Assembly (NCBI RefSeq): GCF_002056795.1
Contig: NZ_CP020104.1
Span: 7,387,501-7,451,500, forward strand
Direction of reading: 5' to 3'
DNA length: 64,000 nucleotides
DNA from: Spirosoma aerolatum
GTDB taxonomy: Bacteria; Bacteroidota; Bacteroidia; Cytophagales; Spirosomataceae
The notes beneath the pieces were generated by a model. That model saw only the letters and a list, made by a program, of their open reading frames with translations. It made no database searches and was not told the origin of the DNA. Position numbers and translations under genes: made by a program. Below, piece by piece: positions 1-64,000 of this stretch; positions within the stretch are counted from its first letter, which is position 1, and the number at the start of each line of letters is the position of its first letter.

Positions 1-1291
1 GCCGGAACATGTAAAACGACGTAAGACCAGAGCCCAGAACGCCTAATCCCCACAGTAGTTTACTATGCTCGTACACATGGGCCAGAATTTCATCTTTCGA
101 GAAGAAACCCGCCAGTGGTGGTATACCCGAAATAGCCCAGGTACCCAGCAAAAAGGTAATAAACGTAATGGGTAATGCTTTCCGCAGCCCCCCCATTTTC
201 CGAATGTCCTGTTCATCCGACATAGCGTGAATAACGCTACCCGCACCGAGGAACAACAGGGCTTTAAAGAAAGCGTGGGTAATCACATGGAACATCCCCG
301 CCGTATACGCCGTTGCACTCAGCCCTAGGAACATATAGCCCAATTGCGAGACCGTTGAATAGGCCAACACTTTCTTAATATCGTTCTGCAACAGGCCAAT
401 CGATGCCGCCAGCAGTGCCGTTGCCACAGCAATACCACCAATAATTTCGAGTGTTAATGGAGACAACGTATACAGCACATTCGACCGAACAACCATATAG
501 ATACCAGCCGTCACCATCGTCGCTGCGTGAATCAGGGCGGATACGGGCGTAGGGCCCGCCATAGCGTCGGGTAGCCAGGTGTAGAGCGGAATCTGTGCCG
601 ACTTACCCATAGCTCCAACAAACAGAAGCAGCGTAATTGCCAGAATAGTTTTGTCACCTATCCCGAGGCTGGTTGCCTGTTTGAAAATATCCAGGTATTC
701 GACCGTACCGAAGGTATTAATGATTAAGAATATGCCGAGCAGAAAACCCAGATCGCCAATGCGGTTCATGACGAAGGCTTTGCGGGCGGCATTGTTGTAA
801 TTGGTGTTCTTGTTCCAGAAACCGATGAGCAAATAGGAGCACAACCCTACACCTTCCCAACCGATAAACATGATGACGTAGTTGGAGCCCATCACCAGCA
901 GCAGCATAAAGAAAATGAACAGGTTCAGGAACGCCATGAACTTGCCAAACCCTTCATCGTGGTGCATGTAACCAATGCTGTACAGGTGAATCAACGTACC
1001 CACGCCCGTTACTACCAACAGCATCAACAACGACAACTGATCAATCTGGAACGAGAAATTGATATGCAGATCTCCCACACTAATCCAATCGAAGAGCGTA
1101 GCGATTTGTGGACCAGCTTCGGCCTGAAAGCCAAGAAACAACGAAACGGAAATAAAAAAAGAAGCCAGTACAGCGGCAGTAGCAATGACTCCGACCAGGC
1201 CCGTTGGCACTCGGCGAAAGCCAAGTCCATTAATTAGAAAGCCAATAAGCGGAAAGAGCGGAATTAACGCACAGAGTAATTCTATTTTCAT
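1..1291 (-). CDS. nuoL: NADH-quinone oxidoreductase subunit L (partial, 3' end outside window)
   Basis: Membrane subunit of respiratory Complex I and one of its antiporter-like proton-pumping subunits. Translation of the minus strand from the ATG at 1291 gives about 430 residues that start MKIELLCALIPLFPLIGFLI and continue as alternating hydrophobic helices. Recognisable NuoL segments are YSIGYMHHDEGFGKF, GWEGVGLCSYLLIGFW, TPVSALIHAATMVTAGIYMV and HVITHAFFKALLFLGAGSVIHA, which contain the conserved helix-TM lysine and histidines. The reading frame is open to the left edge, so about the last third (including the long lateral helix) is missing here. It lies 110 bp after nuoK in the same direction, the usual nuoK-nuoL order; nuoM and nuoN are expected beyond the left edge. 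Confidence 0.97.
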   Translation of the reverse strand, partial: MKIELLCALIPLFPLIGFLINGLGFRRVPTGLVGVIATAAVLASFFISVSLFLGFQAEAGPQIATLFDWISVGDLHINFSFQIDQLSLLMLLVVTGVGTLIHLYSIGYMHHDEGFGKFMAFLNLFIFFMLLLVMGSNYVIMFIGWEGVGLCSYLLIGFWNKNTNYNNAARKAFVMNRIGDLGFLLGIFLIINTFGTVEYLDIFKQATSLGIGDKTILAITLLLFVGAMGKSAQIPLYTWLPDAMAGPTPVSALIHAATMVTAGIYMVVRSNVLYTLSPLTLEIIGGIAVATALLAASIGLLQNDIKKVLAYSTVSQLGYMFLGLSATAYTAGMFHVITHAFFKALLFLGAGSVIHAMSDEQDIRKMGGLRKALPITFITFLLGTWAISGIPPLAGFFSKDEILAHVYEHSKLLWGLGVLGSGLTSFYMFR

Positions 1292-1295
1292 TAGT

Positions 1296-1400
1296 CGATA
1301 GGTCGATAATCGTCAGTCAATAGTTACGGTCTGCTAAAGCAATCAGTCAATAGATTAAAATAACATGAACAGCAATGGCCTACCAACTGACAACTCTTTT
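1296..1400. repeat. nuoK-nuoL spacer with repeated GTCAATAG-type words
   Basis: The spacer contains the word CAGTCAATAG twice (near 1313 and 1345) together with related GTCGATA words. It resembles the low-complexity word runs seen in other intergenic gaps of this window (for example 6980-7065). No gene is visible. Confidence 0.4.
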
Positions 1401-1745
1401 TTACCATTTCAATTTATTAAGCAAGCCCACGTCGATAGAGCGGGTGTTGCGGTAAATCATGACAATAATAGCCAGCCCTACCGATACTTCGGCAGCCGCA
1501 ACAGCCATAATGAAAAAGACAAATACCTGCCCGGCCGAATCGGATCGATAGGACGAAAAGGCAATAAGGAGCAGATTGACCGCATTGAGCATCAACTCAA
1601 TGGACATAAAGATAATGATCGCGTTACGCCGGGTCAGTACACCAATGATGCCGATCACGAAGAGGGCAGTACTGAGAATCAGATAATACGTAAGCGGTAT
1701 TTGCTGAATGACTTCCGGAATGAGGACGTCCTGCGTGGGTTGCAT
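1401..1745 (-). CDS. nuoK: NADH-quinone oxidoreductase subunit K
   Basis: Small three-helix membrane subunit of Complex I, 114 residues. The two buried glutamates essential for proton pumping are present at residues 50 (in [12 protein letters not shown]) and 86 (in [11 protein letters not shown]); their 36-residue spacing is the same as in the E. coli protein. The N terminus is about 14 residues longer than in E. coli NuoK, with a polar [10 protein letters not shown] lead, so a slightly later start cannot be excluded. It is followed by nuoL and is presumably part of a nuo operon entering from the right, although the next gene upstream in the window (the exonuclease at 1890) is not a nuo gene, so the operon may be split here. 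Confidence 0.96.
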
Positions 1746-1889
1746 GGCTTGCCGGTTAATAGAAAGTACCGCAAATGTAAAGATTATTCGTTTATGTAGT
1801 GCAGTAGCCTAAATAAGTCAACGCAGTGAAGCCAGGTACCAAAGCCCTACGTTTTACCGACTCCACTACTACACGTAGTTCATTAGGTT

Positions 1890-2711
1890 TCACCTTTTGC
1901 CATTTACATGGCTGAACATTCGAAGTCTAATTTCAGTCAATCGACGTTTGGTATCCAGTGGAAACTCCCCCTTCAGCATCCAATCGTAGAACGAGGGTTC
2001 TTTTTTCAAAACCTCTATAACCGGCAATCCTTTGTGCTTGCCAAAGTTGAAAACTTCCTCGCCTTTCTCATTGAGAACCATCCGACCGGCCAGATCAACA
2101 TTGGTATTGGCTGTCAGGCTGTGGAGCATATCTATATCATTGTCGAACACAACGTCCCGTCCACCATCGGTCCGGGCAACCATCCCATGATAGCGCTGCA
2201 CTTGTGCATTTAAGACTTCCAGACTCGCCAGCGTATCGGCTTCGGCTCCATGTGCGCCAACCAGTTCTTTATCACAATAGAACTTGTACGCAGCCGATAG
2301 ATTCCGCGGCTCCATCAAGTGAAAAATACGCTGTGCATCAACCAGTCGACGATTTTTTACATCGAAGTCGACATTTGCCCGCAAAAATTCTTCGACCAAC
2401 AACGGCACATCAAAGCGATTGCTATTGAAACCAGCCAGATCACACCCTTCCAGAAACTGAGCCAGTGTTCGGGCAACGGTTTTAAAAGGGGGAGCATCTT
2501 TCACATCGTCGTCGTAAATCCCGTGAATCATACTTGACTCAAGCGGAATGGGCATGCCCGGATGAACCCGTTGGGTTTTACTGACCACCTCACCACCTGG
2601 CATCGCTTTCATGATACAGATGTCAATAATGCGATCCTTGGCAATGTTTATGCCAGTGGTTTCGAGATCGAAAAAGGCGAGGGGCTTTTTGAGTATAAGT
2701 TGATGCGTCAT
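1890..2711 (-). CDS. DnaQ-like 3'-5' exonuclease (DEDDh family)
   Basis: Predicted 273-residue exonuclease of the DnaQ/RNase T fold, probably acting on single-stranded DNA or RNA ends. Exo I is FFDLETTGIN (catalytic D and E), Exo II is AGFNSNRFDVPLL with its D, and Exo III is HGAEADTL, the H-x4-D form that makes it DEDDh. After the nuclease domain there is a C-terminal module (FNFGKHKGLPVIEVLKKEPSF) like the one in exodeoxyribonuclease X-type proteins of Bacteroidota. The ATG at 2711 is preferred; a TTG six bases upstream (2717) would add two residues. It is monocistronic in appearance. Its exact substrate cannot be told from sequence. Confidence 0.85.
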   Translation of the reverse strand: MTHQLILKKPLAFFDLETTGINIAKDRIIDICIMKAMPGGEVVSKTQRVHPGMPIPLESSMIHGIYDDDVKDAPPFKTVARTLAQFLEGCDLAGFNSNRFDVPLLVEEFLRANVDFDVKNRRLVDAQRIFHLMEPRNLSAAYKFYCDKELVGAHGAEADTLASLEVLNAQVQRYHGMVARTDGGRDVVFDNDIDMLHSLTANTNVDLAGRMVLNEKGEEVFNFGKHKGLPVIEVLKKEPSFYDWMLKGEFPLDTKRRLTEIRLRMFSHVNGKR

Positions 2712-2767
2712 AACCAAACCAGAATTTCACCCGGTCAGGCTGCAAAGGTAAACAGGTTTCGGCGGAA

Positions 2768-4348
2768 TCAGGCTTTTTTCAATGTTGTAACCCAGTCAAT
2801 CCCTTTCCGAACCTCATCGACTGATGGCATCCGGCCAGCCTCCATCAACTCGCGAATGGCAATAATGTCCCGATCGCGCTGAAGTCCGACGGCGGCTTTG
2901 ATCTGATTTTTCTGAATATATAATGCCAAAAAGGAATCATCCTTTTCGGGGTCGCCATTGTAAAGTATGTCGTCAATAGCGGTTGTATGACCAACGTACC
3001 CTAGTTGATGGCCCTGCTGATCGGTCCAGAAAAAAGGGGCTGACAGGTAAGGCGTTTGTTGACCGGCCATATTCAACCCGGCTACATGCCCCTGCTGACA
3101 GGCCACCCGCCAGTGTTCAATCCGTTGCGAACCGTCGGCAGTCGGGTAGTGAACAATGTCGCCAGCAGCATACAGACCTTCCAAGCTATTCAAATTTCCA
3201 TCCGTACTGATTCCCCCATCCGTTTCGAGCGGCACACCGACTAAAAAATCGGTTCGAGGTTTGACCCCTAATCCGAGTAAAACCACATCAGCAGGCAAGC
3301 GTTCACCGTTGTCAAGTACAACGGCCTGAACCGTATCGTCTCCTTCCAGATGGGCCACCTTGCGACCCAGATGAAATCGTATTCCGGCTTCTTCGTGCCA
3401 GCCCTGAACAACCCGGCCAATCTTTTCACCCAGAATTTTGCTGAATGGAACAGGTTCTGGCCCTACTACATCAACTTCACTGCCTAGTTTTCGCAAGCTC
3501 ATGGCCCCTTCAAGCCCAATAAACGAACTGCCAACAATGACCACCCGCTTGCCCTGTTTACCTAAATCGCGCAAATGCTGGCTGTCGTGCAGGCTGCGTA
3601 GCGTATAAACGCCTTTAAGATCAGGATTCAAACCGGGTAATGCATTGGGTTGCCCCCCCGGACAAACGAGTACCTTGTCGTAGATGAGGGTTTCGCCAGA
3701 AGCCAACTCAATCCGCTTTTCAACCGGGTCCAGCGCTGTAACGCGCTGGCTAGTGCGAATTTCGATTCCATAATCGCGGTAAAACTCTTCGGTCCGAAGA
3801 GGCATCCACTCATCAGGAGCCGCATCCTGCAAGTATTCTTTTGAGCAGTTCGGGCGATCGTAGGGAATCCGATCGCTTTCGGTTAGCATGATGATTTTGC
3901 CGGTAAAACCACCTTCCCGCATGGCTTCGGCTGCAAAGGCAGCCGCCCCTCCTCCCCCAACGATCACACAAGTTTCTGTATTGGCTTCATCGGGTGTAGC
4001 CATCGGATTTTCCAGGCTTTCTTTATTCGTTGTTACGCGTACAAACACCTGATCCTGCTCGATACGAACCTCATGGGTAGGCAAGCCATTCAGGGCAGGG
4101 GCTTCGAGCCGATGGCCATCCCGCACATCGAAGCAGGCATTATGCCACGGACAAATCAGTCGATGCCCATTCAGAACGCCCTCAACCAGTGGCCCATGAT
4201 AGTGTGTACACTGGGGATGTAGGGCATAAAACTGTCCGTCGGCACGGGCCAGCAGCACATCAGTATCGCCCACGCGAACTTGTTTTAACTCGCCATCAAT
4301 GAGGTCATTTACATGACAAACAGGAGCTTCGGTGTAGTCGGCTATCAT
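2768..4348 (-). CDS. Rieske-domain FAD-dependent NAD(P)H oxidoreductase (AIF-like)
   Basis: A 526-residue fusion. The N-terminal 100 residues are a Rieske [2Fe-2S] domain with both ligand pairs (CTH near residue 44, CPWH near residue 66). The rest is a pyridine nucleotide-disulfide oxidoreductase with an FAD-binding glycine motif (VIVGGGGAAAFAAEA, around residue 126), an NAD(P) motif (VVIVGSSFIGLEGA) and the late FAD motif LYAAGDIVHYP. This is the AIFL/Nfrl domain order, also used as a reductase component for oxygenases. The ATG at 4348 is chosen because the Rieske domain begins right after it; the open frame runs 29 codons further upstream but that stretch overlaps the exbD terminator hairpin. 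Electron acceptor unknown. Confidence 0.9.
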   Translation of the reverse strand: MIADYTEAPVCHVNDLIDGELKQVRVGDTDVLLARADGQFYALHPQCTHYHGPLVEGVLNGHRLICPWHNACFDVRDGHRLEAPALNGLPTHEVRIEQDQVFVRVTTNKESLENPMATPDEANTETCVIVGGGGAAAFAAEAMREGGFTGKIIMLTESDRIPYDRPNCSKEYLQDAAPDEWMPLRTEEFYRDYGIEIRTSQRVTALDPVEKRIELASGETLIYDKVLVCPGGQPNALPGLNPDLKGVYTLRSLHDSQHLRDLGKQGKRVVIVGSSFIGLEGAMSLRKLGSEVDVVGPEPVPFSKILGEKIGRVVQGWHEEAGIRFHLGRKVAHLEGDDTVQAVVLDNGERLPADVVLLGLGVKPRTDFLVGVPLETDGGISTDGNLNSLEGLYAAGDIVHYPTADGSQRIEHWRVACQQGHVAGLNMAGQQTPYLSAPFFWTDQQGHQLGYVGHTTAIDDILYNGDPEKDDSFLALYIQKNQIKAAVGLQRDRDIIAIRELMEAGRMPSVDEVRKGIDWVTTLKKA

Positions 4349-4398
4349 AATCGATTTGTTTACTGGAATAACCGGAAAGTAGGCCAATTTGATTGAAC

Positions 4399-4430
4399 AA
4401 AAAAAGCCGATGCGGCAACGGCATCGGCTT
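4399..4430 (-). terminator. intrinsic terminator after exbD
   Basis: A 9-bp perfect stem (AAGCCGATG / CATCGGCTT, 4404-4412 and 4422-4430) with a 9-nt loop, followed on the minus strand by seven U residues (A-run at 4399-4405). It lies 40 bp behind the exbD stop. Confidence 0.85.
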
Positions 4431-4470
4431 AGCATAAGAGAGTAAGGCCAAAAATAGCCTGAATAGGGCT

Positions 4471-4863
4471 CTATTTCGAGGTCGCCATGACCATTTTGAT
4501 ATTGAGTTTGGCTCCCGTTTGTAGTACATCGACCAAATCCTGAACCGTCAGACTTTTGTCAAAACGTACGACAACGGTTGGTTCAGCAATACCGGCCATA
4601 ATCGTTTTCAGTTCATTTTCCAGATTTGCCGGATCGACGGGTTTCTTGTCAATAAAGTATTGTTTCTTGTCATCGACCGACAACGTCACCTGCTTTTTGC
4701 TCAATTGCTGCGATGATGACGCTTTGGGCAGCATAAGTTTAATAACGTTGGGATTGGCCACCGTAGAAATGATGAGGAAGAACAACAGCAGGAAAAACAT
4801 GATGTCGTTCAGCGACGATGTCGCCACTTCGGCAGCAAATTTATTTTTTCGACGGAGTTTCAT
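4471..4863 (-). CDS. exbD: biopolymer transporter ExbD/TolR family
   Basis: A 130-residue single-span inner-membrane protein of the energy-transducing ExbB-ExbD complex, which uses the proton motive force to drive TonB (outer-membrane import) or Tol function. The N terminus MKLRRKNKFAAEVATSSLND leads into one hydrophobic helix (IMFFLLLFFLIISTV) with the conserved membrane-edge aspartate (LND), followed by a periplasmic domain rich in short strands. ATG at 4863 matches the family start; the frame is open 16 codons further upstream without family similarity. It lies 65 bp after exbB and is terminated by the hairpin at 4399-4430. The gap upstream contains GGATAATGAACAATG-type repeat words. Confidence 0.92.
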   Translation of the reverse strand: MKLRRKNKFAAEVATSSLNDIMFFLLLFFLIISTVANPNVIKLMLPKASSSQQLSKKQVTLSVDDKKQYFIDKKPVDPANLENELKTIMAGIAEPTVVVRFDKSLTVQDLVDVLQTGAKLNIKMVMATSK

Positions 4864-4928
4864 AATTGCAATGGATAATGAACAATGAAAAATGGACACT
4901 ATGCTAGCCATTTCTCCCTATTCATTTG

Positions 4929-5639
4929 TTACCGTACACGCGCAGGTTCGTTGGTCGGTTTCTGAAGCACCTCGATAAATTCAAACGCATTGATTTCGAG
5001 CGCGAGGGTAAACCGTTCGATCATCATATTGAGCAGGTGATAGCCTGTGTAGGCAATAACCCCGACAATCAGACCGGCGCCTGAAGTGATCATTTTCTCA
5101 TACAGACCACCCGCAATAATCCCGACACTAATATTATCGGACAGCGAGATGTCGTAAAAAATGCGGATAATCCCCGAAATCGTACCGATAAAACCCATCA
5201 TCGGCGCAATACCGGCAATAATTCCGAGATAGCCCATATTCCGCTCCAGTCGCGACAATTCGATCTGACCAACGGTTTCGATGGTGCTTTCGATTTCCCG
5301 GATAGGCGAACCAATCCGACCGATTGCCTTTTCGAACACCCGGCCCATAGCTGTGCGCTGATTTTTGGCAAATGATTCGGCCGACCGAATGTTACCCTGC
5401 GCCACCATATCGCGGATGTTGTCGATAAAGTTGGCGTCGGTTTTCGATTGGGATCGAATAACGAAGTAGCGCTCAAAAATCAGGTAAAGCGCAGCAAAAA
5501 ATAATAGTGCGATGGGAATCATAACCCAACCCCCTTTGGCTACCAGGTCAAATAACTGGAGCGATTGGGTTTGGGTAGCCGCTGTGGCAGACAGCGAAGC
5601 GGCTGTAGTGTCGACAGCCGGAACCTGAAGCAAAAGCAT
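4929..5639 (-). CDS. exbB: MotA/TolQ/ExbB proton channel protein
   Basis: A 236-residue membrane protein, partner of the ExbD gene just downstream. It has an N-terminal segment ending in a first helix (GWVMIPIALLFFAALYLIFERYF), a long cytoplasmic loop, and two C-terminal helices containing the family signature (GTISGIIRIF and SAGLIVGVIAYTGYHLL). ExbB pentamers enclose ExbD dimers and conduct protons. The ATG at 5639 is chosen; a 12-codon longer start at 5675 is possible. The exbB-exbD order, close spacing and shared terminator support one operon. Confidence 0.92.
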   Translation of the reverse strand: MLLLQVPAVDTTAASLSATAATQTQSLQLFDLVAKGGWVMIPIALLFFAALYLIFERYFVIRSQSKTDANFIDNIRDMVAQGNIRSAESFAKNQRTAMGRVFEKAIGRIGSPIREIESTIETVGQIELSRLERNMGYLGIIAGIAPMMGFIGTISGIIRIFYDISLSDNISVGIIAGGLYEKMITSGAGLIVGVIAYTGYHLLNMMIERFTLALEINAFEFIEVLQKPTNEPARVR

Positions 5640-5864
5640 ACGAACGAGTCGGGTAAATGGATGAGGTAAGACCAACAGAGTCGTTACAGGAACAAACGTG
5701 CAGGTTTTACCGGATATTGTTTCAAAGATAACGAAGTAACACGGACATCCTGTCCGATGTTAACAAATACAGCCCAAATGCAGATTTTACTTAGCAAATA
5801 CTTGTTGTCCAGCGGCAAATGTGTACGACAAAATGTATCGCCAATTAGCGTATAGACTAAACCG

Positions 5865-6836
5865 TCAGGGCTTTACCAGAATTTTGCCCCATCGTCCATG
5901 TCGTTCAGCATGATCAATGGCTTCGATGATTTGATCCAAAGAATAGGAGGCTTCCACGGGTAATTGGATCTGACCGGATGCCAGCAGGCTAATCACTTGT
6001 TGGGCTACCTCCTGCCGGGTTTGGCTATCGACCCGATGCATCCAGTCTGTTAGCCAGAACCCTTTGACGGTTAATCCTCTGAATATCATTAACCCCGCGT
6101 TGATCTGAGGGTCTTGGAGACTTAATACACCGTATATCAACATAGTTCCCCCTTTACCAAGGCATTTCAGGGCTTCACTTGCGGTATGTCCGCCAACGGC
6201 ATCGAGCACACAGGTTACGCCAGCGCCTTCGGTAATCTCTTTTACGCGGTCTGTCAGACTCTCTGTTTCGACATTAACCACTTCTGTAAGGCCAAGCGCT
6301 TTCAATTCCTGGTTCAGATCGTCGCGCCGAACAGTACCAATGGTTTTGATGCCCCGCATTTTGCACAACTGAATAACCATTTTGCCAAATGCCGATCCGG
6401 CTGCCGTAAGCATCAGCCAGCCCCCTTCCGGTACTTTCGAATCCTGAACCATAGCGTAGGCCGTAAACGGATTTACAAATAACTGAGCCGCTACATCGTC
6501 CGACATGGCATCGGGCACCGGAATTAAACTTCGATGGTGCGCAATCGCATAGTCGGCCCAAGTCCCTATACTTGTGAAACTCACCCGCATACCGGTGCGC
6601 ATCTGAACGCCCTCGCCCAGCGCATCGACAACACCCACTCCTTCAAACCCGGCTCCTGATGGCAGTTTTGGGCGAATTCCATACAGGTTCTGTACGAACA
6701 TGATGTCTGACGGATTGATTGGTGCCGCAATAACTTTTATCCGAACCTCATTGGGGCTAGGTTCCGGCAGAGGTGTATCAGCAGTTTTAAGAATGTCAAA
6801 AGGTTTTCCAATCTGATCAAAGACAACACGTTTCAT
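5865..6836 (-). CDS. zinc-free medium-chain dehydrogenase/reductase (enoyl reductase or quinone oxidoreductase-like)
   Basis: A 323-residue MDR-superfamily protein. The N-terminal GroES-like domain has APINPSDIMFVQNLYG and GAGFEGVGVVDALGEG, the pattern seen in mitochondrial-type trans-2-enoyl-CoA/ACP reductases and related quinone oxidoreductases. The Rossmann domain follows, with a nucleotide motif at LTAAGSAFGKMVIQL and a conserved VLDAVGGHTASE segment. The structural-zinc cysteine cluster of alcohol dehydrogenases is absent. Substrate is uncertain: enoyl thioester, quinone or an alpha,beta-unsaturated carbonyl. It appears to be a single-gene unit. Confidence 0.8.
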   Translation of the reverse strand: MKRVVFDQIGKPFDILKTADTPLPEPSPNEVRIKVIAAPINPSDIMFVQNLYGIRPKLPSGAGFEGVGVVDALGEGVQMRTGMRVSFTSIGTWADYAIAHHRSLIPVPDAMSDDVAAQLFVNPFTAYAMVQDSKVPEGGWLMLTAAGSAFGKMVIQLCKMRGIKTIGTVRRDDLNQELKALGLTEVVNVETESLTDRVKEITEGAGVTCVLDAVGGHTASEALKCLGKGGTMLIYGVLSLQDPQINAGLMIFRGLTVKGFWLTDWMHRVDSQTRQEVAQQVISLLASGQIQLPVEASYSLDQIIEAIDHAERHGRWGKILVKP

Positions 6837-7070
6837 TCGCTAATGAGCGGGTTAAAGTTTAAAAACTTTGTTGAGTAACCGATAATCCGGGGAGTTTTCT
6901 GCCTCGAATTTGGATTCCGGCCAAAAATATAATTTAATTTGCATAAACTATTCCTAAACCTCGAAATCAAGTCATCACCCAATGGTTGTCAATCGATAGT
7001 CAGTAGGTAATCGTGTATCGTGTACTTTCTGGTCATTGACAACTGTTGGTTGACGACTATTCTCTCCCCA
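6837..7070. other. divergent intergenic region before glpF
   Basis: Carries the promoter regions of the minus-strand dehydrogenase and plus-strand glpF. From about 6985 to 7065 there are words such as TTGTCAAT / ATTGACAA that can pair over 8 bp and recall the low-complexity repeats elsewhere. No gene is visible. Confidence 0.4.
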
Positions 7071-7796
7071 ATGCACACCTCTCCATTTCTAGGTGAATTA
7101 ATTGGCACAACGGTATTGCTGTTGCTGGGCAACGGTGTTGTAGCCAATGTGGTCTTAAAACAAACCAAAGGCGAATCGGCTGGTTGGATAGTGATTACAG
7201 CAGGCTGGGCCTTTGCCGTTACGATGGGCGTTTTCGTTGCCAAAGCGTTTGGTAGCATCGATGCTCACCTGAACCCGGCCGTAACGGTAGCGTTTGCTGT
7301 CGCTACAAACGATTTCAGTCATCTAGTTCCCTACATTATCGCCCAAATGATCGGCGCTTTTCTGGGCACTACGCTTGTCTGGCTGCATTATCTTCCTCAT
7401 TGGGCAGCCACACCCGACCCTGGCGCTAAACTGGCTTGCTTTTCGACCGGGCCAGCCATTCGATCAACGGGCGCTAATTTCCTAAGCGAAGCCTTAGGTA
7501 CCCTCGTTCTTATTCTGGGTCTAGCGGGTATTTCGTCAAAAAATCTTGGCGAACTGGCTATAGGTGTAGGACCTTATTTGGTAGGCATTCTGGTCTGGAG
7601 CATTGGCCTTTCGCTTGGTGGTACAACGGGGTATGCAATCAATCCCGCCCGTGATTTAGGCCCACGGCTGGCCCATGCCATCCTACCGATTTCGGGTAAA
7701 GGTTCGTCCGACTGGGGCTACGCCTGGATACCTGTTGTGGGACCAATTGTTGGCGCTATTGTGGGTGGCTTGTTGATTCGAGCATTCGCCTTGTAA
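7071..7796 (+). CDS. glpF: glycerol uptake facilitator (aquaglyceroporin, MIP family)
   Basis: A 241-residue six-helix channel for glycerol. The two half-helix NPA motifs are intact (HLNPAVTVA and AINPARDLGPR). The aspartate after the second NPAR is the usual mark of glycerol-conducting rather than water-only channels. The ATG at 7071 is taken, since it begins the conserved MHTSPFLGELIGTTVLLLLG start; an upstream in-frame start adds 17 non-family residues. Together with glpK (9302) it forms the glycerol uptake and trapping pathway, although the two are separated by an oppositely oriented oxidase gene. It ends in a long hairpin (7805-7883). Confidence 0.95.
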   Translation: MHTSPFLGELIGTTVLLLLGNGVVANVVLKQTKGESAGWIVITAGWAFAVTMGVFVAKAFGSIDAHLNPAVTVAFAVATNDFSHLVPYIIAQMIGAFLGTTLVWLHYLPHWAATPDPGAKLACFSTGPAIRSTGANFLSEALGTLVLILGLAGISSKNLGELAIGVGPYLVGILVWSIGLSLGGTTGYAINPARDLGPRLAHAILPISGKGSSDWGYAWIPVVGPIVGAIVGGLLIRAFAL

Positions 7797-7804
7797 CGTA
7801 AACG

Positions 7805-7883
7805 TAATGAACAATGGCAAATGTAGAATGAATAGTGGCAAGCTAGTTCCCATTATTCATTCTACATTTGCCATTGTTCATTA
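7805..7883. repeat. 34-bp inverted repeat between convergent genes
   Basis: Arms at 7805-7838 and 7850-7883 are reverse complements over 34 bp with one G-T wobble, around an 11-nt loop. The arms consist of words such as AATGAACAATGGCAAATG. The hairpin covers the stop codon of the oxidase gene at 7881-7883 and probably ends transcription from both sides, although there is no proper U-run. It is related in wording to the repeat at 22674-22754. Confidence 0.85.
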
Positions 7884-9224
7884 TCCAAAGATATTCGTAT
7901 CCAGAAAGGCGTTGCGGAATTTGCCTTGGGGGTCGTAGTCGATCAGCATTTTCTTGAATTCCGGCATCTTCTCGTAGCGAGACTGTAATTGTTTAGGCGC
8001 AATGGTAAATAGTTTGCCCCAATGTGGTCGTGTGTTAAATGGTGCCAGCTCTTTTTCAATCATAGGCAGCACCTTTCTGACCGAAGGCCAGTCCTGCTTC
8101 CAGGTAAAGTGAATGGCCAGACTCGGACGTTTATAGCAGGGGCTCAACCAGAGGTTATCGGCATCGATGGTTCGCAACTCGGTGATCATCAGATGAGGAC
8201 TGACAAACTTGTTTAATCGTTCAACCGCCAGGATGGCCTCAACGGCATTTTTCCTGTCTATAAAATATTCGGATTGTAACTCTTTACCACTGCTCGGCGT
8301 AAAGCCCATTCGGAAGTGTGGTAGCCGCTCATACCAGGGGCCTGGAACGCCCATCTGCTCGGTACAGTTAACGGCCGACAGTTCGGCAATGGGGTGCAGA
8401 TTCTTCGTGGCTCGCTTGGCACCATAGAATTCCGGTTTGGCATCCAGCGTTTTTCCTGCTTCAATTTTGCGTTTAATCCAAACCTCGTTGACACGTTTTT
8501 TCTGCCAGTCGGTAAATAGACTTACACTATAACCACTCGACATGATGGCTTCAAAATGTTCCTGAAGCTGTGTCAGCGGAAGGTTTTCATACACATCCTG
8601 CCGCATCTGGAACGTTGGCTGAACATCGAGGGTAATTTTCGTAACAGCGCCTAATCCACCCAGATGCACCACGGCGGCTTTGAAAGCGTCGCCATCTTTG
8701 GATCGTGAAAGTGTACGAATTTCTCCCTTGGCCGTAACGATTTCCATAGCGGCAACAGCCGTAGACAGATTGCCATTTTTCACTCCGGAGCCATGCGTAG
8801 CTGTAGCACAGGCACCTGCTATGGATATATGTGGCAATGAGGCCAGATTATGAAGCGCAAAGCCTTTTTTATCCAGATACGGAGCCAGTTGACCATACTT
8901 CATGCTGGCATCCACAGTCACTGTTTTGGCCTTTATATCCAGCGAAATCACATCATCCATCTCCGTCAATGAAATGAACTGATGCGTGCTATCAGCTATC
9001 CCATTGAAGCAGTGGCGCGTACCCAGCACTTTCAGTTTATCCTGCTTTTTAATAAAGTCCTGGACTTCCTTTATCGACTTCGCTTTGGTGAGTTTAGTGG
9101 TACTGTATTCGTAATTACCAGCCCAGTTTCTGATTTTTTCATCAGCTACCCAGCTAACCAGTGGCGACAATAACGGAGCGGCCATTAGTGTAGACGATAG
9201 CTTGATAAACGTTCTTTTTTGCAT
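7881..9224 (-). CDS. FAD-linked oxidase, alditol oxidase / aldonolactone oxidase type
   Basis: A 447-residue VAO-family flavoprotein. The N terminus MQKRTFIKLSSTLMAAPLLS looks like an export signal. The FAD domain has LGTRHCFNGIADS, where the histidine fits the position used for covalent flavin attachment in alditol oxidases and sugar-lactone oxidases, and ATATHGSGVKNGNLSTAV. The C terminus has the HxxxxW-like substrate region (RPHWGKLF) of the ALO family. These enzymes oxidise sugar alcohols (xylitol, sorbitol, glycerol) or lactones with release of H2O2. Its place between glpF and glpK suggests an alditol or glycerol-related substrate, but this is inference. ATG at 9224 is preferred over the upstream start at 9266. 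Confidence 0.83.
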   Translation of the reverse strand: MQKRTFIKLSSTLMAAPLLSPLVSWVADEKIRNWAGNYEYSTTKLTKAKSIKEVQDFIKKQDKLKVLGTRHCFNGIADSTHQFISLTEMDDVISLDIKAKTVTVDASMKYGQLAPYLDKKGFALHNLASLPHISIAGACATATHGSGVKNGNLSTAVAAMEIVTAKGEIRTLSRSKDGDAFKAAVVHLGGLGAVTKITLDVQPTFQMRQDVYENLPLTQLQEHFEAIMSSGYSVSLFTDWQKKRVNEVWIKRKIEAGKTLDAKPEFYGAKRATKNLHPIAELSAVNCTEQMGVPGPWYERLPHFRMGFTPSSGKELQSEYFIDRKNAVEAILAVERLNKFVSPHLMITELRTIDADNLWLSPCYKRPSLAIHFTWKQDWPSVRKVLPMIEKELAPFNTRPHWGKLFTIAPKQLQSRYEKMPEFKKMLIDYDPQGKFRNAFLDTNIFG

Positions 9225-9301
9225 GGTTATAGGGTTTTTCGCTAAACTAATTGGATATTTTAACAATATTACAAGCCCAAACGAATATCCCTATACTCTT
9301 T

Positions 9302-10801
9302 ATGCCTTCTTATGTAGCCGCCATCGACCAGGGAACCACCAGTACCCGTTGCATCGTCTTCGACCGGCAAGGTCAGATAGTTTCGCTGGCCCAGAAAGAA
9401 CACAAACAGATTTATCCACAACCCGGCTGGGTCGAACATGATCCTGAAGAAATCTGGAAAAATACCCTCGAAGTCATTGCCTTAGCCCGCATAAAAGCCA
9501 AGCTATCGGTACAGGATATTGCTGCCGTTGGGATTACAAACCAACGCGAAACGACGGTCGTCTGGAACCGCCGGACGGGAAAGCCATATTACAATGCCAT
9601 TGTTTGGCAGGATATGCGAACGGCTGATCTGGTTAACCAATTTTCCGCCGATGGTGGGCAGGATCGGTTTCGTACCCAGACGGGTTTGCCCTTAGCTACC
9701 TACTTCAGCGGACTGAAACTTAAATGGCTACTGGACAACGTACCGGGCTTGCGGGAAGATGCCGACCGGGGCGATGCGTTGTTTGGAAATATGGATACGT
9801 TCGTCGTCTGGAACCTGACGGGCGGTCCACAAGGTGGTCTACACCTAACCGACGTGACCAATGCCAGCCGAACCCAGCTTATGAACCTCCATACCCTTAA
9901 CTGGGACGACGATTTACTGAGTGACTTTACAATTCCCCGCATAATGCTCCCTCAAATTCGCCCAAGTAGTGAGGTTTACGGCAAGGTGGCCTCAGAAGTG
10001 CTGCCGGGTGTTCCGGTGGCGGGTATTTTGGGGGATCAGCAGGCCGCGCTGGTCGGTCAAACCTGTTACGAACCGGGTCAGGCAAAAAATACCTACGGAA
10101 CAGGCTGTTTCCTACTCATGAACACAGGTACGGAGCTACGCACATCGACCTGCGGACTACTGACTACGGTGGCCTACCAATTCCAGAACGAGCCGGTTCA
10201 TTACGCGCTTGAAGGCAGCGTAGCGATTACGGGTGCGCTTGTGCAATGGTTACGCGACAACTTAGGGATTGTCAAGAAAAGTACCGACATCGAAACCCTC
10301 GCCCGATCCGTTGACGATAACGGAGGAGCTTACTTCGTTCCGGCTTTTTCGGGCCTGTATGCGCCCCACTGGAAAGCCGATGCGCGGGGGGTTATTGCAG
10401 GGTTGACGCGCTTTGTCAACAAGGGGCATTTGGCGAGAGCCGTTCTGGAAGCAACTGCTTATCAGACCGTGGATGTAGTTCGGGCGATGGAACAGGACGC
10501 AGGCGTATCGCTCAGTTCACTACGGGTCGATGGAGGAATGGTTGTCAATTCGCTGCTGATGCAATTTCAGGCCGATGTACTCGACCGACCCGTTATTTGC
10601 CCCCGTATGACCGAAACTACGGCTTTGGGAGCCGCTTATGCTGCGGGCCTGGCTGTCGGCTACTGGCAAAACCTCGACGATTTACGGCAGAACTGGGGCA
10701 TTGCTAAAACCTATGAACCCGCTATGGAAGAAGCCCAACGGGCGAAACTCATGCGCGGCTGGCAAAAAGCTATCGAACGCTCGTTTGGCTGGGAAGAGTA
10801 A
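9302..10801 (+). CDS. glpK: glycerol kinase
   Basis: A 499-residue FGGY-family kinase that phosphorylates glycerol to sn-glycerol 3-phosphate. The N-terminal phosphate-binding motif is [16 protein letters not shown]. The glycerol site residues are in [14 protein letters not shown] and in [10 protein letters not shown], and the ATPase-fold motifs [13 protein letters not shown] and [12 protein letters not shown] are intact, as is [18 protein letters not shown]. The length equals typical GlpK. The ATG at 9302 begins immediately before the conserved motif; 17 upstream codons are open but unrelated. It works with glpF at 7071. Confidence 0.97.
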
Positions 10802-10803
10802 AC

Positions 10804-10846
10804 TTTTGTCATCCCGGCGGCTCGGTCCTTCGCCGGGATGACAAAA
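10804..10846. repeat. 16-bp perfect palindrome after glpK
   Basis: TTTTGTCATCCCGGCG (10804-10819) and its exact reverse complement (10831-10846) with an 11-nt loop. It lies between convergent glpK and the Dabb gene and could terminate both, though no U-run follows outside the stem. The GTCATCCCGGCG arm has the look of a dispersed palindromic element. Confidence 0.8.
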
Positions 10847-10866
10847 GCGGTTAACCACTAAATCCT

Positions 10867-11274
10867 TTATTTCGCCTGATTCGTAAAGTCAACGACGGTC
10901 AGGTCACCAATCCAGGGGCCGACTACTTTGCCAAACTCTTTATGGGCTGGGTGAGGCAGATAAGCATCCCGATCTTTCTCCGAATCAAACGTCAGAATAA
11001 ACGCGTGAGTTAAGCCATGGGCATGATTTTCAGGGCTGTTATTGGTTCCCCATTGAAACCCTTTGATTTCTTTAATTTTTGAGGGGAGCGCTTCAAAAGC
11101 GGCTACGATTTCCTTTACTTTTTCTTGTGTCGTCTCAGGCTTGAATTTGAAGAGGACGATATGCTGAACAGAATTACTTTTCATAGTTTTTACGGGCGGA
11201 TCGCCGTTCAACGTGTGTGCGTTTACGGTAACCGAACAGAGCGCGAAAGCCGCAAGTATAAGAAGTTGTTTCAT
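10867..11274 (-). CDS. exported Dabb (stress-responsive A/B barrel) domain protein
   Basis: 135 residues with a signal peptide (MKQLLILAAFALCSVTVNA) followed by a Dabb domain: HIVLFKFKPETTQEKVKEIV, then WGTNNSPENHAHGLTHAFIL and DAYLPHPAHKEFGKVVGPW. Dabb proteins form dimeric alpha-beta barrels; members range from polyketide cyclases to stress proteins, so no reaction can be assigned. The HxxF...H...HP pattern is that of the common bacterial members. The icd terminator lies immediately upstream. Confidence 0.85.
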   Translation of the reverse strand: MKQLLILAAFALCSVTVNAHTLNGDPPVKTMKSNSVQHIVLFKFKPETTQEKVKEIVAAFEALPSKIKEIKGFQWGTNNSPENHAHGLTHAFILTFDSEKDRDAYLPHPAHKEFGKVVGPWIGDLTVVDFTNQAK

Positions 11275-11296
11275 GAGATAACGAGTTTAGACTATC

Positions 11297-11334
11297 AAAG
11301 AAAAGAAAAGTGCCGCCCTACTTGAGAGCGGCAC
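11297..11334 (-). terminator. probable terminator of icd
   Basis: A 7-bp GC-rich stem (GTGCCGC / GCGGCAC at 11310-11316 and 11328-11334) followed on the minus strand by the U-rich run UUUUCUUUUCUUU. It lies about 100 bp behind the icd stop and just before the Dabb gene. Confidence 0.7.
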
Positions 11335-11344
11335 CATCTGAACC

Positions 11345-11432
11345 AGGATTTAGCTGATTTTAGGATTTAGCTGATTTTGTTTTCACTTCTTTGAAGCGCT
11401 TTGGCAAAATCCTGAAAATCCATAAATCAGTT
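11345..11432. repeat. 17-bp tandem direct repeat and related inverted words
   Basis: AGGATTTAGCTGATTTT occurs twice in immediate tandem (11345-11361 and 11362-11378). Around 11404-11432 the complementary-type words AAAATCCTGAAAATCC and AAATCAG appear, so the region can fold back on itself. It lies between the icd stop and its probable terminator. Confidence 0.75.
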
Positions 11433-11437
11433 TAATC

Positions 11438-12658
11438 CTAGCTTAGTTTCGCTTTCAGGTTGGTGTCCAGCGCTTCGAGGAAGTCTTCCGTATATAGATA
11501 GTGCTCACCGGCTATCAGATTCTTCACATCGGGGAAAGCCGACAGAGCCAGATCTTTGGTCATTTTGCCGCTTTCAACCGTTTCGACGCAAACAGCTTCG
11601 AGGGCGTTAGCAAAATCGATCAGTGCCTGATTACCATCCAGCTTGCCACGGAAGGCCAAACCACGCGTCCAGGCATAGATCGACGCGATCGGGTTGGTCG
11701 ACGTCTTATTGCCCTTCTGGTATTCGCGGTAGTGACGGGTTACGGTACCATGAGCCGCTTCTGCTTCCATCGTGTTACCATCGGGGGTCAGCAGAACGGA
11801 CGTCATCAGACCCAGCGAACCAAAGCCCTGAGCAACCGTATCCGACTGAACGTCACCATCATAGTTCTTACAAGCCCATACGAAGTTACCTTCCCATTTC
11901 AGCGCCGAAGCCACCATGTCGTCAATCAGGCGGTGTTCGTAATGAACACCTGTGCTTTTGAACTCGGTTTCGTAGATTTCCTGGAAGATATCTTTGAAAC
12001 GACCGTCGTATTTTTTCAGGATCGTGTTTTTGGTCGAGAGGTACAACGGCCAGCCTTTTTGCACGGCTACGTTGAAGCACGAACGGGCAAACCCCTTGAT
12101 CGACTCATCAACGTTGTACATACCCATTGCAACACCTGGGCCTTTGAAGTTGAATACTTCGTACTCCTGAACGGTACCGTCTTCACCTTCAAATTTCATG
12201 GTCAGTTTACCTTTACCAGGAACTACAAAATCCGTAGCCCGATACTGATCGCCAAACGCGTGACGACCTACAATGATTGGCGCTTTCCAGTTAACGACCA
12301 GACGAGGAACGTTGCTCATCACAATCGGCTCGCGGAATACCGTACCATCCAGAATATTCCGGATCGTACCGTTCGGCGACTTCCACATCTGCTTCAGATT
12401 AAATTCTTTCACACGGTCTTCGTCGGGTGTAATCGTAGCGCATTTGATACCGACACCGTATTCTTTAATGGCATTGGCCGCATCAATCGTCACCTGGTCG
12501 TTGGTTTCGTCGCGGTATTCGATGCCGAGGTCGTAATATTTAATATCAACGTCAACGTAGGGCAGAATCAGCTTATCTTTAATGAATTTCCAGATGATAC
12601 GGGTCATTTCGTCGCCATCCAGTTCGACAACCGGATTCGCTACCTTAATTTTCTCCAT
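11438..12658 (-). CDS. icd: NADP-dependent isocitrate dehydrogenase (homodimeric eukaryote-type)
   Basis: A 406-residue TCA-cycle enzyme converting isocitrate to 2-oxoglutarate with NADPH formation. The start [20 protein letters not shown] and the segments [20 protein letters not shown] (isocitrate-binding serine and asparagine), [23 protein letters not shown] and [17 protein letters not shown] (NADP-binding) are those of subfamily II NADP-IDHs, found in eukaryotes and many Bacteroidota, not of the E. coli-type enzyme. ATG at 12658 is chosen; a 12-codon extension upstream is not family-like. A -7 promoter element lies 48 bp upstream. Confidence 0.97.
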
Positions 12659-12705
12659 TGGACTTGGTTCTATAAACGATTGAAAACGATACAAAAACTT
12701 GGGCG

Positions 12706-12713
12706 CAAAAGTA
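12706..12713 (-). promoter_or_regulatory. candidate -7 promoter element of icd
   Basis: On the minus strand this reads TACTTTTG, a match to the Bacteroidota housekeeping -7 consensus TAnnTTTG, placing the transcript start roughly 40 bp before the icd ATG. The -33 box is not well defined. Confidence 0.45.
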
Positions 12714-12752
12714 GTGAATATCGCCCAAATCAGTATGAATCAGTTCGTACAC

Positions 12753-14000
12753 TTATGAATTAACCGAGATACGTGAACGTCCGGGCTGGGCAGTGGCTTT
12801 AAGCGGCTCGCAGGTAGGCAGAAGTTTGGCCGTTTCGGTCAGGCACCGGATGAGTGAATAACAACCAACGGTCGGAATAGCCTTAACTGGTATCGAAGGT
12901 TGCCCCTGAGTATCAATCACCAAATGCCAGCCTGTCGTTTTGGGGTCAGGAAAATACTGGAACGTATAGTCGTGAATACGCTGAAACCACGTCAAACAAT
13001 CGGCATTGTGCGTATGATGATAGCATTTCAGCAGTGCCGAAAGAGCTTCTGCATGTACCCAGGCCCACTTTTGCTGCGATTCTGGAAAAACAATTGGTTG
13101 TCCTTTAAAGTCGATGTATTGATTCAGACCAGCCGTGGTTTCGTCCCATGCCTGTTCACACATCTGTTGGCACCAGGCGACAACCTGTGAAATTACTTTA
13201 CGAGTAATCAAGCCCGTTACTGCGTTTTTTGACCGAATGCTTTCCGTATACACATCAAGCAAATAGTTAGCCGCCTGAAACGTCAGACCAACGTTTAGCC
13301 GACGGCCTTCGGGGGTATTCAGAAAGCCACCGTCGGTCAGGATGTATTCGCGGAGGGTATCTGTTCGTCGATCCACAAACTCGTGCATAATTTCCTGAAG
13401 TATGGCATCAAGCGATTGCTTCCAGGATTCTTCCTCCAGAAGCGGTTGCATAGCTACTGTAGCTTTCAATATGGTCAACGCTTCGGCTAGATGGCGGCTC
13501 TGACGGTATTTTTCAGGACTTATTGCGTGTGTTTGCAGGTTAATTCCCCGACGCTGATGGATCGATGAAAATGTTTGTTTGGCCAGCATCGCCCAGTCAT
13601 CTTCACCCGTAGCTCGGAACAGTTGTACATAAGCCATCACGACATAGGCATCGGGCGTAAAATCGGCGGCAGGAGCAACCGGACGGCCACGACGATCAAG
13701 TTGCCCATAGCAATGGATCTGGTCATCATGGGCAAACTGGCTTAAAAACATGGCCCCATTCCGGGCGTGGTCGAGCCAGGCCGTTTGTCCGTCAAACGTA
13801 GTGTAGAGCCAGGAAAATGCCAATGTTTGCTGCGCCTGTGCAGCAACGGATTTATCACCTTCAATGACTCCGCCCGTTGCCGTCAATGCATCGAAATACC
13901 CTCCACACTGCGCATCCTGGCTATGTTTAAGCCAAAACGGCACCACCTGACGCAATAGTGCCTGCTGATACTGAGCAGAAAGTTTCTGAAAGTCAAGCAC
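12753..14000 (-). CDS. N-acylglucosamine 2-epimerase / cellobiose 2-epimerase family protein
   Basis: A 415-residue (alpha/alpha)6-barrel sugar epimerase. It begins with the family's WLKHSQDAQCGGYFDALTATG (active-site region), followed by RRGRPVAPAADFTPDAYVVM and, near the C terminus, QKWAWVHAEALSALL and ...WHLVIDTQGQP. Family members interconvert N-acylglucosamine and N-acylmannosamine or epimerise cellobiose or mannose at C2; the exact sugar cannot be told here. The gene ends 95 bp before the icd start and is read in the same direction. A variable-word hairpin lies between it and lon. Confidence 0.85.
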   Translation of the reverse strand: MLDFQKLSAQYQQALLRQVVPFWLKHSQDAQCGGYFDALTATGGVIEGDKSVAAQAQQTLAFSWLYTTFDGQTAWLDHARNGAMFLSQFAHDDQIHCYGQLDRRGRPVAPAADFTPDAYVVMAYVQLFRATGEDDWAMLAKQTFSSIHQRRGINLQTHAISPEKYRQSRHLAEALTILKATVAMQPLLEEESWKQSLDAILQEIMHEFVDRRTDTLREYILTDGGFLNTPEGRRLNVGLTFQAANYLLDVYTESIRSKNAVTGLITRKVISQVVAWCQQMCEQAWDETTAGLNQYIDFKGQPIVFPESQQKWAWVHAEALSALLKCYHHTHNADCLTWFQRIHDYTFQYFPDPKTTGWHLVIDTQGQPSIPVKAIPTVGCYSLIRCLTETAKLLPTCEPLKATAQPGRSRISVNS

Positions 14001-14021
14001 AGGATGGATGTATGATACAGA

Positions 14022-14100
14022 ATGTATGGTGTATGATATAGGACGTCAAGGTGGTCTAATCAGAAACCAGTCGCTATTTCATATATCACACACCATACAT
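14022..14100. repeat. 19-bp inverted repeat between lon and the epimerase gene
   Basis: ATGTATGGTGTATGATATA (14022-14040) pairs with 14082-14100 over 19 bp with one wobble. The arms are made of GATGTATGATA-type words. Both flanking genes are on the minus strand, so it sits behind lon. Confidence 0.7.
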
Positions 14101-14104
14101 CCGT

Positions 14105-16558
14105 TTAGTATACCTTCTCAATTTCCCGTTGTTCTTTTTCTTCGGGAAGGATAAACTTCATGGGTTTGCCAACTTTGCCGGGAAGCAAGGCAATACTTAG
14201 TACCTGATCCACTGTATCAACGTAGTGGAATTTCAGGTCTTTGATGTAGGTCTGGTTGACTTCTTCGATGTCCTTCCGGTTCTTGGAGCAGAGAATAATT
14301 TCTTTAACGCCTGCCCGGTTAGCCGCCAGAATTTTCTCTTTGATACCACCTACCGGCAATACTTTTCCACGAAGGGTAACCTCGCCCGTCATTGCGATAT
14401 AGGGTTTCACCTTGCGTTGGGTATAAATAGAAGCCATCGAAGTTAGCATCGTAATACCTGCCGATGGGCCATCTTTCGGAACGGCTCCAGCCGGAATATG
14501 AATATGCAGATCGTAATGGTTGAAAATCCGGTAATCGATTTCCAGATCGTCGGCATGTGCTTTTAGGTACGAAAGTGCTGTAATGGCCGATTCTTTCATC
14601 ACCTCACCCAACTGTCCTGATAAGGTCAGTACGCCTTTGCCCCGGCTTAAGCTGGATTCGATCAGCAGAATTTCACCACCAACCTGTGTCCAGGCAAGCC
14701 CCGTGACAACACCCGCAATATCGTCGTCGGCATAGAGCTCTTTATCAAATATTTCCGCACCCAGCAATTTTGGAATATCACTCGCTTTAATGTTGTGGGT
14801 GTATTCTTCTTCCATTGCAATGGATTTGGCAACCTTCCGCACCAAAGCGCCGATTTTCTGTTCCAGGTTTCGAACCCCCGACTCACGCGTGTAGCCTTCG
14901 ATGATGCGTAGGATGGCTTTATCGTCAATCACCAGATCTTTGGGTTTTAGCCCGTGATCTTTACGCTGTTTTGGAATCAGGTACTTCTTCGCAATCTGTA
15001 CTTTTTCCTCAACGGTATACCCGGCAATATCAATGATTTCCATACGGTCGCGCAGGGCCGGATGAATGGTATCGAGCGAATTGGCGGTGGCAATGAACAA
15101 TACCCGCGACAGATCGAACTCTGTTTCGAGGTAATTGTCCATAAACGTTGAGTTCTGCTCAGGATCAAGTACTTCGAGCAGCGCCGATGATGGATCGCCC
15201 CGAAAGTCGGAGCTTACTTTGTCGATTTCGTCCAGAATAAATACCGGATTCGCCGTACCGCACTTCCGAATGTTCTGAATGATTTTACCCGGCATGGCAC
15301 CAATGTACGTTTTCCGGTGGCCACGAATTTCGGCTTCATCATGCACACCACCGAGTGCCATCCGGCTGTATTTACGCCCGAGGGCCTTGGCTACCGATTT
15401 ACCCAGTGAGGTTTTACCCACGCCCGGAGGGCCATACAGGCACAAAATCGGCGCTTTCATATCGTTTTTCAGCTTCAGAACGGCGAGGTATTCGATAATC
15501 CGCTCCTTTACTTTCTCAAGCCCAAAATGGTCGGTATCCAGAATTTTCTGTGCCCGTTTCAGATCGAAATTGTCCTTGGTATATTCGTTCCAGGGCAGGT
15601 CGACCATCAACTCTACGTAGTTCATGGTCACCGGATATTCGGGAGCCATTGGGTTAATGCGCTGTAATTTATTCAGCTCTTTATCGAAATGGCCACGCAC
15701 TTCGGTCGACCATTTTTTGCGGTCGGCTTTCATGCGCAACTCATCAATATCGCGGTCGGGGCTATCCATACCCAGCTCGTCCTGCAAAACTTTCATCTGC
15801 TGACGCAGATAATAGTCGCGTTGCTGCTGATCGAGGTCCGAAGAAGCTTTAGACTGGATTTCTCGTTTCAGTTCAAGCAACTGCACCTCACGAAGCATGA
15901 ATTCGAGCAGTAAACTTGCCTGCTGGCTGCCATCGATAAGTTCAAGAAGACGCTGCTTATCAGACACATCGGCATTCAGATTCGACGACAGGAAGTGAAG
16001 CAGGAACGTTGAGCTTTCAATGTTGTCCAACGCAATACGGGCTTCCTGAGGAATTTCGGGATTAAGCCGCAGAATTTTATAAGCCGCGTCTTTCAGCGAC
16101 TGTAACAGCGCTTTCCCTTCCTTCTTGTTTACGTTCGGGAATGAATCATCAATCTGACGAACCTGAGCCGTCATGAACGGCTCTTCCTGCGTAATCTGCT
16201 GAATCTCGAACCGTTTTTTACCCTGAATAATAATCGTAATATTTCCATCGGGCAGCGTAATCATCTTGATGATATAGGCTACCGTTCCAAACCGATACAA
16301 ATCATCGACCGTTGGCTCGTCTTTCTGCTGATTGAGTTGAGCCACTACGCCAATAATCCGATTGCCTTTATAGGCACGCTTCACCAGCCTGATCGACTTG
16401 GCACGCCCGACCGTAACGGGTATAACCATACCCGGAAACAATACCGTATTCCGAACCGGCAAAATAGGAAGATTGGCCGGTAACTCATAGTCTTCATCTA
16501 ACCCCTCCGGTGATCCGAGCGGAACAATCTCTAAATTATCCGAATCAAAATCGGTCAT
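14105..16558 (-). CDS. lon: ATP-dependent Lon protease
   Basis: An 817-residue AAA+ serine protease that degrades misfolded and regulatory proteins in the cytoplasm. Order: N-terminal substrate domain (LPILPVRNTVLFPGMVIPVTVGR), coiled region, AAA+ module with Walker A GPPGVGKTSLGKS (near residue 378) and Walker B VFILDEIDKV, and a C-terminal protease domain with the Ser-Lys dyad in PKDGPSAGI (near 694) and KEKILAANRAG (near 737). Length is typical. The ATG at 16558 (MTDFDSDN) is preferred; a start at 16594 would add 12 residues. It seems to be a single-gene unit. Confidence 0.97.
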   Translation of the reverse strand: MTDFDSDNLEIVPLGSPEGLDEDYELPANLPILPVRNTVLFPGMVIPVTVGRAKSIRLVKRAYKGNRIIGVVAQLNQQKDEPTVDDLYRFGTVAYIIKMITLPDGNITIIIQGKKRFEIQQITQEEPFMTAQVRQIDDSFPNVNKKEGKALLQSLKDAAYKILRLNPEIPQEARIALDNIESSTFLLHFLSSNLNADVSDKQRLLELIDGSQQASLLLEFMLREVQLLELKREIQSKASSDLDQQQRDYYLRQQMKVLQDELGMDSPDRDIDELRMKADRKKWSTEVRGHFDKELNKLQRINPMAPEYPVTMNYVELMVDLPWNEYTKDNFDLKRAQKILDTDHFGLEKVKERIIEYLAVLKLKNDMKAPILCLYGPPGVGKTSLGKSVAKALGRKYSRMALGGVHDEAEIRGHRKTYIGAMPGKIIQNIRKCGTANPVFILDEIDKVSSDFRGDPSSALLEVLDPEQNSTFMDNYLETEFDLSRVLFIATANSLDTIHPALRDRMEIIDIAGYTVEEKVQIAKKYLIPKQRKDHGLKPKDLVIDDKAILRIIEGYTRESGVRNLEQKIGALVRKVAKSIAMEEEYTHNIKASDIPKLLGAEIFDKELYADDDIAGVVTGLAWTQVGGEILLIESSLSRGKGVLTLSGQLGEVMKESAITALSYLKAHADDLEIDYRIFNHYDLHIHIPAGAVPKDGPSAGITMLTSMASIYTQRKVKPYIAMTGEVTLRGKVLPVGGIKEKILAANRAGVKEIILCSKNRKDIEEVNQTYIKDLKFHYVDTVDQVLSIALLPGKVGKPMKFILPEEKEQREIEKVY

Positions 16559-16758
16559 CAATAAACGGGTTGTTAATTCTTTATTAAATATCATATGTAC
16601 ACTGCCAGTGTGGCAGCTTCACTAATGGGTTAGTACGGCAAGGTACGTATCAACCTGATACAATCCGTATGCCAATTGTATTCTCATGACGAATTGACTA
16701 GGAAAGCGTTGTTACTACAATATTAACAGATTAAAAACCTTAGTACCCCAGAAATTTA

Positions 16759-17340
16759 TTAACCGAACGATACGTCCTGAACAGGCTGATTTTTACGAAA
16801 AACGAACGTTTTTTTCTGGCCCTGGTACTGGATGTTGACCATATTGACCTGATCATCAAAGAGCTCCATCAGTACATTTTGTTTCAGCAATCCACCCCGA
16901 AACGGTTCGGCATACGGCATTTCCAGATAAATCCAGTTCGCATCTGCTTCTACTTCATGCCCTACATATTTTAAGGGCCTGGTCTGCTTTTGGGGATTTA
17001 CGTAGCTAATGTGTGACAGGATGTATTTTTCAATTAGCTCGTCGGCTTTTGGGTTCGTTTCCAGATTAACTCGGCTATGCGACGCTTCAGAGAGCGCCTT
17101 TTCGAAGTCGTCCGTAAATATGCGGATACTAATTTCGAACGATCGCTCTTTAGGGTTATACTGCATCTGCGTTACACTGGCATGAAAATCATGGGTGGGC
17201 CGGCTAGCAGTAAGCAGTATAAGTGAAACGCAAAGAGGCAGAGAATACGCAACGAACGACCTAAATCGCCCGACATTCGTTGCTTCTTTGCGTTTAAACT
17301 TCTTAAAAAACGGCTTTAAATACATCGTTGAAAATAGCAA
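16759..17340 (-). CDS. DUF6702 family exported protein
   Basis: A 193-residue protein of a Bacteroidota family of unknown function. The mature part begins near THDFHASVTQMQYNPKERSF and has the family hallmark SIRIFTDDFEKAL; later EMPYAEPF and QVNMVNIQYQGQKKTFVF. The first 35 residues are basic then hydrophobic (SLPLCVSLILLTAS), giving a signal peptide or anchor after an unusually long N-terminal part. Its start overlaps the last 38 bp of rseP, so the two are co-transcribed and probably translationally coupled. The DNA encoding the odd N terminus forms a long inverted repeat (17226-17295). A second ATG at 17325 is possible. Confidence 0.8.
   Translation of the reverse strand: MLFSTMYLKPFFKKFKRKEATNVGRFRSFVAYSLPLCVSLILLTASRPTHDFHASVTQMQYNPKERSFEISIRIFTDDFEKALSEASHSRVNLETNPKADELIEKYILSHISYVNPQKQTRPLKYVGHEVEADANWIYLEMPYAEPFRGGLLKQNVLMELFDDQVNMVNIQYQGQKKTFVFRKNQPVQDVSFG
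17226..17295. repeat. inverted repeat inside the DUF6702 leader-coding region
   Basis: AAACGCAAAGA plus GCAACGAA (within 17226-17256) are matched by TTCGTTGC plus TCTTTGCGTTT (17276-17295), forming an interrupted hairpin. The arm carries CGCAAAGAGGCAGAGAA-type words like those of intergenic repeats, but here it is read as protein. Confidence 0.7.
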
Positions 17341-18622
17341 AAGCCATCAAGCAGAGCAAAATAACCATACCTACCCGTTGAGCTCCCTCTAAGAACTTGT
17401 CGGATGGTTTACGGCCCGAAATAATCTCATAGCCTAAAATCGTAGCGTGACCACCATCGAGGGCCGGAATTGGCAGCGCATTCATAAAAGCAAGCGCCAT
17501 CGACAAAAGCCCGGTAACGGCCCAGAACCGATTCCAGTCCCAGATTCCACCAAACAGATTTTGGGCAATTCCAATCGGACCGCTTAGCGCTTTAGAAGCA
17601 GATACATCCCCCCGGAAGATTTTCCCAAATCCTTTGATGTTGTCGAAAACCACCTGAAAAGCCTTATTGGTACCCACTACCAGCGCCTGCCCAAATGTGT
17701 AATCTTCAGTGGTCAGTTTCAGAAGCGATTCACGGTAAAAACCAATTGTACCGTCGGGGGTCGTCGTCATTTGTAGTGTAAGCGGGGTTCCATTGCGGTT
17801 AATACCCAGGGTAATTGGCTTATTCTTCAATGGCTTGATCGCTTCCACAAACTCATGGTAAAACTGAATAGGTTTATCGTTAAGACTTGTTATGATATCG
17901 CCCGTTTTAAGGCCAGCTTTCTGCGCCGGTTGGCCCGGTGCCAATTCTCCCACTTTAAACGGTTCTATAGGCGCAATAAATGGCTCTGTATCTCCCTTTT
18001 TGCCGATAAGCTTGTCGGCAAAATTATTGGGGATATAAATATCAAGTTGCTTACCACCCCGCTCCACGGTGTAATAGCTATTATTACCTAACAACACATC
18101 CGAACTGCGGATTTCGTTGAAGTCAACAATATACTTTCCATTAACCTTCACAATTTTGTCGCCCGTCTGCAAGCCAATGCTTTTAGCCAGATCGTAGGCA
18201 ACAATCCCGTATTTAGCATCTTTCGTTGCCAGATAGGTGTTCCCATTTTTGTAGGCCAGGATCACGAAAATCAAAATGCCTACAATCACATTCACAATGA
18301 TACCGCCGAGCATAACGATCAATCGCTGCCAGGCTGGTTTCGAGCGAAATTCATAAGGTTGTGGTTCGGCATTGGTATGGGCCGTATCCAGCGACTCGTC
18401 GATCATCCCTGAAATCTTCACGAAACCACCCAGTGGAATTGCGCCTAACCCATATTCGGTTTCGCCCCGCTTTATGCTCCATACTTTCGGGGGAAATCCG
18501 ATAAAATATTGTTCAACTCGCATACCAAATGCTTTGGCAGCCAGCAAGTGTCCTAATTCGTGTAATCCAACTAAGATGGACAGGCCCAGAATGAGCTGTC
18601 CGGCCATCACTAAAATTTCCAT
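17303..18622 (-). CDS. rseP: RIP (site-2) metalloprotease RseP
   Basis: A 439-residue inner-membrane zinc protease that cuts transmembrane substrates such as anti-sigma factors and signal-peptide remnants. The zinc motif HELGH is at residues 21-25, inside the first helix, followed by AKAFGMRVEQYFIGFPP. Two PDZ-like regions fill the middle (LQTGDKIVKVNGKYI and LKTGDIITSLNDKPI). The C-terminal helix has the third zinc ligand motif MNALPIPALDGGH. It lies downstream of dxr and overlaps the DUF6702 gene, the common dxr-rseP arrangement. Confidence 0.95.
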   Translation of the reverse strand: MEILVMAGQLILGLSILVGLHELGHLLAAKAFGMRVEQYFIGFPPKVWSIKRGETEYGLGAIPLGGFVKISGMIDESLDTAHTNAEPQPYEFRSKPAWQRLIVMLGGIIVNVIVGILIFVILAYKNGNTYLATKDAKYGIVAYDLAKSIGLQTGDKIVKVNGKYIVDFNEIRSSDVLLGNNSYYTVERGGKQLDIYIPNNFADKLIGKKGDTEPFIAPIEPFKVGELAPGQPAQKAGLKTGDIITSLNDKPIQFYHEFVEAIKPLKNKPITLGINRNGTPLTLQMTTTPDGTIGFYRESLLKLTTEDYTFGQALVVGTNKAFQVVFDNIKGFGKIFRGDVSASKALSGPIGIAQNLFGGIWDWNRFWAVTGLLSMALAFMNALPIPALDGGHATILGYEIISGRKPSDKFLEGAQRVGMVILLCLMAFAIFNDVFKAVF

Positions 18623-18783
18623 GTATTCAAAAACCGCTTTGGCGGGCCTTTATGAGAGGTTTCTTTTTAAGATTATTTAACGACTTAGCTTAGGGTAGCT
18701 TGCCCGGCAAACCATTTAGGCAACCTAAATGTAGTGGGTTATGACGGTTAAAACGTTATGTTTAGGTCATATAATACAAACAG

Positions 18784-19956
18784 CTAAACCAAACTTTTAA
18801 TTCGTTCGGTAGCCAACCGGCGCGTCTCATCATCCGTCCGGACGTAGTCATCGTAGGTTGGGCTTTGCACAAATGAAGATTTGATCAGGCAATTTTCAAT
18901 AATTTCCGAAATCTCCAGGAAGCCAATTTGATCATTTAAAAATGCGTCAACCGCTATCTCATTGGCCGCATTGATAATGCAGGGTGCATTGCCCCCTTTA
19001 TCGAGCGCGTCGAAAGCTAGTTGCAGGTTTCGGAAGGTCGTACGGTCGGGCTGCTCGAATGTTAAGGAAGGGTAATCCATAAAATTGAAACGCGGAAAAT
19101 CGGACTTGATCCGGTTCGGATAACCCAGCGCAAACTGAATCGGCAAACGCATATCGGGCAATCCCATCTGCGCCTTCAGACTCCCGTCTTCGAACTGAAC
19201 CAACGAGTGAATAATACTCTGCGGATGCACGACCACCTCAATCTGATCGGATCGGAGGCCAAACAGCCACTTGGCCTCGATCACCTCCAGCCCTTTGTTC
19301 ATTAACGTGGCCGAATCGATGGTTATCTTGGCTCCCATTGCCCAGTTTGGGTGTTTAAGGGCCTGCGCCTTCGTTACCGTCGATAAAAACTCCCGCGTTT
19401 TTCCCCGAAACGGACCTCCCGAGGCTGTCAGGATAATTTTCTCGATGGGGTTGTGAAACTCACCCACCAGACATTGAAATATGGCCGAATGCTCCGAATC
19501 GACGGGGTATATATTGACACCTTTCTGAGCTGCCAGCCGCGTAATGAGTTCACCCGCTACCACGAGCGTCTCTTTATTGGCCAGAGCGATCGACTTTCCG
19601 GCTTCAATGGCTTTGATCGTTGGCAACAGACCCGCATAGCCAACCATAGCCGTCAACACCATGTCGATGGCATCCATCTCAACTACCGAAGCAATGGCTT
19701 TAGCCCCCGCATATACCTTGATGCCCAGCGGATCGAGTGCCGAAAACACTTGATCGTAACGATCTTCGTTGCAAATAACGACGACGTTCGGTTGTAGTTC
19801 AATGGCCTGTTCAATCAGCAGATGGGCATTGTTATTGGTGGTTAGCACTTCCACCTGAAACTGGTCAGGATGTGCCTTTATTACCTCTACAGCCTGCGTA
19901 CCGATCGAACCAGTCGAGCCCAGAATGGCAATATGTCGTTTTTTAATTTCAGTCAT
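18784..19956 (-). CDS. dxr: 1-deoxy-D-xylulose 5-phosphate reductoisomerase
   Basis: A 390-residue enzyme of the MEP isoprenoid pathway converting DXP to 2-C-methyl-D-erythritol 4-phosphate with NADPH. The N-terminal Rossmann motif is ILGSTGSIGTQAVEVI; metal and substrate residues are in PVDSEHSAIFQCL (D and E) and TASGGPFRG; KMTIDSATLMNKGLE-type motif appears as KITIDSATLMNKGLEVIEA. The start codon overlaps the stop of the upstream ATPase remnant as ATGA, which shows that the broken gene once stood directly upstream in the same transcript. rseP follows 160 bp downstream. Confidence 0.97.
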   Translation of the reverse strand: MTEIKKRHIAILGSTGSIGTQAVEVIKAHPDQFQVEVLTTNNNAHLLIEQAIELQPNVVVICNEDRYDQVFSALDPLGIKVYAGAKAIASVVEMDAIDMVLTAMVGYAGLLPTIKAIEAGKSIALANKETLVVAGELITRLAAQKGVNIYPVDSEHSAIFQCLVGEFHNPIEKIILTASGGPFRGKTREFLSTVTKAQALKHPNWAMGAKITIDSATLMNKGLEVIEAKWLFGLRSDQIEVVVHPQSIIHSLVQFEDGSLKAQMGLPDMRLPIQFALGYPNRIKSDFPRFNFMDYPSLTFEQPDRTTFRNLQLAFDALDKGGNAPCIINAANEIAVDAFLNDQIGFLEISEIIENCLIKSSFVQSPTYDDYVRTDDETRRLATERIKSLV

Positions 19957-20158
19957 TTAGTTTTTATCAAGTCAAAATTTACTTTGACATTCAATTCTTC
20001 TTCGATGGCCCTGATGAAATAAACTCCCTCTGGGTAATCAATCATCAGTTCATCAATATATTGTTGTGCTGGTTGATTTAAGTTATCAATTTGTTGCTTT
20101 TTCGATTTAATATAGCGTTTACGTTGATCCGCTAGTTTGGCATTGTCTAAGAACCTGT

Positions 20159-20944
20159 TTAAAAATGCTTGAGCATTCGGTTAATGTTGGATAAGTAGAC
20201 AAATGATTCATGCGAATCGACACCGCTTTCGTAGTCTTTGCTGATTCGACGGGACCAATTCATCTAGGTAAAAGTTCGTTCCACCTTCCAGCGCATGGGC
20301 ACGACCTAAAAACCGCCTAACTCGCTCATTTTGACCACCTCCAGAATCAGTCCGTAGAACTTCCTGAGCCAACGCGCTAATTTTTTTACCATACGCGCTA
20401 TCGGCCAATATTTTACTCATTCGTTCATAGCCTTGCCGCGCTAACGACGTCAGCACGGCACGAGCCGCCAAGCTATCGTGCTGGTTGGCTGCGTGAACCA
20501 CGACCACTAAAACCAGCCCCAGCGTATCGACCACAATATGGTGTTTATGGCCATTCTCTTTCTTATTGCCATCAAAGCCTTTAGGCACTACACCCCACTC
20601 GCTACATTTAACCGCACCGGCGGACCGGCTTTGCGAATCAATTACACCAACGCTGGGCGATGGTTCTCGATTGGCTTTCTTGCGTCGCCGTTCGACCAAG
20701 GCTTTATTAAGCCTCTCCCATGTTCCATCATTGCGCCATTTTCAGAAGTAATAATAAAACAAGGGCCAAGGCGGTAAATCGTTAGGCATCTGCCACCCTT
20801 GGTTTCCGGTTTTGGTGATGTACAGCAGCGCATTAAAAATCGCCCGTAGGGAATATTTGCGTTTTCGCTTGTCGGCCAAGATTTAAATTTCCAGGCGGAA
20901 TCAGTCAGGTCAGAAGGTATAGCTTTGGTCGGCTCATCCCCCAA
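20159..20944 (-). pseudogene. IS5-family transposase, multiply broken
   Basis: Reading across frames gives a recognisable IS5-type transposase: PSDLTDSAW, then after a frameshift KRKRKYSLRAIFNALLYITK, then an in-frame TGA between FYYYF and KWRNDGTWERLNKAL, then the DDE core starting GVIDSQS, KGFDGNKKENGHKHHIVVD and VVHAANQHDS. A further frameshift leads to WKVERTF, an in-frame TAG, and NWSRRISKDYESGVDSHESF ... NRMLKHF at the end. At least two frameshifts and two stops make it dead. Five extra residues (RSAGA) after IDSQS come from a 15-bp micro-insertion at 20613-20627. Confidence 0.85.
20613..20627 (-). repeat. micro-insertion copy (15 bp) in the IS5 transposase
   Basis: On the minus strand CGGTCCGCCGGTGCG stands between CAAAGC and GTTAAATG. 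Without it the protein reads IDSQSVKCSEWG, as expected for IS5-type transposases; with it, IDSQSRSAGAVKCSEWG. It is the same sequence as the copies in the IS1182 transposase at 63.2-63.9 kb. Confidence 0.8.
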
Positions 20945-21151
20945 GATAGGCTGATTCTGCTATTTAGCTAGACTCTGCCGTTTTTAAATAACGTCGTCTT
21001 ACCTGTTCCACTCTGCCCGATAAAACATACCTTTTCTAACGGCTGTCCTGCTTTTGGATGATCAGCCGGATAGGTAAAATCAAATTTTATATTTTTAAAC
21101 TGGTGGTATTCGCCAATGTCGATGCCTGTTATTTTCATTGTTCATTAACTA

Positions 21152-22654
21152 TTATACATTTTGCATTACCTGCAACAAACCCTCGGCGATTTTGCGGTCG
21201 TTACTTAAACGGGGCACTTTGTTTTGGCCGCCCAGCTTTCCTTGTGACTTCATGTAACGCTGAAAGGCACCTCGTGACAAACTCGTTAGTTTTAAAGGTT
21301 GCAAGATAGAACCCGTAATCAGGTCGTCGTAATAAACGTTCAGCTCAATCAGTCGATTGTCTATGTCTTTGGCGAACGAAACCGGGTCATGTGGAGGGAT
21401 AGCAAATTCAATAAACCATTCGTGGTAAGGTAGCCCTTCTTTCGGACTAACCATCGGGGCAACCGTAAATTCGACGACTTCGGTTTCGGGATGCTTTTGC
21501 ATGGCAAACTGTAAAGCTTTTTCTACTTCTTCGCCAATAACGTGCTCACCAAAAGCCGAAATAAAATGCTTAATCCGACCTGTTACCAATAAGCGATAAG
21601 GATCACGCGACACGAACTTAACCGTATCGCCGATGGAATATCCCCAAAGGCCCGCGTTATTGTTGATGATTACTGCATAGTTTTTACCCAACTCAACCTC
21701 GTCAATAGTCAGTCGACGTGGGTTTTCCGAATAGAATTCGTTAGCGGCAATAAATTCGAAAAAGATACCGCTGTTCAGGAGCATTAACAGACCTTCTTCG
21801 GTCTGCGAATCCTGAAACGCAATGAATCCTTCTGAAGCGGGGTAGGTCTCGATGGAATCGATTCGCTTGCCAATACTCTCAAACAGCTTGGCGCGGTAAG
21901 GCTCAAAATTTACCCCTCCGTATACAAAGAGCGAAAAGTCAGGAAAAACGTCTTTGATCAGCTTGCCCGTCCGCTCCTGAATCCGGTCGAAGTACATCTG
22001 TACCCAGGGCGGAATACCGGAAATCAGCGACATCGGTTCGGGTAAGGTCTCGTCGATGATTTTCTCCAGCTTCGTTTCCCAATCTTCGATGGTATTGGTT
22101 TCGTAGCTGGGCATCTGGTTGGTACGCAGATAGGCAGGAACATGGTGATTGACAATGCCCGACAATCGACCAATATTGATACCTGCTTTCTGCGTCAGTT
22201 CGGGACTGCCCGATAAAAAAATGAGTTTTTTATCCAGAAAGGCGCTATTGCCCGTTTCGTTGACGTAATTCAGCAGGGCATCACGGGCTGAATTAATATG
22301 ATTCGGAATCGAATCGCTTGTGATCGGGATGTATTTGGTACCCGAAGTGGTACCCGACGTTTTGGCGAAGTACAACGGTTTGCCTTTCCACAGAACATCG
22401 GAATCGCCATGCAAAATCTGTTCGATGTACGGTTTCAGGTCTTCGTAATCGCGGACGGGAACCGCCTGCCGAAACTCCTCAACCGTTTGCACGTCTTTCA
22501 GCCGGTGGTCGCGTCCAAACACCGTATCTTTTCCACCTTCAACTAATTTCTGAAACCAGTTTTGCTGAGCCTGAGCCGGTCGATACATCCAGTCTTGCTG
22601 ACGTTCTACCACCCACTTAGCCAACGGCTTACTCACAACCGAACGAATACCCAT
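21152..22654 (-). CDS. GH3-family (auxin-responsive promoter type) acyl-adenylating protein
   Basis: A 500-residue protein of the GH3 branch of the adenylate-forming enzymes. The ATP-binding loop is YFAKTSGTTSGTKYIPIT; later motifs are YPASEGFIAFQ and GLWGYSIGDTVKFVSRDPYR, with a small C-terminal domain (RIKHFISAFGEHVIGEEVEKAL). Plant GH3 enzymes join amino acids to jasmonate or auxin; bacterial members such as this are common in Bacteroidota but their substrate is not known. The gene is transcribed away from mreB and precedes the broken ATPase gene by about 13 bp. Confidence 0.88.
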   Translation of the reverse strand: MGIRSVVSKPLAKWVVERQQDWMYRPAQAQQNWFQKLVEGGKDTVFGRDHRLKDVQTVEEFRQAVPVRDYEDLKPYIEQILHGDSDVLWKGKPLYFAKTSGTTSGTKYIPITSDSIPNHINSARDALLNYVNETGNSAFLDKKLIFLSGSPELTQKAGINIGRLSGIVNHHVPAYLRTNQMPSYETNTIEDWETKLEKIIDETLPEPMSLISGIPPWVQMYFDRIQERTGKLIKDVFPDFSLFVYGGVNFEPYRAKLFESIGKRIDSIETYPASEGFIAFQDSQTEEGLLMLLNSGIFFEFIAANEFYSENPRRLTIDEVELGKNYAVIINNNAGLWGYSIGDTVKFVSRDPYRLLVTGRIKHFISAFGEHVIGEEVEKALQFAMQKHPETEVVEFTVAPMVSPKEGLPYHEWFIEFAIPPHDPVSFAKDIDNRLIELNVYYDDLITGSILQPLKLTSLSRGAFQRYMKSQGKLGGQNKVPRLSNDRKIAEGLLQVMQNV

Positions 22655-22673
22655 AATAATGCAAAAGTAATGG

Positions 22674-22754
22674 ATAATGAATAATGGATAATGTAAAATG
22701 ACTAATGAGCGCGTCCTGACAATTATTCATTTTACATTATCCATTATTCATTAT
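22674..22754. repeat. 28-bp inverted repeat between divergent GH3 and mreB genes
   Basis: Arms 22674-22701 and 22727-22754 are perfectly complementary over 28 bp, with a 25-nt loop. They are built of ATAATGAATAATGG words. Both flanking genes are transcribed away from it, so it cannot be serving as a terminator for either. Confidence 0.85.
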
Positions 22755-22784
22755 GTATTGAATGACTTTCTCTTGAATTATCTA

Positions 22785-22792
22785 TATTTTTG
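22785..22792 (+). promoter_or_regulatory. candidate -7 promoter element of mreB
   Basis: TATTTTTG fits the Bacteroidota -7 consensus TAnnTTTG and is 53 bp before the mreB ATG. A well-spaced -33 box is not obvious. Confidence 0.45.
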
Positions 22793-22845
22793 CACACTTT
22801 TCAAAAAATCAGTACTCGTAATAAGGCGTTCTGCGTCAACCTATA

Positions 22846-23871
22846 ATGGGACTTTTTAATTTTCTAACCAGCGACATTGCGATTGACCTGGGCACAGCGA
22901 ATACCTTGATTATTCACAAGGACAGGATTGTGGTGGATGAGCCTTCGATCATTGCAATGGACAAAGTCAGCGGAAAAGTGCTGGCGATTGGCCATAAGGC
23001 CATGCAGATGCATGAAAAAACGAACGAAAATATCAAAACCATTCGCCCCCTGAAAGATGGTGTTATTGCCGATTTTACGGCAGCCGAACTCATGATTCGG
23101 GGCATGATTAAGATGATCGATACGGGTAGCAAGCTGTTTTCGCCTTCGCACCGAATGGTCATCTGTATTCCGTCCGGAATTACCGAGGTGGAAAAACGAG
23201 CTGTTAAAGACTCCGCCGAACATGCCGGGGCTAAGGAAGTGTATATGGTACACGAGCCGATTGCCGCAGCCATCGGTATCGGTATCGACATTACCCAGCC
23301 TAACGGTACGATGATTGTTGATATTGGCGGTGGTACTACTGAAATTGCGGTAATCGCCCTTTCAGGTATTGTCTGCGAACAGTCGATTCGGATTGCGGGC
23401 GACGTCTTTACGCGGGACATTGTCGATTACATGCGTCGGGAGCACAACCTGCTCATCGGTGAGCGGTCGGCTGAGCAAATCAAAATGGAAGTTGGTTCAG
23501 CCCTGCCCGAACTCGACAATCCTCCAGCCGATTACGAAATCCGGGGACGCGACCTGATGACGGGTATCCCAAAAGAAATCAAGGTTACCTACAGCGAAAT
23601 CGCCTACTCGCTCGATAAGTCGATCTCAAAAATTGAAGAGGCTACCATGAAAGCCCTTGAAATTTCGCCACCGGAGCTGTCGGCCGATATTTACACCAAC
23701 GGCATTCACCTGACCGGCGGAGGAGCATTGCTGCACGGTCTCGACAAGCGGCTGGGTGCCAAAACCAAACTACCGATTCACGTGGCCGACGACCCGCTCA
23801 AAGCCGTTGTGAAGGGAACAGGCGAAGTAATTAAGAACCTGGATTTGTACAAATCTGTTCTGATTAGTTAA
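22846..23871 (+). CDS. mreB: rod shape-determining protein MreB
   Basis: A 341-residue bacterial actin that forms membrane-associated filaments and guides cell-wall synthesis. It has the N-terminal amphipathic start MGLFNFLTSDIAIDLGTANT with phosphate 1 motif, MVDIGGGTTEIAVIALSGI (phosphate 2), and HLTGGGALLHGLDKRL (adenosine motif). Length is standard. It is the first gene of mreB-mreC-mreD, with spacings of 100 and 74 bp occupied by hairpins. Confidence 0.98.
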   Translation: MGLFNFLTSDIAIDLGTANTLIIHKDRIVVDEPSIIAMDKVSGKVLAIGHKAMQMHEKTNENIKTIRPLKDGVIADFTAAELMIRGMIKMIDTGSKLFSPSHRMVICIPSGITEVEKRAVKDSAEHAGAKEVYMVHEPIAAAIGIGIDITQPNGTMIVDIGGGTTEIAVIALSGIVCEQSIRIAGDVFTRDIVDYMRREHNLLIGERSAEQIKMEVGSALPELDNPPADYEIRGRDLMTGIPKEIKVTYSEIAYSLDKSISKIEEATMKALEISPPELSADIYTNGIHLTGGGALLHGLDKRLGAKTKLPIHVADDPLKAVVKGTGEVIKNLDLYKSVLIS

Positions 23872-23872
23872 A

Positions 23873-23963
23873 GTAACGCGGACGGTCCGCCGTTGCGGTG
23901 GAAACCCACGCTCTATAGCGATTTAATGATCATCTACAGAGCGCGGGTTTCTACCCGCGTTAC
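23873..23963. repeat. long imperfect hairpin after mreB, one arm carrying a micro-insertion
   Basis: The outer stem is GTAACGCGG / CCGCGTTAC (23873-23881 and 23955-23963). Removing 23882-23897 from the left arm lets it continue pairing with the right arm through GAAACCC and GCTCT with few mismatches, about 30 bp per arm. Each arm also has an internal palindrome such as CGCGGGT/ACCCGCG. It may slow or reduce read-through from mreB into mreC. Confidence 0.8.
23882..23897 (+). repeat. micro-insertion copy (16 bp) in the mreB hairpin
   Basis: ACGGTCCGCCGTTGCG interrupts the left arm between CGCGG and GTGGAAACCC. The right arm, read in reverse complement, has GTAACGCGGGTAGAAACCC with nothing at this point, so the sequence is an insertion by direct internal comparison. 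Confidence 0.8.
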
Positions 23964-23971
23964 TTGGATAT

Positions 23972-24808
23972 ATGGGAGAGTTAGTTGATTTTTTCTTACG
24001 AAGCCGAAACTTCATCCTGTTTGTGTTGCTGGAAGTACTTTGCTTTTACTTCATCATCAACACCAGCAACTATTGGGGCGTTACGTACTTCAATACCTCG
24101 AATCGGTATGCGGCTCAGATACTGGCCTGGTCGAACGCAGCCAATCAATACGCCAGCCTCCGGCAAGTCAATGCTGACCTGGCCCTCGAAAACCAACAAT
24201 TACACGCTCGACTAACCAAATTACTCCAAAGTAAACCGGCGGCCCCCGTCGAATACCAGGCCGACTCGGCTTTTGCCGACCGATTTAAATTTACGGTAGC
24301 CAAGGTGGTCAATAACACGACGCAGTTTGCCAACAACTACATCACCATTGATAAAGGGACCGACGATGGCATTCGTCCGGGTATGGGAGTTATTTCCCCA
24401 ACGGGTGTAGTAGGAAAAGTCAAAGTCTGTAATCCACATTTTTCAGTAATTACCTCTATTCTGCACTCAGAATATCAAGTGTCCTCAAAACTGGTAAAAG
24501 CGAATGAAATTGGAACCGCTACTTGGGATGGTGTTGACCCACATCTGATGAAATTAGATGCTATTGCACGGTATAAGCCTGTTGCCAAAGGCGACTCAGT
24601 TGTTACGTCTGAATTTAATTCAACATTTCCTCCAGGAATACTGGTTGGTCGAGTGCTGAAAGTTGGCGTTCAACCCAACCAAACCTTTCACGATATTACC
24701 CTCTATCTGGCCACCAATTTTAGCAACCTGTCGTTTGTCTATGTAGTCGAAAATCGGCTACAAGCCCAGCAGGACCAGTTAGAAAAACAAGTTGAAACTG
24801 AAAAATAA
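23972..24808 (+). CDS. mreC: rod shape-determining protein MreC
   Basis: 278 residues: a short cytoplasmic tail, one helix (FILFVLLEVLCFYFIINTS), a periplasmic coiled coil (ANQYASLRQVNADLALENQQ and on), then the two beta-barrels of the MreC domain with NNYITIDKGTDDGIRPGMGV and PTGVVGKV motifs. MreC links MreB filaments to periplasmic wall synthases. The C terminus has a second helix-forming charged tail. Second gene of the mre cluster. Confidence 0.95.
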   Translation: MGELVDFFLRSRNFILFVLLEVLCFYFIINTSNYWGVTYFNTSNRYAAQILAWSNAANQYASLRQVNADLALENQQLHARLTKLLQSKPAAPVEYQADSAFADRFKFTVAKVVNNTTQFANNYITIDKGTDDGIRPGMGVISPTGVVGKVKVCNPHFSVITSILHSEYQVSSKLVKANEIGTATWDGVDPHLMKLDAIARYKPVAKGDSVVTSEFNSTFPPGILVGRVLKVGVQPNQTFHDITLYLATNFSNLSFVYVVENRLQAQQDQLEKQVETEK

Positions 24809-24814
24809 AAGCAG

Positions 24815-24861
24815 AGGTCGTTAGTTGGTAGCTTATTCAAATGGCTATTGGCTAACGACCT
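24815..24861. repeat. inverted repeat between mreC and mreD
   Basis: AGGTCGTTAG (24815-24824) pairs with CTAACGACCT (24852-24861), with further pairing TAGC/GGCTA inside. It occupies most of the gap between two genes that should be co-transcribed. Confidence 0.7.
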
Positions 24862-24882
24862 TTGACTGACAACTTATACCCA

Positions 24883-25389
24883 ATGACTTTACGCGAAATC
24901 GTATCGACCGTATCGCTGTTTTTGCTCTACCTCGTATTGCAGATTGTGCTCGTACGGAATCTGGTGCTCTTCGATTATGCATTTTGCTTTGTTTATATCG
25001 CCTGTATCCTGCTCCTGCCCAATGAAACAAGCCTGACCTGGCTGTTGCTCATTGCTTTCGTGACAGGCATCATCGTCGATATGTTTTATAATACGCTGGG
25101 TATGCACGCGGCTGCTACGGTGCTGATGGCCTATTGCCGACCGTTTATTGTTCGGGCACAAATAGACGTGCCAGGCCTCGAATCACGTATCGAATTTTCG
25201 CTGAAACAACTAGGCACGGGCGCTTTCTTTCGGTATGTAGCCATTCTGGCACTTATTCATCACACAGCCTTGTTCTTTATTGAAGCCAGTAGCCTGTCGT
25301 TGATTATCCCGACACTTATTCGGGTTATTGCCAGCACCTTGTTCACCACATTGAGCATCGTGCTTATCCAGTTCTTCACAAGAAACTAA
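24883..25389 (+). CDS. mreD: rod shape-determining protein MreD
   Basis: 168 residues, an integral membrane protein with about five or six helices (VSLFLLYLVLQIVLVRNLVL, FVYIACILLLP, LTWLLLIAFVTGIIVDMFYN). Identification rests on the hydrophobic pattern, the small size, the conserved GIIVDMFYNTLGMHAAATVL segment and its position after mreC. The ATG at 24883 is used; an in-frame TTG at 24862 lies inside the upstream hairpin. Neither mrdA (PBP2) nor rodA follows, unlike in many Bacteroidota. Confidence 0.9.
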   Translation: MTLREIVSTVSLFLLYLVLQIVLVRNLVLFDYAFCFVYIACILLLPNETSLTWLLLIAFVTGIIVDMFYNTLGMHAAATVLMAYCRPFIVRAQIDVPGLESRIEFSLKQLGTGAFFRYVAILALIHHTALFFIEASSLSLIIPTLIRVIASTLFTTLSIVLIQFFTRN

Positions 25390-25390
25390 A

Positions 25391-25455
25391 GGATGTAGGA
25401 TATATGATGTAGGGTAAAGTCAGGCAACTACATCATACATTTTATCCCCATTTAT
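25391..25455. repeat. imperfect hairpin after mreD
   Basis: Words GGATATATGATGTAG (25398-25412) and CTACATCATACATTTTATCC (25427-25446) pair over about 11 bp and beyond with mismatches. Its GATGTAG-type words recall the repeat at 14022-14100. It fills the mreD-msrC gap. Confidence 0.55.
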
Positions 25456-25469
25456 CATTTATCGTTCTT

Positions 25470-25961
25470 ATGGCAGAAACACTCATCATCCCGCAAACGA
25501 CTGACCGGAAGGCCATCTACGAAAGTCTGATCCCACAACTAACCGCCCTGGTCGAAGGAGAGCCTGATTTGGTTGCCAATCTGGCAAATATTGCCGCTGC
25601 CCTGAAAGAAGCATTCGGCTTTTTCTGGGTAGGGTTTTATCTTAAAAAGAATGATCAGTTGGTATTAGGGCCTTTTCAGGGACCCATTGCCTGTACGCGC
25701 ATCCCTTTCAACAAGGGCGTCTGTGGGGCTGCCTATACCCGCAAAGAGACGATTCTGGTACCCGATGTTGAGCAGTTTCCGGGGCACATTGCCTGTAGCT
25801 CGGCTTCCAAATCCGAAATTGTCGTCCCTGTATTCGACAATGCCGGAAACGTAACCATGGTGCTGGATGTAGATAGTGACCGGTTAAATGATTTTAGCCC
25901 AACCGATGCCGATGGGTTAGAAAAAATCGTTCGCTTAATCACCTCATTGCAAACGACTTAA
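25470..25961 (+). CDS. msrC: free methionine-(R)-sulfoxide reductase (GAF domain)
   Basis: 163 residues forming one GAF domain. The three cysteines of the fRMsr mechanism are at residues 75 (PIACTRI), 85 (GVCGAAY) and 109 (HIACSS); the spacing 10 and 24 is exactly that of E. coli MsrC (84, 94, 118). The enzyme reduces free methionine-R-sulfoxide and so repairs oxidised methionine. The C-terminal VLDVDSDRLNDFSPTDADGLE is the typical family ending. It follows mreD at 80 bp but a functional link is not expected. Confidence 0.93.
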   Translation: MAETLIIPQTTDRKAIYESLIPQLTALVEGEPDLVANLANIAAALKEAFGFFWVGFYLKKNDQLVLGPFQGPIACTRIPFNKGVCGAAYTRKETILVPDVEQFPGHIACSSASKSEIVVPVFDNAGNVTMVLDVDSDRLNDFSPTDADGLEKIVRLITSLQTT

Positions 25962-26125
25962 ACCCGACAAACGCAATAGGCTCAATAGCGAAAATTAAGA
26001 TTATTCTGCCCTTTGTAGCTGTGTGTTAAATACACTTATATCGGTTAAGATGTAATTAAAATCATGGCGTTCGTTAAACCGAACCGCACGATACCCGTCT
26101 CATAATCGGATTAACGACAAAAACC

Positions 26126-26578
26126 ATGATTAAGAAACTTATGCTGAGCGGGCTGATGCTTTCGCTCTTATCTCTCCCGTTACTTGCTCAAACGGCCACT
26201 TCGGAAGCGCCAGCACAAACTAGCCCACGGATGGGCCGTGGTCGCACTATGCAGTCATATCAGGCGGCTGACCCTGCTACACGCGCTCAACGAATGACCG
26301 ATCGGATGAAACAACAGCTCGGACTTGACGATGCTACGACCAAAAAGGTATATGATGCCACGTTAGCGCGTGCTCAAAAGGTCGATGCAATCCAGAAAGG
26401 TTCAGATGATAATAAGGCAAAAGCACAGTCCCTGAAAGCCAATGCCGACGACTACAAAGCGAAGCTGAAGGCAATCCTGACACCCGATCAGTTTGCAAAA
26501 CTTGAATCCATGCGAAGCCAAATGCGCAAGGAGCATCGTGGACCGGGCGATGCCAACAACGAACAGGACAACAACTAG
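26126..26578 (+). CDS. small exported helical protein (Spy/CpxP-like in layout)
   Basis: 150 residues with a clear signal peptide (MIKKLMLSGLMLSLLSLPLLAQ). The mature part has a low-complexity linker, then two helical segments: TDRMKQQLGLDDATTKKVYD and DYKAKLKAILTPDQFAKLES. The LTPDQ motif is of the LTxxQ kind seen in periplasmic chaperone-like proteins of the Spy/CpxP group. The C terminus is charged (HRGPGDANNEQDNN). Function not known; periplasmic location is inferred from the signal peptide. Followed by a 12-bp hairpin. Confidence 0.75.
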   Translation: MIKKLMLSGLMLSLLSLPLLAQTATSEAPAQTSPRMGRGRTMQSYQAADPATRAQRMTDRMKQQLGLDDATTKKVYDATLARAQKVDAIQKGSDDNKAKAQSLKANADDYKAKLKAILTPDQFAKLESMRSQMRKEHRGPGDANNEQDNN

Positions 26579-26595
26579 TTTTTGCGTCTTTTTGT

Positions 26596-26641
26596 AGAAT
26601 AGCAGCCTATTAGGGATCGATCCCCAATGGGCTGCTATTCT
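26596..26641. terminator. 12-bp hairpin after the small exported protein gene
   Basis: AGAATAGCAGCC (26596-26607) and GGCTGCTATTCT (26630-26641) pair perfectly, with an inner GGGATCGATCCC palindrome. No U-run follows, so terminator function is likely by position but not certain. Confidence 0.55.
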
Positions 26642-26707
26642 ATTGTGTACAGTAGCAGTAAAGTTTAGCCCTTCGTTACTTTTTCAGGAAAACAATAGAG
26701 TACGCTT

Positions 26708-27778
26708 ATGGCCTCTTTCCTTTCGCGTCGATCCTTTGCCAAACAGGCAGCCCTGGCAACCGCAAGCACCCTGGCAACGCCAACGATTCTTTCTGCTAAT
26801 CCCTACCAACATAAAGCAGATACCGTGGTATTAGGTCATAATGGGTTTAAATATCGGGTAGTACCGGGATGGGGCGTTTTAGATGCCGCCAAAAATCCTG
26901 TCAACGATTGCCATGAGATGGTGCAGGATGCAAAAGGCCGAATAATCCTTCTGACCAACGAGACCAAAAATAACATACTCATCTACGATAAATCCGGCAA
27001 ACTCCTTGATACCTGGGGGCACGATTACCCCGGCGGTCATGGCCTGACGATTGCCGGCGAAGGCGCTGACCAATACCTGCTCATTGCCGATCCCGAACGT
27101 CATCAGGTTATCAAAACGGATTTGACTGGAAGGGAGCTACTGAAAATCGACTATCCCAGAGAAACGGGCAAGTATGATTACCCGACTCTGTTCAAACCCA
27201 CCGAAACCACCGTCAACCCGGCCAACGGCGATATTTATGTTGTCGATGGATACGGCCTTAATTACGTTATGCAATACGACAAAAACGGTAAACTCATCCG
27301 TTTTTGGGGTGGTAAAGGCGAAACCAACGATACCTTCGACTGTTGTCATGGTATTGTTGTGGACCGACGTAATGCCGCCAATCCAATCCTTTTAATCACA
27401 GACCGACGGCACAATGCACTGAAGCGCTTTTCGCTGGACGGGAAATACCTCTCGACCATTGCTTTACCCGGTTCATACATTTGTCGTCCGGTCATTCATG
27501 GCAATAGCCTATATGGTGCGGTATTCCGTAGTACATCCGATGCGTATCCAGATTCAGGTTATATTACTATCTTAGACAAAAATGACCGAGTTGTATCTAC
27601 ACCGGGCGGAACAGAGCCAGTTTATCAAGATGGGAAATTAGGTGAGCAGCGAAAAGACCGAACCAATTCTCCTTTCCTGCATCCACATGATGTGCTAGTC
27701 GATGAAGACGAAAATGTTTATGTAGCTCAGTGGGCTTCTAAAAAAACATATCCAATCAAATTGGAGCGGGTTGCCTGA
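26708..27778 (+). CDS. Tat-exported six-bladed beta-propeller (NHL-type) protein
   Basis: 356 residues. The N terminus MASFLSRRSFAKQAALATAS is a twin-arginine signal with RRSFAK. The rest is made of NHL/propeller strands such as GHGLTIAGEGADQYLLIADP, NPANGDIYVVDGYGLNYVMQ and PILLITDRRHNALKRFSLDG, ending HPHDVLVDEDENVYVAQWAS. Such proteins bind ligands or act as lyases and hydrolases of the 6-bladed group; no catalytic residues can be assigned. It starts a plus-strand cluster with three planctomycete-type catabolic genes, which suggests that it acts on or binds the same extracellular material. Confidence 0.8.
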   Translation: MASFLSRRSFAKQAALATASTLATPTILSANPYQHKADTVVLGHNGFKYRVVPGWGVLDAAKNPVNDCHEMVQDAKGRIILLTNETKNNILIYDKSGKLLDTWGHDYPGGHGLTIAGEGADQYLLIADPERHQVIKTDLTGRELLKIDYPRETGKYDYPTLFKPTETTVNPANGDIYVVDGYGLNYVMQYDKNGKLIRFWGGKGETNDTFDCCHGIVVDRRNAANPILLITDRRHNALKRFSLDGKYLSTIALPGSYICRPVIHGNSLYGAVFRSTSDAYPDSGYITILDKNDRVVSTPGGTEPVYQDGKLGEQRKDRTNSPFLHPHDVLVDEDENVYVAQWASKKTYPIKLERVA

Positions 27779-27791
27779 CCTTAATTCCTGT

Positions 27792-29300
27792 ATGAATCAA
27801 TTTATTCTGGCGCAAGCCACAGTTTCGCCACCCGCCGACTGGGTACTGTTCTGGGGGCACTTTCACCCACTTATTGTCCATCTGCCCATCGGCTTTCTGC
27901 TGATTGCAGGTCTGCTCGAACTGGATCGACTAACCCGCCGTAATACGGTCAGCCAGCACACGATAACGCTTATTTTGTTCTGGTCGGCCGTAAGCGCGAC
28001 GCTGGCCTGCTTGTTTGGGTACATGCTTTCGCTGGGTGGCGGCTACGAAGCCGAAACCCTGGATTCCCACAAATGGGAAGGTATTGGGGTAGCCGTTTTT
28101 GCGTGGCTGGCCTGGGCCGTAAAATCCGAAAACCTGGGCCGTATCATCCCCATAGCGCAATTAGCTTACTTACCCGCTCTTGGTGTTGCACTTTTGCTCC
28201 TATTGGCTGCGGGGCATAATGGGGGGAATTTGACCCACGGCTCCGATTACCTTACCCAGTACGCGCCCGGCCCAATCCGCTCTTTAGCCGGGCTACCTCC
28301 CAAACAACCAGCCTTTAAGGCTGAACCCATCAAGGATGTCAATCAGGCCATGGTCTATCAGCAGATCGTAAATCCGATTCTGCAAACCCGCTGTGTACAA
28401 TGCCATAATGCCGATAAATCGAAAGCTAACCTCCGGCTCGACAGTCCGGAGATGATAAAGAAGGGCTATGAAGATGGGCCCGTCCTTGTAGCAGGGAAAA
28501 GCGCCAACAGCGAATTAATAAAGGTCTGCCTGCTCCCGGTAGAAGACGATCATCACATGCCCCCCAAGGGCAAAAACCAGTTGAGCGAAGGTCAAATCTC
28601 GCTGTTAACCTGGTGGATTGAGCAGGGAGCTCCGTTCGACAAAAAAGTGTCGGATTTGACCGTCAACGATGCCATTCGTCCAGTCCTGGCTTCGCTAAAT
28701 GGAGGTGGGCCTATCGAAGCAGGAGGTTCAACAGTAGCGTCTGCTCCCGCACCCGAATCACCCGTGTTAACCATGAAGATGGAAGCCGCCGACCCCAAAG
28801 CGGTTGATGAGTTAAAGAAAGCGGGCCTGTTGGTATTACCTCTCTCGAAAGAACAAAATCAGCTCGAAGTCAGCGCCGTAAACGCCCGCAGTTTCAACGA
28901 CGCCCAGGCGGCTTTACTGCCTAAAGTCAGCAAGCAGTTGGTCTGGCTAAAACTGGGCGATACACAAATCTCAGATGGTGCTCTGGCCCAGGTAGCCAAG
29001 CTTGAAAACCTACAAAAATTACATCTGGAACAGACCAAAATTACCGATGCAGGGCTAAAACAGCTTAAGAATCTACCCAACCTCGAATACCTGAACTTAT
29101 ATGGTACGGGTGTTACGGATGCTGGTCTGACGGAATTAACAAGTCTGAAAAACCTTAAAACGGTTTATCTCTGGCAAACCAAAGTAACAGATCAGGGTGT
29201 AGCGAACTTAAAAAAGGCAATGCCTAAACTGGATGTAATCGGTGGACTCAGCGAACAGGCGATAGCCGAACTGGCTAAAACGGCGGAACCAGCCAAATAG
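27792..29300 (+). CDS. DUF2231 / planctomycete-type cytochrome c / leucine-rich repeat membrane protein
   Basis: 502 residues in three parts. Residues 1-150 are a DUF2231-like membrane domain with four helices and HFHPLIVHLPIGFLLIAGL. Around residue 202 is a c-type heme site CVQCH followed by NADKSKANLRLDSPEMIKKG, the PSD-type cytochrome pattern; a distal HHMPP supplies a likely axial region. Residues 380-480 hold four leucine-rich repeats of the form LEYLNLYGTGVTDAGLTEL. The LRR part suggests protein or glycan contact. ATG at 27792 follows the propeller gene by 13 bp, so the two are almost surely one operon; an earlier TTG at 27771 would overlap it. Confidence 0.85.
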   Translation: MNQFILAQATVSPPADWVLFWGHFHPLIVHLPIGFLLIAGLLELDRLTRRNTVSQHTITLILFWSAVSATLACLFGYMLSLGGGYEAETLDSHKWEGIGVAVFAWLAWAVKSENLGRIIPIAQLAYLPALGVALLLLLAAGHNGGNLTHGSDYLTQYAPGPIRSLAGLPPKQPAFKAEPIKDVNQAMVYQQIVNPILQTRCVQCHNADKSKANLRLDSPEMIKKGYEDGPVLVAGKSANSELIKVCLLPVEDDHHMPPKGKNQLSEGQISLLTWWIEQGAPFDKKVSDLTVNDAIRPVLASLNGGGPIEAGGSTVASAPAPESPVLTMKMEAADPKAVDELKKAGLLVLPLSKEQNQLEVSAVNARSFNDAQAALLPKVSKQLVWLKLGDTQISDGALAQVAKLENLQKLHLEQTKITDAGLKQLKNLPNLEYLNLYGTGVTDAGLTELTSLKNLKTVYLWQTKVTDQGVANLKKAMPKLDVIGGLSEQAIAELAKTAEPAK

Positions 29301-29327
29301 TCCAATTAATTAGGGCTCAATACGTAT

Positions 29328-29404
29328 TTATTATTTCGAGACAGAAGCAATCTCAAGCTTACTCAACAGGCAAGTTTAAGATTTCTCCTGCCTCGAAATA
29401 ATAA
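29328..29404. repeat. 26-bp imperfect inverted repeat
   Basis: Arms at 29328-29353 and 29379-29404 pair over 26 bp with three mismatches; the outer 13 bp (TTATTATTTCGAG) pair perfectly. The inner arm carries AGCAATCT/AGATTTCT words. It lies behind the LRR-cytochrome gene and before the PSD1 promoter. Confidence 0.75.
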
Positions 29405-29489
29405 AAAATGGCCGAACTTTTTCTGTACATGAAAAAGCTTGAACAACATACCTACTAACTAATCGGCACGTTTTTGTATTTTTCTTTGT

Positions 29490-29497
29490 TATTTTTG
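29490..29497 (+). promoter_or_regulatory. candidate -7 promoter element before the PSD1 gene
   Basis: TATTTTTG fits TAnnTTTG and lies 32 bp before the start codon. An upstream TTTTTG at 29471 is nearer than the usual -33 spacing, so the assignment is weak. Confidence 0.35.
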
Positions 29498-29528
29498 TAA
29501 CAGTATCCCAACGCTTTGTCCTGTTTGT

Positions 29529-32500
29529 ATGCTCATTTGGTCTGACATACGCTTCCGATACGTTGTGCTTAGCGCAACAATTGGCCTCTTTGGGGCTTCC
29601 ATCTGGTTGACGTCTTGCCGAACATCCATCGAAAAACCGGCTGAACTTGTTGCCGTTGAAGCTAACCTACCTGTAAAAGTCGATTACAACCTGCACGTTA
29701 AGCCCATCCTCTCGGATCGGTGTTTTGCGTGTCATGGTCCCGATAAAGCCAAACAACAGGCAGGTCTGCGACTGGACACGCCCGAAGGTGCTTACGAAGC
29801 TTTAGAAAAAACGGGACATACCGCCATCGTCCCCGGCAATCTGGCCAAAAGCGAGCTGGCCCATCGTATCCTCAGCACCGACCCGGAGGAAATGATGCCA
29901 ACACCCAAGTCGAATCTGAGCCTGACAACTGAAGAAAAAGCCCTTTTGCTGCGTTGGATCGAACAGGGCGCCGAGTACAAAGAGCACTGGTCGCTGATTG
30001 CGCCAACGATGCCGGAAATTCCAAAGGTGAAAAACCAGCAATGGGTCAAAAACGACATCGACCGATTCATCCTGGCCAAGCAGGAAGCCAAAAAGCTGGA
30101 GCACGCACCCGAAGCTGACAAGACAACCCTGCTTCGACGGGTAAGCCTGGATCTGATTGGCCTGCCACCTACCCCTGCCGAAATTGACGCGTTCATAGCT
30201 GATAAATCCCCCAATGCGTATGAGAAAGTCGTTAATCGGCTGCTCAACAATCCGCATTATGGCGAACGACAGGCTGTCGAATGGCTCGACGTAGCTCACT
30301 ATGCCGATACGCATGGCTATCAGGACGATGGCCTTCGGACGATGTGGCCCTATCGGGATTGGGTCATTCGGGCCTACAACCGTAACCTCTCGTTCGACCG
30401 ATTTATTACCTGGCAGCTGGCGGGCGACCTGTTACCCAATCCGAACCGTGATCAGCTTATTGCAACAGCCTTCAACCGCAATCACCAGCAGAGTCAGGAA
30501 GGCGGTATTGTCGATGAAGAGTACCGGGTTGAATACGTAGCCGATCGCACCAATACGTTCGGGAAGGCCATGCTCGGCCTAACGGTCGAATGCGCCCGCT
30601 GCCACGATCACAAGTACGATCCAATCAGCCAGAAAGATTATTACTCGCTGTTCGCTTTTTTTAACAGCAATAATGACCGGGGACAAATACCGTACAATGG
30701 TGAAGCCGCACCAACCATTACGCTGACCAAGCCCGAAACGGACGCCAAACTTAAGTTCATACGCGAGCGTCTTACGCCACTTGAACAGCAGCTTAACCCC
30801 AATCGGCCTGCTTATCAGAAGCGGTTCGGTCAATGGCTGGGCCAAGCCGTCAAACGACCGCTTTCAACCATCGACTCGGGCCTGATTGCCCACTATACCT
30901 TTGACGAAGCTGACCGAACCGACATTAGCGCCTTCGTAAAAGCGGATCGGGAAAAACGAAAGCTAGAAGACGAAAAGCGTAAAAAGGAAGAGGAAACGCG
31001 AGCCAAATCCAAAAAATCGGTCGAAAAGCAGCCCGAAAAGAAAGAGCCTCCTAAGCGCAAAACGAAGGAAGAACTCTGGAAAGATCCGAGAAATGCCTTC
31101 GAAAACTCGGTCAACGATACCATTCCTGCTCGCTTAAGTGGTGACCCCGATAAGGTTCCTTACGCTGTTCCGGGACGGTTTGGCAAAGCCCGTTTCCTAC
31201 CTGGCGACAGCTATATTGAATTACCGTCAAAATTTGGAGTCTTCGAACAAAACGAACCCTTCTCGATCAGTAGCTGGTTCAACCTGGCGAAGCCGAATAT
31301 GGCACTAACCTTCCTGGGACGGACTACCGGGCCGATGGATGGACAACGGGGTTACCAGCTCGACCTGCTGGCTGACGGCCGCCTGAAGCTGACGCTCAGC
31401 CACGTTTGGCCGTCCAACGCTATTGATGTTGAAACGATTGAGAAAGTACCCGTTCATCAGTGGTTTCAAGTGGCTTTTACCTACGATGGCATGGGGCAGG
31501 CTCAGGGCGTGCATCTGTATCTGAATGGGAAGCCGATGCATACGAAAATCGTCGCCGACCATCTGATTCACAGTATGGTATGGGGTAAAGACCGCACCCA
31601 CTGGGCCCAACATTCGTTTTATGTAGGCCGGATGCATGATAACTTCTACAAAGATTTTGCCGTTGATGAACTCCGCATTTACAATCGGTGTCTGACACCG
31701 CTGGAAATACCCCGGCTGGCTGGTCAGGCCGATGCGCTGGCGAATGCGTTGCGTACCGCCAACCGAACACCCGAACAGCGGTCAGGTTTGTATAACTACT
31801 ATGTGGCTACCCAGGATCCTATATATCGGAATACCTTTGCCCAAGCTATGAAACTACGCGGGGAACAGATCATGCTCTACACCAACTCCGACCAGGTAAT
31901 GGTGATGGAAGAGCGAAAGACACCCCGCGAGACCCATCTGCTGAAGCGTGGGGCCTATGACGCACCAGGCGAGGTTGTCACCCCAGCCGTTTTACACAGC
32001 CTGAATCCACTCGACGACGATCTTCCCAAAAACCGATTAGGTTTGGCTCAATGGCTGCTATCAGACAAAAACCCCTTGTTTAGCCGGGTAATCGTGAATC
32101 GGGTATGGCAACAGTATTTCGGACAGGGATTGGCCAAAAACAGTGACGATTTTGGCAATCAGGGCGCCTTGCCAAGCCATCCCGAACTACTGGACTACCT
32201 GGCTGTACAGTTTAGAGAATCCGGCTGGAACTTAAAAGCGCTACACAAAGAAATTGTGATGTCGGCCACCTATCGTCAGTCATCGACCGTATCAGAAAAA
32301 GCCCGTGAAGCTGACCCTGACGACGTATATCTGACGCGGGGAGCTAGTTATCGGATGTCGGCGGAGCAGGTACGGGATAATGCACTGGCTGTCAGTGGAC
32401 TTCTCACGCAGCGGATTGGCGGCCCTAGTGTTCATCCCTATCAGCCAGCGGGGATCTGGGAAGCTCTGGCTACACGAAATGCGGTCAAATACGTTCAGAA

Positions 32501-32981
32501 TCACAAGGATAGCCTCTATCGTCGGTCGATGTACACAATCTGGAAGCGTTCGTCGCCCCCGCCTATGATGTTGAACTTCGATGCGGCCGAACGGCATACC
32601 TGTATCGTCAAACGCCAGAAAACCAATACCCCGCTGCAGGCACTGGTCACCCTCAATGATCCGCAGTTCGTTGAAGCCGCACGGGTATTAGCCCAGCGAG
32701 CAGGGCAACAGGACGCAAGCAATAAAGATGAAAGAAAAGTAATCAATGAGCTGTTCAAATCCGTGATCAGCCGCCCAGCCCGTGCAGAGGAAGTAACGCT
32801 GATGCAACAACTCTACGCTGAAGAACTGGCTGATTTTAAAAAGAACCCCAAACGAGCAGTAGAGTTATTATCCGTAGGCGAATATCCAGTCGACACACAC
32901 CAGAATCCGGCTGAACTAGCCGCCTGGACTGTGGTGAGTAGTACGCTGATGAATTTCGACGAAGCAATCATTAAACGATAG
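29529..32981 (+). CDS. PSD1 / DUF1549 / DUF1553 planctomycete-type cytochrome lipoprotein with LamG insert
   Basis: 1150 residues. A lipoprotein-like N terminus (IWLTSCRTS) is followed by a heme-binding CFACHGPDKAKQQAGLRLD (near residue 67), a DUF1549 region (NPHYGERQAVEWLDVAHYAD, then CARCHDHKYDPI with a second heme-like CxxCH), a lysine/glutamate-rich linker (about 470-510), a LamG-type concanavalin-fold domain (about 560-725) and a DUF1553 domain (FSRVIVNRVWQQYFGQGL ... CIVKRQKTNTPLQALVTLND). In planctomycetes and Bacteroidota this family accompanies DUF1501 proteins and is tied to breakdown of complex, often sulfated, polysaccharides; the reaction itself is not established. The DUF1501 partner follows. 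Confidence 0.9.
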   Translation: MLIWSDIRFRYVVLSATIGLFGASIWLTSCRTSIEKPAELVAVEANLPVKVDYNLHVKPILSDRCFACHGPDKAKQQAGLRLDTPEGAYEALEKTGHTAIVPGNLAKSELAHRILSTDPEEMMPTPKSNLSLTTEEKALLLRWIEQGAEYKEHWSLIAPTMPEIPKVKNQQWVKNDIDRFILAKQEAKKLEHAPEADKTTLLRRVSLDLIGLPPTPAEIDAFIADKSPNAYEKVVNRLLNNPHYGERQAVEWLDVAHYADTHGYQDDGLRTMWPYRDWVIRAYNRNLSFDRFITWQLAGDLLPNPNRDQLIATAFNRNHQQSQEGGIVDEEYRVEYVADRTNTFGKAMLGLTVECARCHDHKYDPISQKDYYSLFAFFNSNNDRGQIPYNGEAAPTITLTKPETDAKLKFIRERLTPLEQQLNPNRPAYQKRFGQWLGQAVKRPLSTIDSGLIAHYTFDEADRTDISAFVKADREKRKLEDEKRKKEEETRAKSKKSVEKQPEKKEPPKRKTKEELWKDPRNAFENSVNDTIPARLSGDPDKVPYAVPGRFGKARFLPGDSYIELPSKFGVFEQNEPFSISSWFNLAKPNMALTFLGRTTGPMDGQRGYQLDLLADGRLKLTLSHVWPSNAIDVETIEKVPVHQWFQVAFTYDGMGQAQGVHLYLNGKPMHTKIVADHLIHSMVWGKDRTHWAQHSFYVGRMHDNFYKDFAVDELRIYNRCLTPLEIPRLAGQADALANALRTANRTPEQRSGLYNYYVATQDPIYRNTFAQAMKLRGEQIMLYTNSDQVMVMEERKTPRETHLLKRGAYDAPGEVVTPAVLHSLNPLDDDLPKNRLGLAQWLLSDKNPLFSRVIVNRVWQQYFGQGLAKNSDDFGNQGALPSHPELLDYLAVQFRESGWNLKALHKEIVMSATYRQSSTVSEKAREADPDDVYLTRGASYRMSAEQVRDNALAVSGLLTQRIGGPSVHPYQPAGIWEALATRNAVKYVQNHKDSLYRRSMYTIWKRSSPPPMMLNFDAAERHTCIVKRQKTNTPLQALVTLNDPQFVEAARVLAQRAGQQDASNKDERKVINELFKSVISRPARAEEVTLMQQLYAEELADFKKNPKRAVELLSVGEYPVDTHQNPAELAAWTVVSSTLMNFDEAIIKR

Positions 32982-33094
32982 GTCATTCGCTTCGCTGTCA
33001 TGTGTAGTCGTTTACAACACCATCATTCCCGATAGCGCCTAGTAATGACGATAAAAACAGCAAGGTCAATAACGCAAACAAACAACCTGTAACG

Positions 33095-34558
33095 ATGGAC
33101 ATTCAGGATCAACTTCATGACCAACTGAGCCGCCGGACATTTTTGGGGCAAACAAGCGCTGGCTTAGGCACCATTGCGCTGGCATCGCTACTCAATCCGA
33201 CCAATTTGTTTGGCGGATCCTCCGGCTTGAATTCTCCTGGTGATAACCCAATCGTTGGGAAACCCCATTTCCCGCCCAAAGTCAAACGAGTGATCTATCT
33301 GTTCCAAAGTGGAGCACCCTCGCAACTGGAATTATATGATTATAAGCCCAAATTAGAAGCCATGTGGGGCCAGGATCTGCCCGAATCCGTTCGAAAAGGC
33401 CAGCGCCTAACGGGTATGACAGCCGGGCAAAGCCGTTTCCCATTGGCCGCTTCCAAATATAAATTTGCTCAGTACGGCCCCAGCCGAATGTGGATTAGTG
33501 AATTACTGCCTAACATTTCCCGTTTAGCTGGCGACCTGACCTTCGTTCGTTCGCTTCATACCGAAGCCATCAACCACGATCCGGCCATCACCTTTTTTCA
33601 AACGGGTAGCCAGCAAGCCGGTCGACCCAGTTTTGGGTCGTGGGTGAGCTATGGGTTAGGTTCCGATAACCAGAACTTACCCGCTTTTGTGGTGCTTTTG
33701 TCGAAAGGCCGCGATGGCGACCAGCCACTTTACGCCAAATTGTGGAGTAATGGATTTCTTCCCTCGGTGCATCAGGGCGTTGTATTCCGATCGGGCCCCG
33801 ATCCAGTATATTACCTGAACAACCCTCCCGGCATTGACAAGACGAGCCGTCGGCGCATGCTCGATTACCTGGGCAAGTTGCATCAGGAGCAGTTCAAGCA
33901 TGTGCTGGACCCGGAAATCAACAACCGCATGGCTCAGTACGAAATGGCCTATCGGATGCAGACGTCAGTACCCGAAACACTCGATATTTCGAAAGAACCC
34001 GATTACATTTTCGATATGTACGGTCCTGAGAGCCGTAAGCCGGGTACCTTTGCGGCCAACTGTTTGCTGGCCCGCAAGCTCATCGAAAAAGATGTGAAGT
34101 TTGTCCAGTTATACCACCAGGGCTGGGATCAGCACGGCAACCTGCCCAACGATATTAAGATTCAGACCAAAAGCGTCGATCAGCCGTCGGCCGCACTGGT
34201 TATGGATTTAAAACAACGGGGTCTTTTGGACGATACGCTGGTAATCTGGGGTGGAGAGTTTGGGCGAGGTGCCTACTCACAGGGCAAACTCACCCGCGAC
34301 AATTACGGGCGCGACCATCACCCCAGAGCGTTTACCATCTGGATGGCCGGAGCAGGTGTAAAAAAAGGACTCGTTTACGGCGAAACCGATGACTTTGGCT
34401 ATAACGTTATCAATGAACCCGTTCACGTTCACGATTTTCAGGCCACGGTATTGCACTTGCTGGGTATCGATCATGAAAAACTAACCTTTAAAAGCCAGGG
34501 CCGCCGGTATCGGTTAACCGATGTTCATGGCAATATTATTAAACCATTGTTGGCATAA
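33095..34558 (+). CDS. DUF1501 (sulfatase-like) Tat-exported protein
   Basis: 487 residues of the alkaline phosphatase/sulfatase superfamily. A twin-arginine signal (SRRTFLGQTSAGLGTIALAS) is followed by PPKVKRVIYLFQSGAPSQLE, INHDPAITFFQTGSQQAGRP, and near the C terminus VIWGGEFGRGAYSQGK and RDHHPRAFTIWMAGAG, the paired metal-binding motifs of the family. The sulfatase Cys/Ser formylglycine motif is absent. It is the standard partner of the PSD1 gene directly upstream (113 bp), and both are predicted to act outside the cytoplasm. Confidence 0.9.
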   Translation: MDIQDQLHDQLSRRTFLGQTSAGLGTIALASLLNPTNLFGGSSGLNSPGDNPIVGKPHFPPKVKRVIYLFQSGAPSQLELYDYKPKLEAMWGQDLPESVRKGQRLTGMTAGQSRFPLAASKYKFAQYGPSRMWISELLPNISRLAGDLTFVRSLHTEAINHDPAITFFQTGSQQAGRPSFGSWVSYGLGSDNQNLPAFVVLLSKGRDGDQPLYAKLWSNGFLPSVHQGVVFRSGPDPVYYLNNPPGIDKTSRRRMLDYLGKLHQEQFKHVLDPEINNRMAQYEMAYRMQTSVPETLDISKEPDYIFDMYGPESRKPGTFAANCLLARKLIEKDVKFVQLYHQGWDQHGNLPNDIKIQTKSVDQPSAALVMDLKQRGLLDDTLVIWGGEFGRGAYSQGKLTRDNYGRDHHPRAFTIWMAGAGVKKGLVYGETDDFGYNVINEPVHVHDFQATVLHLLGIDHEKLTFKSQGRRYRLTDVHGNIIKPLLA

Positions 34559-34567
34559 TCAAACCTT

Positions 34568-34601
34568 ACAAGTATCTTAGTAAACCCGCTAAGACACTTG
34601 T
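34568..34601 (+). terminator. 13-bp hairpin just before the C25 peptidase start
   Basis: ACAAGTATCTTAG (34568-34580) pairs with CTAAGACACTTGT (34589-34601) with one mismatch and an 8-nt loop. It lies 10 bp behind the DUF1501 stop and 4 bp before the TTG start of the next gene. It may be a terminator of the catabolic operon, or a leader structure over the ribosome-binding site of the next gene. Confidence 0.6.
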
Positions 34602-34605
34602 ACGT

Positions 34606-37600
34606 TTGAAACTAATTTTTGCTATTCTGTTTTTAGTCGCCTATGCTGGGCAGGCACAGTTTCGGTATGGAAATGAATGGATTGTTCCGACGCAATCCTA
34701 TGCCAAGATCAGCATTCTGGAGGATGGCATTTACCGGATCACTTACGCTGAATTAGTTCGTGCCGGTTTTACTCCAGATACAATTAATCCCAAAAATTTA
34801 CAGCTATTTCACCGAGGCCGTGAACTGGCTATCGAAGTCATTGGCGATGAGGACGGACGATTCGACCAGACCGATTTTATTCAGTTTTACGCCGAGAAAA
34901 ATAAAGGTGAACTCGATAGCTTAGTTTACTACCACACCAGCCGCGCCAACCCCTACCAAAGCTTATTTTCGGATGAAACATTCTATTTTCTGACAATAGG
35001 ATCAAAACCGGGGCTTCGGCTTCCTACTTTTATTGGCAAACCTACCAGTCAGGCGCCCGAACCGTATCATCTTGAACAACAGGTTTTGGCCTTCACCAGT
35101 CAATACTCGTTCAACAATTCCATTGGTTTGGTGCCTCCTGTTCAACAAAGCTATTTTGAAGAAGGCGAAGGCTGGACAGGAAATTATATAGGCCCGGACT
35201 CGGTAGCCCGATTCACAATACAGTTTCAGAATCGAGTCGTTGACAGTAACCAGCTTCCTACGTTTACGTTTCAACTTAACGGTCGTTCGCCCAACAACCA
35301 CCAGTTGTGGTATGCCCTGAACGATGGGATGCCCATTGACACACTTTCAATCGGCCCGTTCAGCCCCAAAAGCGTGCTGCTTACCTTGACCGAAAATGCA
35401 ATTAAAAACGAATCGATCCTTTTAAAAACCAAATCCCTGAACGTAAGTGCCAATGACTGGTATTCGATGACCTACCTGAATGTCGTATACCCACAACACT
35501 TTCTGATGAATAGTCAGCCAGATAAATATTTCCATTTGCGACCTAACCCTGCCAATCAATCGGTTATAGAGATACCTGATCTGAATACCAACGCTATGGT
35601 GTATGCACTTACAGGCCGGTACGCAACCGCCAAAATCATGCATCAGGCGGGGCTGTTTATCGTTCCGAACACCCTGACCGGGCAAACGGTATTTATCAGC
35701 AATGAAATCAAAAAATCGTCGTCTATTACAGTTGTTAACTTCCCAATACTGGCCCCAAAAGCAAGTAATTATCTGCTTATTACGCACCGCTCTCTGCTCG
35801 AATCGGCTACCGAGTATGCCGCTTATCGGGCTTCAGACGCGGGTGGAGGGTATACACCATTGATTATTGAAACGAGGTCGATCTACGAACAATTCAACTA
35901 TGGCGAGCGTAGCCCAATGGCGATTCGTCGGTTTGCCGATTTCATGCTGTCGGGCGGTACCAATAAGCACTTGTTTCTGCTGGGTCGGGGCATTAGTTTT
36001 CCTGATGTATTGAAATCCTCTGAAACCGACGATCTGGTTCCAACATTCGGCTATCCGGGCTCCGATGCTCTGCTTACGATGGGGCTCGCGGGTTTCCCAG
36101 AGTTTGTTCAGGCAATACCAACCGGTCGCATCAACGTAACCACCAACCAGCAAGTCCTGAATTATTTGGCAAAAGTCAAAGAATTTGAACAAGCTCCACC
36201 TACCGATTGGCAAAAACGGATGCTTCACTTAAATGGCGGACACGACCAGGGCGAAATTCTATACCTCAAAAGCCTGATGGAACAGCTTCGCCCGATAGCC
36301 GAAAGCCCTTATATGGGTGCGCAGGTGACTTCGCTCTCGAAAAAAACGTTTGAAGAAGTTGAAGCCGTCGATATTTCACAACCGATCAATGAGGGTGTGG
36401 GGATGGTAGCTTATACGGGGCATGGCTCTTCCAGCACACTCGATTTTAACATTGGTTACTGTTCGGCCCCCGGTAACCATATCAATAACAAAGGCAAGTA
36501 CCCAATTTTGTTTTTCAACGGCTGTAGCATCAATAATCTTTTTTATAAATACAATCCACTCAGTACCGACTGGCTTATTACACCCGACAAAGGGGCCATA
36601 GCTGTACTGGCGGGTTCGTTCTGGAGCTACCCAACTAGCACCCAAACCTATGCCATAACCCTTTATCGAAAACTTTTTACGGATACCACTACCTTGACTC
36701 ACACACTGGGCCAACTACAACAGCAGGTTAATCTGACGCTCAACTCATACAGTGGTGACCTGACGCTTCGCACGGATTTACAACAGATTATCTTACAGGG
36801 CGACCCCGCGTTGCATATTTTTCCGCTAGCCAAACCCGACTATGCGGCTCGTAGCCTGTTTATTCAGGCCCGAAAACCGGGAACCCTCATCGCCAATAAT
36901 GACTCTATAACGATCAAGCTGATTCTTTCCAACACCGGTAAATTTTACGCCCGGCAAACCGTGCCGCTCCAATTGACCAAAACTTACACGAACGGCAACG
37001 TTAACAGCCAGCGGCTTCTGGTCGATGTTACATCGGTTCTGGATACGATCATCATTCCTATTAAAAAGGAGCTTTCTCTCAGCCAACTCGCCATTATGGT
37101 GGATAGCGACCACCAAATTGACGAACTGGTAGAAACGAATAATGAACAGAGCCTGGACCTAACGAATTGGCCAACTATTCAGCAAACCAGCGTTTTTCCC
37201 ACTAGTGCTCTTCCCGATCAGTTAAATCCGATTATATCGGTGACAGTTGATGATCGAGTACTCAAAAATGGGGATTATGTTTCGGCTAACCCGATTATTC
37301 AGGTCATTCTGACCGACGAAAATCAGTTACCTCTGGATAAACTAAGGAATATCCAGACCTACTTGAAATCCTGTCCGAGCTGCCCATTTGTTCTGTTGAC
37401 TCAGCAGTCAGGCTCAGCAGTATCGCCCGTATCCTTGCTGGCAACGTATCAATTGACAAATCTGGCTCCTGGTGCCTATGAGTTGTTGGTAACAGGCCGC
37501 GATGCAGCCGATAACTCAGCAGGCAACGCCTATGGCATTACGTTTAACGTAGCTGATATGCCCGTACCAACCATCTGGAAAATTTACCCAAATCCCGGTA

Positions 37601-37845
37601 GCGACATCATCCAGGTTAGCTTTACCATAGTCAGCAAATCGGCGCCGAAGTCAAGTCAATTTACTGTTATCAACAGTCTTGGCATACCTGTAGATAACTA
37701 TGTGACAACACCGTTCGTAGGTGAAAACACGATCTATCTGGAAAATTTTCGGCTACTCCTGGCTGGTCTTTATCAGGCAATACTACGAATTAACTGGGGC
37801 GATGGCCGGGAAGAAATCTTACAGGAGAAGTTCGTCAAACAGTAA
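34606..37845 (+). CDS. C25 (gingipain-like) peptidase, PorU2-like T9SS-associated protein
   Basis: 1079 residues. Signal peptide MKLIFAILFLVAYAGQAQ, then a beta-rich N-terminal region, a C25 caspase-fold domain with the catalytic His in YTGHGSSSTLDF (near residue 605) and Cys in LFFNGCSINNLFY (near 642), Ig-like domains, and a C-terminal T9SS sorting domain starting IYPNPGSDIIQVSF (near 990). C25 proteins of this layout are T9SS sortases (PorU and PorU2) or secreted proteases; the own sorting domain favours a surface protein. No in-frame ATG precedes the signal peptide, so the start is the TTG at 34606. A hairpin lies right in front of it. Confidence 0.85.
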   Translation: MKLIFAILFLVAYAGQAQFRYGNEWIVPTQSYAKISILEDGIYRITYAELVRAGFTPDTINPKNLQLFHRGRELAIEVIGDEDGRFDQTDFIQFYAEKNKGELDSLVYYHTSRANPYQSLFSDETFYFLTIGSKPGLRLPTFIGKPTSQAPEPYHLEQQVLAFTSQYSFNNSIGLVPPVQQSYFEEGEGWTGNYIGPDSVARFTIQFQNRVVDSNQLPTFTFQLNGRSPNNHQLWYALNDGMPIDTLSIGPFSPKSVLLTLTENAIKNESILLKTKSLNVSANDWYSMTYLNVVYPQHFLMNSQPDKYFHLRPNPANQSVIEIPDLNTNAMVYALTGRYATAKIMHQAGLFIVPNTLTGQTVFISNEIKKSSSITVVNFPILAPKASNYLLITHRSLLESATEYAAYRASDAGGGYTPLIIETRSIYEQFNYGERSPMAIRRFADFMLSGGTNKHLFLLGRGISFPDVLKSSETDDLVPTFGYPGSDALLTMGLAGFPEFVQAIPTGRINVTTNQQVLNYLAKVKEFEQAPPTDWQKRMLHLNGGHDQGEILYLKSLMEQLRPIAESPYMGAQVTSLSKKTFEEVEAVDISQPINEGVGMVAYTGHGSSSTLDFNIGYCSAPGNHINNKGKYPILFFNGCSINNLFYKYNPLSTDWLITPDKGAIAVLAGSFWSYPTSTQTYAITLYRKLFTDTTTLTHTLGQLQQQVNLTLNSYSGDLTLRTDLQQIILQGDPALHIFPLAKPDYAARSLFIQARKPGTLIANNDSITIKLILSNTGKFYARQTVPLQLTKTYTNGNVNSQRLLVDVTSVLDTIIIPIKKELSLSQLAIMVDSDHQIDELVETNNEQSLDLTNWPTIQQTSVFPTSALPDQLNPIISVTVDDRVLKNGDYVSANPIIQVILTDENQLPLDKLRNIQTYLKSCPSCPFVLLTQQSGSAVSPVSLLATYQLTNLAPGAYELLVTGRDAADNSAGNAYGITFNVADMPVPTIWKIYPNPGSDIIQVSFTIVSKSAPKSSQFTVINSLGIPVDNYVTTPFVGENTIYLENFRLLLAGLYQAILRINWGDGREEILQEKFVKQ

Positions 37846-37860
37846 AATGAAGCATCCTAT

Positions 37861-38547
37861 TTACTCAACACCTGTCTCGATCAACGTTTGCTTTCGACGG
37901 TAACCATAAGCGATTTGGCCTTTCCCGATGCAGTCAGGACTGCTTTGACAGTAGGCAAGTACCGTGCTTTCGTTAAATATTAGACCTATTTGATAGGCAT
38001 ATACGTCAATATAGCGATTTAATGAAATGGCCGTCGAATCGTTTTGCCGGCTGGCAACCTGAATCGTGTTCAGGTAGCTTTTTGCACCAGCAACGTAAGC
38101 TTTACCCACTTGTTCATATAGAAAGATACTGGCAGACCGGGAATTATACTCGTTCGGATTCCAGGTTGTGCTGGTGGCAATCGGAAAGAAAAGTTTGATA
38201 AAGGCAATCGAATTTTCGGTACGAATCAGGCGATTTGGCCACTGCTGTACCGTCCAGATTGAATCAGGTTTCCAGGCATCTGTGGGTCTGTTGCGCTTGT
38301 ATCGGACCAGTTTATAGGTTTTGTCCGACTGCGATGATAACCGTTCACCAATCGTTTCTTTCAGAAAATAGGTCCTTAAAACGGGAGCTGCGCTCAAAGA
38401 GTAGGTTTCCTGCCGCACTTCATACACCCAGTAACGACCCACCTCGATTGGCACGTACTGGCTATCATCTTTCGGAATATTATCTGCTGGCTGGCAAGCT
38501 AGCATCAACTTCAATAGTACCCCTAGACCGGTAGCGCTTTTAAGCAT
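37861..38547 (-). CDS. hypothetical lipoprotein
   Basis: 228 residues with a lipoprotein signal peptide (MLKSATGLGVLLKLMLAC; cysteine after LMLA). The mature protein is rich in beta-strand pattern, with YVPIEVGRYWVYEVRQETYS, a start often seen in Bacteroidota outer-membrane lipoproteins of unknown role, and two C-terminal cysteines (CQSSPDC). No enzymatic motif is visible. ATG at 38547 is preferred over the one at 38556. It converges with the C25 gene, with only 15 bp between the stops. Confidence 0.7.
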   Translation of the reverse strand: MLKSATGLGVLLKLMLACQPADNIPKDDSQYVPIEVGRYWVYEVRQETYSLSAAPVLRTYFLKETIGERLSSQSDKTYKLVRYKRNRPTDAWKPDSIWTVQQWPNRLIRTENSIAFIKLFFPIATSTTWNPNEYNSRSASIFLYEQVGKAYVAGAKSYLNTIQVASRQNDSTAISLNRYIDVYAYQIGLIFNESTVLAYCQSSPDCIGKGQIAYGYRRKQTLIETGVE

Positions 38548-38597
38548 TCCACCCATATTATCAGATAAGCCTAAAGAGAATCAGCCGATTAACCAGA

Positions 38598-38634
38598 AGA
38601 GGAGTTTACACCGGCATGATGCATAAACTCCTCT
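38598..38634 (-). terminator. hairpin after the precursor-like gene
   Basis: AGAGGAGTTTA and TAAACTCCTCT (38598-38608 and 38624-38634) pair over 11 bp with a 15-nt loop. On the minus strand it lies 24 nt behind the stop of the 47-codon gene; the following sequence UCUGGUU is only mildly U-rich. Confidence 0.6.
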
Positions 38635-38657
38635 TTATCCATTCAAGCTGTAACTTA

Positions 38658-38801
38658 TTATGGCTGGTAATTAGTTAGCGCATCTGCCATACTACCTCCT
38701 TTCAGGGTAAGCTTCGATACGTTTCCATGGGTCAAGAGCTTCGGCTTAGTATATGCCCTCTTTACTAATTTAGATGGCTTGACTGAATAAGTACGTTTCA
38801 T
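38658..38801 (-). CDS. candidate lasso-peptide-type RiPP precursor
   Basis: A 47-residue gene on the minus strand, too short for usual gene finders. It begins MKRTYSVKPSKLVKRA. Residues 17-32 fit the lasso leader pattern YxxPxLxxxGxxxxxT: Y17, P20 (YTKPKLL), L22, G26 (THGNV), L31 and T32. After T32 comes LKGGSMADALTNYQP, giving a putative core of about 13-14 residues with an aspartate (D40) that could close a ring. With the strict T-minus-2 rule the core would start at K34 and D40 would be its seventh residue; a start at G35 is also conceivable. It lies 36 bp behind the T9SS protein gene and has its own hairpin. The PqqD/B2 processing genes are at 44201-44861. Confidence 0.6.
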   Translation of the reverse strand: MKRTYSVKPSKLVKRAYTKPKLLTHGNVSKLTLKGGSMADALTNYQP

Positions 38802-38837
38802 AGAAGTAAACGGGGGATTTTGATATGATAGATTTAA

Positions 38838-39929
38838 TTACTCAATAATCACTTTTATGATCTGCCGAGTAGTTCCTTCACTCATCTGAAACCGTAAAAA
38901 ATAGACTCCAGGCGTAACATAACCTACAGCGTTTACAGATGCAGAAGTAGGCTGTCCATTTTTGCGAATTGTGACCGGGATTACGGTTCCCAAGGCGTCA
39001 TGCAGACTAATAGTTGACGTTTCCAAGCTACTAGTAGTTACCGTAAAGCTTCCATGATTTGGGTTCGGGTAGACAGATGCGCCGAGCGCTTCTCCTTCGA
39101 AGTCTGCCCGTATGGCAATTATTTTTGATAATTCCGAGCCTCCACCTATATCACGCTGGCGAAGCCGGTAATAATATACTAGTCCTGCTTTCACGTCACG
39201 ATCAATATATGAATAGGCCGATACTGCCTGCGACGTAGTATGGCCTTCGACAAAACCAATTTTCTCAAGCCCATCTGGCATTACTCCTCTTAGAATATCG
39301 AAGCCTTCGTTTCTATCTTCCCACGATGTCGCCCACTTTAATTCTATTGCCTTATCTGTCGGCTGGCCAGAAAACGAAACGAGTTCTACAGGGAGAGGAG
39401 CCGATGCGTTTACGGTAAGCGTATTGTCCAATCGGAAAGTCCCAGCCGGAATACTTGCTCCCCACGCGTAAATTCTGAAGCGAACAGCTTGGGGAGTTTT
39501 TAATGAAAAAGTGGGGCTTATCGATGTTGAAGTGGTTACTGATAGAGTGCCAGTTGTAATTGTTGTTTCACTACCTGCTATTGAATAAGACAGAAGATAA
39601 TTTGCAGGTCCGGCCGCAGAGCGACGGGCCGAAAGAGTAATTCCCGTTATGTCTAACTGATATCCACTATTCGGCGTTAAGGTAAATTCATAATAATCAT
39701 TGGCATCCTGAGCGGAACCAGTCCACCCTGTAGCATTTATGCTTCCTGATCCTGACGTTGCCATAATGCCAGAGCCCCGCGTTATATCAGAAGCCGCAAT
39801 GTTAGGGTCTTTCGAAGTCACCGGTTGAGACGTCTGGCTTCCTGTAGCTCCACTAAAGTTATACGTTGCTACTTGTGCAAAAATCACTAACGGAAGCCAA
39901 CATAGTAGTAGCAGTAAAGGTATTTTCAT
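38838..39929 (-). CDS. secreted protein with T9SS sorting domain
   Basis: 363 residues. Signal peptide MKIPLLLLLCWLPLVIFAQ, then a beta-sandwich region (YNFSGATGSQTSQP ... YYEFTLTPNSGYQLDITGIT), a proline-rich hinge SAPLPVELVSFSGQPTDKAI that often precedes a fibronectin-like domain (ELKWATSWEDRNEGFDILRG), and a C-terminal T9SS type A sorting domain (VYPNPNHGSFTVTTSS ... VYFLRFQMSEGTTRQIIKVI). It is predicted to be exported, cut and anchored or released at the surface. No catalytic motif is visible. The precursor-like gene follows at 36 bp. Confidence 0.85.
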   Translation of the reverse strand: MKIPLLLLLCWLPLVIFAQVATYNFSGATGSQTSQPVTSKDPNIAASDITRGSGIMATSGSGSINATGWTGSAQDANDYYEFTLTPNSGYQLDITGITLSARRSAAGPANYLLSYSIAGSETTITTGTLSVTTSTSISPTFSLKTPQAVRFRIYAWGASIPAGTFRLDNTLTVNASAPLPVELVSFSGQPTDKAIELKWATSWEDRNEGFDILRGVMPDGLEKIGFVEGHTTSQAVSAYSYIDRDVKAGLVYYYRLRQRDIGGGSELSKIIAIRADFEGEALGASVYPNPNHGSFTVTTSSLETSTISLHDALGTVIPVTIRKNGQPTSASVNAVGYVTPGVYFLRFQMSEGTTRQIIKVIIE

Positions 39930-40002
39930 AAACTATAATTCTATTTTAATGTAAAAATTAATATACTAATATTTTAAAAAAGTAATATTAGCATTTTAAT
40001 TT

Positions 40003-40065
40003 AAAAAACTCATAGCTAGCTCATAAATCCGAAAGATTTTTTCAGGTTCATGAGCTAGCTATGAG
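40003..40065 (-). terminator. strong intrinsic terminator, second of a tandem pair
   Basis: CTCATAGCTAGCTCA (40009-40023) pairs perfectly with 40051-40065 (15 bp, 27-nt loop). On the minus strand the stem is followed directly by UUUUUUAA (A-run at 40003-40008). Confidence 0.8.
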
Positions 40066-40101
40066 TCACCACTTACCGTTTTGACTGATTGAAGGGGATA
40101 A

Positions 40102-40133
40102 TAAAAAGAGGCTCGCTGGTTAAGCAAGCCTCT
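40102..40133 (-). terminator. intrinsic terminator after the secreted nuclease gene, first of a tandem pair
   Basis: AGAGGCTCGCT (40107-40117) and AGCAAGCCTCT (40123-40133) pair over 11 bp with one mismatch, followed on the minus strand by UUUUUAUU. It is 59 bp behind the nuclease stop. Confidence 0.8.
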
Positions 40134-40191
40134 AAACAGGAATGGAATGTTTCGTTTATCGGAACAACTATCTCCGATCAACTACGGTTGG

Positions 40192-43100
40192 TTATAGCCC
40201 TGAAATAATACGAGCATAAATGTTGTTTGTCGCATTGACGTCATAAACAGATCCGCTATCATTCGCTACATTAACAGTAATATTGGAAACACTGCCTGAG
40301 TTAGCCGTTGTGCGGGTCAGGCTGAAGCCGACATTACGCTGCGTATTAGCATCTAAGAACTGGCCCGCTTTCATCTTCAGAGTAATTTGCTGGCCATCTA
40401 CACTACTAATCACATCCCAGTTAGTATTATCAACGGCTACATCATTGCTAACATTCGATGCATCGAGTACACTAGTGCTGGTCAGCGTTCCATCGAAGGT
40501 CAGTGTATAACCGGTAGGTACGCTAAGCGTAATGGTTAACTGCCCGGATGCTGTAGAATGATAACCCACCTCATACAAATTCACCACAAAATTTCTGGCG
40601 TTATTAGGAGCTGAAGCCGCAAATTGCGACTGAATGAGCGTAATCGTTGGCGAAATATCGGGGCCATTCGTGGCCGTCACACTCACGAATGTGGTTTGTG
40701 TACAGCTTCCCTGACCAGCCAGCAAAGTAAAGGTTTGCACGCCAGCAGCGGTTAAGGTAGCCGAAACGGGTGAGCCCGTAGAGGGGCTGATAATAGCCTG
40801 AGCTGGCGCACTCCACTGATAGGTAGTAGCCCCGCTTGCTGTCAGGCTTACTGTTCCACCAATCGTGGTGGTAGCCGACGAGGCCCCAGCCAAAACCGAA
40901 ATAGGCCCATCAATAGCTACGTTTCCGCTAACAGCCGTAGCAGTGGCGCTTGCTGAAGTCGATACCGTCAGCGTAAATGAACCAGCTACGGTTGGAGTAA
41001 GGCTAACCTGTGCCGTTGACGTAGATACGCCCGTTGTAGTCGTGCTGTTGGTGCCATTGGTCACTGTGTAACTATAGGTATCGCTGCCACCCAAACCGCT
41101 CACTGAAATAGCCAGATTAACAGGTTGGCCCGAACAGACTGCCGACGTACTGGTTACCAACGTAGCCGAAAGTGGAGGAGCAAACTGGAAACGAGCCGAA
41201 ACGGGAAAGTGGTCGGACGTTGTTGTTCCACCAACAATCGGCCGTATTGCTGTAACCGAGTTCGGAATGTAGGCAATACCACTCGTGGGGAATGATCCGT
41301 TTGTACCGATTTCGTTCGAGATAATCAGGTGGTCGATAATATCTGGGTATGATGCCGTACTCGAAATGTTACAAGTGCTAAGCTGTTTCGTAATGGCCGT
41401 GTAATCGCTCGAAGTGATGAAATTGTTGAATGACGACACATTTGTTGTGCTCGTTGTCCCATCAATATAAATTGACTGGTCGGCATCGTCATTAAAATCG
41501 CCCATAATCATGACATTACTAGTTGGGTAGTTCGCGTCAAGATACTCTTTTAAAGACCCAAAGTCGGTTATCCGGCGGCCATACGACGATGCATCAGAGC
41601 CCGATTTGGCATGCACGCCAACCAGTTTAAAGTTCTTTGTCACTCCATTGATCGTAACATCACAACTCATTAATAATGGGAACCGATTTGATGCCCAGGA
41701 GCTTGAATTGAGCTGCGTAGCATCAGCTACAATCTGGCTGGCCGTTACGTTCTTGACAATGGCCGTGTTGTATACAAAACAAACCTTTTGGGCATAGGTG
41801 TTGGCATCACCTGACACTTCAGGAATATCAAACCAGTGTGAGTAATAAATAGGTGGCGTACGGGTTGGATCAGCACCACAGGTGTATGTATAAGACTTGC
41901 CTGTATTGGCATTCAGAGTGGCTACAATACCATCCAACTTTGTCAGGTCCGTTACTTCTTCCAGGCAGTAAATGTCCTGATTCATATTTTGCAGTTGCTG
42001 CCGCACATTATCCTGCTGTTGGGCCTCATTTGTAGGGCCAAAGCCTGTATTACCCAGCCACTCCACATTCCACCATGTAATGTCTAGCGTATTATCCGTC
42101 GAAATTCCGGCACCGCCAGTACCAACGCCAGGGCAGGAAACGGTATTCGGCGTTGCTCCGGGAACATCAGCTGTTGAGCGGGGCAAGAATTGGCAAGTAC
42201 CATTGAATACGCTCACGATGCCCGTAATATCAAGAGGACCTGTAGGCTTGGTTGCTGCTACCAGATCGGTCCCGAGCTGAATCCGCATTATTACTGTACC
42301 GCTACCTGTTGTCAACGTATAGTTTGTGCTGCCTGTAAAGGTCCCACCCGATGGTGTAATAGTGTTCACTCCCGTAAGCGTCACCAGTTCGCCTTTGTGA
42401 TCACAAAGGGTAGCGGCTGAAACCGTAACGGGTGTAGGAATCGAATTGGGGGATGTGGTTTTCGCAAAACAGCTAGTGAAATTTTTCAACTCCCGATCCC
42501 CGTTGTAGGTTGTCAGTACGCCCGTCACCTGCACTTCGTCGCCAATGCTTACCTCAGGCACTTCAATCGAAGTACCCGTACCTGTGTACAACAGAATACC
42601 GCCGGTAGCGTCCTGGATGTAAATGTTCGTACCAATAGTTGATGTGACACGTCCAGTTACCGTAAAGGTTATGCCATCGGCGGCATTGCGTACATCACTT
42701 ATATTGTAAGAAGTACCACACACACCGCTGGCACCAGCCGTATAAACCGTTCCACTAAGCGAGACAGTTTGAGATGTAAGCACTTCAGTACTGCTCACTG
42801 TGGCGAGCCCTGAATATGGGCCAGCAGAAAGGCTACCCACTAGTCGCGTGTAAATGGTTTGACTAAGTGTACCATTACCCGCAGGCGAAATGGTGACAGC
42901 ACTTGTTGAATAGCTCGAATTGTCCGTCGAAATTTCGAAATTAGCCGGAGGGCTAACCGAAACGGGCGTAGAAGGGTTGAGTAACCCGCCAATAACCGTA
43001 AATGTAGATGGCGCAGAAGGACTACTGTTATTGGCAGTATTGACCAAATTATTTACGGCTGTGGGATTTACAACAAGAAAAGGTGTTGTGACAACACTAA

Positions 43101-43773
43101 CGGTTAGATCGTCAACGCTAAGACCAGCATCGCTTCCGGCATCGTCAACGTCCATCCAACGAAGCATAATTTTCTCGCCAACCGGGATGTTCACATTGAA
43201 CGTACTACTGATCGTCTTTGCATTGGTATTGCCATCCAGAGCACCGTTTGTGGAAACAGGCGATTGACCTACAAAATCAAGTAAAGAATTGCTGGTATAG
43301 TCAGACTCACTAACCGAGTTTGCCCCAACTTTATAGGCGAACGAAAGCACATTCTGAACAGATGTACTGCTACGCCATTGCTCCCCTTTGTAGCTAACCG
43401 ACAGAGCCGTAATTGGACTCCCCGTATTGTTGACTAATAAAACTCCATAATAGATAGCTTTCGCAGAACCGGAACCCACAGACCCTAAAGCGCGGTCAGT
43501 TGCGGAGGCTGCTCCATAACTATGTAGCCCACCAGCATTACTACTACCTGGATCGACCGTATATGCAGTTGCTGCATTCGTTACATTTGACCCATTCGTA
43601 ATAGCGGCATACCAGCCTTGAATTGTGCTGTTATCAGACCATGTCCCCGAGCCAGAACTAGCTAACGTATTAAAATTCTGCGTATACGAGGTTGTCCCCG
43701 TCAGGCTCACCTGAGCCCTTGATGCATAAGTTACCACCAGAAAAGTTACAACGAAGAGTACAAATCTTTGCAT
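40192..43773 (-). CDS. large secreted endonuclease/exonuclease/phosphatase-family protein
   Basis: 1193 residues. Signal peptide (MQRFVLFVVTFLVVTYASRAQ), an N-terminal beta-sandwich (to about 225), Ig-like repeats, an OB-fold nuclease-associated region near 355-450 (GRVTSTIGTNIYIQDATGGI, IGDEVQVTGVLTTYNGDREL), an EEP domain near 560-857 with WWNVEWLGN, YCLEEVTD (metal-binding E), GVHAKSG, MIMGDFNDDAD and ends at SDHFPVSARF, and further Ig/PKD-like repeats. Together these mark an extracellular DNase or phosphodiesterase, like the large secreted nucleases of marine and soil bacteria. No T9SS tail of the common type is seen at the C terminus. Followed by two terminators. Confidence 0.87.
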   Translation of the reverse strand: MQRFVLFVVTFLVVTYASRAQVSLTGTTSYTQNFNTLASSGSGTWSDNSTIQGWYAAITNGSNVTNAATAYTVDPGSSNAGGLHSYGAASATDRALGSVGSGSAKAIYYGVLLVNNTGSPITALSVSYKGEQWRSSTSVQNVLSFAYKVGANSVSESDYTSNSLLDFVGQSPVSTNGALDGNTNAKTISSTFNVNIPVGEKIMLRWMDVDDAGSDAGLSVDDLTVSVVTTPFLVVNPTAVNNLVNTANNSSPSAPSTFTVIGGLLNPSTPVSVSPPANFEISTDNSSYSTSAVTISPAGNGTLSQTIYTRLVGSLSAGPYSGLATVSSTEVLTSQTVSLSGTVYTAGASGVCGTSYNISDVRNAADGITFTVTGRVTSTIGTNIYIQDATGGILLYTGTGTSIEVPEVSIGDEVQVTGVLTTYNGDRELKNFTSCFAKTTSPNSIPTPVTVSAATLCDHKGELVTLTGVNTITPSGGTFTGSTNYTLTTGSGTVIMRIQLGTDLVAATKPTGPLDITGIVSVFNGTCQFLPRSTADVPGATPNTVSCPGVGTGGAGISTDNTLDITWWNVEWLGNTGFGPTNEAQQQDNVRQQLQNMNQDIYCLEEVTDLTKLDGIVATLNANTGKSYTYTCGADPTRTPPIYYSHWFDIPEVSGDANTYAQKVCFVYNTAIVKNVTASQIVADATQLNSSSWASNRFPLLMSCDVTINGVTKNFKLVGVHAKSGSDASSYGRRITDFGSLKEYLDANYPTSNVMIMGDFNDDADQSIYIDGTTSTTNVSSFNNFITSSDYTAITKQLSTCNISSTASYPDIIDHLIISNEIGTNGSFPTSGIAYIPNSVTAIRPIVGGTTTSDHFPVSARFQFAPPLSATLVTSTSAVCSGQPVNLAISVSGLGGSDTYSYTVTNGTNSTTTTGVSTSTAQVSLTPTVAGSFTLTVSTSASATATAVSGNVAIDGPISVLAGASSATTTIGGTVSLTASGATTYQWSAPAQAIISPSTGSPVSATLTAAGVQTFTLLAGQGSCTQTTFVSVTATNGPDISPTITLIQSQFAASAPNNARNFVVNLYEVGYHSTASGQLTITLSVPTGYTLTFDGTLTSTSVLDASNVSNDVAVDNTNWDVISSVDGQQITLKMKAGQFLDANTQRNVGFSLTRTTANSGSVSNITVNVANDSGSVYDVNATNNIYARIISGL

Positions 43774-44200
43774 GATGAAATGAGGCCTTAAAATGTTGAT
43801 TGATTAAATTTTTACTTGGTTTGAAAACAGTTTAACCGTCTAAAATAAATCTACATTTTGCAGAATGACATCCCGGTTAATATTATTTATTTATGTTCCT
43901 TAATTAATATAATTTAAACTACTCAAATTCATAAAACAGGCCCGAAGGATATAGCAATTCTAACTCTGAAGTAACTTAATAAGCGATCTGAAGCCTTATT
44001 GCGCACGAGGTAATCCCATTGTACACTTCAGCTAATAAGCTAAATCAGGCATGGCTAAAAGCGCCCCATAAGTAAGCTAGAATCTTGACAATCAAAAGAT
44101 TAACCAACATTAACTCTTGCCCTAGGATACGCATGATCTGATGAGAGAGTCGTCGTTGCCGATAAATTCCTTTATCTTTGATCACTTATCAGTATCGTGT
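43774..44200. other. AT-rich intergenic region before the PqqD-like gene
   Basis: About 430 bp between divergent genes. Both strands were read for small precursor peptides: only frames of 6-30 codons without leader motifs were found (for example a 29-codon minus-strand frame starting near 44135). It should hold the promoters of the nuclease gene and the PqqD/B2 pair. Confidence 0.5.
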
Positions 44201-44461
44201 ATGTATCGATTAACTCAAAATCAGATCTCGTCTGAACTGGCTGGCGAAACGGTTATCCTCAATCATGCAGCCGGGATGTATTATGGCTTGAATGAAGTGG
44301 GTACGTTTGTGTGGGAACTGCTTAAACAGAAGCCCATGGCTTTTGACGATCTTAAAGAACAGGTCATGGCAAACTTTGAGGTCGATGAACAAACCTGTAT
44401 CAACGATTTGCAGCAACTGCTGAACGACCTGGCCCATGAAAAACTGGTGGAAACGATTTAA
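44201..44461 (+). CDS. PqqD-like RiPP recognition element (lasso B1-type)
   Basis: 86 residues, a winged-helix PqqD domain that binds RiPP leader peptides. It starts MYRLTQNQISSELAGETVIL and has the family signature MYYGLNEVGTFVWELLKQ, followed by FDDLKEQVMANFEVDEQTC and LQQLLNDLAHEKLVE. ATG at 44201 fits the usual length; an upstream frame from 44141 would add 20 unrelated residues. It overlaps the B2 gene by 26 bp, so the two are translated together, as in lasso-peptide clusters where B1 hands the leader to the B2 protease. Confidence 0.85.
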   Translation: MYRLTQNQISSELAGETVILNHAAGMYYGLNEVGTFVWELLKQKPMAFDDLKEQVMANFEVDEQTCINDLQQLLNDLAHEKLVETI

Positions 44462-44861
44462 GAAGTTCACACAGTTGTCCTCTTCGGATCAACTCCTTCT
44501 GATCCAGGCATTTTTTGTTGTTTCTACCATCCAGCTTGGACTCAAACTGTTATCGTTTCAAACGTTCAGGCAACTTTATAGCAACCTTATCAGGGCTAAC
44601 AAATCTGCTGAGACTCCCCGCCAGTTGATTGACCGGGAGATTCAGGCTATTCAGAAAGTAAGTGGTCCGCTTTCCGCTTTTTGCCTGCCGCAGGCATTGG
44701 CATTAACCTACTTCCTTCGAAAAGATAAACACATTGATCTGGTCGTTGGCGTCCGCAAAAGCCATACATTTGAAGCCCATGCCTGGGTCGAGAAAAACGG
44801 AACTGTCCTGATTGGCGATTTGCCAGATCTGGATTTTCAACCAATCTGGACCTGGCATTAA
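44436..44861 (+). CDS. lasso peptide biosynthesis B2 protein (transglutaminase-like leader protease)
   Basis: 141 residues of the McjB C-terminal / transglutaminase-like core family. The expected Cys-His-Asp residues are at C83 (AFCLPQALAL), H115 (HTFEAHAWVE) and D128 (LIGDLPDL). In characterised lasso systems B2 cuts the leader from the precursor bound by B1 before the asparagine-synthetase-like cyclase closes the ring. No cyclase or transporter gene is present in the window. Overlap with the PqqD-like gene shows co-translation. Confidence 0.87.
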   Translation: MKNWWKRFKKFTQLSSSDQLLLIQAFFVVSTIQLGLKLLSFQTFRQLYSNLIRANKSAETPRQLIDREIQAIQKVSGPLSAFCLPQALALTYFLRKDKHIDLVVGVRKSHTFEAHAWVEKNGTVLIGDLPDLDFQPIWTWH

Positions 44862-44916
44862 CCGAAACACGAGTTGCCTGTAATCCGGTTAATAAGACAG
44901 GCACTTTAACTACCGC

Positions 44917-46038
44917 ATGCAACAGCAACTTGACCTATGGATACGGGCGATTGTCCGTTGGTTTGGCTATGTACCCAATCGGGATTTGTCGGGCTGGATA
45001 TTGCTCATCATCGCCGTTGTACTAGGGCTGATCGTCGATGTTGTCATTACACAGACCATCCGGTTTGTAGTGCGCCGACGGTCGTTCCGAACACTATCCC
45101 TTTTAAAAGTATACGCCCGCTGGGCGTTCTGGTTATTTGTGCCCTCGCTGTTTTTTCTGCTGGCTACAAACTTGCAGTCGGAGCGCTTTTTACGTCGGCA
45201 TCCTGTAGCCGACAAAACCGCTGAAATCCTTTTCCTGATTACGACGACCTGGTTTATCGTCCAGCTTCTAAAGGTTGGCGAAAAGCGCCTGATTTATGAA
45301 TACGATACGACAAACGATACCAATCTGGCCCATCGGAAATTTGTTACGCAGGTACGTTTTTTCCGTCGACTTATTGTTATTCTGGTCATTATACTTGGGG
45401 CTTCGCTTTTACTCATTACCTTTCAGGGGAGCCGAAAAGTAGGCCTTAGTGTTCTGACATCAGCAGGGGTCGTATCGGTCGTACTTGGGTTTGCTGCCCA
45501 AAAGACCTTAGCCAACTTGCTGGCAGGTATACAGATAGCGCTCAATCAGCAGATTCGTCTGGACGATGCGGTTGTGGTTGAAAAAGAGTGGGGTCGTATT
45601 GAAGAGATAAATCTGACCAGTGTGATTGTTCGGCTTTGGGACCGTCGACGGTTAATTTTGCCTATTACCTATTTTGTCGAAACACCCTTCGAGAACTGGA
45701 CCCGCTCGGATGCGTCCATCATTGGTGCCATTTTTCTCTATCTGGATTATACGGTTCCTGTTGAAGCTGTCCGGAAAAAAGCCCGCGAACTGGCCGAAAA
45801 TGACCCACTCTGGACCGGCGACAGCTTTGCCGTACAAGTTACTGATACAACTCCTACCTGCATTCAGGTACGTGTACTGGTATCGGCCCAGGATGCCCCT
45901 TCAGCTTTTGACCTGCGCTGCCATATGCGGGAAAAACTAGTGGCGTTTATCCGCGACGAGTATCCACAAAGTCTGCCTCAAACCCGGCTTATGCTTGCCG
46001 AGGAGTTGAAACCTCAGGAGAACTCGACTGGCCAATAA
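44917..46038 (+). CDS. mechanosensitive ion channel (MscS family)
   Basis: 373 residues. Four N-terminal helices (LSGWILLIIAVVLGLIVDVV and following) lead to the pore helix and the conserved MscS core: VLTSAGVVSVVLGFAAQKTLANLLAGIQIALNQ (in parts), DAVVVEKEWGRIEEINLTSV and RLILPITYFVETPFENWTR. The C-terminal alpha-beta domain is short. Such channels open under membrane tension and release solutes during hypo-osmotic shock. It follows the B2 gene at 55 bp in the same direction; an RiPP role is not implied. Confidence 0.92.
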   Translation: MQQQLDLWIRAIVRWFGYVPNRDLSGWILLIIAVVLGLIVDVVITQTIRFVVRRRSFRTLSLLKVYARWAFWLFVPSLFFLLATNLQSERFLRRHPVADKTAEILFLITTTWFIVQLLKVGEKRLIYEYDTTNDTNLAHRKFVTQVRFFRRLIVILVIILGASLLLITFQGSRKVGLSVLTSAGVVSVVLGFAAQKTLANLLAGIQIALNQQIRLDDAVVVEKEWGRIEEINLTSVIVRLWDRRRLILPITYFVETPFENWTRSDASIIGAIFLYLDYTVPVEAVRKKARELAENDPLWTGDSFAVQVTDTTPTCIQVRVLVSAQDAPSAFDLRCHMREKLVAFIRDEYPQSLPQTRLMLAEELKPQENSTGQ

Positions 46039-46045
46039 GTCGGCT

Positions 46046-46975
46046 TCAAACTTTCTGAATAGGAGGCTGATTTGCAACCGTTAGTGTAAAGACATCGCTT
46101 CGGGAATAGTGTCCAACACAGTCAAAATCTAACTTGCTTTTGGCTAGTATCGAAAAGTCCAGATCGGCCGTCAGTAGCCCCTCCTGATTCCAGAGGGGCC
46201 CGGCAAGTACTTCACCCATTGGCGAAAGAATCACGCTTCCCCCACTACACATAATAGCGGGTTCGTCAGCCAGATCGGCCTGGTAGCGTTCGGGATAGTC
46301 GGTTTTTTGCACGAACTGATTGCTGGCCAGTACAAAGCAACGGCCTTCTAGCGCAATGTGCTGCATAGTTGTCTGCCACGAATCACGGGCATCGGCCGTT
46401 GGCGCCAGGTATAACTCGACGCCCTGCTGATAAAGAGCCGTTCGGGCCAGGGGCATGTAGTTTTCCCAACAGATTAACCCACCAAACTTACCGATCTCGC
46501 TATCAAAACTAACCAATGTGCTGCCATCGCTTTCGCCCCAGATGTATCGTTCGAGGCCAGTGGGTTTCAGTTTACGGTGTTTCCCCAACAAACGCCCATC
46601 ATTCCCAAAATAAAGCAACGTGCAATACAGGGTGCCTCCTACTGGCTCTTTTTCCGTCACGCCCAGGGCAACTGTCACATTGGCTTTTTTGATGGCTTCG
46701 CTGATTCGTTGCGTATGAGCCGACGCGACCTCCAGACTATTGACCCAGTAATCCAGCCATACAGCACGGCCTTTGTCAGTCCGGCGACCAACGATGGCGT
46801 CAAACGTCAGGCCACGGGGGTAGCAGGGAATGAACGATTCTGGAAATAAGATGAACTGACAACCTGCTTCTGCTGCTTTACCAATCCAGGCGATTACCAG
46901 ATCAACACTTCTTTCCAGATCGAACAACGCAGGGGTCGCCTGCACCACACCGACACGTATATTTTTGAAGGTCAT
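46046..46975 (-). CDS. nitrilase / cyanide hydratase family protein
   Basis: 309 residues of the CN-hydrolase fold. The catalytic triad is visible: E46 (LFPESFIP), K135 (KHRKLKPTGLER) and C169 (GGLICWENYMPL). The motif after the cysteine (WENYMPL) and the segment PRGLTFDAIVG are those of branch 1 true nitrilases rather than amidases. The predicted reaction is hydrolysis of a nitrile to acid and ammonia. Single-gene unit, convergent with the MscS gene with 7 bp between stops. Confidence 0.9.
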   Translation of the reverse strand: MTFKNIRVGVVQATPALFDLERSVDLVIAWIGKAAEAGCQFILFPESFIPCYPRGLTFDAIVGRRTDKGRAVWLDYWVNSLEVASAHTQRISEAIKKANVTVALGVTEKEPVGGTLYCTLLYFGNDGRLLGKHRKLKPTGLERYIWGESDGSTLVSFDSEIGKFGGLICWENYMPLARTALYQQGVELYLAPTADARDSWQTTMQHIALEGRCFVLASNQFVQKTDYPERYQADLADEPAIMCSGGSVILSPMGEVLAGPLWNQEGLLTADLDFSILAKSKLDFDCVGHYSRSDVFTLTVANQPPIQKV

Positions 46976-47024
46976 AATCAGGAAGGAAAAAGCTTTTTAT
47001 GAATCAGCTATCGTTTCTTTCGAG

Positions 47025-49223
47025 CTATAAATTCTTCTCGACAAAATCCGTCATCATCTGGTAGAGGTGCAAGCGGGTGTTACCTCCATAAATGCCGTGG
47101 TTCCGGTTCGGATAGTAAAACGACTGGAATTACTTTCCGGCTGCAATCAGGGCATTTTCGAAAGCCACCGAATTCTGAAAATGAACATTATCGTCGCCTG
47201 TTCCATGTACCAGCAAATAAGGGCCACGGAGCTTACTGGCGTGTGTTACCGGCGAATTGTCGTCATAACCTGCTGCATTCTCCTGTGGCCGTTTCAGATA
47301 ACGTTCGGTATAAATTGTGTCGTAGAATCGCCAGTTGGTAACGGGAGCGACGGAGATTCCGGCTTTGAACACATCGGCACCTAACGTCATACAGAGAGCC
47401 GTCATGTACCCCCCATAGCTCCACCCCCAAATGCCAACGCGGCTCTGATCAACATAAGGCAGGGTTTTCAACTGACGGGCTACGGCGATCTGGTCTTCGG
47501 TTTCGAGCTTGCCCAACTGTGCGTACGTGACGGTGCGAAATGCCGTTCCGCGTGCACCTGTTCCCCGCCCATCGACCGATACAACGATGTAGCCTTTCTG
47601 AGCCAGGGTTTGATACCAGAAGAAATCGCGGCTTTCCCAATCGTTCTTTACCGTCTGCGAACCTGGCCCTCCATACACAAACATCAAGACCGGATATTTT
47701 TTAGAACCCGTACTGTCGAACGTTGCGGGACGAATCATCCAGCCATTGAGTGCGGTACCATCGGCTGCTTTGCTTTGAAAAAACTGTTTAGGAGCGATAG
47801 CATAGGTCGCCAGCCGACTTTTCAAGCCCTCATTGGCTTCCACTACGCGAAGGTCATTGGTCGATTTCGTATCGCGAAGACTGACCCGCACCGGCGAATC
47901 GGCTGCTGTATGATATAACAGATAATAGGAAAAGTCAGGGCTGAACGTAGCCTTATACGTACCCGCCAGCGTAGTTAGCTGCTGCTTGCGCTGCCCATCA
48001 ATCCCGATTTTATATACATGCCGTTCGAGTGGCGATTGCTCGGTGCTTACATAATAAATCGTCCCCATCTTTTCATCGATCCCTGCCACCGTAATGATTT
48101 CAAAGTTGCCGCTGGTGATCGGACGAATGAGCTTCCCGCTAAGGTCATACAGATACAGATGTTTATAGCCGCTGCGTTCGCTGGTCCATAGGAACGACTT
48201 ACCATCACTCAGGTAAGTCAGATCGTCGGTAAACTCCAGATCAACATAGGTTGGGCTTGTTTCGGTCAACACCACTGTCGATTGGCCCGTTGTAGCGTTT
48301 ACATGCAGTAGATCGAGTCGATTCTGCAATCGATTCATCCGCCGGATCGAGAGCAGGTTAGCCTGCTTTGTCCATTGAATACGCGGCAGGTATATATCCT
48401 TATCGGCCAGGCCCGCTTCTGTTTGCGCCATCACCTTTTTGCCTGACACCACATCAGCTATCCAGACCGATACCTTTGAATTAGCTTCTCCTGCTTTTGG
48501 GTATTTGAAACGATATTCGACTGGATATAAGCCTCCCCAAAGCTGCATATCATATTCGGGAACGCGGCTTTCATCGAACCGGATCCAGGCCAGTCGTCGG
48601 CTATCGGGCGACCATTCGAACGCACGTGCCATGCTGAATTCCTCTTCATAAACCCAATCCGCTCCCCCATTAATAATAGCGTTTCGCTTCCCATCGGTTG
48701 TCAGTCGGGTTTCCTTACCTGTCGCCAGTTCAACCGCAAACAGGTTGTTGTCCCGCACAAACGCCACCCGTTTTCCATCGGGTGAAAAAGTAGCATATTG
48801 CTGTTTCCCACCCTTGCTAAGTGGTTTCAAGGACTTGGTGGCGAGTTCGTAGACATAAAATGTGGCCTTACTGGACCGACGGTATATCGGTTCTTCGTTG
48901 GTAGTCAGAAGCAGTTTTCGTTCGTCAGCCGACAACTGGTAATCACTCATAGTGATCGGCTTACCGGCCACCGTCGCTTGCCGTCCATCCAGCAATGTCT
49001 CGATGGGTAGCCCTGTCGTAATGGCAAATTTGACCACCTTATTACCATCCAGAGTCGTATAAAAGCCCCCGGCTTTCATCCAGTTTACAGCATCGACGGT
49101 TCGCTGGTTGAACACACCGGCATTGCGGCCCCAGATGTCATCGAGCGTCACCGGCTTTTTTGTCTGGCCGTAAGCTGTTATGGATAGAATAAAAAGATAG
49201 GCTGGAACCAGCAGATTTCTCAT
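47025..49223 (-). pseudogene. dipeptidyl peptidase IV-type peptidase, truncated by a nonsense codon before the catalytic histidine
   Basis: The frame starts at 49223 with a signal peptide (MRNLLVPAYLFILSITAYG), then the eight-bladed DPP IV propeller with the double-Glu motif YEEEF, and the alpha/beta hydrolase with GWSYGGY (Ser near residue 604) and GTGDDNVHFQ (Asp). At 47130-47132 a TAA interrupts after IAAGK (697 residues); beyond it, the same frame continues FQSFYYPNRNHGIYGGN... to a TAG at 47025-47027, carrying the catalytic His (NHGIYGG). A single change of CAA (Gln) to TAA explains it. The product lacks the triad histidine and should be inactive unless the stop is read through. Confidence 0.9.
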
Positions 49224-49250
49224 TAGTTTAGGTTTGTCTAAGCAAATAAA

Positions 49251-49313
49251 CACAGAGCCACAGAGAACACAATGCACCTCCGTAGTAGGTTTTGTGTTCT
49301 TTGCGGCTCTGTG
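49251..49313. repeat. 22-bp inverted repeat of CACAGAG words
   Basis: Arms 49251-49272 and 49292-49313 pair over 22 bp with two wobbles. The words (CACAGAGCCACAGAGAACAC) belong to a low-complexity repeat type met in many unrelated bacterial genomes. It lies between the YcxB-like gene and the DPP IV gene, both on the minus strand. Confidence 0.8.
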
Positions 49314-49336
49314 CTGGCAATACAGCTATAACGTGG

Positions 49337-49924
49337 CTACTTAACGGTTTCGGCCGGAACATTCCCGCCTGGCAATAACCCTTTACGCTTCAGCAGCGCT
49401 TCGGTAAATCGCAGGTCATTATCACTTGTGAAAATCGTGAATGGCAAATAGATAAATTGTGCTTTAGAGAGACCCTTGGTTACGGTTTTGGCAAACCAAC
49501 TGGCTTTTACATTTGCCATAGCGTCGGCATTGTTCAGAAACAAGATGTAGGCCTCTTTGTCTTTGATAACGCTGTCGATCTGGCTCCATTTCAGAATCCC
49601 TCCCTCTTTGGCGTTGATTCGCATCAGAATCTGGCGACTATCGATTTCGTAGACGTACTTGTCGAACAAGGCTTTGCTTTGCTCCATCTGCGAAATACCC
49701 GTAATCTGAACGGCCCAGAACAGTACATACAAAATGGTCAGCAGGACAATAACAATGTAAATCCAGTAATTTGGATACACATTCGTCAGGTTCAGAACCA
49801 CATTCAGCAGAATGAGTGCAAGGGGAACAAACGCCCATTTCCAATTCTCTTTCACCCACTGACGCAGGGCAATATTTACGTACGTTTTTTGGTCTAGCGC
49901 GTATTTTTTGGTCTTAACAATCAT
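49337..49924 (-). CDS. YcxB-like membrane protein
   Basis: 195 residues with two adjacent helices (WAFVPLALILLNVVLNLTNV and YWIYIVIVLLTILYVLFW) after a basic N-terminal part, then a cytoplasmic domain with ILMRINAKEGGILKWSQIDS and YILFLNNADA, the YcxB-like C-terminal domain pattern (a PH-like fold). Function is not known in any system. It appears to be monocistronic. Confidence 0.75.
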   Translation of the reverse strand: MIVKTKKYALDQKTYVNIALRQWVKENWKWAFVPLALILLNVVLNLTNVYPNYWIYIVIVLLTILYVLFWAVQITGISQMEQSKALFDKYVYEIDSRQILMRINAKEGGILKWSQIDSVIKDKEAYILFLNNADAMANVKASWFAKTVTKGLSKAQFIYLPFTIFTSDNDLRFTEALLKRKGLLPGGNVPAETVK

Positions 49925-50020
49925 AGTACCTCTACATGAAAGTGCAAAGATACAGGTAAAAATCGTCTGTCGTTTGTTAATCGCGTTCAGGAACAGATGA
50001 ATTGATGTATGTCCGGCTAC

Positions 50021-50443
50021 TTACCGACTAACAACCGATGATTCTTTTCGAAAATGAAGCGCGTTAATCACATACGTATGATTACTGGTCTGACGCATGA
50101 GCACATACACAGAGAACGTTTGGCCATCGGTTTTGTACGTACCTGTACTGTAGCGCAGATGGTCTGAAGCCCCCCGGTATACAAACTGAAAGCTCTGGGG
50201 CGGGTATTTTCGAAAGAATGAACGTAAAATCAGTTCGGCATGGGTAGCCTGAACGGCCGAAAATTCGACGTTTTCGGCATCAATGACCAATTCAATGGTT
50301 CTGGCAAACCGGGCTGACAACCGACTGGCATCTCCGCTTCGTAACGATACGCCTACGGTTTGTGTTATATCGGTTTCTGTTACGGTAGGTCCGGGCAGTA
50401 CCCAGAGGTAAAGGCTTACTATAAGACTGACAATCGTGTGCAT
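50021..50443 (-). CDS. DUF4783 exported protein
   Basis: 140 residues with a signal peptide (MHTIVSLIVSLYLWVLPGP). The mature domain matches DUF4783, an NTF2-like family of Bacteroidota: SLRSGDASRLSARFARTIEL, then QATHAELILRSFFRKYPPQS and STGTYKTDGQTFSVYVLMRQ. No catalytic residues are recognised. It is divergent from the pyrR-like gene. Confidence 0.83.
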   Translation of the reverse strand: MHTIVSLIVSLYLWVLPGPTVTETDITQTVGVSLRSGDASRLSARFARTIELVIDAENVEFSAVQATHAELILRSFFRKYPPQSFQFVYRGASDHLRYSTGTYKTDGQTFSVYVLMRQTSNHTYVINALHFRKESSVVSR

Positions 50444-50577
50444 GGTCGGTTAAATCAGCTTGCATCTATCAGGACTAATGGCGAAAACTATGCCAACTCA
50501 CCGACCAGAGCGGTTATTTCGTTCCCTAACCGCTTTTTTATCATCTTTACATCCAAATTTCGATCGTCAATTCCTGC

Positions 50578-51090
50578 ATGAACACAGCTCAGCCTACGCT
50601 TATCCTTAATTCTGCCCAGATCCATCAGAAAATCAGACGGATAGCGTTCCAGATCTACGAAACCAATTTTGACGAAACGGCATTGCTATTAGCCGGCATT
50701 GCGGGTGAGGGGTACATACTAGCTCAAGCATTGGCACGCGAATTGCAAACCATTACTCCCCTTGTCGTTGACCTGATTCGGCTTGATCTGGATAAATCAG
50801 CCACCGCCCAGCCTACAGTCCATTACGAGGGGTCGGCCACTGATTTTACGGATAAAGTAGTTATTGTCATTGATGATGTATTATACACGGGCCGGACGTT
50901 AGCCTTTAGTCTGCAACCCTTTTTGAGCGTTCCGATTCGGAAATTACAGGTAGCTGTCCTGATTGACCGAAATCATCCCCGTTATCCAGTTGCTGCCGAC
51001 TATAAAGGCTACGAGTTGAGTACGACCTTAACCGAACATGTAGATGTGGTATTGAGCGATACAGATCGCATGGGCGTGTACTTACGGTAA
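50578..51090 (+). CDS. phosphoribosyltransferase (PyrR-like)
   Basis: 170 residues of the type I phosphoribosyltransferase fold. The PRPP loop is VVIVIDDVLYTGRTL; the flexible-loop and C-terminal parts (LIDRNHPRYPVAADYKGYEL) are like PyrR, the pyrimidine regulator/uracil phosphoribosyltransferase. No pyr genes adjoin, so a PyrR-like salvage or unknown function is as likely as attenuation control. It ends 3 bp before the start of a 33-bp perfect hairpin. Confidence 0.85.
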   Translation: MNTAQPTLILNSAQIHQKIRRIAFQIYETNFDETALLLAGIAGEGYILAQALARELQTITPLVVDLIRLDLDKSATAQPTVHYEGSATDFTDKVVIVIDDVLYTGRTLAFSLQPFLSVPIRKLQVAVLIDRNHPRYPVAADYKGYELSTTLTEHVDVVLSDTDRMGVYLR

Positions 51091-51092
51091 AG

Positions 51093-51168
51093 AAAAGCAA
51101 TAAGGAAGGTCGGACAGAGAGAAGGATTATCAATGCCTTCTCTCTGTCCGACCTTCCTTATTGCTTTT
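51093..51168. terminator. 33-bp perfect inverted repeat, probable bidirectional terminator
   Basis: Arms 51093-51125 and 51136-51168 are perfect reverse complements over 33 bp with a 10-nt loop. The stem ends in AAAAG/CTTTT so a U-run results on either strand. It separates the convergent pyrR-like gene (stop 51090) and the small membrane protein gene (stop 51169) with almost no spare base. Confidence 0.9.
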
Positions 51169-51345
51169 TCAGGCTTTTGTTCCGCGAATCAGGCTAATAC
51201 CCGCAAAGAAGAAAACCCCACCCAGAATCAGGTATACAAACGAAGCCTGAGCCACGCCACCTTTCGTAAAGTCCATTCCTCCATAGATCAGACCAACCAA
51301 TCCTATAAGGGTCAGAATGATGCCGAATACGCTTTTGACATTCAT
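51169..51345 (-). CDS. small two-helix membrane protein
   Basis: 58 residues: MNVKSVFGIILTLIGLVGLI is the first helix, GGMDFTKGGVAQAS the connecting loop and VYLILGGVFFFAGISLI the second helix, with a basic tail (RGTKA). It is a typical small membrane protein of unknown function widely met in Bacteroidota. The stop codon abuts the 33-bp hairpin. Confidence 0.8.
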   Translation of the reverse strand: MNVKSVFGIILTLIGLVGLIYGGMDFTKGGVAQASFVYLILGGVFFFAGISLIRGTKA

Positions 51346-51440
51346 ACGTTGAGTTATTTATCAGTGAACGATAGTGTTTCTGATGGATAACTATCGCCAG
51401 CCAATATCTTCCCGCAAATGCCTAGCTTTTATTAAAGTCC

Positions 51441-54437
51441 CTACTCCAGTAGCACCATAATGTCCTCTTTCGTAAGTGATTTTACGAAGTTTTCCTCTGT
51501 CGTAATCAGACTGCCGGCCAATTGCTGCTTAGCGCGTTGTAAAGAAAGAATTTTCTCTTCGACCGTATTTTTAGCGATGAATTTGTAGGTAAACACCGTC
51601 TTTTGCTGCCCAATCCGGTGCGCCCGGTCAACGGCTTGGGCTTCAATAGCTGGGTTCCACCAGGGGTCCAGAATAAATACATAATCGGCCGCCGTCAGGT
51701 TATGCCCCAATCCACCAGCTTTTAGCGAAATCAGGAACAGTTTAACCGAATCGTCGGTCTGGAACAACTCAACCTGACTTTGCCGATCGGTAGTCGACCC
51801 GTCCAGGTAGGCATACTTGATTCGTTTCTCCTTCAGGTAGTTTTGTACTACATTCAGGTGCTTAATAAACTGGCTGAATACCAAAACTTTGTGATTCTCC
51901 GTCATCGCACTTTCCAGCCGCATAATCACATCATCCAGCTTTCCAGAATCCCCTTCGTACTGGGCATCAACCATACGCGGGTGGTTAGCAATCTGCCGGA
52001 GCTTGGTCAGCCCCTGCAACACAACCATCTGCGATTTGGCCATACCCTCCTCCTCGATGTGCTCCAGAATCAGATTCCGATAGTACGATTTGGCCTCTTC
52101 GTATTGCGCTTCCTGATCGGGAGTCATCTCGCAGTAAAGTACGCTCTCTACTTTTTCGGGCAGATCGGTAGCCACCTGGGCTTTGTTGCGCCGAAGCATA
52201 AACGGCTTAATCAGGCTATACAGCCGGCTGGTTTTGGCTTCGTCGTGCCGCTTTTCGATTGGTATCTGAAATTCATTTCGGAAAAACGACTGGCTGCCCA
52301 ACAACCCCGGATTAATGAAGGACATCTGCGACCAGAGATCCATGGTACTGTTTTCAAGTGGCGTTCCGGTCAGGATGAGCCGATTGGCGGTGTTGAGCTG
52401 CATGACGGCTCTGGTAATGTGCGACGATGGGTTTTTGATCGCCTGCGATTCGTCCAGAATCACATAGTTGAACCGATAATCACTTAGGCTATCAATATCG
52501 ATTCGGACAATTCCATACGATGTCAGAATGAGGTCGTACCCATCAAACTGGGCTGTGTTTTTATCCCGGTATGTACCCGTGTATACCATAATACGCAGGT
52601 CGGGCGTAAACTTCCGAGCTTCCAGCTCCCAGTTATAGAGTAGTGAAGTTGGCATAACCAGTAAGCTTGGCTCAGTAGCGCCCGATTCTTTCTGATTTTG
52701 CAGCATAGCCAGCGTCATCACGGTTTTGCCAAGACCCATATCATCGGCCAGGCACCCACCAAATCGGTATTGGCGCAAAAAGTTCATCCAGTCATACCCC
52801 GCCTGCTGATAAGGCCGCAGCCTACCATTGAAGTGGACCGGCAATGGGAAATGTTCAATTTCTTCAAAATTCCGTAACCGTTCCAGCTTACGACTAATCA
52901 CCGTAGTGGCGAGGTTATCCCGATCCAGCTCTTCTACCAGGGCCAGGTGATGCTTTTGCAGTACTAATCGCCCATCGGTCGAATCGATGCCATCCAAATG
53001 TTCGATAAAGCCAAACAATTCCGAATATTTGGTAAACCAGGCACTCGGAATAACAGCCACCTCACCGTTAGGCAAGGTAAATTCACGCTTCTTAGCCAGA
53101 ATCAGCTTCCGAAGTTTCAGAAATGGAATTTCATACTCCCCGAATCGAACGTTTGCATAAATATCGAACCAGTCACGCCCTTCCTGAATCGAGACATCAA
53201 TACTCGAATAACCCAGAAAGTAGCGCTTGGTATTCTGAGCATCCTGCCGAACCAGAAAGCCCGCTTCCTGAAGCTGCTCATTATTCGTGGATAACCAGGC
53301 AAAAGCGTCAGACTTAGGAAGCGTTACACGACCATGACGCAAGTCCAGCCCCGAATCGCGTAGAAACGCCAGCTTCTGTTTTTCCAGCCGCTGATCCCGA
53401 CGAATCTTGTGAAATAGATAGTCGTCGCCTTTTTTCTCTAAACTAACATTGGCGGAAGGCCCAAAGCTATCAAACCGAAACGTGAAGTTTCCGTATTGAA
53501 ACGCCAGATCAAAGACAATTCGCGGATCAGCTTCTTCGTCCTGTTCCAACGTTTCGACATCACTGCCTCCATTTTGAAACAGCGATACCGGAACCGAACG
53601 ACTCGACTGTACCATTTCCGATACTGTCAATACGGGAGTTGGCTCCAACACTTCAGCCCGAATTTCGAACCCTTTGGCATATACGTCGTACGAAGCAATT
53701 AGCTGCGTTACAAATCGTTCGTAATACTGCTGCTCAATATTACGGGGAATAACAATGTGATTTTTTGTAAAAAAGGGCCGCAGTTTTTTCCCATCCACAT
53801 TCTTGCTAAAGTGATAGAGCCGATTACCCACCATCATATAGGCAGGCTCGTCGCAGATCATGAGTGCATCCTTAAACTGGAAATCGACACGCTCCGTTTC
53901 TACCTCTCCGGCGGTATTCTGACGCGGGTAGCGAATAATCGGAAAATAATGCGTTGAATCGGCATTCCGAACAAAATGAAAGTGAACACGGGCAGGTTCG
54001 GGCATCCAGATGATCGGTTGCCAGGCTGGGTTTCCGTCGTTACCCATAATATAGAATGGCCTGCCCGGCATCAACGCCATAATCTGCGCTTTTATCGTTT
54101 CAAGATAGCTTCCTATTGTTTCCTGAAGGAGTTTATCCCCTTTCTGTGGATCGTATATTTTCAGTAGGAAATCGACGGCAGGTAATTTTCGCGTATTGAA
54201 TTTTTTGACGATGGTATCCTGCTGAATACTGTCGATGAGTTTGACCAGCTCAAAATCCTGCTCGTCCAACCCTTTGGCAAACTCACTAACGTTTTGCGTT
54301 GATAAGGTTTGATTTTGAAGCGTAAGTTCACCCCGGCTATTTCGCTGGACCACAAAGGCCTCAATCAGGTAGCCTAAAAATTCGTGATCCAGTAATGAAT
54401 ACACGATTTGAAACGGTTGTAAAGGTGAAACTTTCAT
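51441..54437 (-). CDS. SNF2-family DEAD/DEAH helicase
   Basis: 998 residues. The long N-terminal part (about 540 residues) is beta-rich without a SWIM zinc motif that can be seen. The SNF2 ATPase core has LADDMGLGKTVMTLAML (motif I, near 567), LDESQAIKNPSS (motif II), LTGTPLENSTMDLWSQ (III), VFSQFIKHLNVVQNYL and LISLKAGGLGHNLTAADYVF (V), PWWNPAIEAQAVDRAHRIGQ (VI). Such proteins translocate on double-stranded DNA and remodel bound proteins. No restriction or defence gene is adjacent. ATG at 54437 is chosen; a 30-codon longer frame has no family similarity. Confidence 0.93.
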   Translation of the reverse strand: MKVSPLQPFQIVYSLLDHEFLGYLIEAFVVQRNSRGELTLQNQTLSTQNVSEFAKGLDEQDFELVKLIDSIQQDTIVKKFNTRKLPAVDFLLKIYDPQKGDKLLQETIGSYLETIKAQIMALMPGRPFYIMGNDGNPAWQPIIWMPEPARVHFHFVRNADSTHYFPIIRYPRQNTAGEVETERVDFQFKDALMICDEPAYMMVGNRLYHFSKNVDGKKLRPFFTKNHIVIPRNIEQQYYERFVTQLIASYDVYAKGFEIRAEVLEPTPVLTVSEMVQSSRSVPVSLFQNGGSDVETLEQDEEADPRIVFDLAFQYGNFTFRFDSFGPSANVSLEKKGDDYLFHKIRRDQRLEKQKLAFLRDSGLDLRHGRVTLPKSDAFAWLSTNNEQLQEAGFLVRQDAQNTKRYFLGYSSIDVSIQEGRDWFDIYANVRFGEYEIPFLKLRKLILAKKREFTLPNGEVAVIPSAWFTKYSELFGFIEHLDGIDSTDGRLVLQKHHLALVEELDRDNLATTVISRKLERLRNFEEIEHFPLPVHFNGRLRPYQQAGYDWMNFLRQYRFGGCLADDMGLGKTVMTLAMLQNQKESGATEPSLLVMPTSLLYNWELEARKFTPDLRIMVYTGTYRDKNTAQFDGYDLILTSYGIVRIDIDSLSDYRFNYVILDESQAIKNPSSHITRAVMQLNTANRLILTGTPLENSTMDLWSQMSFINPGLLGSQSFFRNEFQIPIEKRHDEAKTSRLYSLIKPFMLRRNKAQVATDLPEKVESVLYCEMTPDQEAQYEEAKSYYRNLILEHIEEEGMAKSQMVVLQGLTKLRQIANHPRMVDAQYEGDSGKLDDVIMRLESAMTENHKVLVFSQFIKHLNVVQNYLKEKRIKYAYLDGSTTDRQSQVELFQTDDSVKLFLISLKAGGLGHNLTAADYVFILDPWWNPAIEAQAVDRAHRIGQQKTVFTYKFIAKNTVEEKILSLQRAKQQLAGSLITTEENFVKSLTKEDIMVLLE

Positions 54438-54843
54438 GCAGACTATACCATTCTGACCCAATCCTTTCGGACCGGCCGGAATGACAGCAAAAGGTGAACA
54501 CGTTGATTGAAAACTCGGGTGGATCAATCGTTAACCAACTAGCAAAAAAGATCAAAAAGTATTCAGTATGAACGATTTGCGCTTGCTACATAGTTGTCAA
54601 CGATTTCAAATATACAAATCAAAACAAAACGGACAATAGAGTGTCTGGCAAAAAAAGCAAACGCGATAAAGCATAGGCCGAAAGTTATTATCCGGTAAAA
54701 TCTTACCTATAAACCCTACACAGATCTTCGCCCAAAAAAGCTAATGAGTAATTGAGCCAAGAATAAATTTTAGATACGACCAGAGCCCTCTGCGTTCATA
54801 GGCCCATCAGCTTCTGAACATACGCGTCTTATCACAGCCAGCA

Positions 54844-54882
54844 AAAATAAAAAGGCCCTGAAAATCAGGGCCTTTTTATTTT
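54844..54882 (-). terminator. strong bidirectional terminator behind the 17-residue-repeat protein gene
   Basis: An 18-bp perfect stem (54844-54861 and 54865-54882) with a 3-nt loop. The core is AAGGCCCTGA / TCAGGGCCTT flanked by A and T runs, so both strands give a U-tract. The rest of the gap (54438-54905) holds no gene that can be supported. Confidence 0.9.
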
Positions 54883-54905
54883 TTACTACAGGGGTATATA
54901 ATCCG

Positions 54906-57176
54906 TTATCTCCGTTTAGCCAATTGCTTCATGACCAGCTTCCGAAGCTCGTTCACTTCAGATTTAAGTTGCTGATTGACGACTTGTTGCTTTTTATCGC
55001 TTTCTTCCAGATGACGGTTGTTCTTTTCCAGCTGGATACTGTATAAAGTTAACTCTTCTATTTTCTTGAGCAACAGCGCATTCATTTTAGCCAGATCAAT
55101 CCCCTGTTCTGCCATTTGCTCAGCCGAAGGGATTTCGGGCAGATGGTGATTTTGATGAATAAATTTCTCTACTGAGGCCAAAGAACGAAGTGAGTAGGTA
55201 TGGGTAAAAACAATATCGGCCCAGTCGTCGGGACGATTAACCCGCAACAGGTAGTTCGCCTTCACTACGTCGCCCTGTTCGTTAACTGTTAAAAACTGAT
55301 CCGCTGTGCGAGCCGATGGGCTCTTGTCTGTCAGATTCGTTAGTCGAAGGCCACTGGCATCAGGCGTTTCACTAACTACTTCAAGCCGGGCCGTGGGTGC
55401 CGAGGTACCAATACCTACATTGGCCTTATTTCCCAAAACGACGGCATTACTTACCGCCACCAGGGCATCGGCTCCAATAGCAGTAGCATTGAACAGCGAC
55501 TCCCCATTATCGGCCAAGACGCCAGCCTCAGAACCTAAAAACGTATTTCGGGAGCCTTTGTCATGTTTCCCGGTGTTGTAGCCGATGTAAACGTTATCGT
55601 CAGAATTGATCGAAGCTGGTCCCGCTTTATTACCAATAATGGTATTATTTGATCCAGTAGTTATACTACGCCCCGCATTTACGCCGAAAAACGTATTCCC
55701 TTTACCTGATGTAGTCTGAAAACCAGCCTGATACCCCACAAAGGTGTTTGAATCGGCTACGGCATTATAGCCGGCCTGGTAGCCAATAAAGGTACTTCTT
55801 TTTCCGGTTTGATTCGTGAAACCGGCTTTAGAGCCCATCATGACATTCCCGTCTACTGTATTATTAAAACCAGCGCTGTCGCCGATCATTACATTTTTGT
55901 TGCCGATTTGGTTTTTGTTGGCAGCCCTCAGCCCAACCGACACGTTATTGGAGCCAGATGTGTTACTCAGCCCATTGGCAATTCCTAAAAACGTATTGCC
56001 TACTCCTGTTGTATTGAATGAGCCAGTATTGCTACCCATAAAAGCGTTACTGTCACCAGTCGTGTTGTTATACCCAGCAGAATTACCAATAAACAGGTTT
56101 CCAAAACCGGTTGTGTTTGTATAGCCCGAATTATTACCGATGAATACGTTTTGAGAACCCGTCGTATTATTCAGACCTGCATATGCACCGATAAAGGCGT
56201 TGAAGTTACCCGAAACCGTACTATAGCCAGCGTTAATACCAATCATTGTATTGTTTAACCCAACCGTATTGGATAACCCTGCGTTGCTGCCTAAAAAGGT
56301 ACTTCCTCCACCAGTAGTATTGGCCTGACCCGCAGCGTTACCGATAAATGTATTACCGGTACCGGTCGTTGTATTCAACCCCGCATTGTAGCCAAGAAAT
56401 GAATTCTGATAGCCCGTTGTCACATTGCTTCCGGCCCCAAACCCAACGAAGGCATTCTGATAACCCGTTGTGTTGAGGCTGCCAGCCCCTCCGCCCAAAA
56501 AGGTATTATTAGCCCCTGTTGTGTTAGCCTGCCCTGCCGAACTTCCCAGAAATGTATTGTTAGAGCCAGTCGTATTGCTATTACCAGCCTGATACCCAAA
56601 ATACGAATTACCGGACCCACTTGTATTGGCATACCCGGAATTAGCCCCCATAAAGGTATTTGAGAAGCCACTGTCGTTTGAATAGCCGGCATTGTTGCCT
56701 ACAAATGCGTTGTTAAAACCAATTGTATTGGTTCGACCAGCGCCGTTCCCGACAAACACGTTAAAACTGGCGGTAAGCGTAGAGAAACCCGCTTCATAAC
56801 CTACAAAGGTATTTCGATTGCCACTGGTCAGGGCCTGGCCGGAAAAAGAGCCGAAGAAGGTGTTATAGCTGCCCGTCGTATTCGATGTACCAGCCCGGTT
56901 GCCGATAAAAGAGTTATCAACACCGAGGGTATTAAATTTACCGGCCGCACTACCAATAAACGTATTTTCGTTTCCTTGTGTATTCGTTTGGCCTGCCTGA
57001 AATCCTAAAAAAGAGTTGTTGCTCCCCTGCATTGAGCCATTACCCGCCGAAGGACCAGCCAGGGTATTGTAGGAACCAGGTAAAGATGCGTTGGCCGAAT
57101 TAGCTACATAGCTATTCTGCGCCACTAACGTTTTCGTTGAGAGTAAGAGAAGAAAAGCCGGTATAATTATACGCAT
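54906..57176 (-). CDS. surface protein with about 29 tandem 17-residue repeats and coiled-coil tail domain
   Basis: 756 residues. Signal peptide MRIIIPAFLLLLSTKTLVAQ, then about 29 units of 17 residues with consensus NTTGSNNTFLGSSAGQA, matching beta-solenoid or trimeric-adhesin-like stalks. The last 200 residues hold a globular part (VGIGTSAPTARLEV), then the Bacteroidota tail module DDWADIVFTHTYSLRSL ... NHHLPEIPSAEQMAEQGIDL and a C-terminal coiled coil (LLLKKIEELTLYSIQLEKNN), which probably trimerises or acts as a peptidase-S74-like chaperone region. No T9SS domain. The repeat DNA is a 51-bp period but codons vary, so the repeats are old. ATG at 57176 is chosen. Confidence 0.85.
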   Translation of the reverse strand: MRIIIPAFLLLLSTKTLVAQNSYVANSANASLPGSYNTLAGPSAGNGSMQGSNNSFLGFQAGQTNTQGNENTFIGSAAGKFNTLGVDNSFIGNRAGTSNTTGSYNTFFGSFSGQALTSGNRNTFVGYEAGFSTLTASFNVFVGNGAGRTNTIGFNNAFVGNNAGYSNDSGFSNTFMGANSGYANTSGSGNSYFGYQAGNSNTTGSNNTFLGSSAGQANTTGANNTFLGGGAGSLNTTGYQNAFVGFGAGSNVTTGYQNSFLGYNAGLNTTTGTGNTFIGNAAGQANTTGGGSTFLGSNAGLSNTVGLNNTMIGINAGYSTVSGNFNAFIGAYAGLNNTTGSQNVFIGNNSGYTNTTGFGNLFIGNSAGYNNTTGDSNAFMGSNTGSFNTTGVGNTFLGIANGLSNTSGSNNVSVGLRAANKNQIGNKNVMIGDSAGFNNTVDGNVMMGSKAGFTNQTGKRSTFIGYQAGYNAVADSNTFVGYQAGFQTTSGKGNTFFGVNAGRSITTGSNNTIIGNKAGPASINSDDNVYIGYNTGKHDKGSRNTFLGSEAGVLADNGESLFNATAIGADALVAVSNAVVLGNKANVGIGTSAPTARLEVVSETPDASGLRLTNLTDKSPSARTADQFLTVNEQGDVVKANYLLRVNRPDDWADIVFTHTYSLRSLASVEKFIHQNHHLPEIPSAEQMAEQGIDLAKMNALLLKKIEELTLYSIQLEKNNRHLEESDKKQQVVNQQLKSEVNELRKLVMKQLAKRR

Positions 57177-57569
57177 ACTGGAACAGTTTATTAGTATACA
57201 TAGGGCATGAAAACTACTCAATAGGTCAACTATTCCCTATCAGTGAACTTACAAGCAAACATCTAGCCAAACCTGTATTCAGAATTTGTATTTCCGTAAA
57301 TTAACGATGTAGCAACCCCCTGCTAGCGATTTAGTAAGTATTAGAAGCCAATTTTATTATTTCAACCATTCCAAGTTACTAACAGCGAATAAATAAGATA
57401 CTTTAATAAATTAAACATATTGACGTTTTTGGCCCGGTTTTAGCTGTATACTAGTTCAGTATCCCTTTTAATAGACATTAATCTATATTTTACATTTTTT
57501 ATTTCCAGGGGATTATTAGTTTATAAATATATGAAACAGTAAACAATACACTAATAAGCTCTCTTCGCT
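57177..57569. other. AT-rich divergent intergenic region
   Basis: About 390 bp between two divergent genes. Only promoter-type AT-rich sequence is seen, with no clear repeat, RNA gene or small frame above 15 codons. Confidence 0.5.
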
Positions 57570-59504
57570 ATGCTTGCCGAGACCTATATAACAGCCGCCA
57601 ACACTGATTTTATACCTGATACAATTACCTACGATACTTATACTACGGCCGCTAACACCGATTTTACGCCTAGTACAACTATAAACGTTCAGATGATTGT
57701 CGCCAATCCTGATCTGTTCACACCAGCTGTTCAATGGAATAATGGCAAAGCCCGTATTATAAATACAAAGCAACCCGATCTTGGCGGTGGTGAGTATACA
57801 TTCTACTATATAGGCGGGATGCCGGCCGTTACAAGCCTGCCAACCACATACGATTTCCGGCCAGGCGATAGTATCTCTATCATTATGGGGATAGCCAATT
57901 TACCCAATGCCCCTTATAACTGGATACGCAAAGCCTTTACCCAAATCTTTTTAGGCACAGATCCTCTACCCACAGACCCATCACTGCTACCCTATAAAGT
58001 AACACGTCCACCCTGGTTGGCTCCGACTGACATCTGGGTACCACGGGGTATGAAAGAAGCTCCTACGATGACTCTGCCCGACAATCGGGTATTTACCATT
58101 GTGCAAAAGCGTACAGATATTACGTCTGATAGCATTGTCTCGGCCAGGAAGGGAGGAGTACTAGCCATAATGGATAGCTCTCTAAGCAATGGTCAACGAG
58201 TGAATTGGACGCACAGCATTAACCTGGCTGTTCCGGGCGCCCCTGGGCCCTATACCGGTACCGAAGCCGGGGCCTACCCCGGCAAGAGCCTCAGCACCGA
58301 CGACATCAACCGTGCCAGCAATACCATCCCATGCGCCCTCTTCGAAGCCAATGAGATTCAGGAAGGGGCTTATGGTATGCCAGATACGGCCCCCCAATAC
58401 TCAGCCTGGTACGAAGCCAGGCGACGAAAATATGCCGACCCTACGCTCAACTCGCTGGGCATTCCCTACCGAGACTTTGGTACCTATGGCGGCACAGCCA
58501 ACTACAACGGCGATCCCTGGAACTATCAGGTACCAGGGGGGGGGAATACCATGCCCAATAATGCCCTCTTCAAAAGTAAAATCCTGTCGGTGGATGGGGC
58601 CCGGCAAACCTGCAACTATTTTGCGATTCTGAAAGACAAGGGCGTAGGGGCTATCATCAAGCACTATGCCGACACGCCTGACTATGCCAGCCGGTATTAC
58701 AACAAGGCGTTTGCCGCCGAGGTGATGGCCAAAGGCATGGATGAGACACGGCCCGGCATTGCCCCTTCTAAGCTCATCTACCTGGATTGGGGAAAGGTAG
58801 AAGGGCTTGGTTCAGATAATGTAGCCTTACACAATGGCTACCATTATATCCGGCAGGTAGGTAATCTGGGTGCCATTAATACCGACCGACATCCTCAGGT
58901 AGACTACGACTGGCAGGTAGGCAACATCTTCTGCATTGGTTTCTGCCGCACCATTGGCTACATGGTGTTCGATGTCAGAAGCCAGTATGACCAGTATGGA
59001 ACAAACCCCAATGAGGTCAAAGCGAACGATCCGAATGCAGGACCCGGCAACTGGACCTGGCAACCCAAAGTAGCCAACACCCCAGCGCCCATTACCTCGG
59101 CCGGTTACCCAACCGAGCCCTGCCGATGGCACGATGCGGGCTTCGAAGCCGCTTACTACTACGCTCAATGTGCCCGCACCGAGGGCACACCCTGGCAGTA
59201 CTGCCGCTATCAGTTCAAGGATACCGGGGTCTGGGTCGAGCCCAAAACCGATGGCACCACCATTCTGGAACATGCGTCGGCCTTCGATGGGCCTTATGTC
59301 AACACCCCTAACGCCCGTCGGGGTCGCCCCGATGCGATGTACCGTATCAAGGAGAATGCGGTGGATGTGTGGGTGTTCGATCCGAGTCGGGGCAAGAACA
59401 GTTACGAGACGTTGGTTCTCAATCCGGTACCCAATGTCATGATCGAGGTGAACGTACAGGGAAGCAAGCTGGCCCTGTTCAACACCGTCCAATTCCTTTT
59501 TTGA
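57570..59504 (+). CDS. hypothetical protein, 644 residues
   Basis: Not recognised. There is no signal peptide or membrane helix. The first 30 residues hold a duplicated motif, TAANTDFIPDTITYD and TAANTDFTPSTTI. The central part is rich in Asp, Pro, Tyr and Trp (RPPWLAPTDIWVPRGM; NYNGDPWNYQVPGGGNT; WEARRRKYADP-type segments), like extracellular carbohydrate-active or phage-structural proteins, but no catalytic motif can be named. The 3' half is clearly higher in GC than the 5' third, which suggests a mosaic gene. The small CBM-like gene follows at 76 bp in the same direction and may be a partner. Confidence 0.7.
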   Translation: MLAETYITAANTDFIPDTITYDTYTTAANTDFTPSTTINVQMIVANPDLFTPAVQWNNGKARIINTKQPDLGGGEYTFYYIGGMPAVTSLPTTYDFRPGDSISIIMGIANLPNAPYNWIRKAFTQIFLGTDPLPTDPSLLPYKVTRPPWLAPTDIWVPRGMKEAPTMTLPDNRVFTIVQKRTDITSDSIVSARKGGVLAIMDSSLSNGQRVNWTHSINLAVPGAPGPYTGTEAGAYPGKSLSTDDINRASNTIPCALFEANEIQEGAYGMPDTAPQYSAWYEARRRKYADPTLNSLGIPYRDFGTYGGTANYNGDPWNYQVPGGGNTMPNNALFKSKILSVDGARQTCNYFAILKDKGVGAIIKHYADTPDYASRYYNKAFAAEVMAKGMDETRPGIAPSKLIYLDWGKVEGLGSDNVALHNGYHYIRQVGNLGAINTDRHPQVDYDWQVGNIFCIGFCRTIGYMVFDVRSQYDQYGTNPNEVKANDPNAGPGNWTWQPKVANTPAPITSAGYPTEPCRWHDAGFEAAYYYAQCARTEGTPWQYCRYQFKDTGVWVEPKTDGTTILEHASAFDGPYVNTPNARRGRPDAMYRIKENAVDVWVFDPSRGKNSYETLVLNPVPNVMIEVNVQGSKLALFNTVQFLF

Positions 59505-59580
59505 CCCACCAAATTTATAACACATGAATAGTACCCCATAAACAATGAATATAACCAGAACCTAAATCAGCAGAACTAGT

Positions 59581-60192
59581 ATGGCAATCGGCACACAACT
59601 AGTACGTATCCGTCGCACCAGCGATGGGCAGGAAATTTACCAGGCAACCACGACGCGTGATACCGACGTCTACCCACTTACCAGTGCGGGACAGGCAGCG
59701 TTTGAGGCAGCGGCAAGTGCGGGAAGTTTTACCCTTACAGTAGATAATGGAGCAATAATACCGGCGGGTACGCGCCCACCGCTTGTCAAACCAGGTACAG
59801 GACCTGGTGCGGCTTTCTCTCAAAAGATACAGGCCGAAGATGCAACGGGTACAGGCACTTACACCGGCCAATCGGGCGACAATACCCTAAAAGGCCCTTA
59901 TACGTCCAGCAGCGATTACCTGCTTTATGCCATAACCGATGCTCCTAGTACAGCCTCCAACTACACGTTAGCCATCCGCTACCAAACCAATTCCCAGACG
60001 CCGGGTACTGCTACAGTCATTGTCAATTCGACTACTACAATCGACTTCCCGCTAGAGGGCACTGATGGCGGAAAGCGTACGTATACTATGGGTATTTCAT
60101 TGAATGCAGGTAGCAACCGGATTCGGATACAAGGCAAATCGGGTACATCTTTTTATCAGGACTATATTCTTGTTACACGCCCAGCCAGTTAA
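59581..60192 (+). CDS. protein with C-terminal CBM6/35-like domain
   Basis: 203 residues. Residues 1-70 (MAIGTQLVRIRRTSDGQEIY ...) are an unrecognised module; then a PGTGPG linker and a beta-sandwich that fits carbohydrate-binding module families 6/35: QAEDATGTGTYTGQSGDN, the central YTLAIRYQTNS, then GSNRIRIQGKSG and FYQDYILV at the end. No signal peptide is seen, as in the 644-residue neighbour upstream, so both may leave the cell by a non-classical route or be structural proteins. Confidence 0.65.
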   Translation: MAIGTQLVRIRRTSDGQEIYQATTTRDTDVYPLTSAGQAAFEAAASAGSFTLTVDNGAIIPAGTRPPLVKPGTGPGAAFSQKIQAEDATGTGTYTGQSGDNTLKGPYTSSSDYLLYAITDAPSTASNYTLAIRYQTNSQTPGTATVIVNSTTTIDFPLEGTDGGKRTYTMGISLNAGSNRIRIQGKSGTSFYQDYILVTRPAS

Positions 60193-60266
60193 TAATCCAC
60201 GGGATCACACTAAAACTGACTTAACTGGGTACGTAGGCTATTTTTACCCTTGTCATTTTACAAATC

Positions 60267-60310
60267 TGACACACCGGGAAGGCTTCGAACCTCCAACCTG
60301 CGGTTTTGGA
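60267..60310 (-). tRNA. tRNA-Trp 3' half (fragment, not functional)
   Basis: On the minus strand the sequence has the anticodon loop TCCAAA (anticodon CCA), its 3' stem ACCGC, AGGTT variable region, the T arm GGAGG-TTCGAAG-CCTTC and an acceptor 3' strand ending TGTCA. Nothing upstream supplies the 5' half: the needed GCGGT strand and D arm are missing. It is a broken tRNA-Trp or the remnant of an integration site. Confidence 0.75.
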
Positions 60311-60371
60311 TGGGGAATACAAATACTGCGGGTGAACAGTCGTGGGGTAATTACCTGGTGAGTGTCGATGA

Positions 60372-60470
60372 GATGTAGAAACAAACGGGGTGCAATCGGT
60401 TATCAAACGTGCCAGAGCTGAAAGAAGCGAAATTTCAGATTTTGATGGGTACGTTGACGACTATTTTTAA
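60372..60470 (+). pseudogene. C-terminal fragment of an unknown gene
   Basis: An open stretch bounded by stops encodes 32 residues ending SEISDFDGYVDDYF, a composition typical of a protein C terminus. There is no start codon suited to it and no family is recognised. Confidence 0.35.
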
Positions 60471-60471
60471 G

Positions 60472-60519
60472 CCCCAGCGGTAGTAACTACAGCATTGACC
60501 GCACCCATTACCGCTGGGG
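60472..60519. repeat. 11-bp inverted repeat
   Basis: CCCCAGCGGTA (60472-60482) and TACCGCTGGGG (60509-60519) pair perfectly, right behind the stop of the upstream fragment. Possible terminator remnant, no U-run. Confidence 0.6.
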
Positions 60520-60692
60520 CGACAATAGGCTCAGTTTTGAATCCGGCCATTTACGGGATGGCCGGACTGGCGACGGGCGCGTCAATCGCGATTTACGACT
60601 TCTTCGTCTCTAAAAAAGTCCGGCGCGAAAAACTGGCAGCCAATAGGTATTCATATCGATACCGCAGAAAAGGAATTCAGCAGAGCCCGTAG
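60495..60692 (+). CDS. doubtful small open frame in the degenerate region
   Basis: 65 codons from a TTG, MTAPITAGATIGSVLNPAIY with one hydrophobic segment (GMAGLATGASIAIYDFF) and a basic tail (SKKVRREKLAANRYSYRYRR). The start lies inside the inverted repeat. It could be a small membrane protein or a remnant of a mobile element. Confidence 0.3.
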   Translation: MTAPITAGATIGSVLNPAIYGMAGLATGASIAIYDFFVSKKVRREKLAANRYSYRYRRKGIQQSP

Positions 60693-60902
60693 CCGCTAGT
60701 TAGCTAATCATCGTGTCAAGATATCAAAAGTCCAGGGCACTTCTGTCGTATTGTATAGTTAAGTCGATTAGGAACGTAGCGACTAGAAGCGTACCAGGAA
60801 ACTATAGTTTTACCCTGTCGAGAACTAAGACGATAATAAAAAATAAAGCCGTATTGTCACAAAACCACCCTTAGCTGGTCTTAGCTTAAAACGCTAACGC
60901 CA

Positions 60903-61478
60903 ATGGATACTCCGTTTTTACCCCCCATTGAAAAGCCCAAAAGCTTACTTTGGAAGTTGCTCTACTTTTTTACCCGGAAACGGTTCGGCAAAGTCATTAC
61001 GCCCCTGAAAGTAATGGCCGTCCGTTTGCCCATCGCTTTCGGTTCCTTTTCAGGTAAAATTGCTCAGCTTGATAAAAAGCTCCAATTACCTGCCGAAACG
61101 GTTATGCTGGTGCGGGAACGGGTAGCCCAACTCAATGTGTGCCTGTTCTGCATCGATATAGGCCGGGCTTACACCATTATGGCCTCCATGAACCAGGCCA
61201 AGTTCGATGCCTTATCAGACTACATGCACAGTCCACTCTTTTCGGAAAAGGAAAAGGTGTTGCTTGATTTTGTCAGTCGGCTAACCCGGGACCGCCAGAT
61301 GGATTCCGAGCTGTTCCATAAACTGGCCCAACACTATGACGAGCGCGCAATCTGCGAGATTGTCTGGATAGTAGCCTCTGAATTTTATTATAACATCGGT
61401 AATATTGGCCTAAATATTCATTCCGACATGATCTGTGATCTAGCGCAAAAAAAGCAGCTCAACCCGTTACCGACTTAG
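60903..61478 (+). CDS. carboxymuconolactone decarboxylase (AhpD-like) family protein
   Basis: 191 residues. The all-helical CMD domain carries the redox-type cysteine pair CLFC (C80, C83) after LPAETVMLVRERVAQLNV; the histidine often found three residues after the second Cys is replaced by glycine (CIDIG). It starts 61 bp before an ECF41 sigma factor. In ECF41 systems this neighbour gene, one of the COE types (carboxymuconolactone decarboxylase, oxidoreductase, epimerase), is the main sigma target, so a self-regulated pair is likely. Reaction unknown. Confidence 0.87.
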   Translation: MDTPFLPPIEKPKSLLWKLLYFFTRKRFGKVITPLKVMAVRLPIAFGSFSGKIAQLDKKLQLPAETVMLVRERVAQLNVCLFCIDIGRAYTIMASMNQAKFDALSDYMHSPLFSEKEKVLLDFVSRLTRDRQMDSELFHKLAQHYDERAICEIVWIVASEFYYNIGNIGLNIHSDMICDLAQKKQLNPLPT

Positions 61479-61538
61479 TTCCTACGGTGTAAACCAGCAA
61501 AATGTAGGTTAAGAACATTGACCAGCTTTTAACTGCTT

Positions 61539-62405
61539 ATGGTGATTAGTGCTCAAGTGCTTCTACTTCGTCCCTACCTGTTTCGCATTGCCTATGACAT
61601 GCTGGGTATGATCGAAGAAGCCGAAGACATCGTTCAGGACGTCTACGAAAAATGGCTGTCGGTGGATAGGGTCAACGACCCAAAGGCCTACCTGGGCCGA
61701 ATGACGGTCAATAAGAGCATCAACCGGCTCCAGGAGCTGAAAAAACAGCGGGAAAGCTACACGGGTCCCTGGCTGCCTGAACCTTACATTACCCTGGATG
61801 AGGAGCAGCCTCCAACGATTGAATACGGCCTGCTGTTTCTGATGGAACGGCTAACCCCCGTTGAACGGGCCGTATTTATTCTTAAGGAAAGTTTTTCAGA
61901 AGACTATCGCAATATCGCTGAACTCACCGGCCAATCAGCCGACAACTGCCGTCAGTTACTCCACCGGGCGCGAGCTAAACTCACCAGAGTCAAACCCCAG
62001 CCAGTCGAACCAGCAACCCAGCGCGCCCTTACGCAGGCGTTCCTAACCGCTTTACAGCAGCAGGATCGCCATGCGCTCAATCAGTTGCTTCGATCAGACA
62101 TTGACTTATTCAGTGATGGAGGAGGCAAACGGGCCGCTGGCCTGAAGCCCCTGTCTGGCCTTCAGAAGGTGTTACGGTTTTTGCTCGGTGTCATGCAGTT
62201 ACCAGAGAATCAGGGCAATGAATTTATTCACCGACCTGCTTATGTCAATGGGCAACCTGCCTCCCTTATTTTTCACAGGGAAACGGGCGAACTGGATTCG
62301 ATGACCTACATTGCCTCGGATGCCACTCAAATCACCCGGCTTTTGTATGTGCGGAACCCCGACAAACTCCATATTCAATCAGCATTGCCTGATAAGTCCT
62401 CCTAG
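61539..62405 (+). CDS. ECF41-type RNA polymerase sigma factor
   Basis: 288 residues. Sigma region 2 is RPYLFRIAYDMLGMIEEAED with DIVQDVYEKWL, region 4 is RLTPVERAVFILKESFSEDY and NIAELTGQSADNCRQLLHRA, and the linker carries the ECF41 signature WLPEP (GPWLPEPYITL). The C terminus (after residue 165) is the SnoaL/NTF2-like extension that regulates ECF41 proteins in place of an anti-sigma factor; its LFSDGGGK is the conserved DGGGK motif. The neighbouring CMD gene fits the family arrangement. Signal sensed unknown. Confidence 0.92.
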   Translation: MVISAQVLLLRPYLFRIAYDMLGMIEEAEDIVQDVYEKWLSVDRVNDPKAYLGRMTVNKSINRLQELKKQRESYTGPWLPEPYITLDEEQPPTIEYGLLFLMERLTPVERAVFILKESFSEDYRNIAELTGQSADNCRQLLHRARAKLTRVKPQPVEPATQRALTQAFLTALQQQDRHALNQLLRSDIDLFSDGGGKRAAGLKPLSGLQKVLRFLLGVMQLPENQGNEFIHRPAYVNGQPASLIFHRETGELDSMTYIASDATQITRLLYVRNPDKLHIQSALPDKSS

Positions 62406-62663
62406 GTAAAGCCTGTTTATGGGAAGAACTGGCCCCTATTTCTGAGTTACAAGTGTTGCCTAAACTCATTTGAACTATCAAAATGATACGTTGTTTTTCG
62501 AGATGACATTTTGAGACGGCTGAGTAGACCTGAGTAGGGGTAAGCCAATAGTGTTGTATTCTATCTCGGGAAAACGGGCGTGGCTGTTGCACAACTCCGT
62601 TTTCTACGTTGATTTTTCATTGCCTGATAAGCTAATGGGATTTCTTGCTATTGTCTTCTCATC
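62406..62663. other. spacer between sigma factor gene and IS1182 element
   Basis: Contains GGCTGTTGCACAACTCCG near 62582-62599, a plausible left terminus of the IS, as it is 70 bp behind the transposase stop. The right end lies outside the window, so the inverted repeat cannot be confirmed. No gene is supported. Confidence 0.4.
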
Positions 62664-63214
62664 TCAGTTGAGAAAAAGCGTGGCCAAGTCTAGAAAAAGG
62701 CCTTGAGAAGCCGATGACCATTCCACTCTTAGGGCTATGGCCTGGCTGAGAGTGGACTTGGTGGTGAACTTCATGTACTTCTTCAAATTGAAGGCAATTG
62801 CCGCCATCAGCATCACCTTGTGAGCCCCAGCTTTACCCCGCACATTAATCTTGCATAACCCATTGTACTCCACCAGACTACCTAAGACCGGCTCCACCGT
62901 CCGTTGACGAAGCTTTTTCATGCGCTTGCCCCGCCGACCTTGCTGGCGCTCCAAGGCTCGACGATAGAACGGATCATAGGCCGTCCGGATAAATTGTCGG
63001 CATTGGCTTTTGGGTACACAGGTGGGTTTAAGCGGACATTGTTTGCAGTCCTGGTAATCCGCCCGGTAGACTTTCAACAAACCAGTTTCAGCATGGGTGG
63101 CAAAGGTCTTGAAAAGCAATCGCTTGCCAGCGGAACAAGTAAAGTAATCCCCCTCCGAATCATAGGGAAAGCCTTCGATGTGTGGCTTGTAGTGGCCAAA
63201 GACAGGTATCCAGC

Positions 63215-63230
63215 CGCACCGGCGGACCGT
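63215..63230 (-). repeat. micro-insertion copy (16 bp) in the IS1182 transposase
   Basis: Minus strand ACGGTCCGCCGGTGCG between CATTACGG and GCTGG. Removing it joins GWNIT to GWIPVF in frame. Confidence 0.85.
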
Positions 63231-63281
63231 CCGTAATGTTCCACCCTTCCAGCAAGGCGTAGTTGCTGCTGTTTGAGTAAC

Positions 63282-63294
63282 CGCACCGGCCGCC
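63282..63294 (-). repeat. micro-insertion copy (13 bp, shortened) in the IS1182 transposase
   Basis: Minus strand GGCGGCCGGTGCG between ACAGCCG and GTTACTC. Removing it joins ADTA to GYSNSSNYALLEG in frame. It keeps the 3' part of the consensus and is changed at its 5' end. Confidence 0.78.
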
Positions 63295-63485
63295 CGGCTG
63301 TATCAGCCAATATCTCTTCTAAACGTAGTTCATTGGATGCCAACCGCTGCTGAAGCTTGAGGGTGATATCAGGCAGGTATTGGCTGTCCCGGCCATCGGC
63401 AAAATCGGCCTGCACATGACTAATAACGCCTTCGGCGGTATCCACTGCCAGGCTACAAGGGTAGTTGAGTTTGCGGGCTTTACCG

Positions 63486-63501
63486 CCGGGCCGCCGTTGT
63501 G
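63486..63501 (+). repeat. micro-insertion copy (16 bp, opposite orientation) in the IS1182 transposase
   Basis: Plus strand CCGGGCCGCCGTTGTG between TTTACCG and GGCTTAATC, three changes from the consensus. Removing it joins SIKP to GKARKLNY in frame. Confidence 0.8.
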
Positions 63502-63833
63502 GGCTTAATCGAGATGAGCGCATCAGGGTCGGTAGGGCTGTAGTGGGTCTTGTTGCTCAGCAACTGGGCTTTTACGTTGCTAGCGCCTAGGGTTGTCGGT
63601 GCATTCTTCAAGTTTTGCTGATGCTTTTTCAGCCTTCTTAACGGGTGCTCGGCCGCGGTAATAACCGACCCAGTTTGACGGTTGCTGGGCTTCGGGCTCA
63701 CTTTCTCATTCTGATCCTCGACCGATTGGACCAGCTTGGGGCCAGGTAAATTGGGTTGTTTTTCGAGCATCGTTTCCATCAACGCATTCGCTTTGACCGG
63801 AGCAGAATCAATGGCAACCCGCCGACCAGCTAC

Positions 63834-63849
63834 CGCAGCGGCGGACCGT
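63834..63849 (-). repeat. micro-insertion copy (16 bp) in the IS1182 transposase
   Basis: Minus strand ACGGTCCGCCGCTGCG between AACAATATG and GTAGCTGG. Removing it joins VANNM to VAGRRVAID in frame. Confidence 0.85.
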
Positions 63850-64000
63850 CATATTGTTGGCCACACACAGGCTGAATACTTTGTCAAATAGTAACTCAAA
63901 AAGTGCTTCCGGGTAAAGCTGGCGGGTACGGCTCAGCGTGGAGTGCCAAGGTAATGGCTCATCAAGGTTGTACCCCAGGAAATACAGCATATCCAGGCGC

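Follow-up and report, generated by a model that had tools for sequence, protein, structure and literature searches.

An evidently mobile hairpin micro-element of 15–16 bp in an IS1182-family transposase gene of Spirosoma aerolatum

The analysed window, a stretch of 64,000 nucleotides of the Spirosoma aerolatum genome (contig NZ_CP020104.1 of assembly GCF_002056795.1, positions 7,387,501 to 7,451,500), ends inside an insertion sequence (IS) of the IS1182 family, which could be read by eye beyond the window end to approximately genome position 7451808. Its transposase gene is interrupted by four short inserts (Table 1). We used an insert-free copy from S. profusum (L066) as the reference for the frame comparison, and relative to it the window copy (L009) differs by four 16-bp insertions and one 6-nt in-frame deletion, with no stop in the codon columns of the alignment. 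A 1-nt difference from L066 near the stop is common to 17 of the 18 rows compared, and L010 ends before that point. The preliminary description of this DNA had reported that the reading frame becomes whole once the inserts are removed, which is true against L066 save for the 6-nt deletion, and that three inserts share one orientation while one is reversed, as their four coordinates and strands confirm. It had also given the insert length as 13 or 16 bp; comparison with empty sister copies gives 16 bp for each of the four, and the 13-bp figure was dropped.

Table 1. Position and character of the IS1182 copy, its inserts and further element copies (positions refer to the window).
Feature	Position	Strand	Basis or sequence
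IS1182-family IS, part within the window	62580..64000	−	DDE_Tnp_1_6 and DUF772 matches; sister copies; terminal repeat
IS1182 terminal inverted repeat, right end	62580..62597	+	14-base core at 62580; matching left end outside the window
Site 5 insert (reference nt 984)	63215..63230	−	ACGG-TCCG-CCGG-TGCG, 16 bp, exact match
Site 4 insert (reference nt 934)	63282..63297	−	CCGG-GCGG-CCGG-TGCG, 16 bp
Site 3 insert (reference nt 746)	63486..63501	+ (opposite orientation)	CCGG-GCCG-CCGT-TGTG, 16 bp
Site 1 insert (reference nt 407)	63834..63849	−	ACGG-TCCG-CCGC-TGCG, 16 bp
Further element copy outside the IS	20613..20628	−	Pattern match
Further element copy outside the IS, exact consensus	23882..23897	+	Pattern match

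A second IS1182 copy in the same genome is 75% identical over about 1.05 kb, and the same IS was recorded in Spirosoma profusum, S. spitsbergense, S. arboris and Larkinella soli. Mutual alignment with further copies from genus genomes produced clean 16-bp gaps, the net length in IS1182 being 16, with 15 or 14 in a few copies. The same sites are either empty or filled in sister copies, with the majority of aligned relatives being without the insert at any given site. Site 5 is empty in most sisters, filled in L065 and present in a 15-bp form in L101/L175; site 4 is also filled in L074 and L172, with a half adjoining IS110-family DNA in L171; site 3 is filled in the own-genome sister L010, with a half adjoining IS110-family DNA in L075/L080 (a single copy); and site 1 is filled in L010, L079, L084, L065 and L101/L175. 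The preliminary description had left room for a family without insert-free sisters; such copies exist, and insert-free relatives rule out residues natural to the transposase. An assembly error, or residues of that kind, is hardly conceivable as an explanation, with insert-free homologues at hand and the motif recurring in 36 of 36 separate genus assemblies. An IS1182 copy on a Spirosoma plasmid (L492) was searched for the element, and none was found. A relative from another genus, L178, carries inserts of 14, 15 and 15 bp at reference nt 28, 186 and 435, and its frame is open over 558 aa.

The number of matches exceeds chance: the window holds seven at up to three mismatches, compared with a shuffled mean of 1.51 and a maximum of 6 in 100 shuffles; the count over the own genome, given below, provides a stronger test. 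Copies beyond the four had been noted as well, and do occur, although there are two good ones in the window (Table 1) instead of one; a weak element-like match with three mismatches lies at 47887.

The inserts follow a common plan of a 4-nt stem, a 4-nt loop, a 4-nt stem and a 4-nt tail, typically NCGG-TCCG-CCGN-TGCG and then G. Among the variants seen where sites are empty in some copies and filled in others are GTGG-TCCG-CCAC-CGCG, GCGG-TCCG-CCGC-CGCG, CCGG-GCCG-CCGG-AGCG, CCAG-GCCA-CTGG-AGCG and ACGG-TACG-CCGT-CGCG. Across 17 distinct insert sequences, nine stem cells were changed on both sides, compared with 3.1 in shuffles, and 89.7% of cells were paired, compared with 73.9%, each value being reached in 0 of 500 shuffles; slid structures gave lower covariation scores. 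Two of the five covariation measures were unremarkable (both-side-change pairs were matched by 21 of 500 shuffles and further pair types by 116 of 500), and because the shuffles ignore kinship among the sequences, the covariation is by itself no proof. When six examples were folded as single-stranded DNA, the hairpin was the minimum-energy structure, with an unpaired centroid in one of them, and its stability did not exceed that of shuffles (z of −0.45 to −1.42; 12 to 63 of 200 shuffles as good). In 68 distinct canonical contexts, counted with duplicates removed by flank and with viral loci L336–L457 outside the count, the first stem base and its partner formed a Watson–Crick pair in 51, a G–T pair in 6 and no pair in 11.

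The base following the element is strikingly constant: it was G in 97% of these 68 contexts. Three other subfamilies, with 25, 10 and 6 copies (41 in total), have G there without exception, while for a fourth subfamily of 19 copies the search word itself included the following G. No target duplication was seen at empty/filled pairs, which, compared as sequences, establish insertion that is precise and lies immediately 5′ of G. Seven loci (118,001 bases) gave no Rfam match at the gathering score. A repair signature, one of the origins first suggested for the inserts, found no support, since the identical sequence recurs at unrelated sites.

We then considered the spread of the element across genomes. 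The canonical core CGGTCCGCCGNTGCG was present in 36 of 36 genus genomes (1 to 49 copies each; 3 matches in total for the reversed-pattern control). Of 150 family genomes, 86 contain it (at most 150 copies; 9 control matches in total), and single matches there may be due to chance. These searches place the element throughout the genus and the family, and the reversed-pattern controls rule out chance matching as its source. A broader pattern matched 40 places in the own genome, as opposed to one for the reversed pattern. Six of the 40 lie within the two IS1182 copies, one in an open reading frame (ORF) with an HTH_Tnp_1 match and another within the end of an aspartyl-protease-like ORF; five lie inside long open frames (284–740 codons) and may be native coding sequence. 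Canonical cores were also seen to be read through in frame inside long ORFs at L041:1501-1515, L042, L058 and L131, where they may be either 15-bp insertions or native residues, and a one-mismatch copy in L025, at about genome position 7879919, abuts the start of a putative tRNA gene. A first set of site-typical variants was found at 32 places in 16 of the 36 genomes, with the IS1182 site accounting for 5 of the 30 places read, and a second set at 20 places in 13 of the 36, with the IS1182 site again accounting for 5; neither set had a control match. Some of these variants, read by eye, recur across several species at an identical site within another IS. Viral contigs contained 116 stretches with the canonical pattern and 6 with one variant, which in our judgement is probably near chance, given the size of the collection.

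Outside IS1182, many copies in the high-copy family genome G102 are placed symmetrically in both arms of larger palindromes, and several elements of the own genome lie within REP-like palindromes. Mirror pairs with a matching variable base occur at L125:9731-9786, L130:8036-8119, L132:9345-9407, L134 and L138; template switching possibly copied the element between palindrome arms. Three REP contexts, compared after removal of duplicates by flank and with viral loci L336–L457 left out, gained a net 15 bp relative to their commonest empty form: CATCCCG-ACG-CAGGAGGGAT (6 empty copies, and 4 more with ACGC, versus 3 filled), GTAGAGAC-GCAA (2 empty versus 2 filled) and GAACAA-TG-TACAATG (2 empty and one with nothing between, versus 4 filled by a 17-nt stretch). 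The one-base shortfall of these contexts relative to the net length of 16 in IS1182 counts against the explanation that we favour below.

Across the IS1182 relatives, we counted 13 insert sites and 39 changes needed on the tree. The alignment comprised 40 rows, including the reference's own L066 and at least three doubled pairs (L075/L080, L096/L174, L101/L175). The tree was built on 35 rows longer than 700 bases, L170 being left out, and has long branches and open forks. The site count omits two inserts of L187 (15 bp at nt 224, element-like, and 14 bp at nt 799, not element-like) and foreign DNA in the aligned L170 and L185 rows; filled states that are partial, or halves with IS110-family DNA between them, occur at N2 in L010 and L186, at sites 2 and 3 in L075/L080 and at site 4 in L171. 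Copies from different genera have sites 1, 5 and 6, or 6 alone, in common. Weak target preference does not explain the re-use of the same 13 sites, which likewise counts against the explanation favoured below. The ratio dN/dS was 0.06–0.24 among 11 insert-bearing copies (55 pairs, dS mostly near 1) and 0.08–0.15 among 6 insert-free copies (15 pairs), and this similarity argues against old dead genes drifting together as the origin of shared inserts; the shared insertions are recent, copied between copies, or tolerated.

That the inserts owe their spread within IS1182 chiefly to recombination or gene conversion among IS copies, in a homing-like manner and from few original insertions, is a serious possibility, if not quite an even one. 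In keeping with it are the 39 changes over 13 sites and the frequent recurrence of one variant at one site, and yeast mitochondrial GC clusters show putative tracts of co-conversion (PMC4478555). Flanks near the inserts are also more alike in filled pairs: within 10 bp, the likeness of filled-filled minus filled-empty pairs was +0.066, a value that none of 100 shuffles reached. The excess was weaker in the shells to 30, 60, 100 and 150 bp (8, 7, 3 and 5 of 100 shuffles) and absent beyond 150 bp, in a comparison that left out L075, L175, L096 and eight distant rows. Either short conversion or a target effect of local reach would agree with this near-flank likeness, part of which can be due to a base accompanying the insert at sites N3 and 6. 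Spread chiefly by conversion agrees less well with the close relatives L084 and L064, which differ by two inserts while the L084 flanks stay L064-like right beside the site-1 insert, or with the N1 inserts of L063 and L084, which are quite different. A mixture of preferred insertion and recombination would be the most likely account.

The similar dN/dS values also bear on whether the inserts are damage at all. Mitochondrial byps are translational bypass elements, which are skipped in translation. By analogy, the inserts might be skipped during expression, so that the transposase would still work; the dN/dS of insert-bearing copies, much like that of insert-free ones, would agree with this, as would L009, which carries four inserts and no other frame-breaking change. 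Recent insertion gives the same dN/dS, however; L010, L076 and L079 also contain stops, large deletions or other IS, L065 and L101 have a small frame-breaking deletion, and L178 keeps its frame open with its 14- and 15-bp inserts. We regard such skipping as very unlikely.

The element is strongly over-represented in the examined IS1182 copies, and it is also present in REP-like palindromes. In genome G015, with viral loci L336–L457 left out, the 10 IS1182 copies, which span no more than 15 kb, contain 11 matches, as opposed to 7 in evenly spaced stretches totalling 400 kb, genic and intergenic pooled; 3 of these 7 fall in one IS cluster, which leaves 4 outside. Selection against host-gene insertions inflates this contrast and is a partial explanation of it. 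Of 17 ORFs flanking the variant GTGG-TCCG-CCAC-CGCG, 9 or 10 matched a Pfam family of transposase type (5 over the Pfam cut-off and 4 under, one being a helix-turn-helix alone), and the other 7 had no match or a different one, including one SbcC-like; several of the 17 share one site and are not independent. A host process that silences IS elements through aimed micro-insertion, akin to the transposase-directed silencing that the preliminary description had suggested, could produce the G015 density, the 6 of 40 own-genome matches in two IS1182 copies and the proximity of this variant to transposase-type ORFs. Nevertheless, many copies are intergenic and in palindromes, single IS copies bear up to six inserts, more than silencing needs, and both the shared sites among the 17 ORFs and the inflated contrast weaken the figures, which makes aimed silencing quite improbable. 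Marginally less so, though still unlikely, is a dedicated trans-acting machine that would preferentially write 16-bp frameshifting hairpins into transposase genes, with the variant matched to the target site, either as DNA-level immunity against IS or as a hyperparasite.

The element itself is a landing site for another IS. An IS110-family element (Pfam DEDD_Tnp_IS110) lands inside the hairpin: the 11 distinct right junctions all fall in element halves, as do 7 of the 13 distinct left contexts, far above the random expectation for the half patterns of 145 (right) and 826 (left) in 200,000 positions, although these patterns were drawn up with the junctions already in view, and the left word is short, so that some left contexts may not be this IS. 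Duplicates were removed by flank, and viral loci L336–L457 were left out. Such insertions were found at L010, L031, L075/L080, L079, L170, L203, L208, L225, L262 and L458. At L075:2619-3632, one IS110-family copy bears six family inserts in about 1 kb; both its junctions fall in halves of the IS1182 site-2 and site-3 elements, and the DNA between those sites is missing.

The junctions in element halves would also suit an origin in which an IS110-family recombinase takes the hairpin for its attachment site and leaves the inserts behind as scars or by-products. However, the ends of the IS, as read, do not include element halves, and the IS110 copy in L075/L080 itself bears six inserts; we hold such an origin to be decidedly unlikely. 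REP sequences are known as IS targets (PMC1525189), so that the element more likely came first. The likeness lies in a repeated palindrome that serves as a landing site, whereas here the site is a 16-bp element and the IS belongs to the IS110 family by Pfam.

The closest comparison is with REP and REPIN sequences. Like these, the element is a short multicopy hairpin with a conserved unpaired foot tetranucleotide (the fold being predicted, and no stabler than shuffles), often intergenic and often in inverted pairs, with many intergenic palindrome copies, no target duplication and an IS, here of the IS110 family, that targets it. The own genome, moreover, has genes for Y1 transposases, as do 9 of the 10 other genomes searched. 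A true REP family mobilised by a RAYT/TnpA-REP (Y1) transposase would combine these features, yet the element differs from REP/REPIN in its length of 15–16 bp, its single-unit insertions, the absence of a clear REPtron and its frequency in transposase genes. Its tail is NGCG (CGCN on the other strand) and its stem 4 bp long, where a GTAG/GTGG or CGTC tag and a stem of at least 5 bp would be expected; published stems have 5–13 bp with GTAG or CGTC tags, according to PMC3733652. Single units, and not inverted doublets as the moving unit, are polymorphic in IS1182; inverted pairs of elements exist, and those that were read occupy arms of larger palindromes. In PMC3116915, REP singlets are regarded as defunct REPIN remnants.

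The distribution of Y1 genes weighs against a REP family as well. A scan of 35 Y1 loci that allowed a mismatch (reversed control: 11 in 335 kb) found an element-like match within about 1.5 kb at 6 of them, and L265 alone is flanked by elements on both sides; the broken Y1 copy of L266 has four elements in or beside the gene. Genome G005, with 49 exact canonical copies, was searched for a Y1 transposase and had no match. A RAYT/REPtron partner was therefore rejected, the Y1 loci of the own genome and ten others carrying elements sporadically at most. In view of this distribution, we do not file the element as REP, and a true REP family strikes us as unlikely; we read its function as REP-like, although it falls outside the definition of REP.

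Other very short repeats offer partial parallels. The small dispersed repeats (SDRs) of Nostoc, reportedly 21–27 bp long and claimed by Elhai and others in 2008 to be mobile from presence/absence, likewise are very short and dispersed; they are set apart by that length and by their cyanobacterial host. The remark in the preliminary description that no such bacterial element is known was accordingly too strong, with REP/REPIN elements and the Nostoc repeats coming closest in kind among bacteria. SDRs are mentioned in PMC3116915. CGTC-tagged palindromes, found in Bacteroidetes among five phyla, are tagged small palindromes like the element and seem to be without a dedicated transposase, but have 8–9-bp stems and another tag (Di Nocera 2013; PMC3733652). 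Yeast mitochondrial GC clusters are also short GC-rich palindromic insertions, with an unclear mechanism and putative co-conversion, but they are organellar, longer (32–42 bp) and flanked by the short repeats AG or ACT (PMC4478555); at our empty/filled pairs, there was no short flanking duplication. No published description of the element was recognised among the best-ranked matches (7 to 15 titles per search) listed from the open-licence literature, where papers on REP, REPIN, mitochondrial clusters and IS110 were found.

Overall, we consider it rather probable that the four inserts are copies of a dispersed 15–16-bp hairpin micro-element of Spirosoma and its family that is mobilised in trans. 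Presence/absence at 13 IS1182 sites, dispersal through genus and family and stem covariation lend good support to the short mobile GC cluster that the preliminary description had proposed as one origin. From the sequence comparisons, the element is evidently real, dispersed and mobile, and it appears to be among the smallest mobile repeats in bacterial DNA. Since it has no room for a gene, it would be moved in trans. It most likely moves as a single-stranded hairpin, recognised through its stem, loop and conserved 4-nt tail by a putative nicking-and-rejoining enzyme, and copies already inside an IS probably also pass between IS copies by recombination. By analogy, the combination of a hairpin, a conserved tail, no duplication and a fixed neighbouring base would work like the single-strand transposition of REP or IS200/IS605 hairpins, a process treated in PMC6006769. 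No clear replichore rule for orientation was seen by eye in G022 (agreement in 12 of 19 singlets, with one singlet close to the switch point) from skew profiles of 40 stretches of 20 kb, in which G022 splits cleanly and G015 does not; on contig 1 of G022, with two inverted pairs set aside, 15 singlets were read by eye on one strand and 4 on the other.

A 16-bp insertion shifts the reading frame and should inactivate the transposase. If this account is true, some enzyme would insert tiny hairpins without duplicating the target, and the hairpin would be a natural source of frameshifts in transposases as well as a new landing site for IS110-family elements. Culturable Spirosoma with empty and filled IS copies would make this mobility testable.
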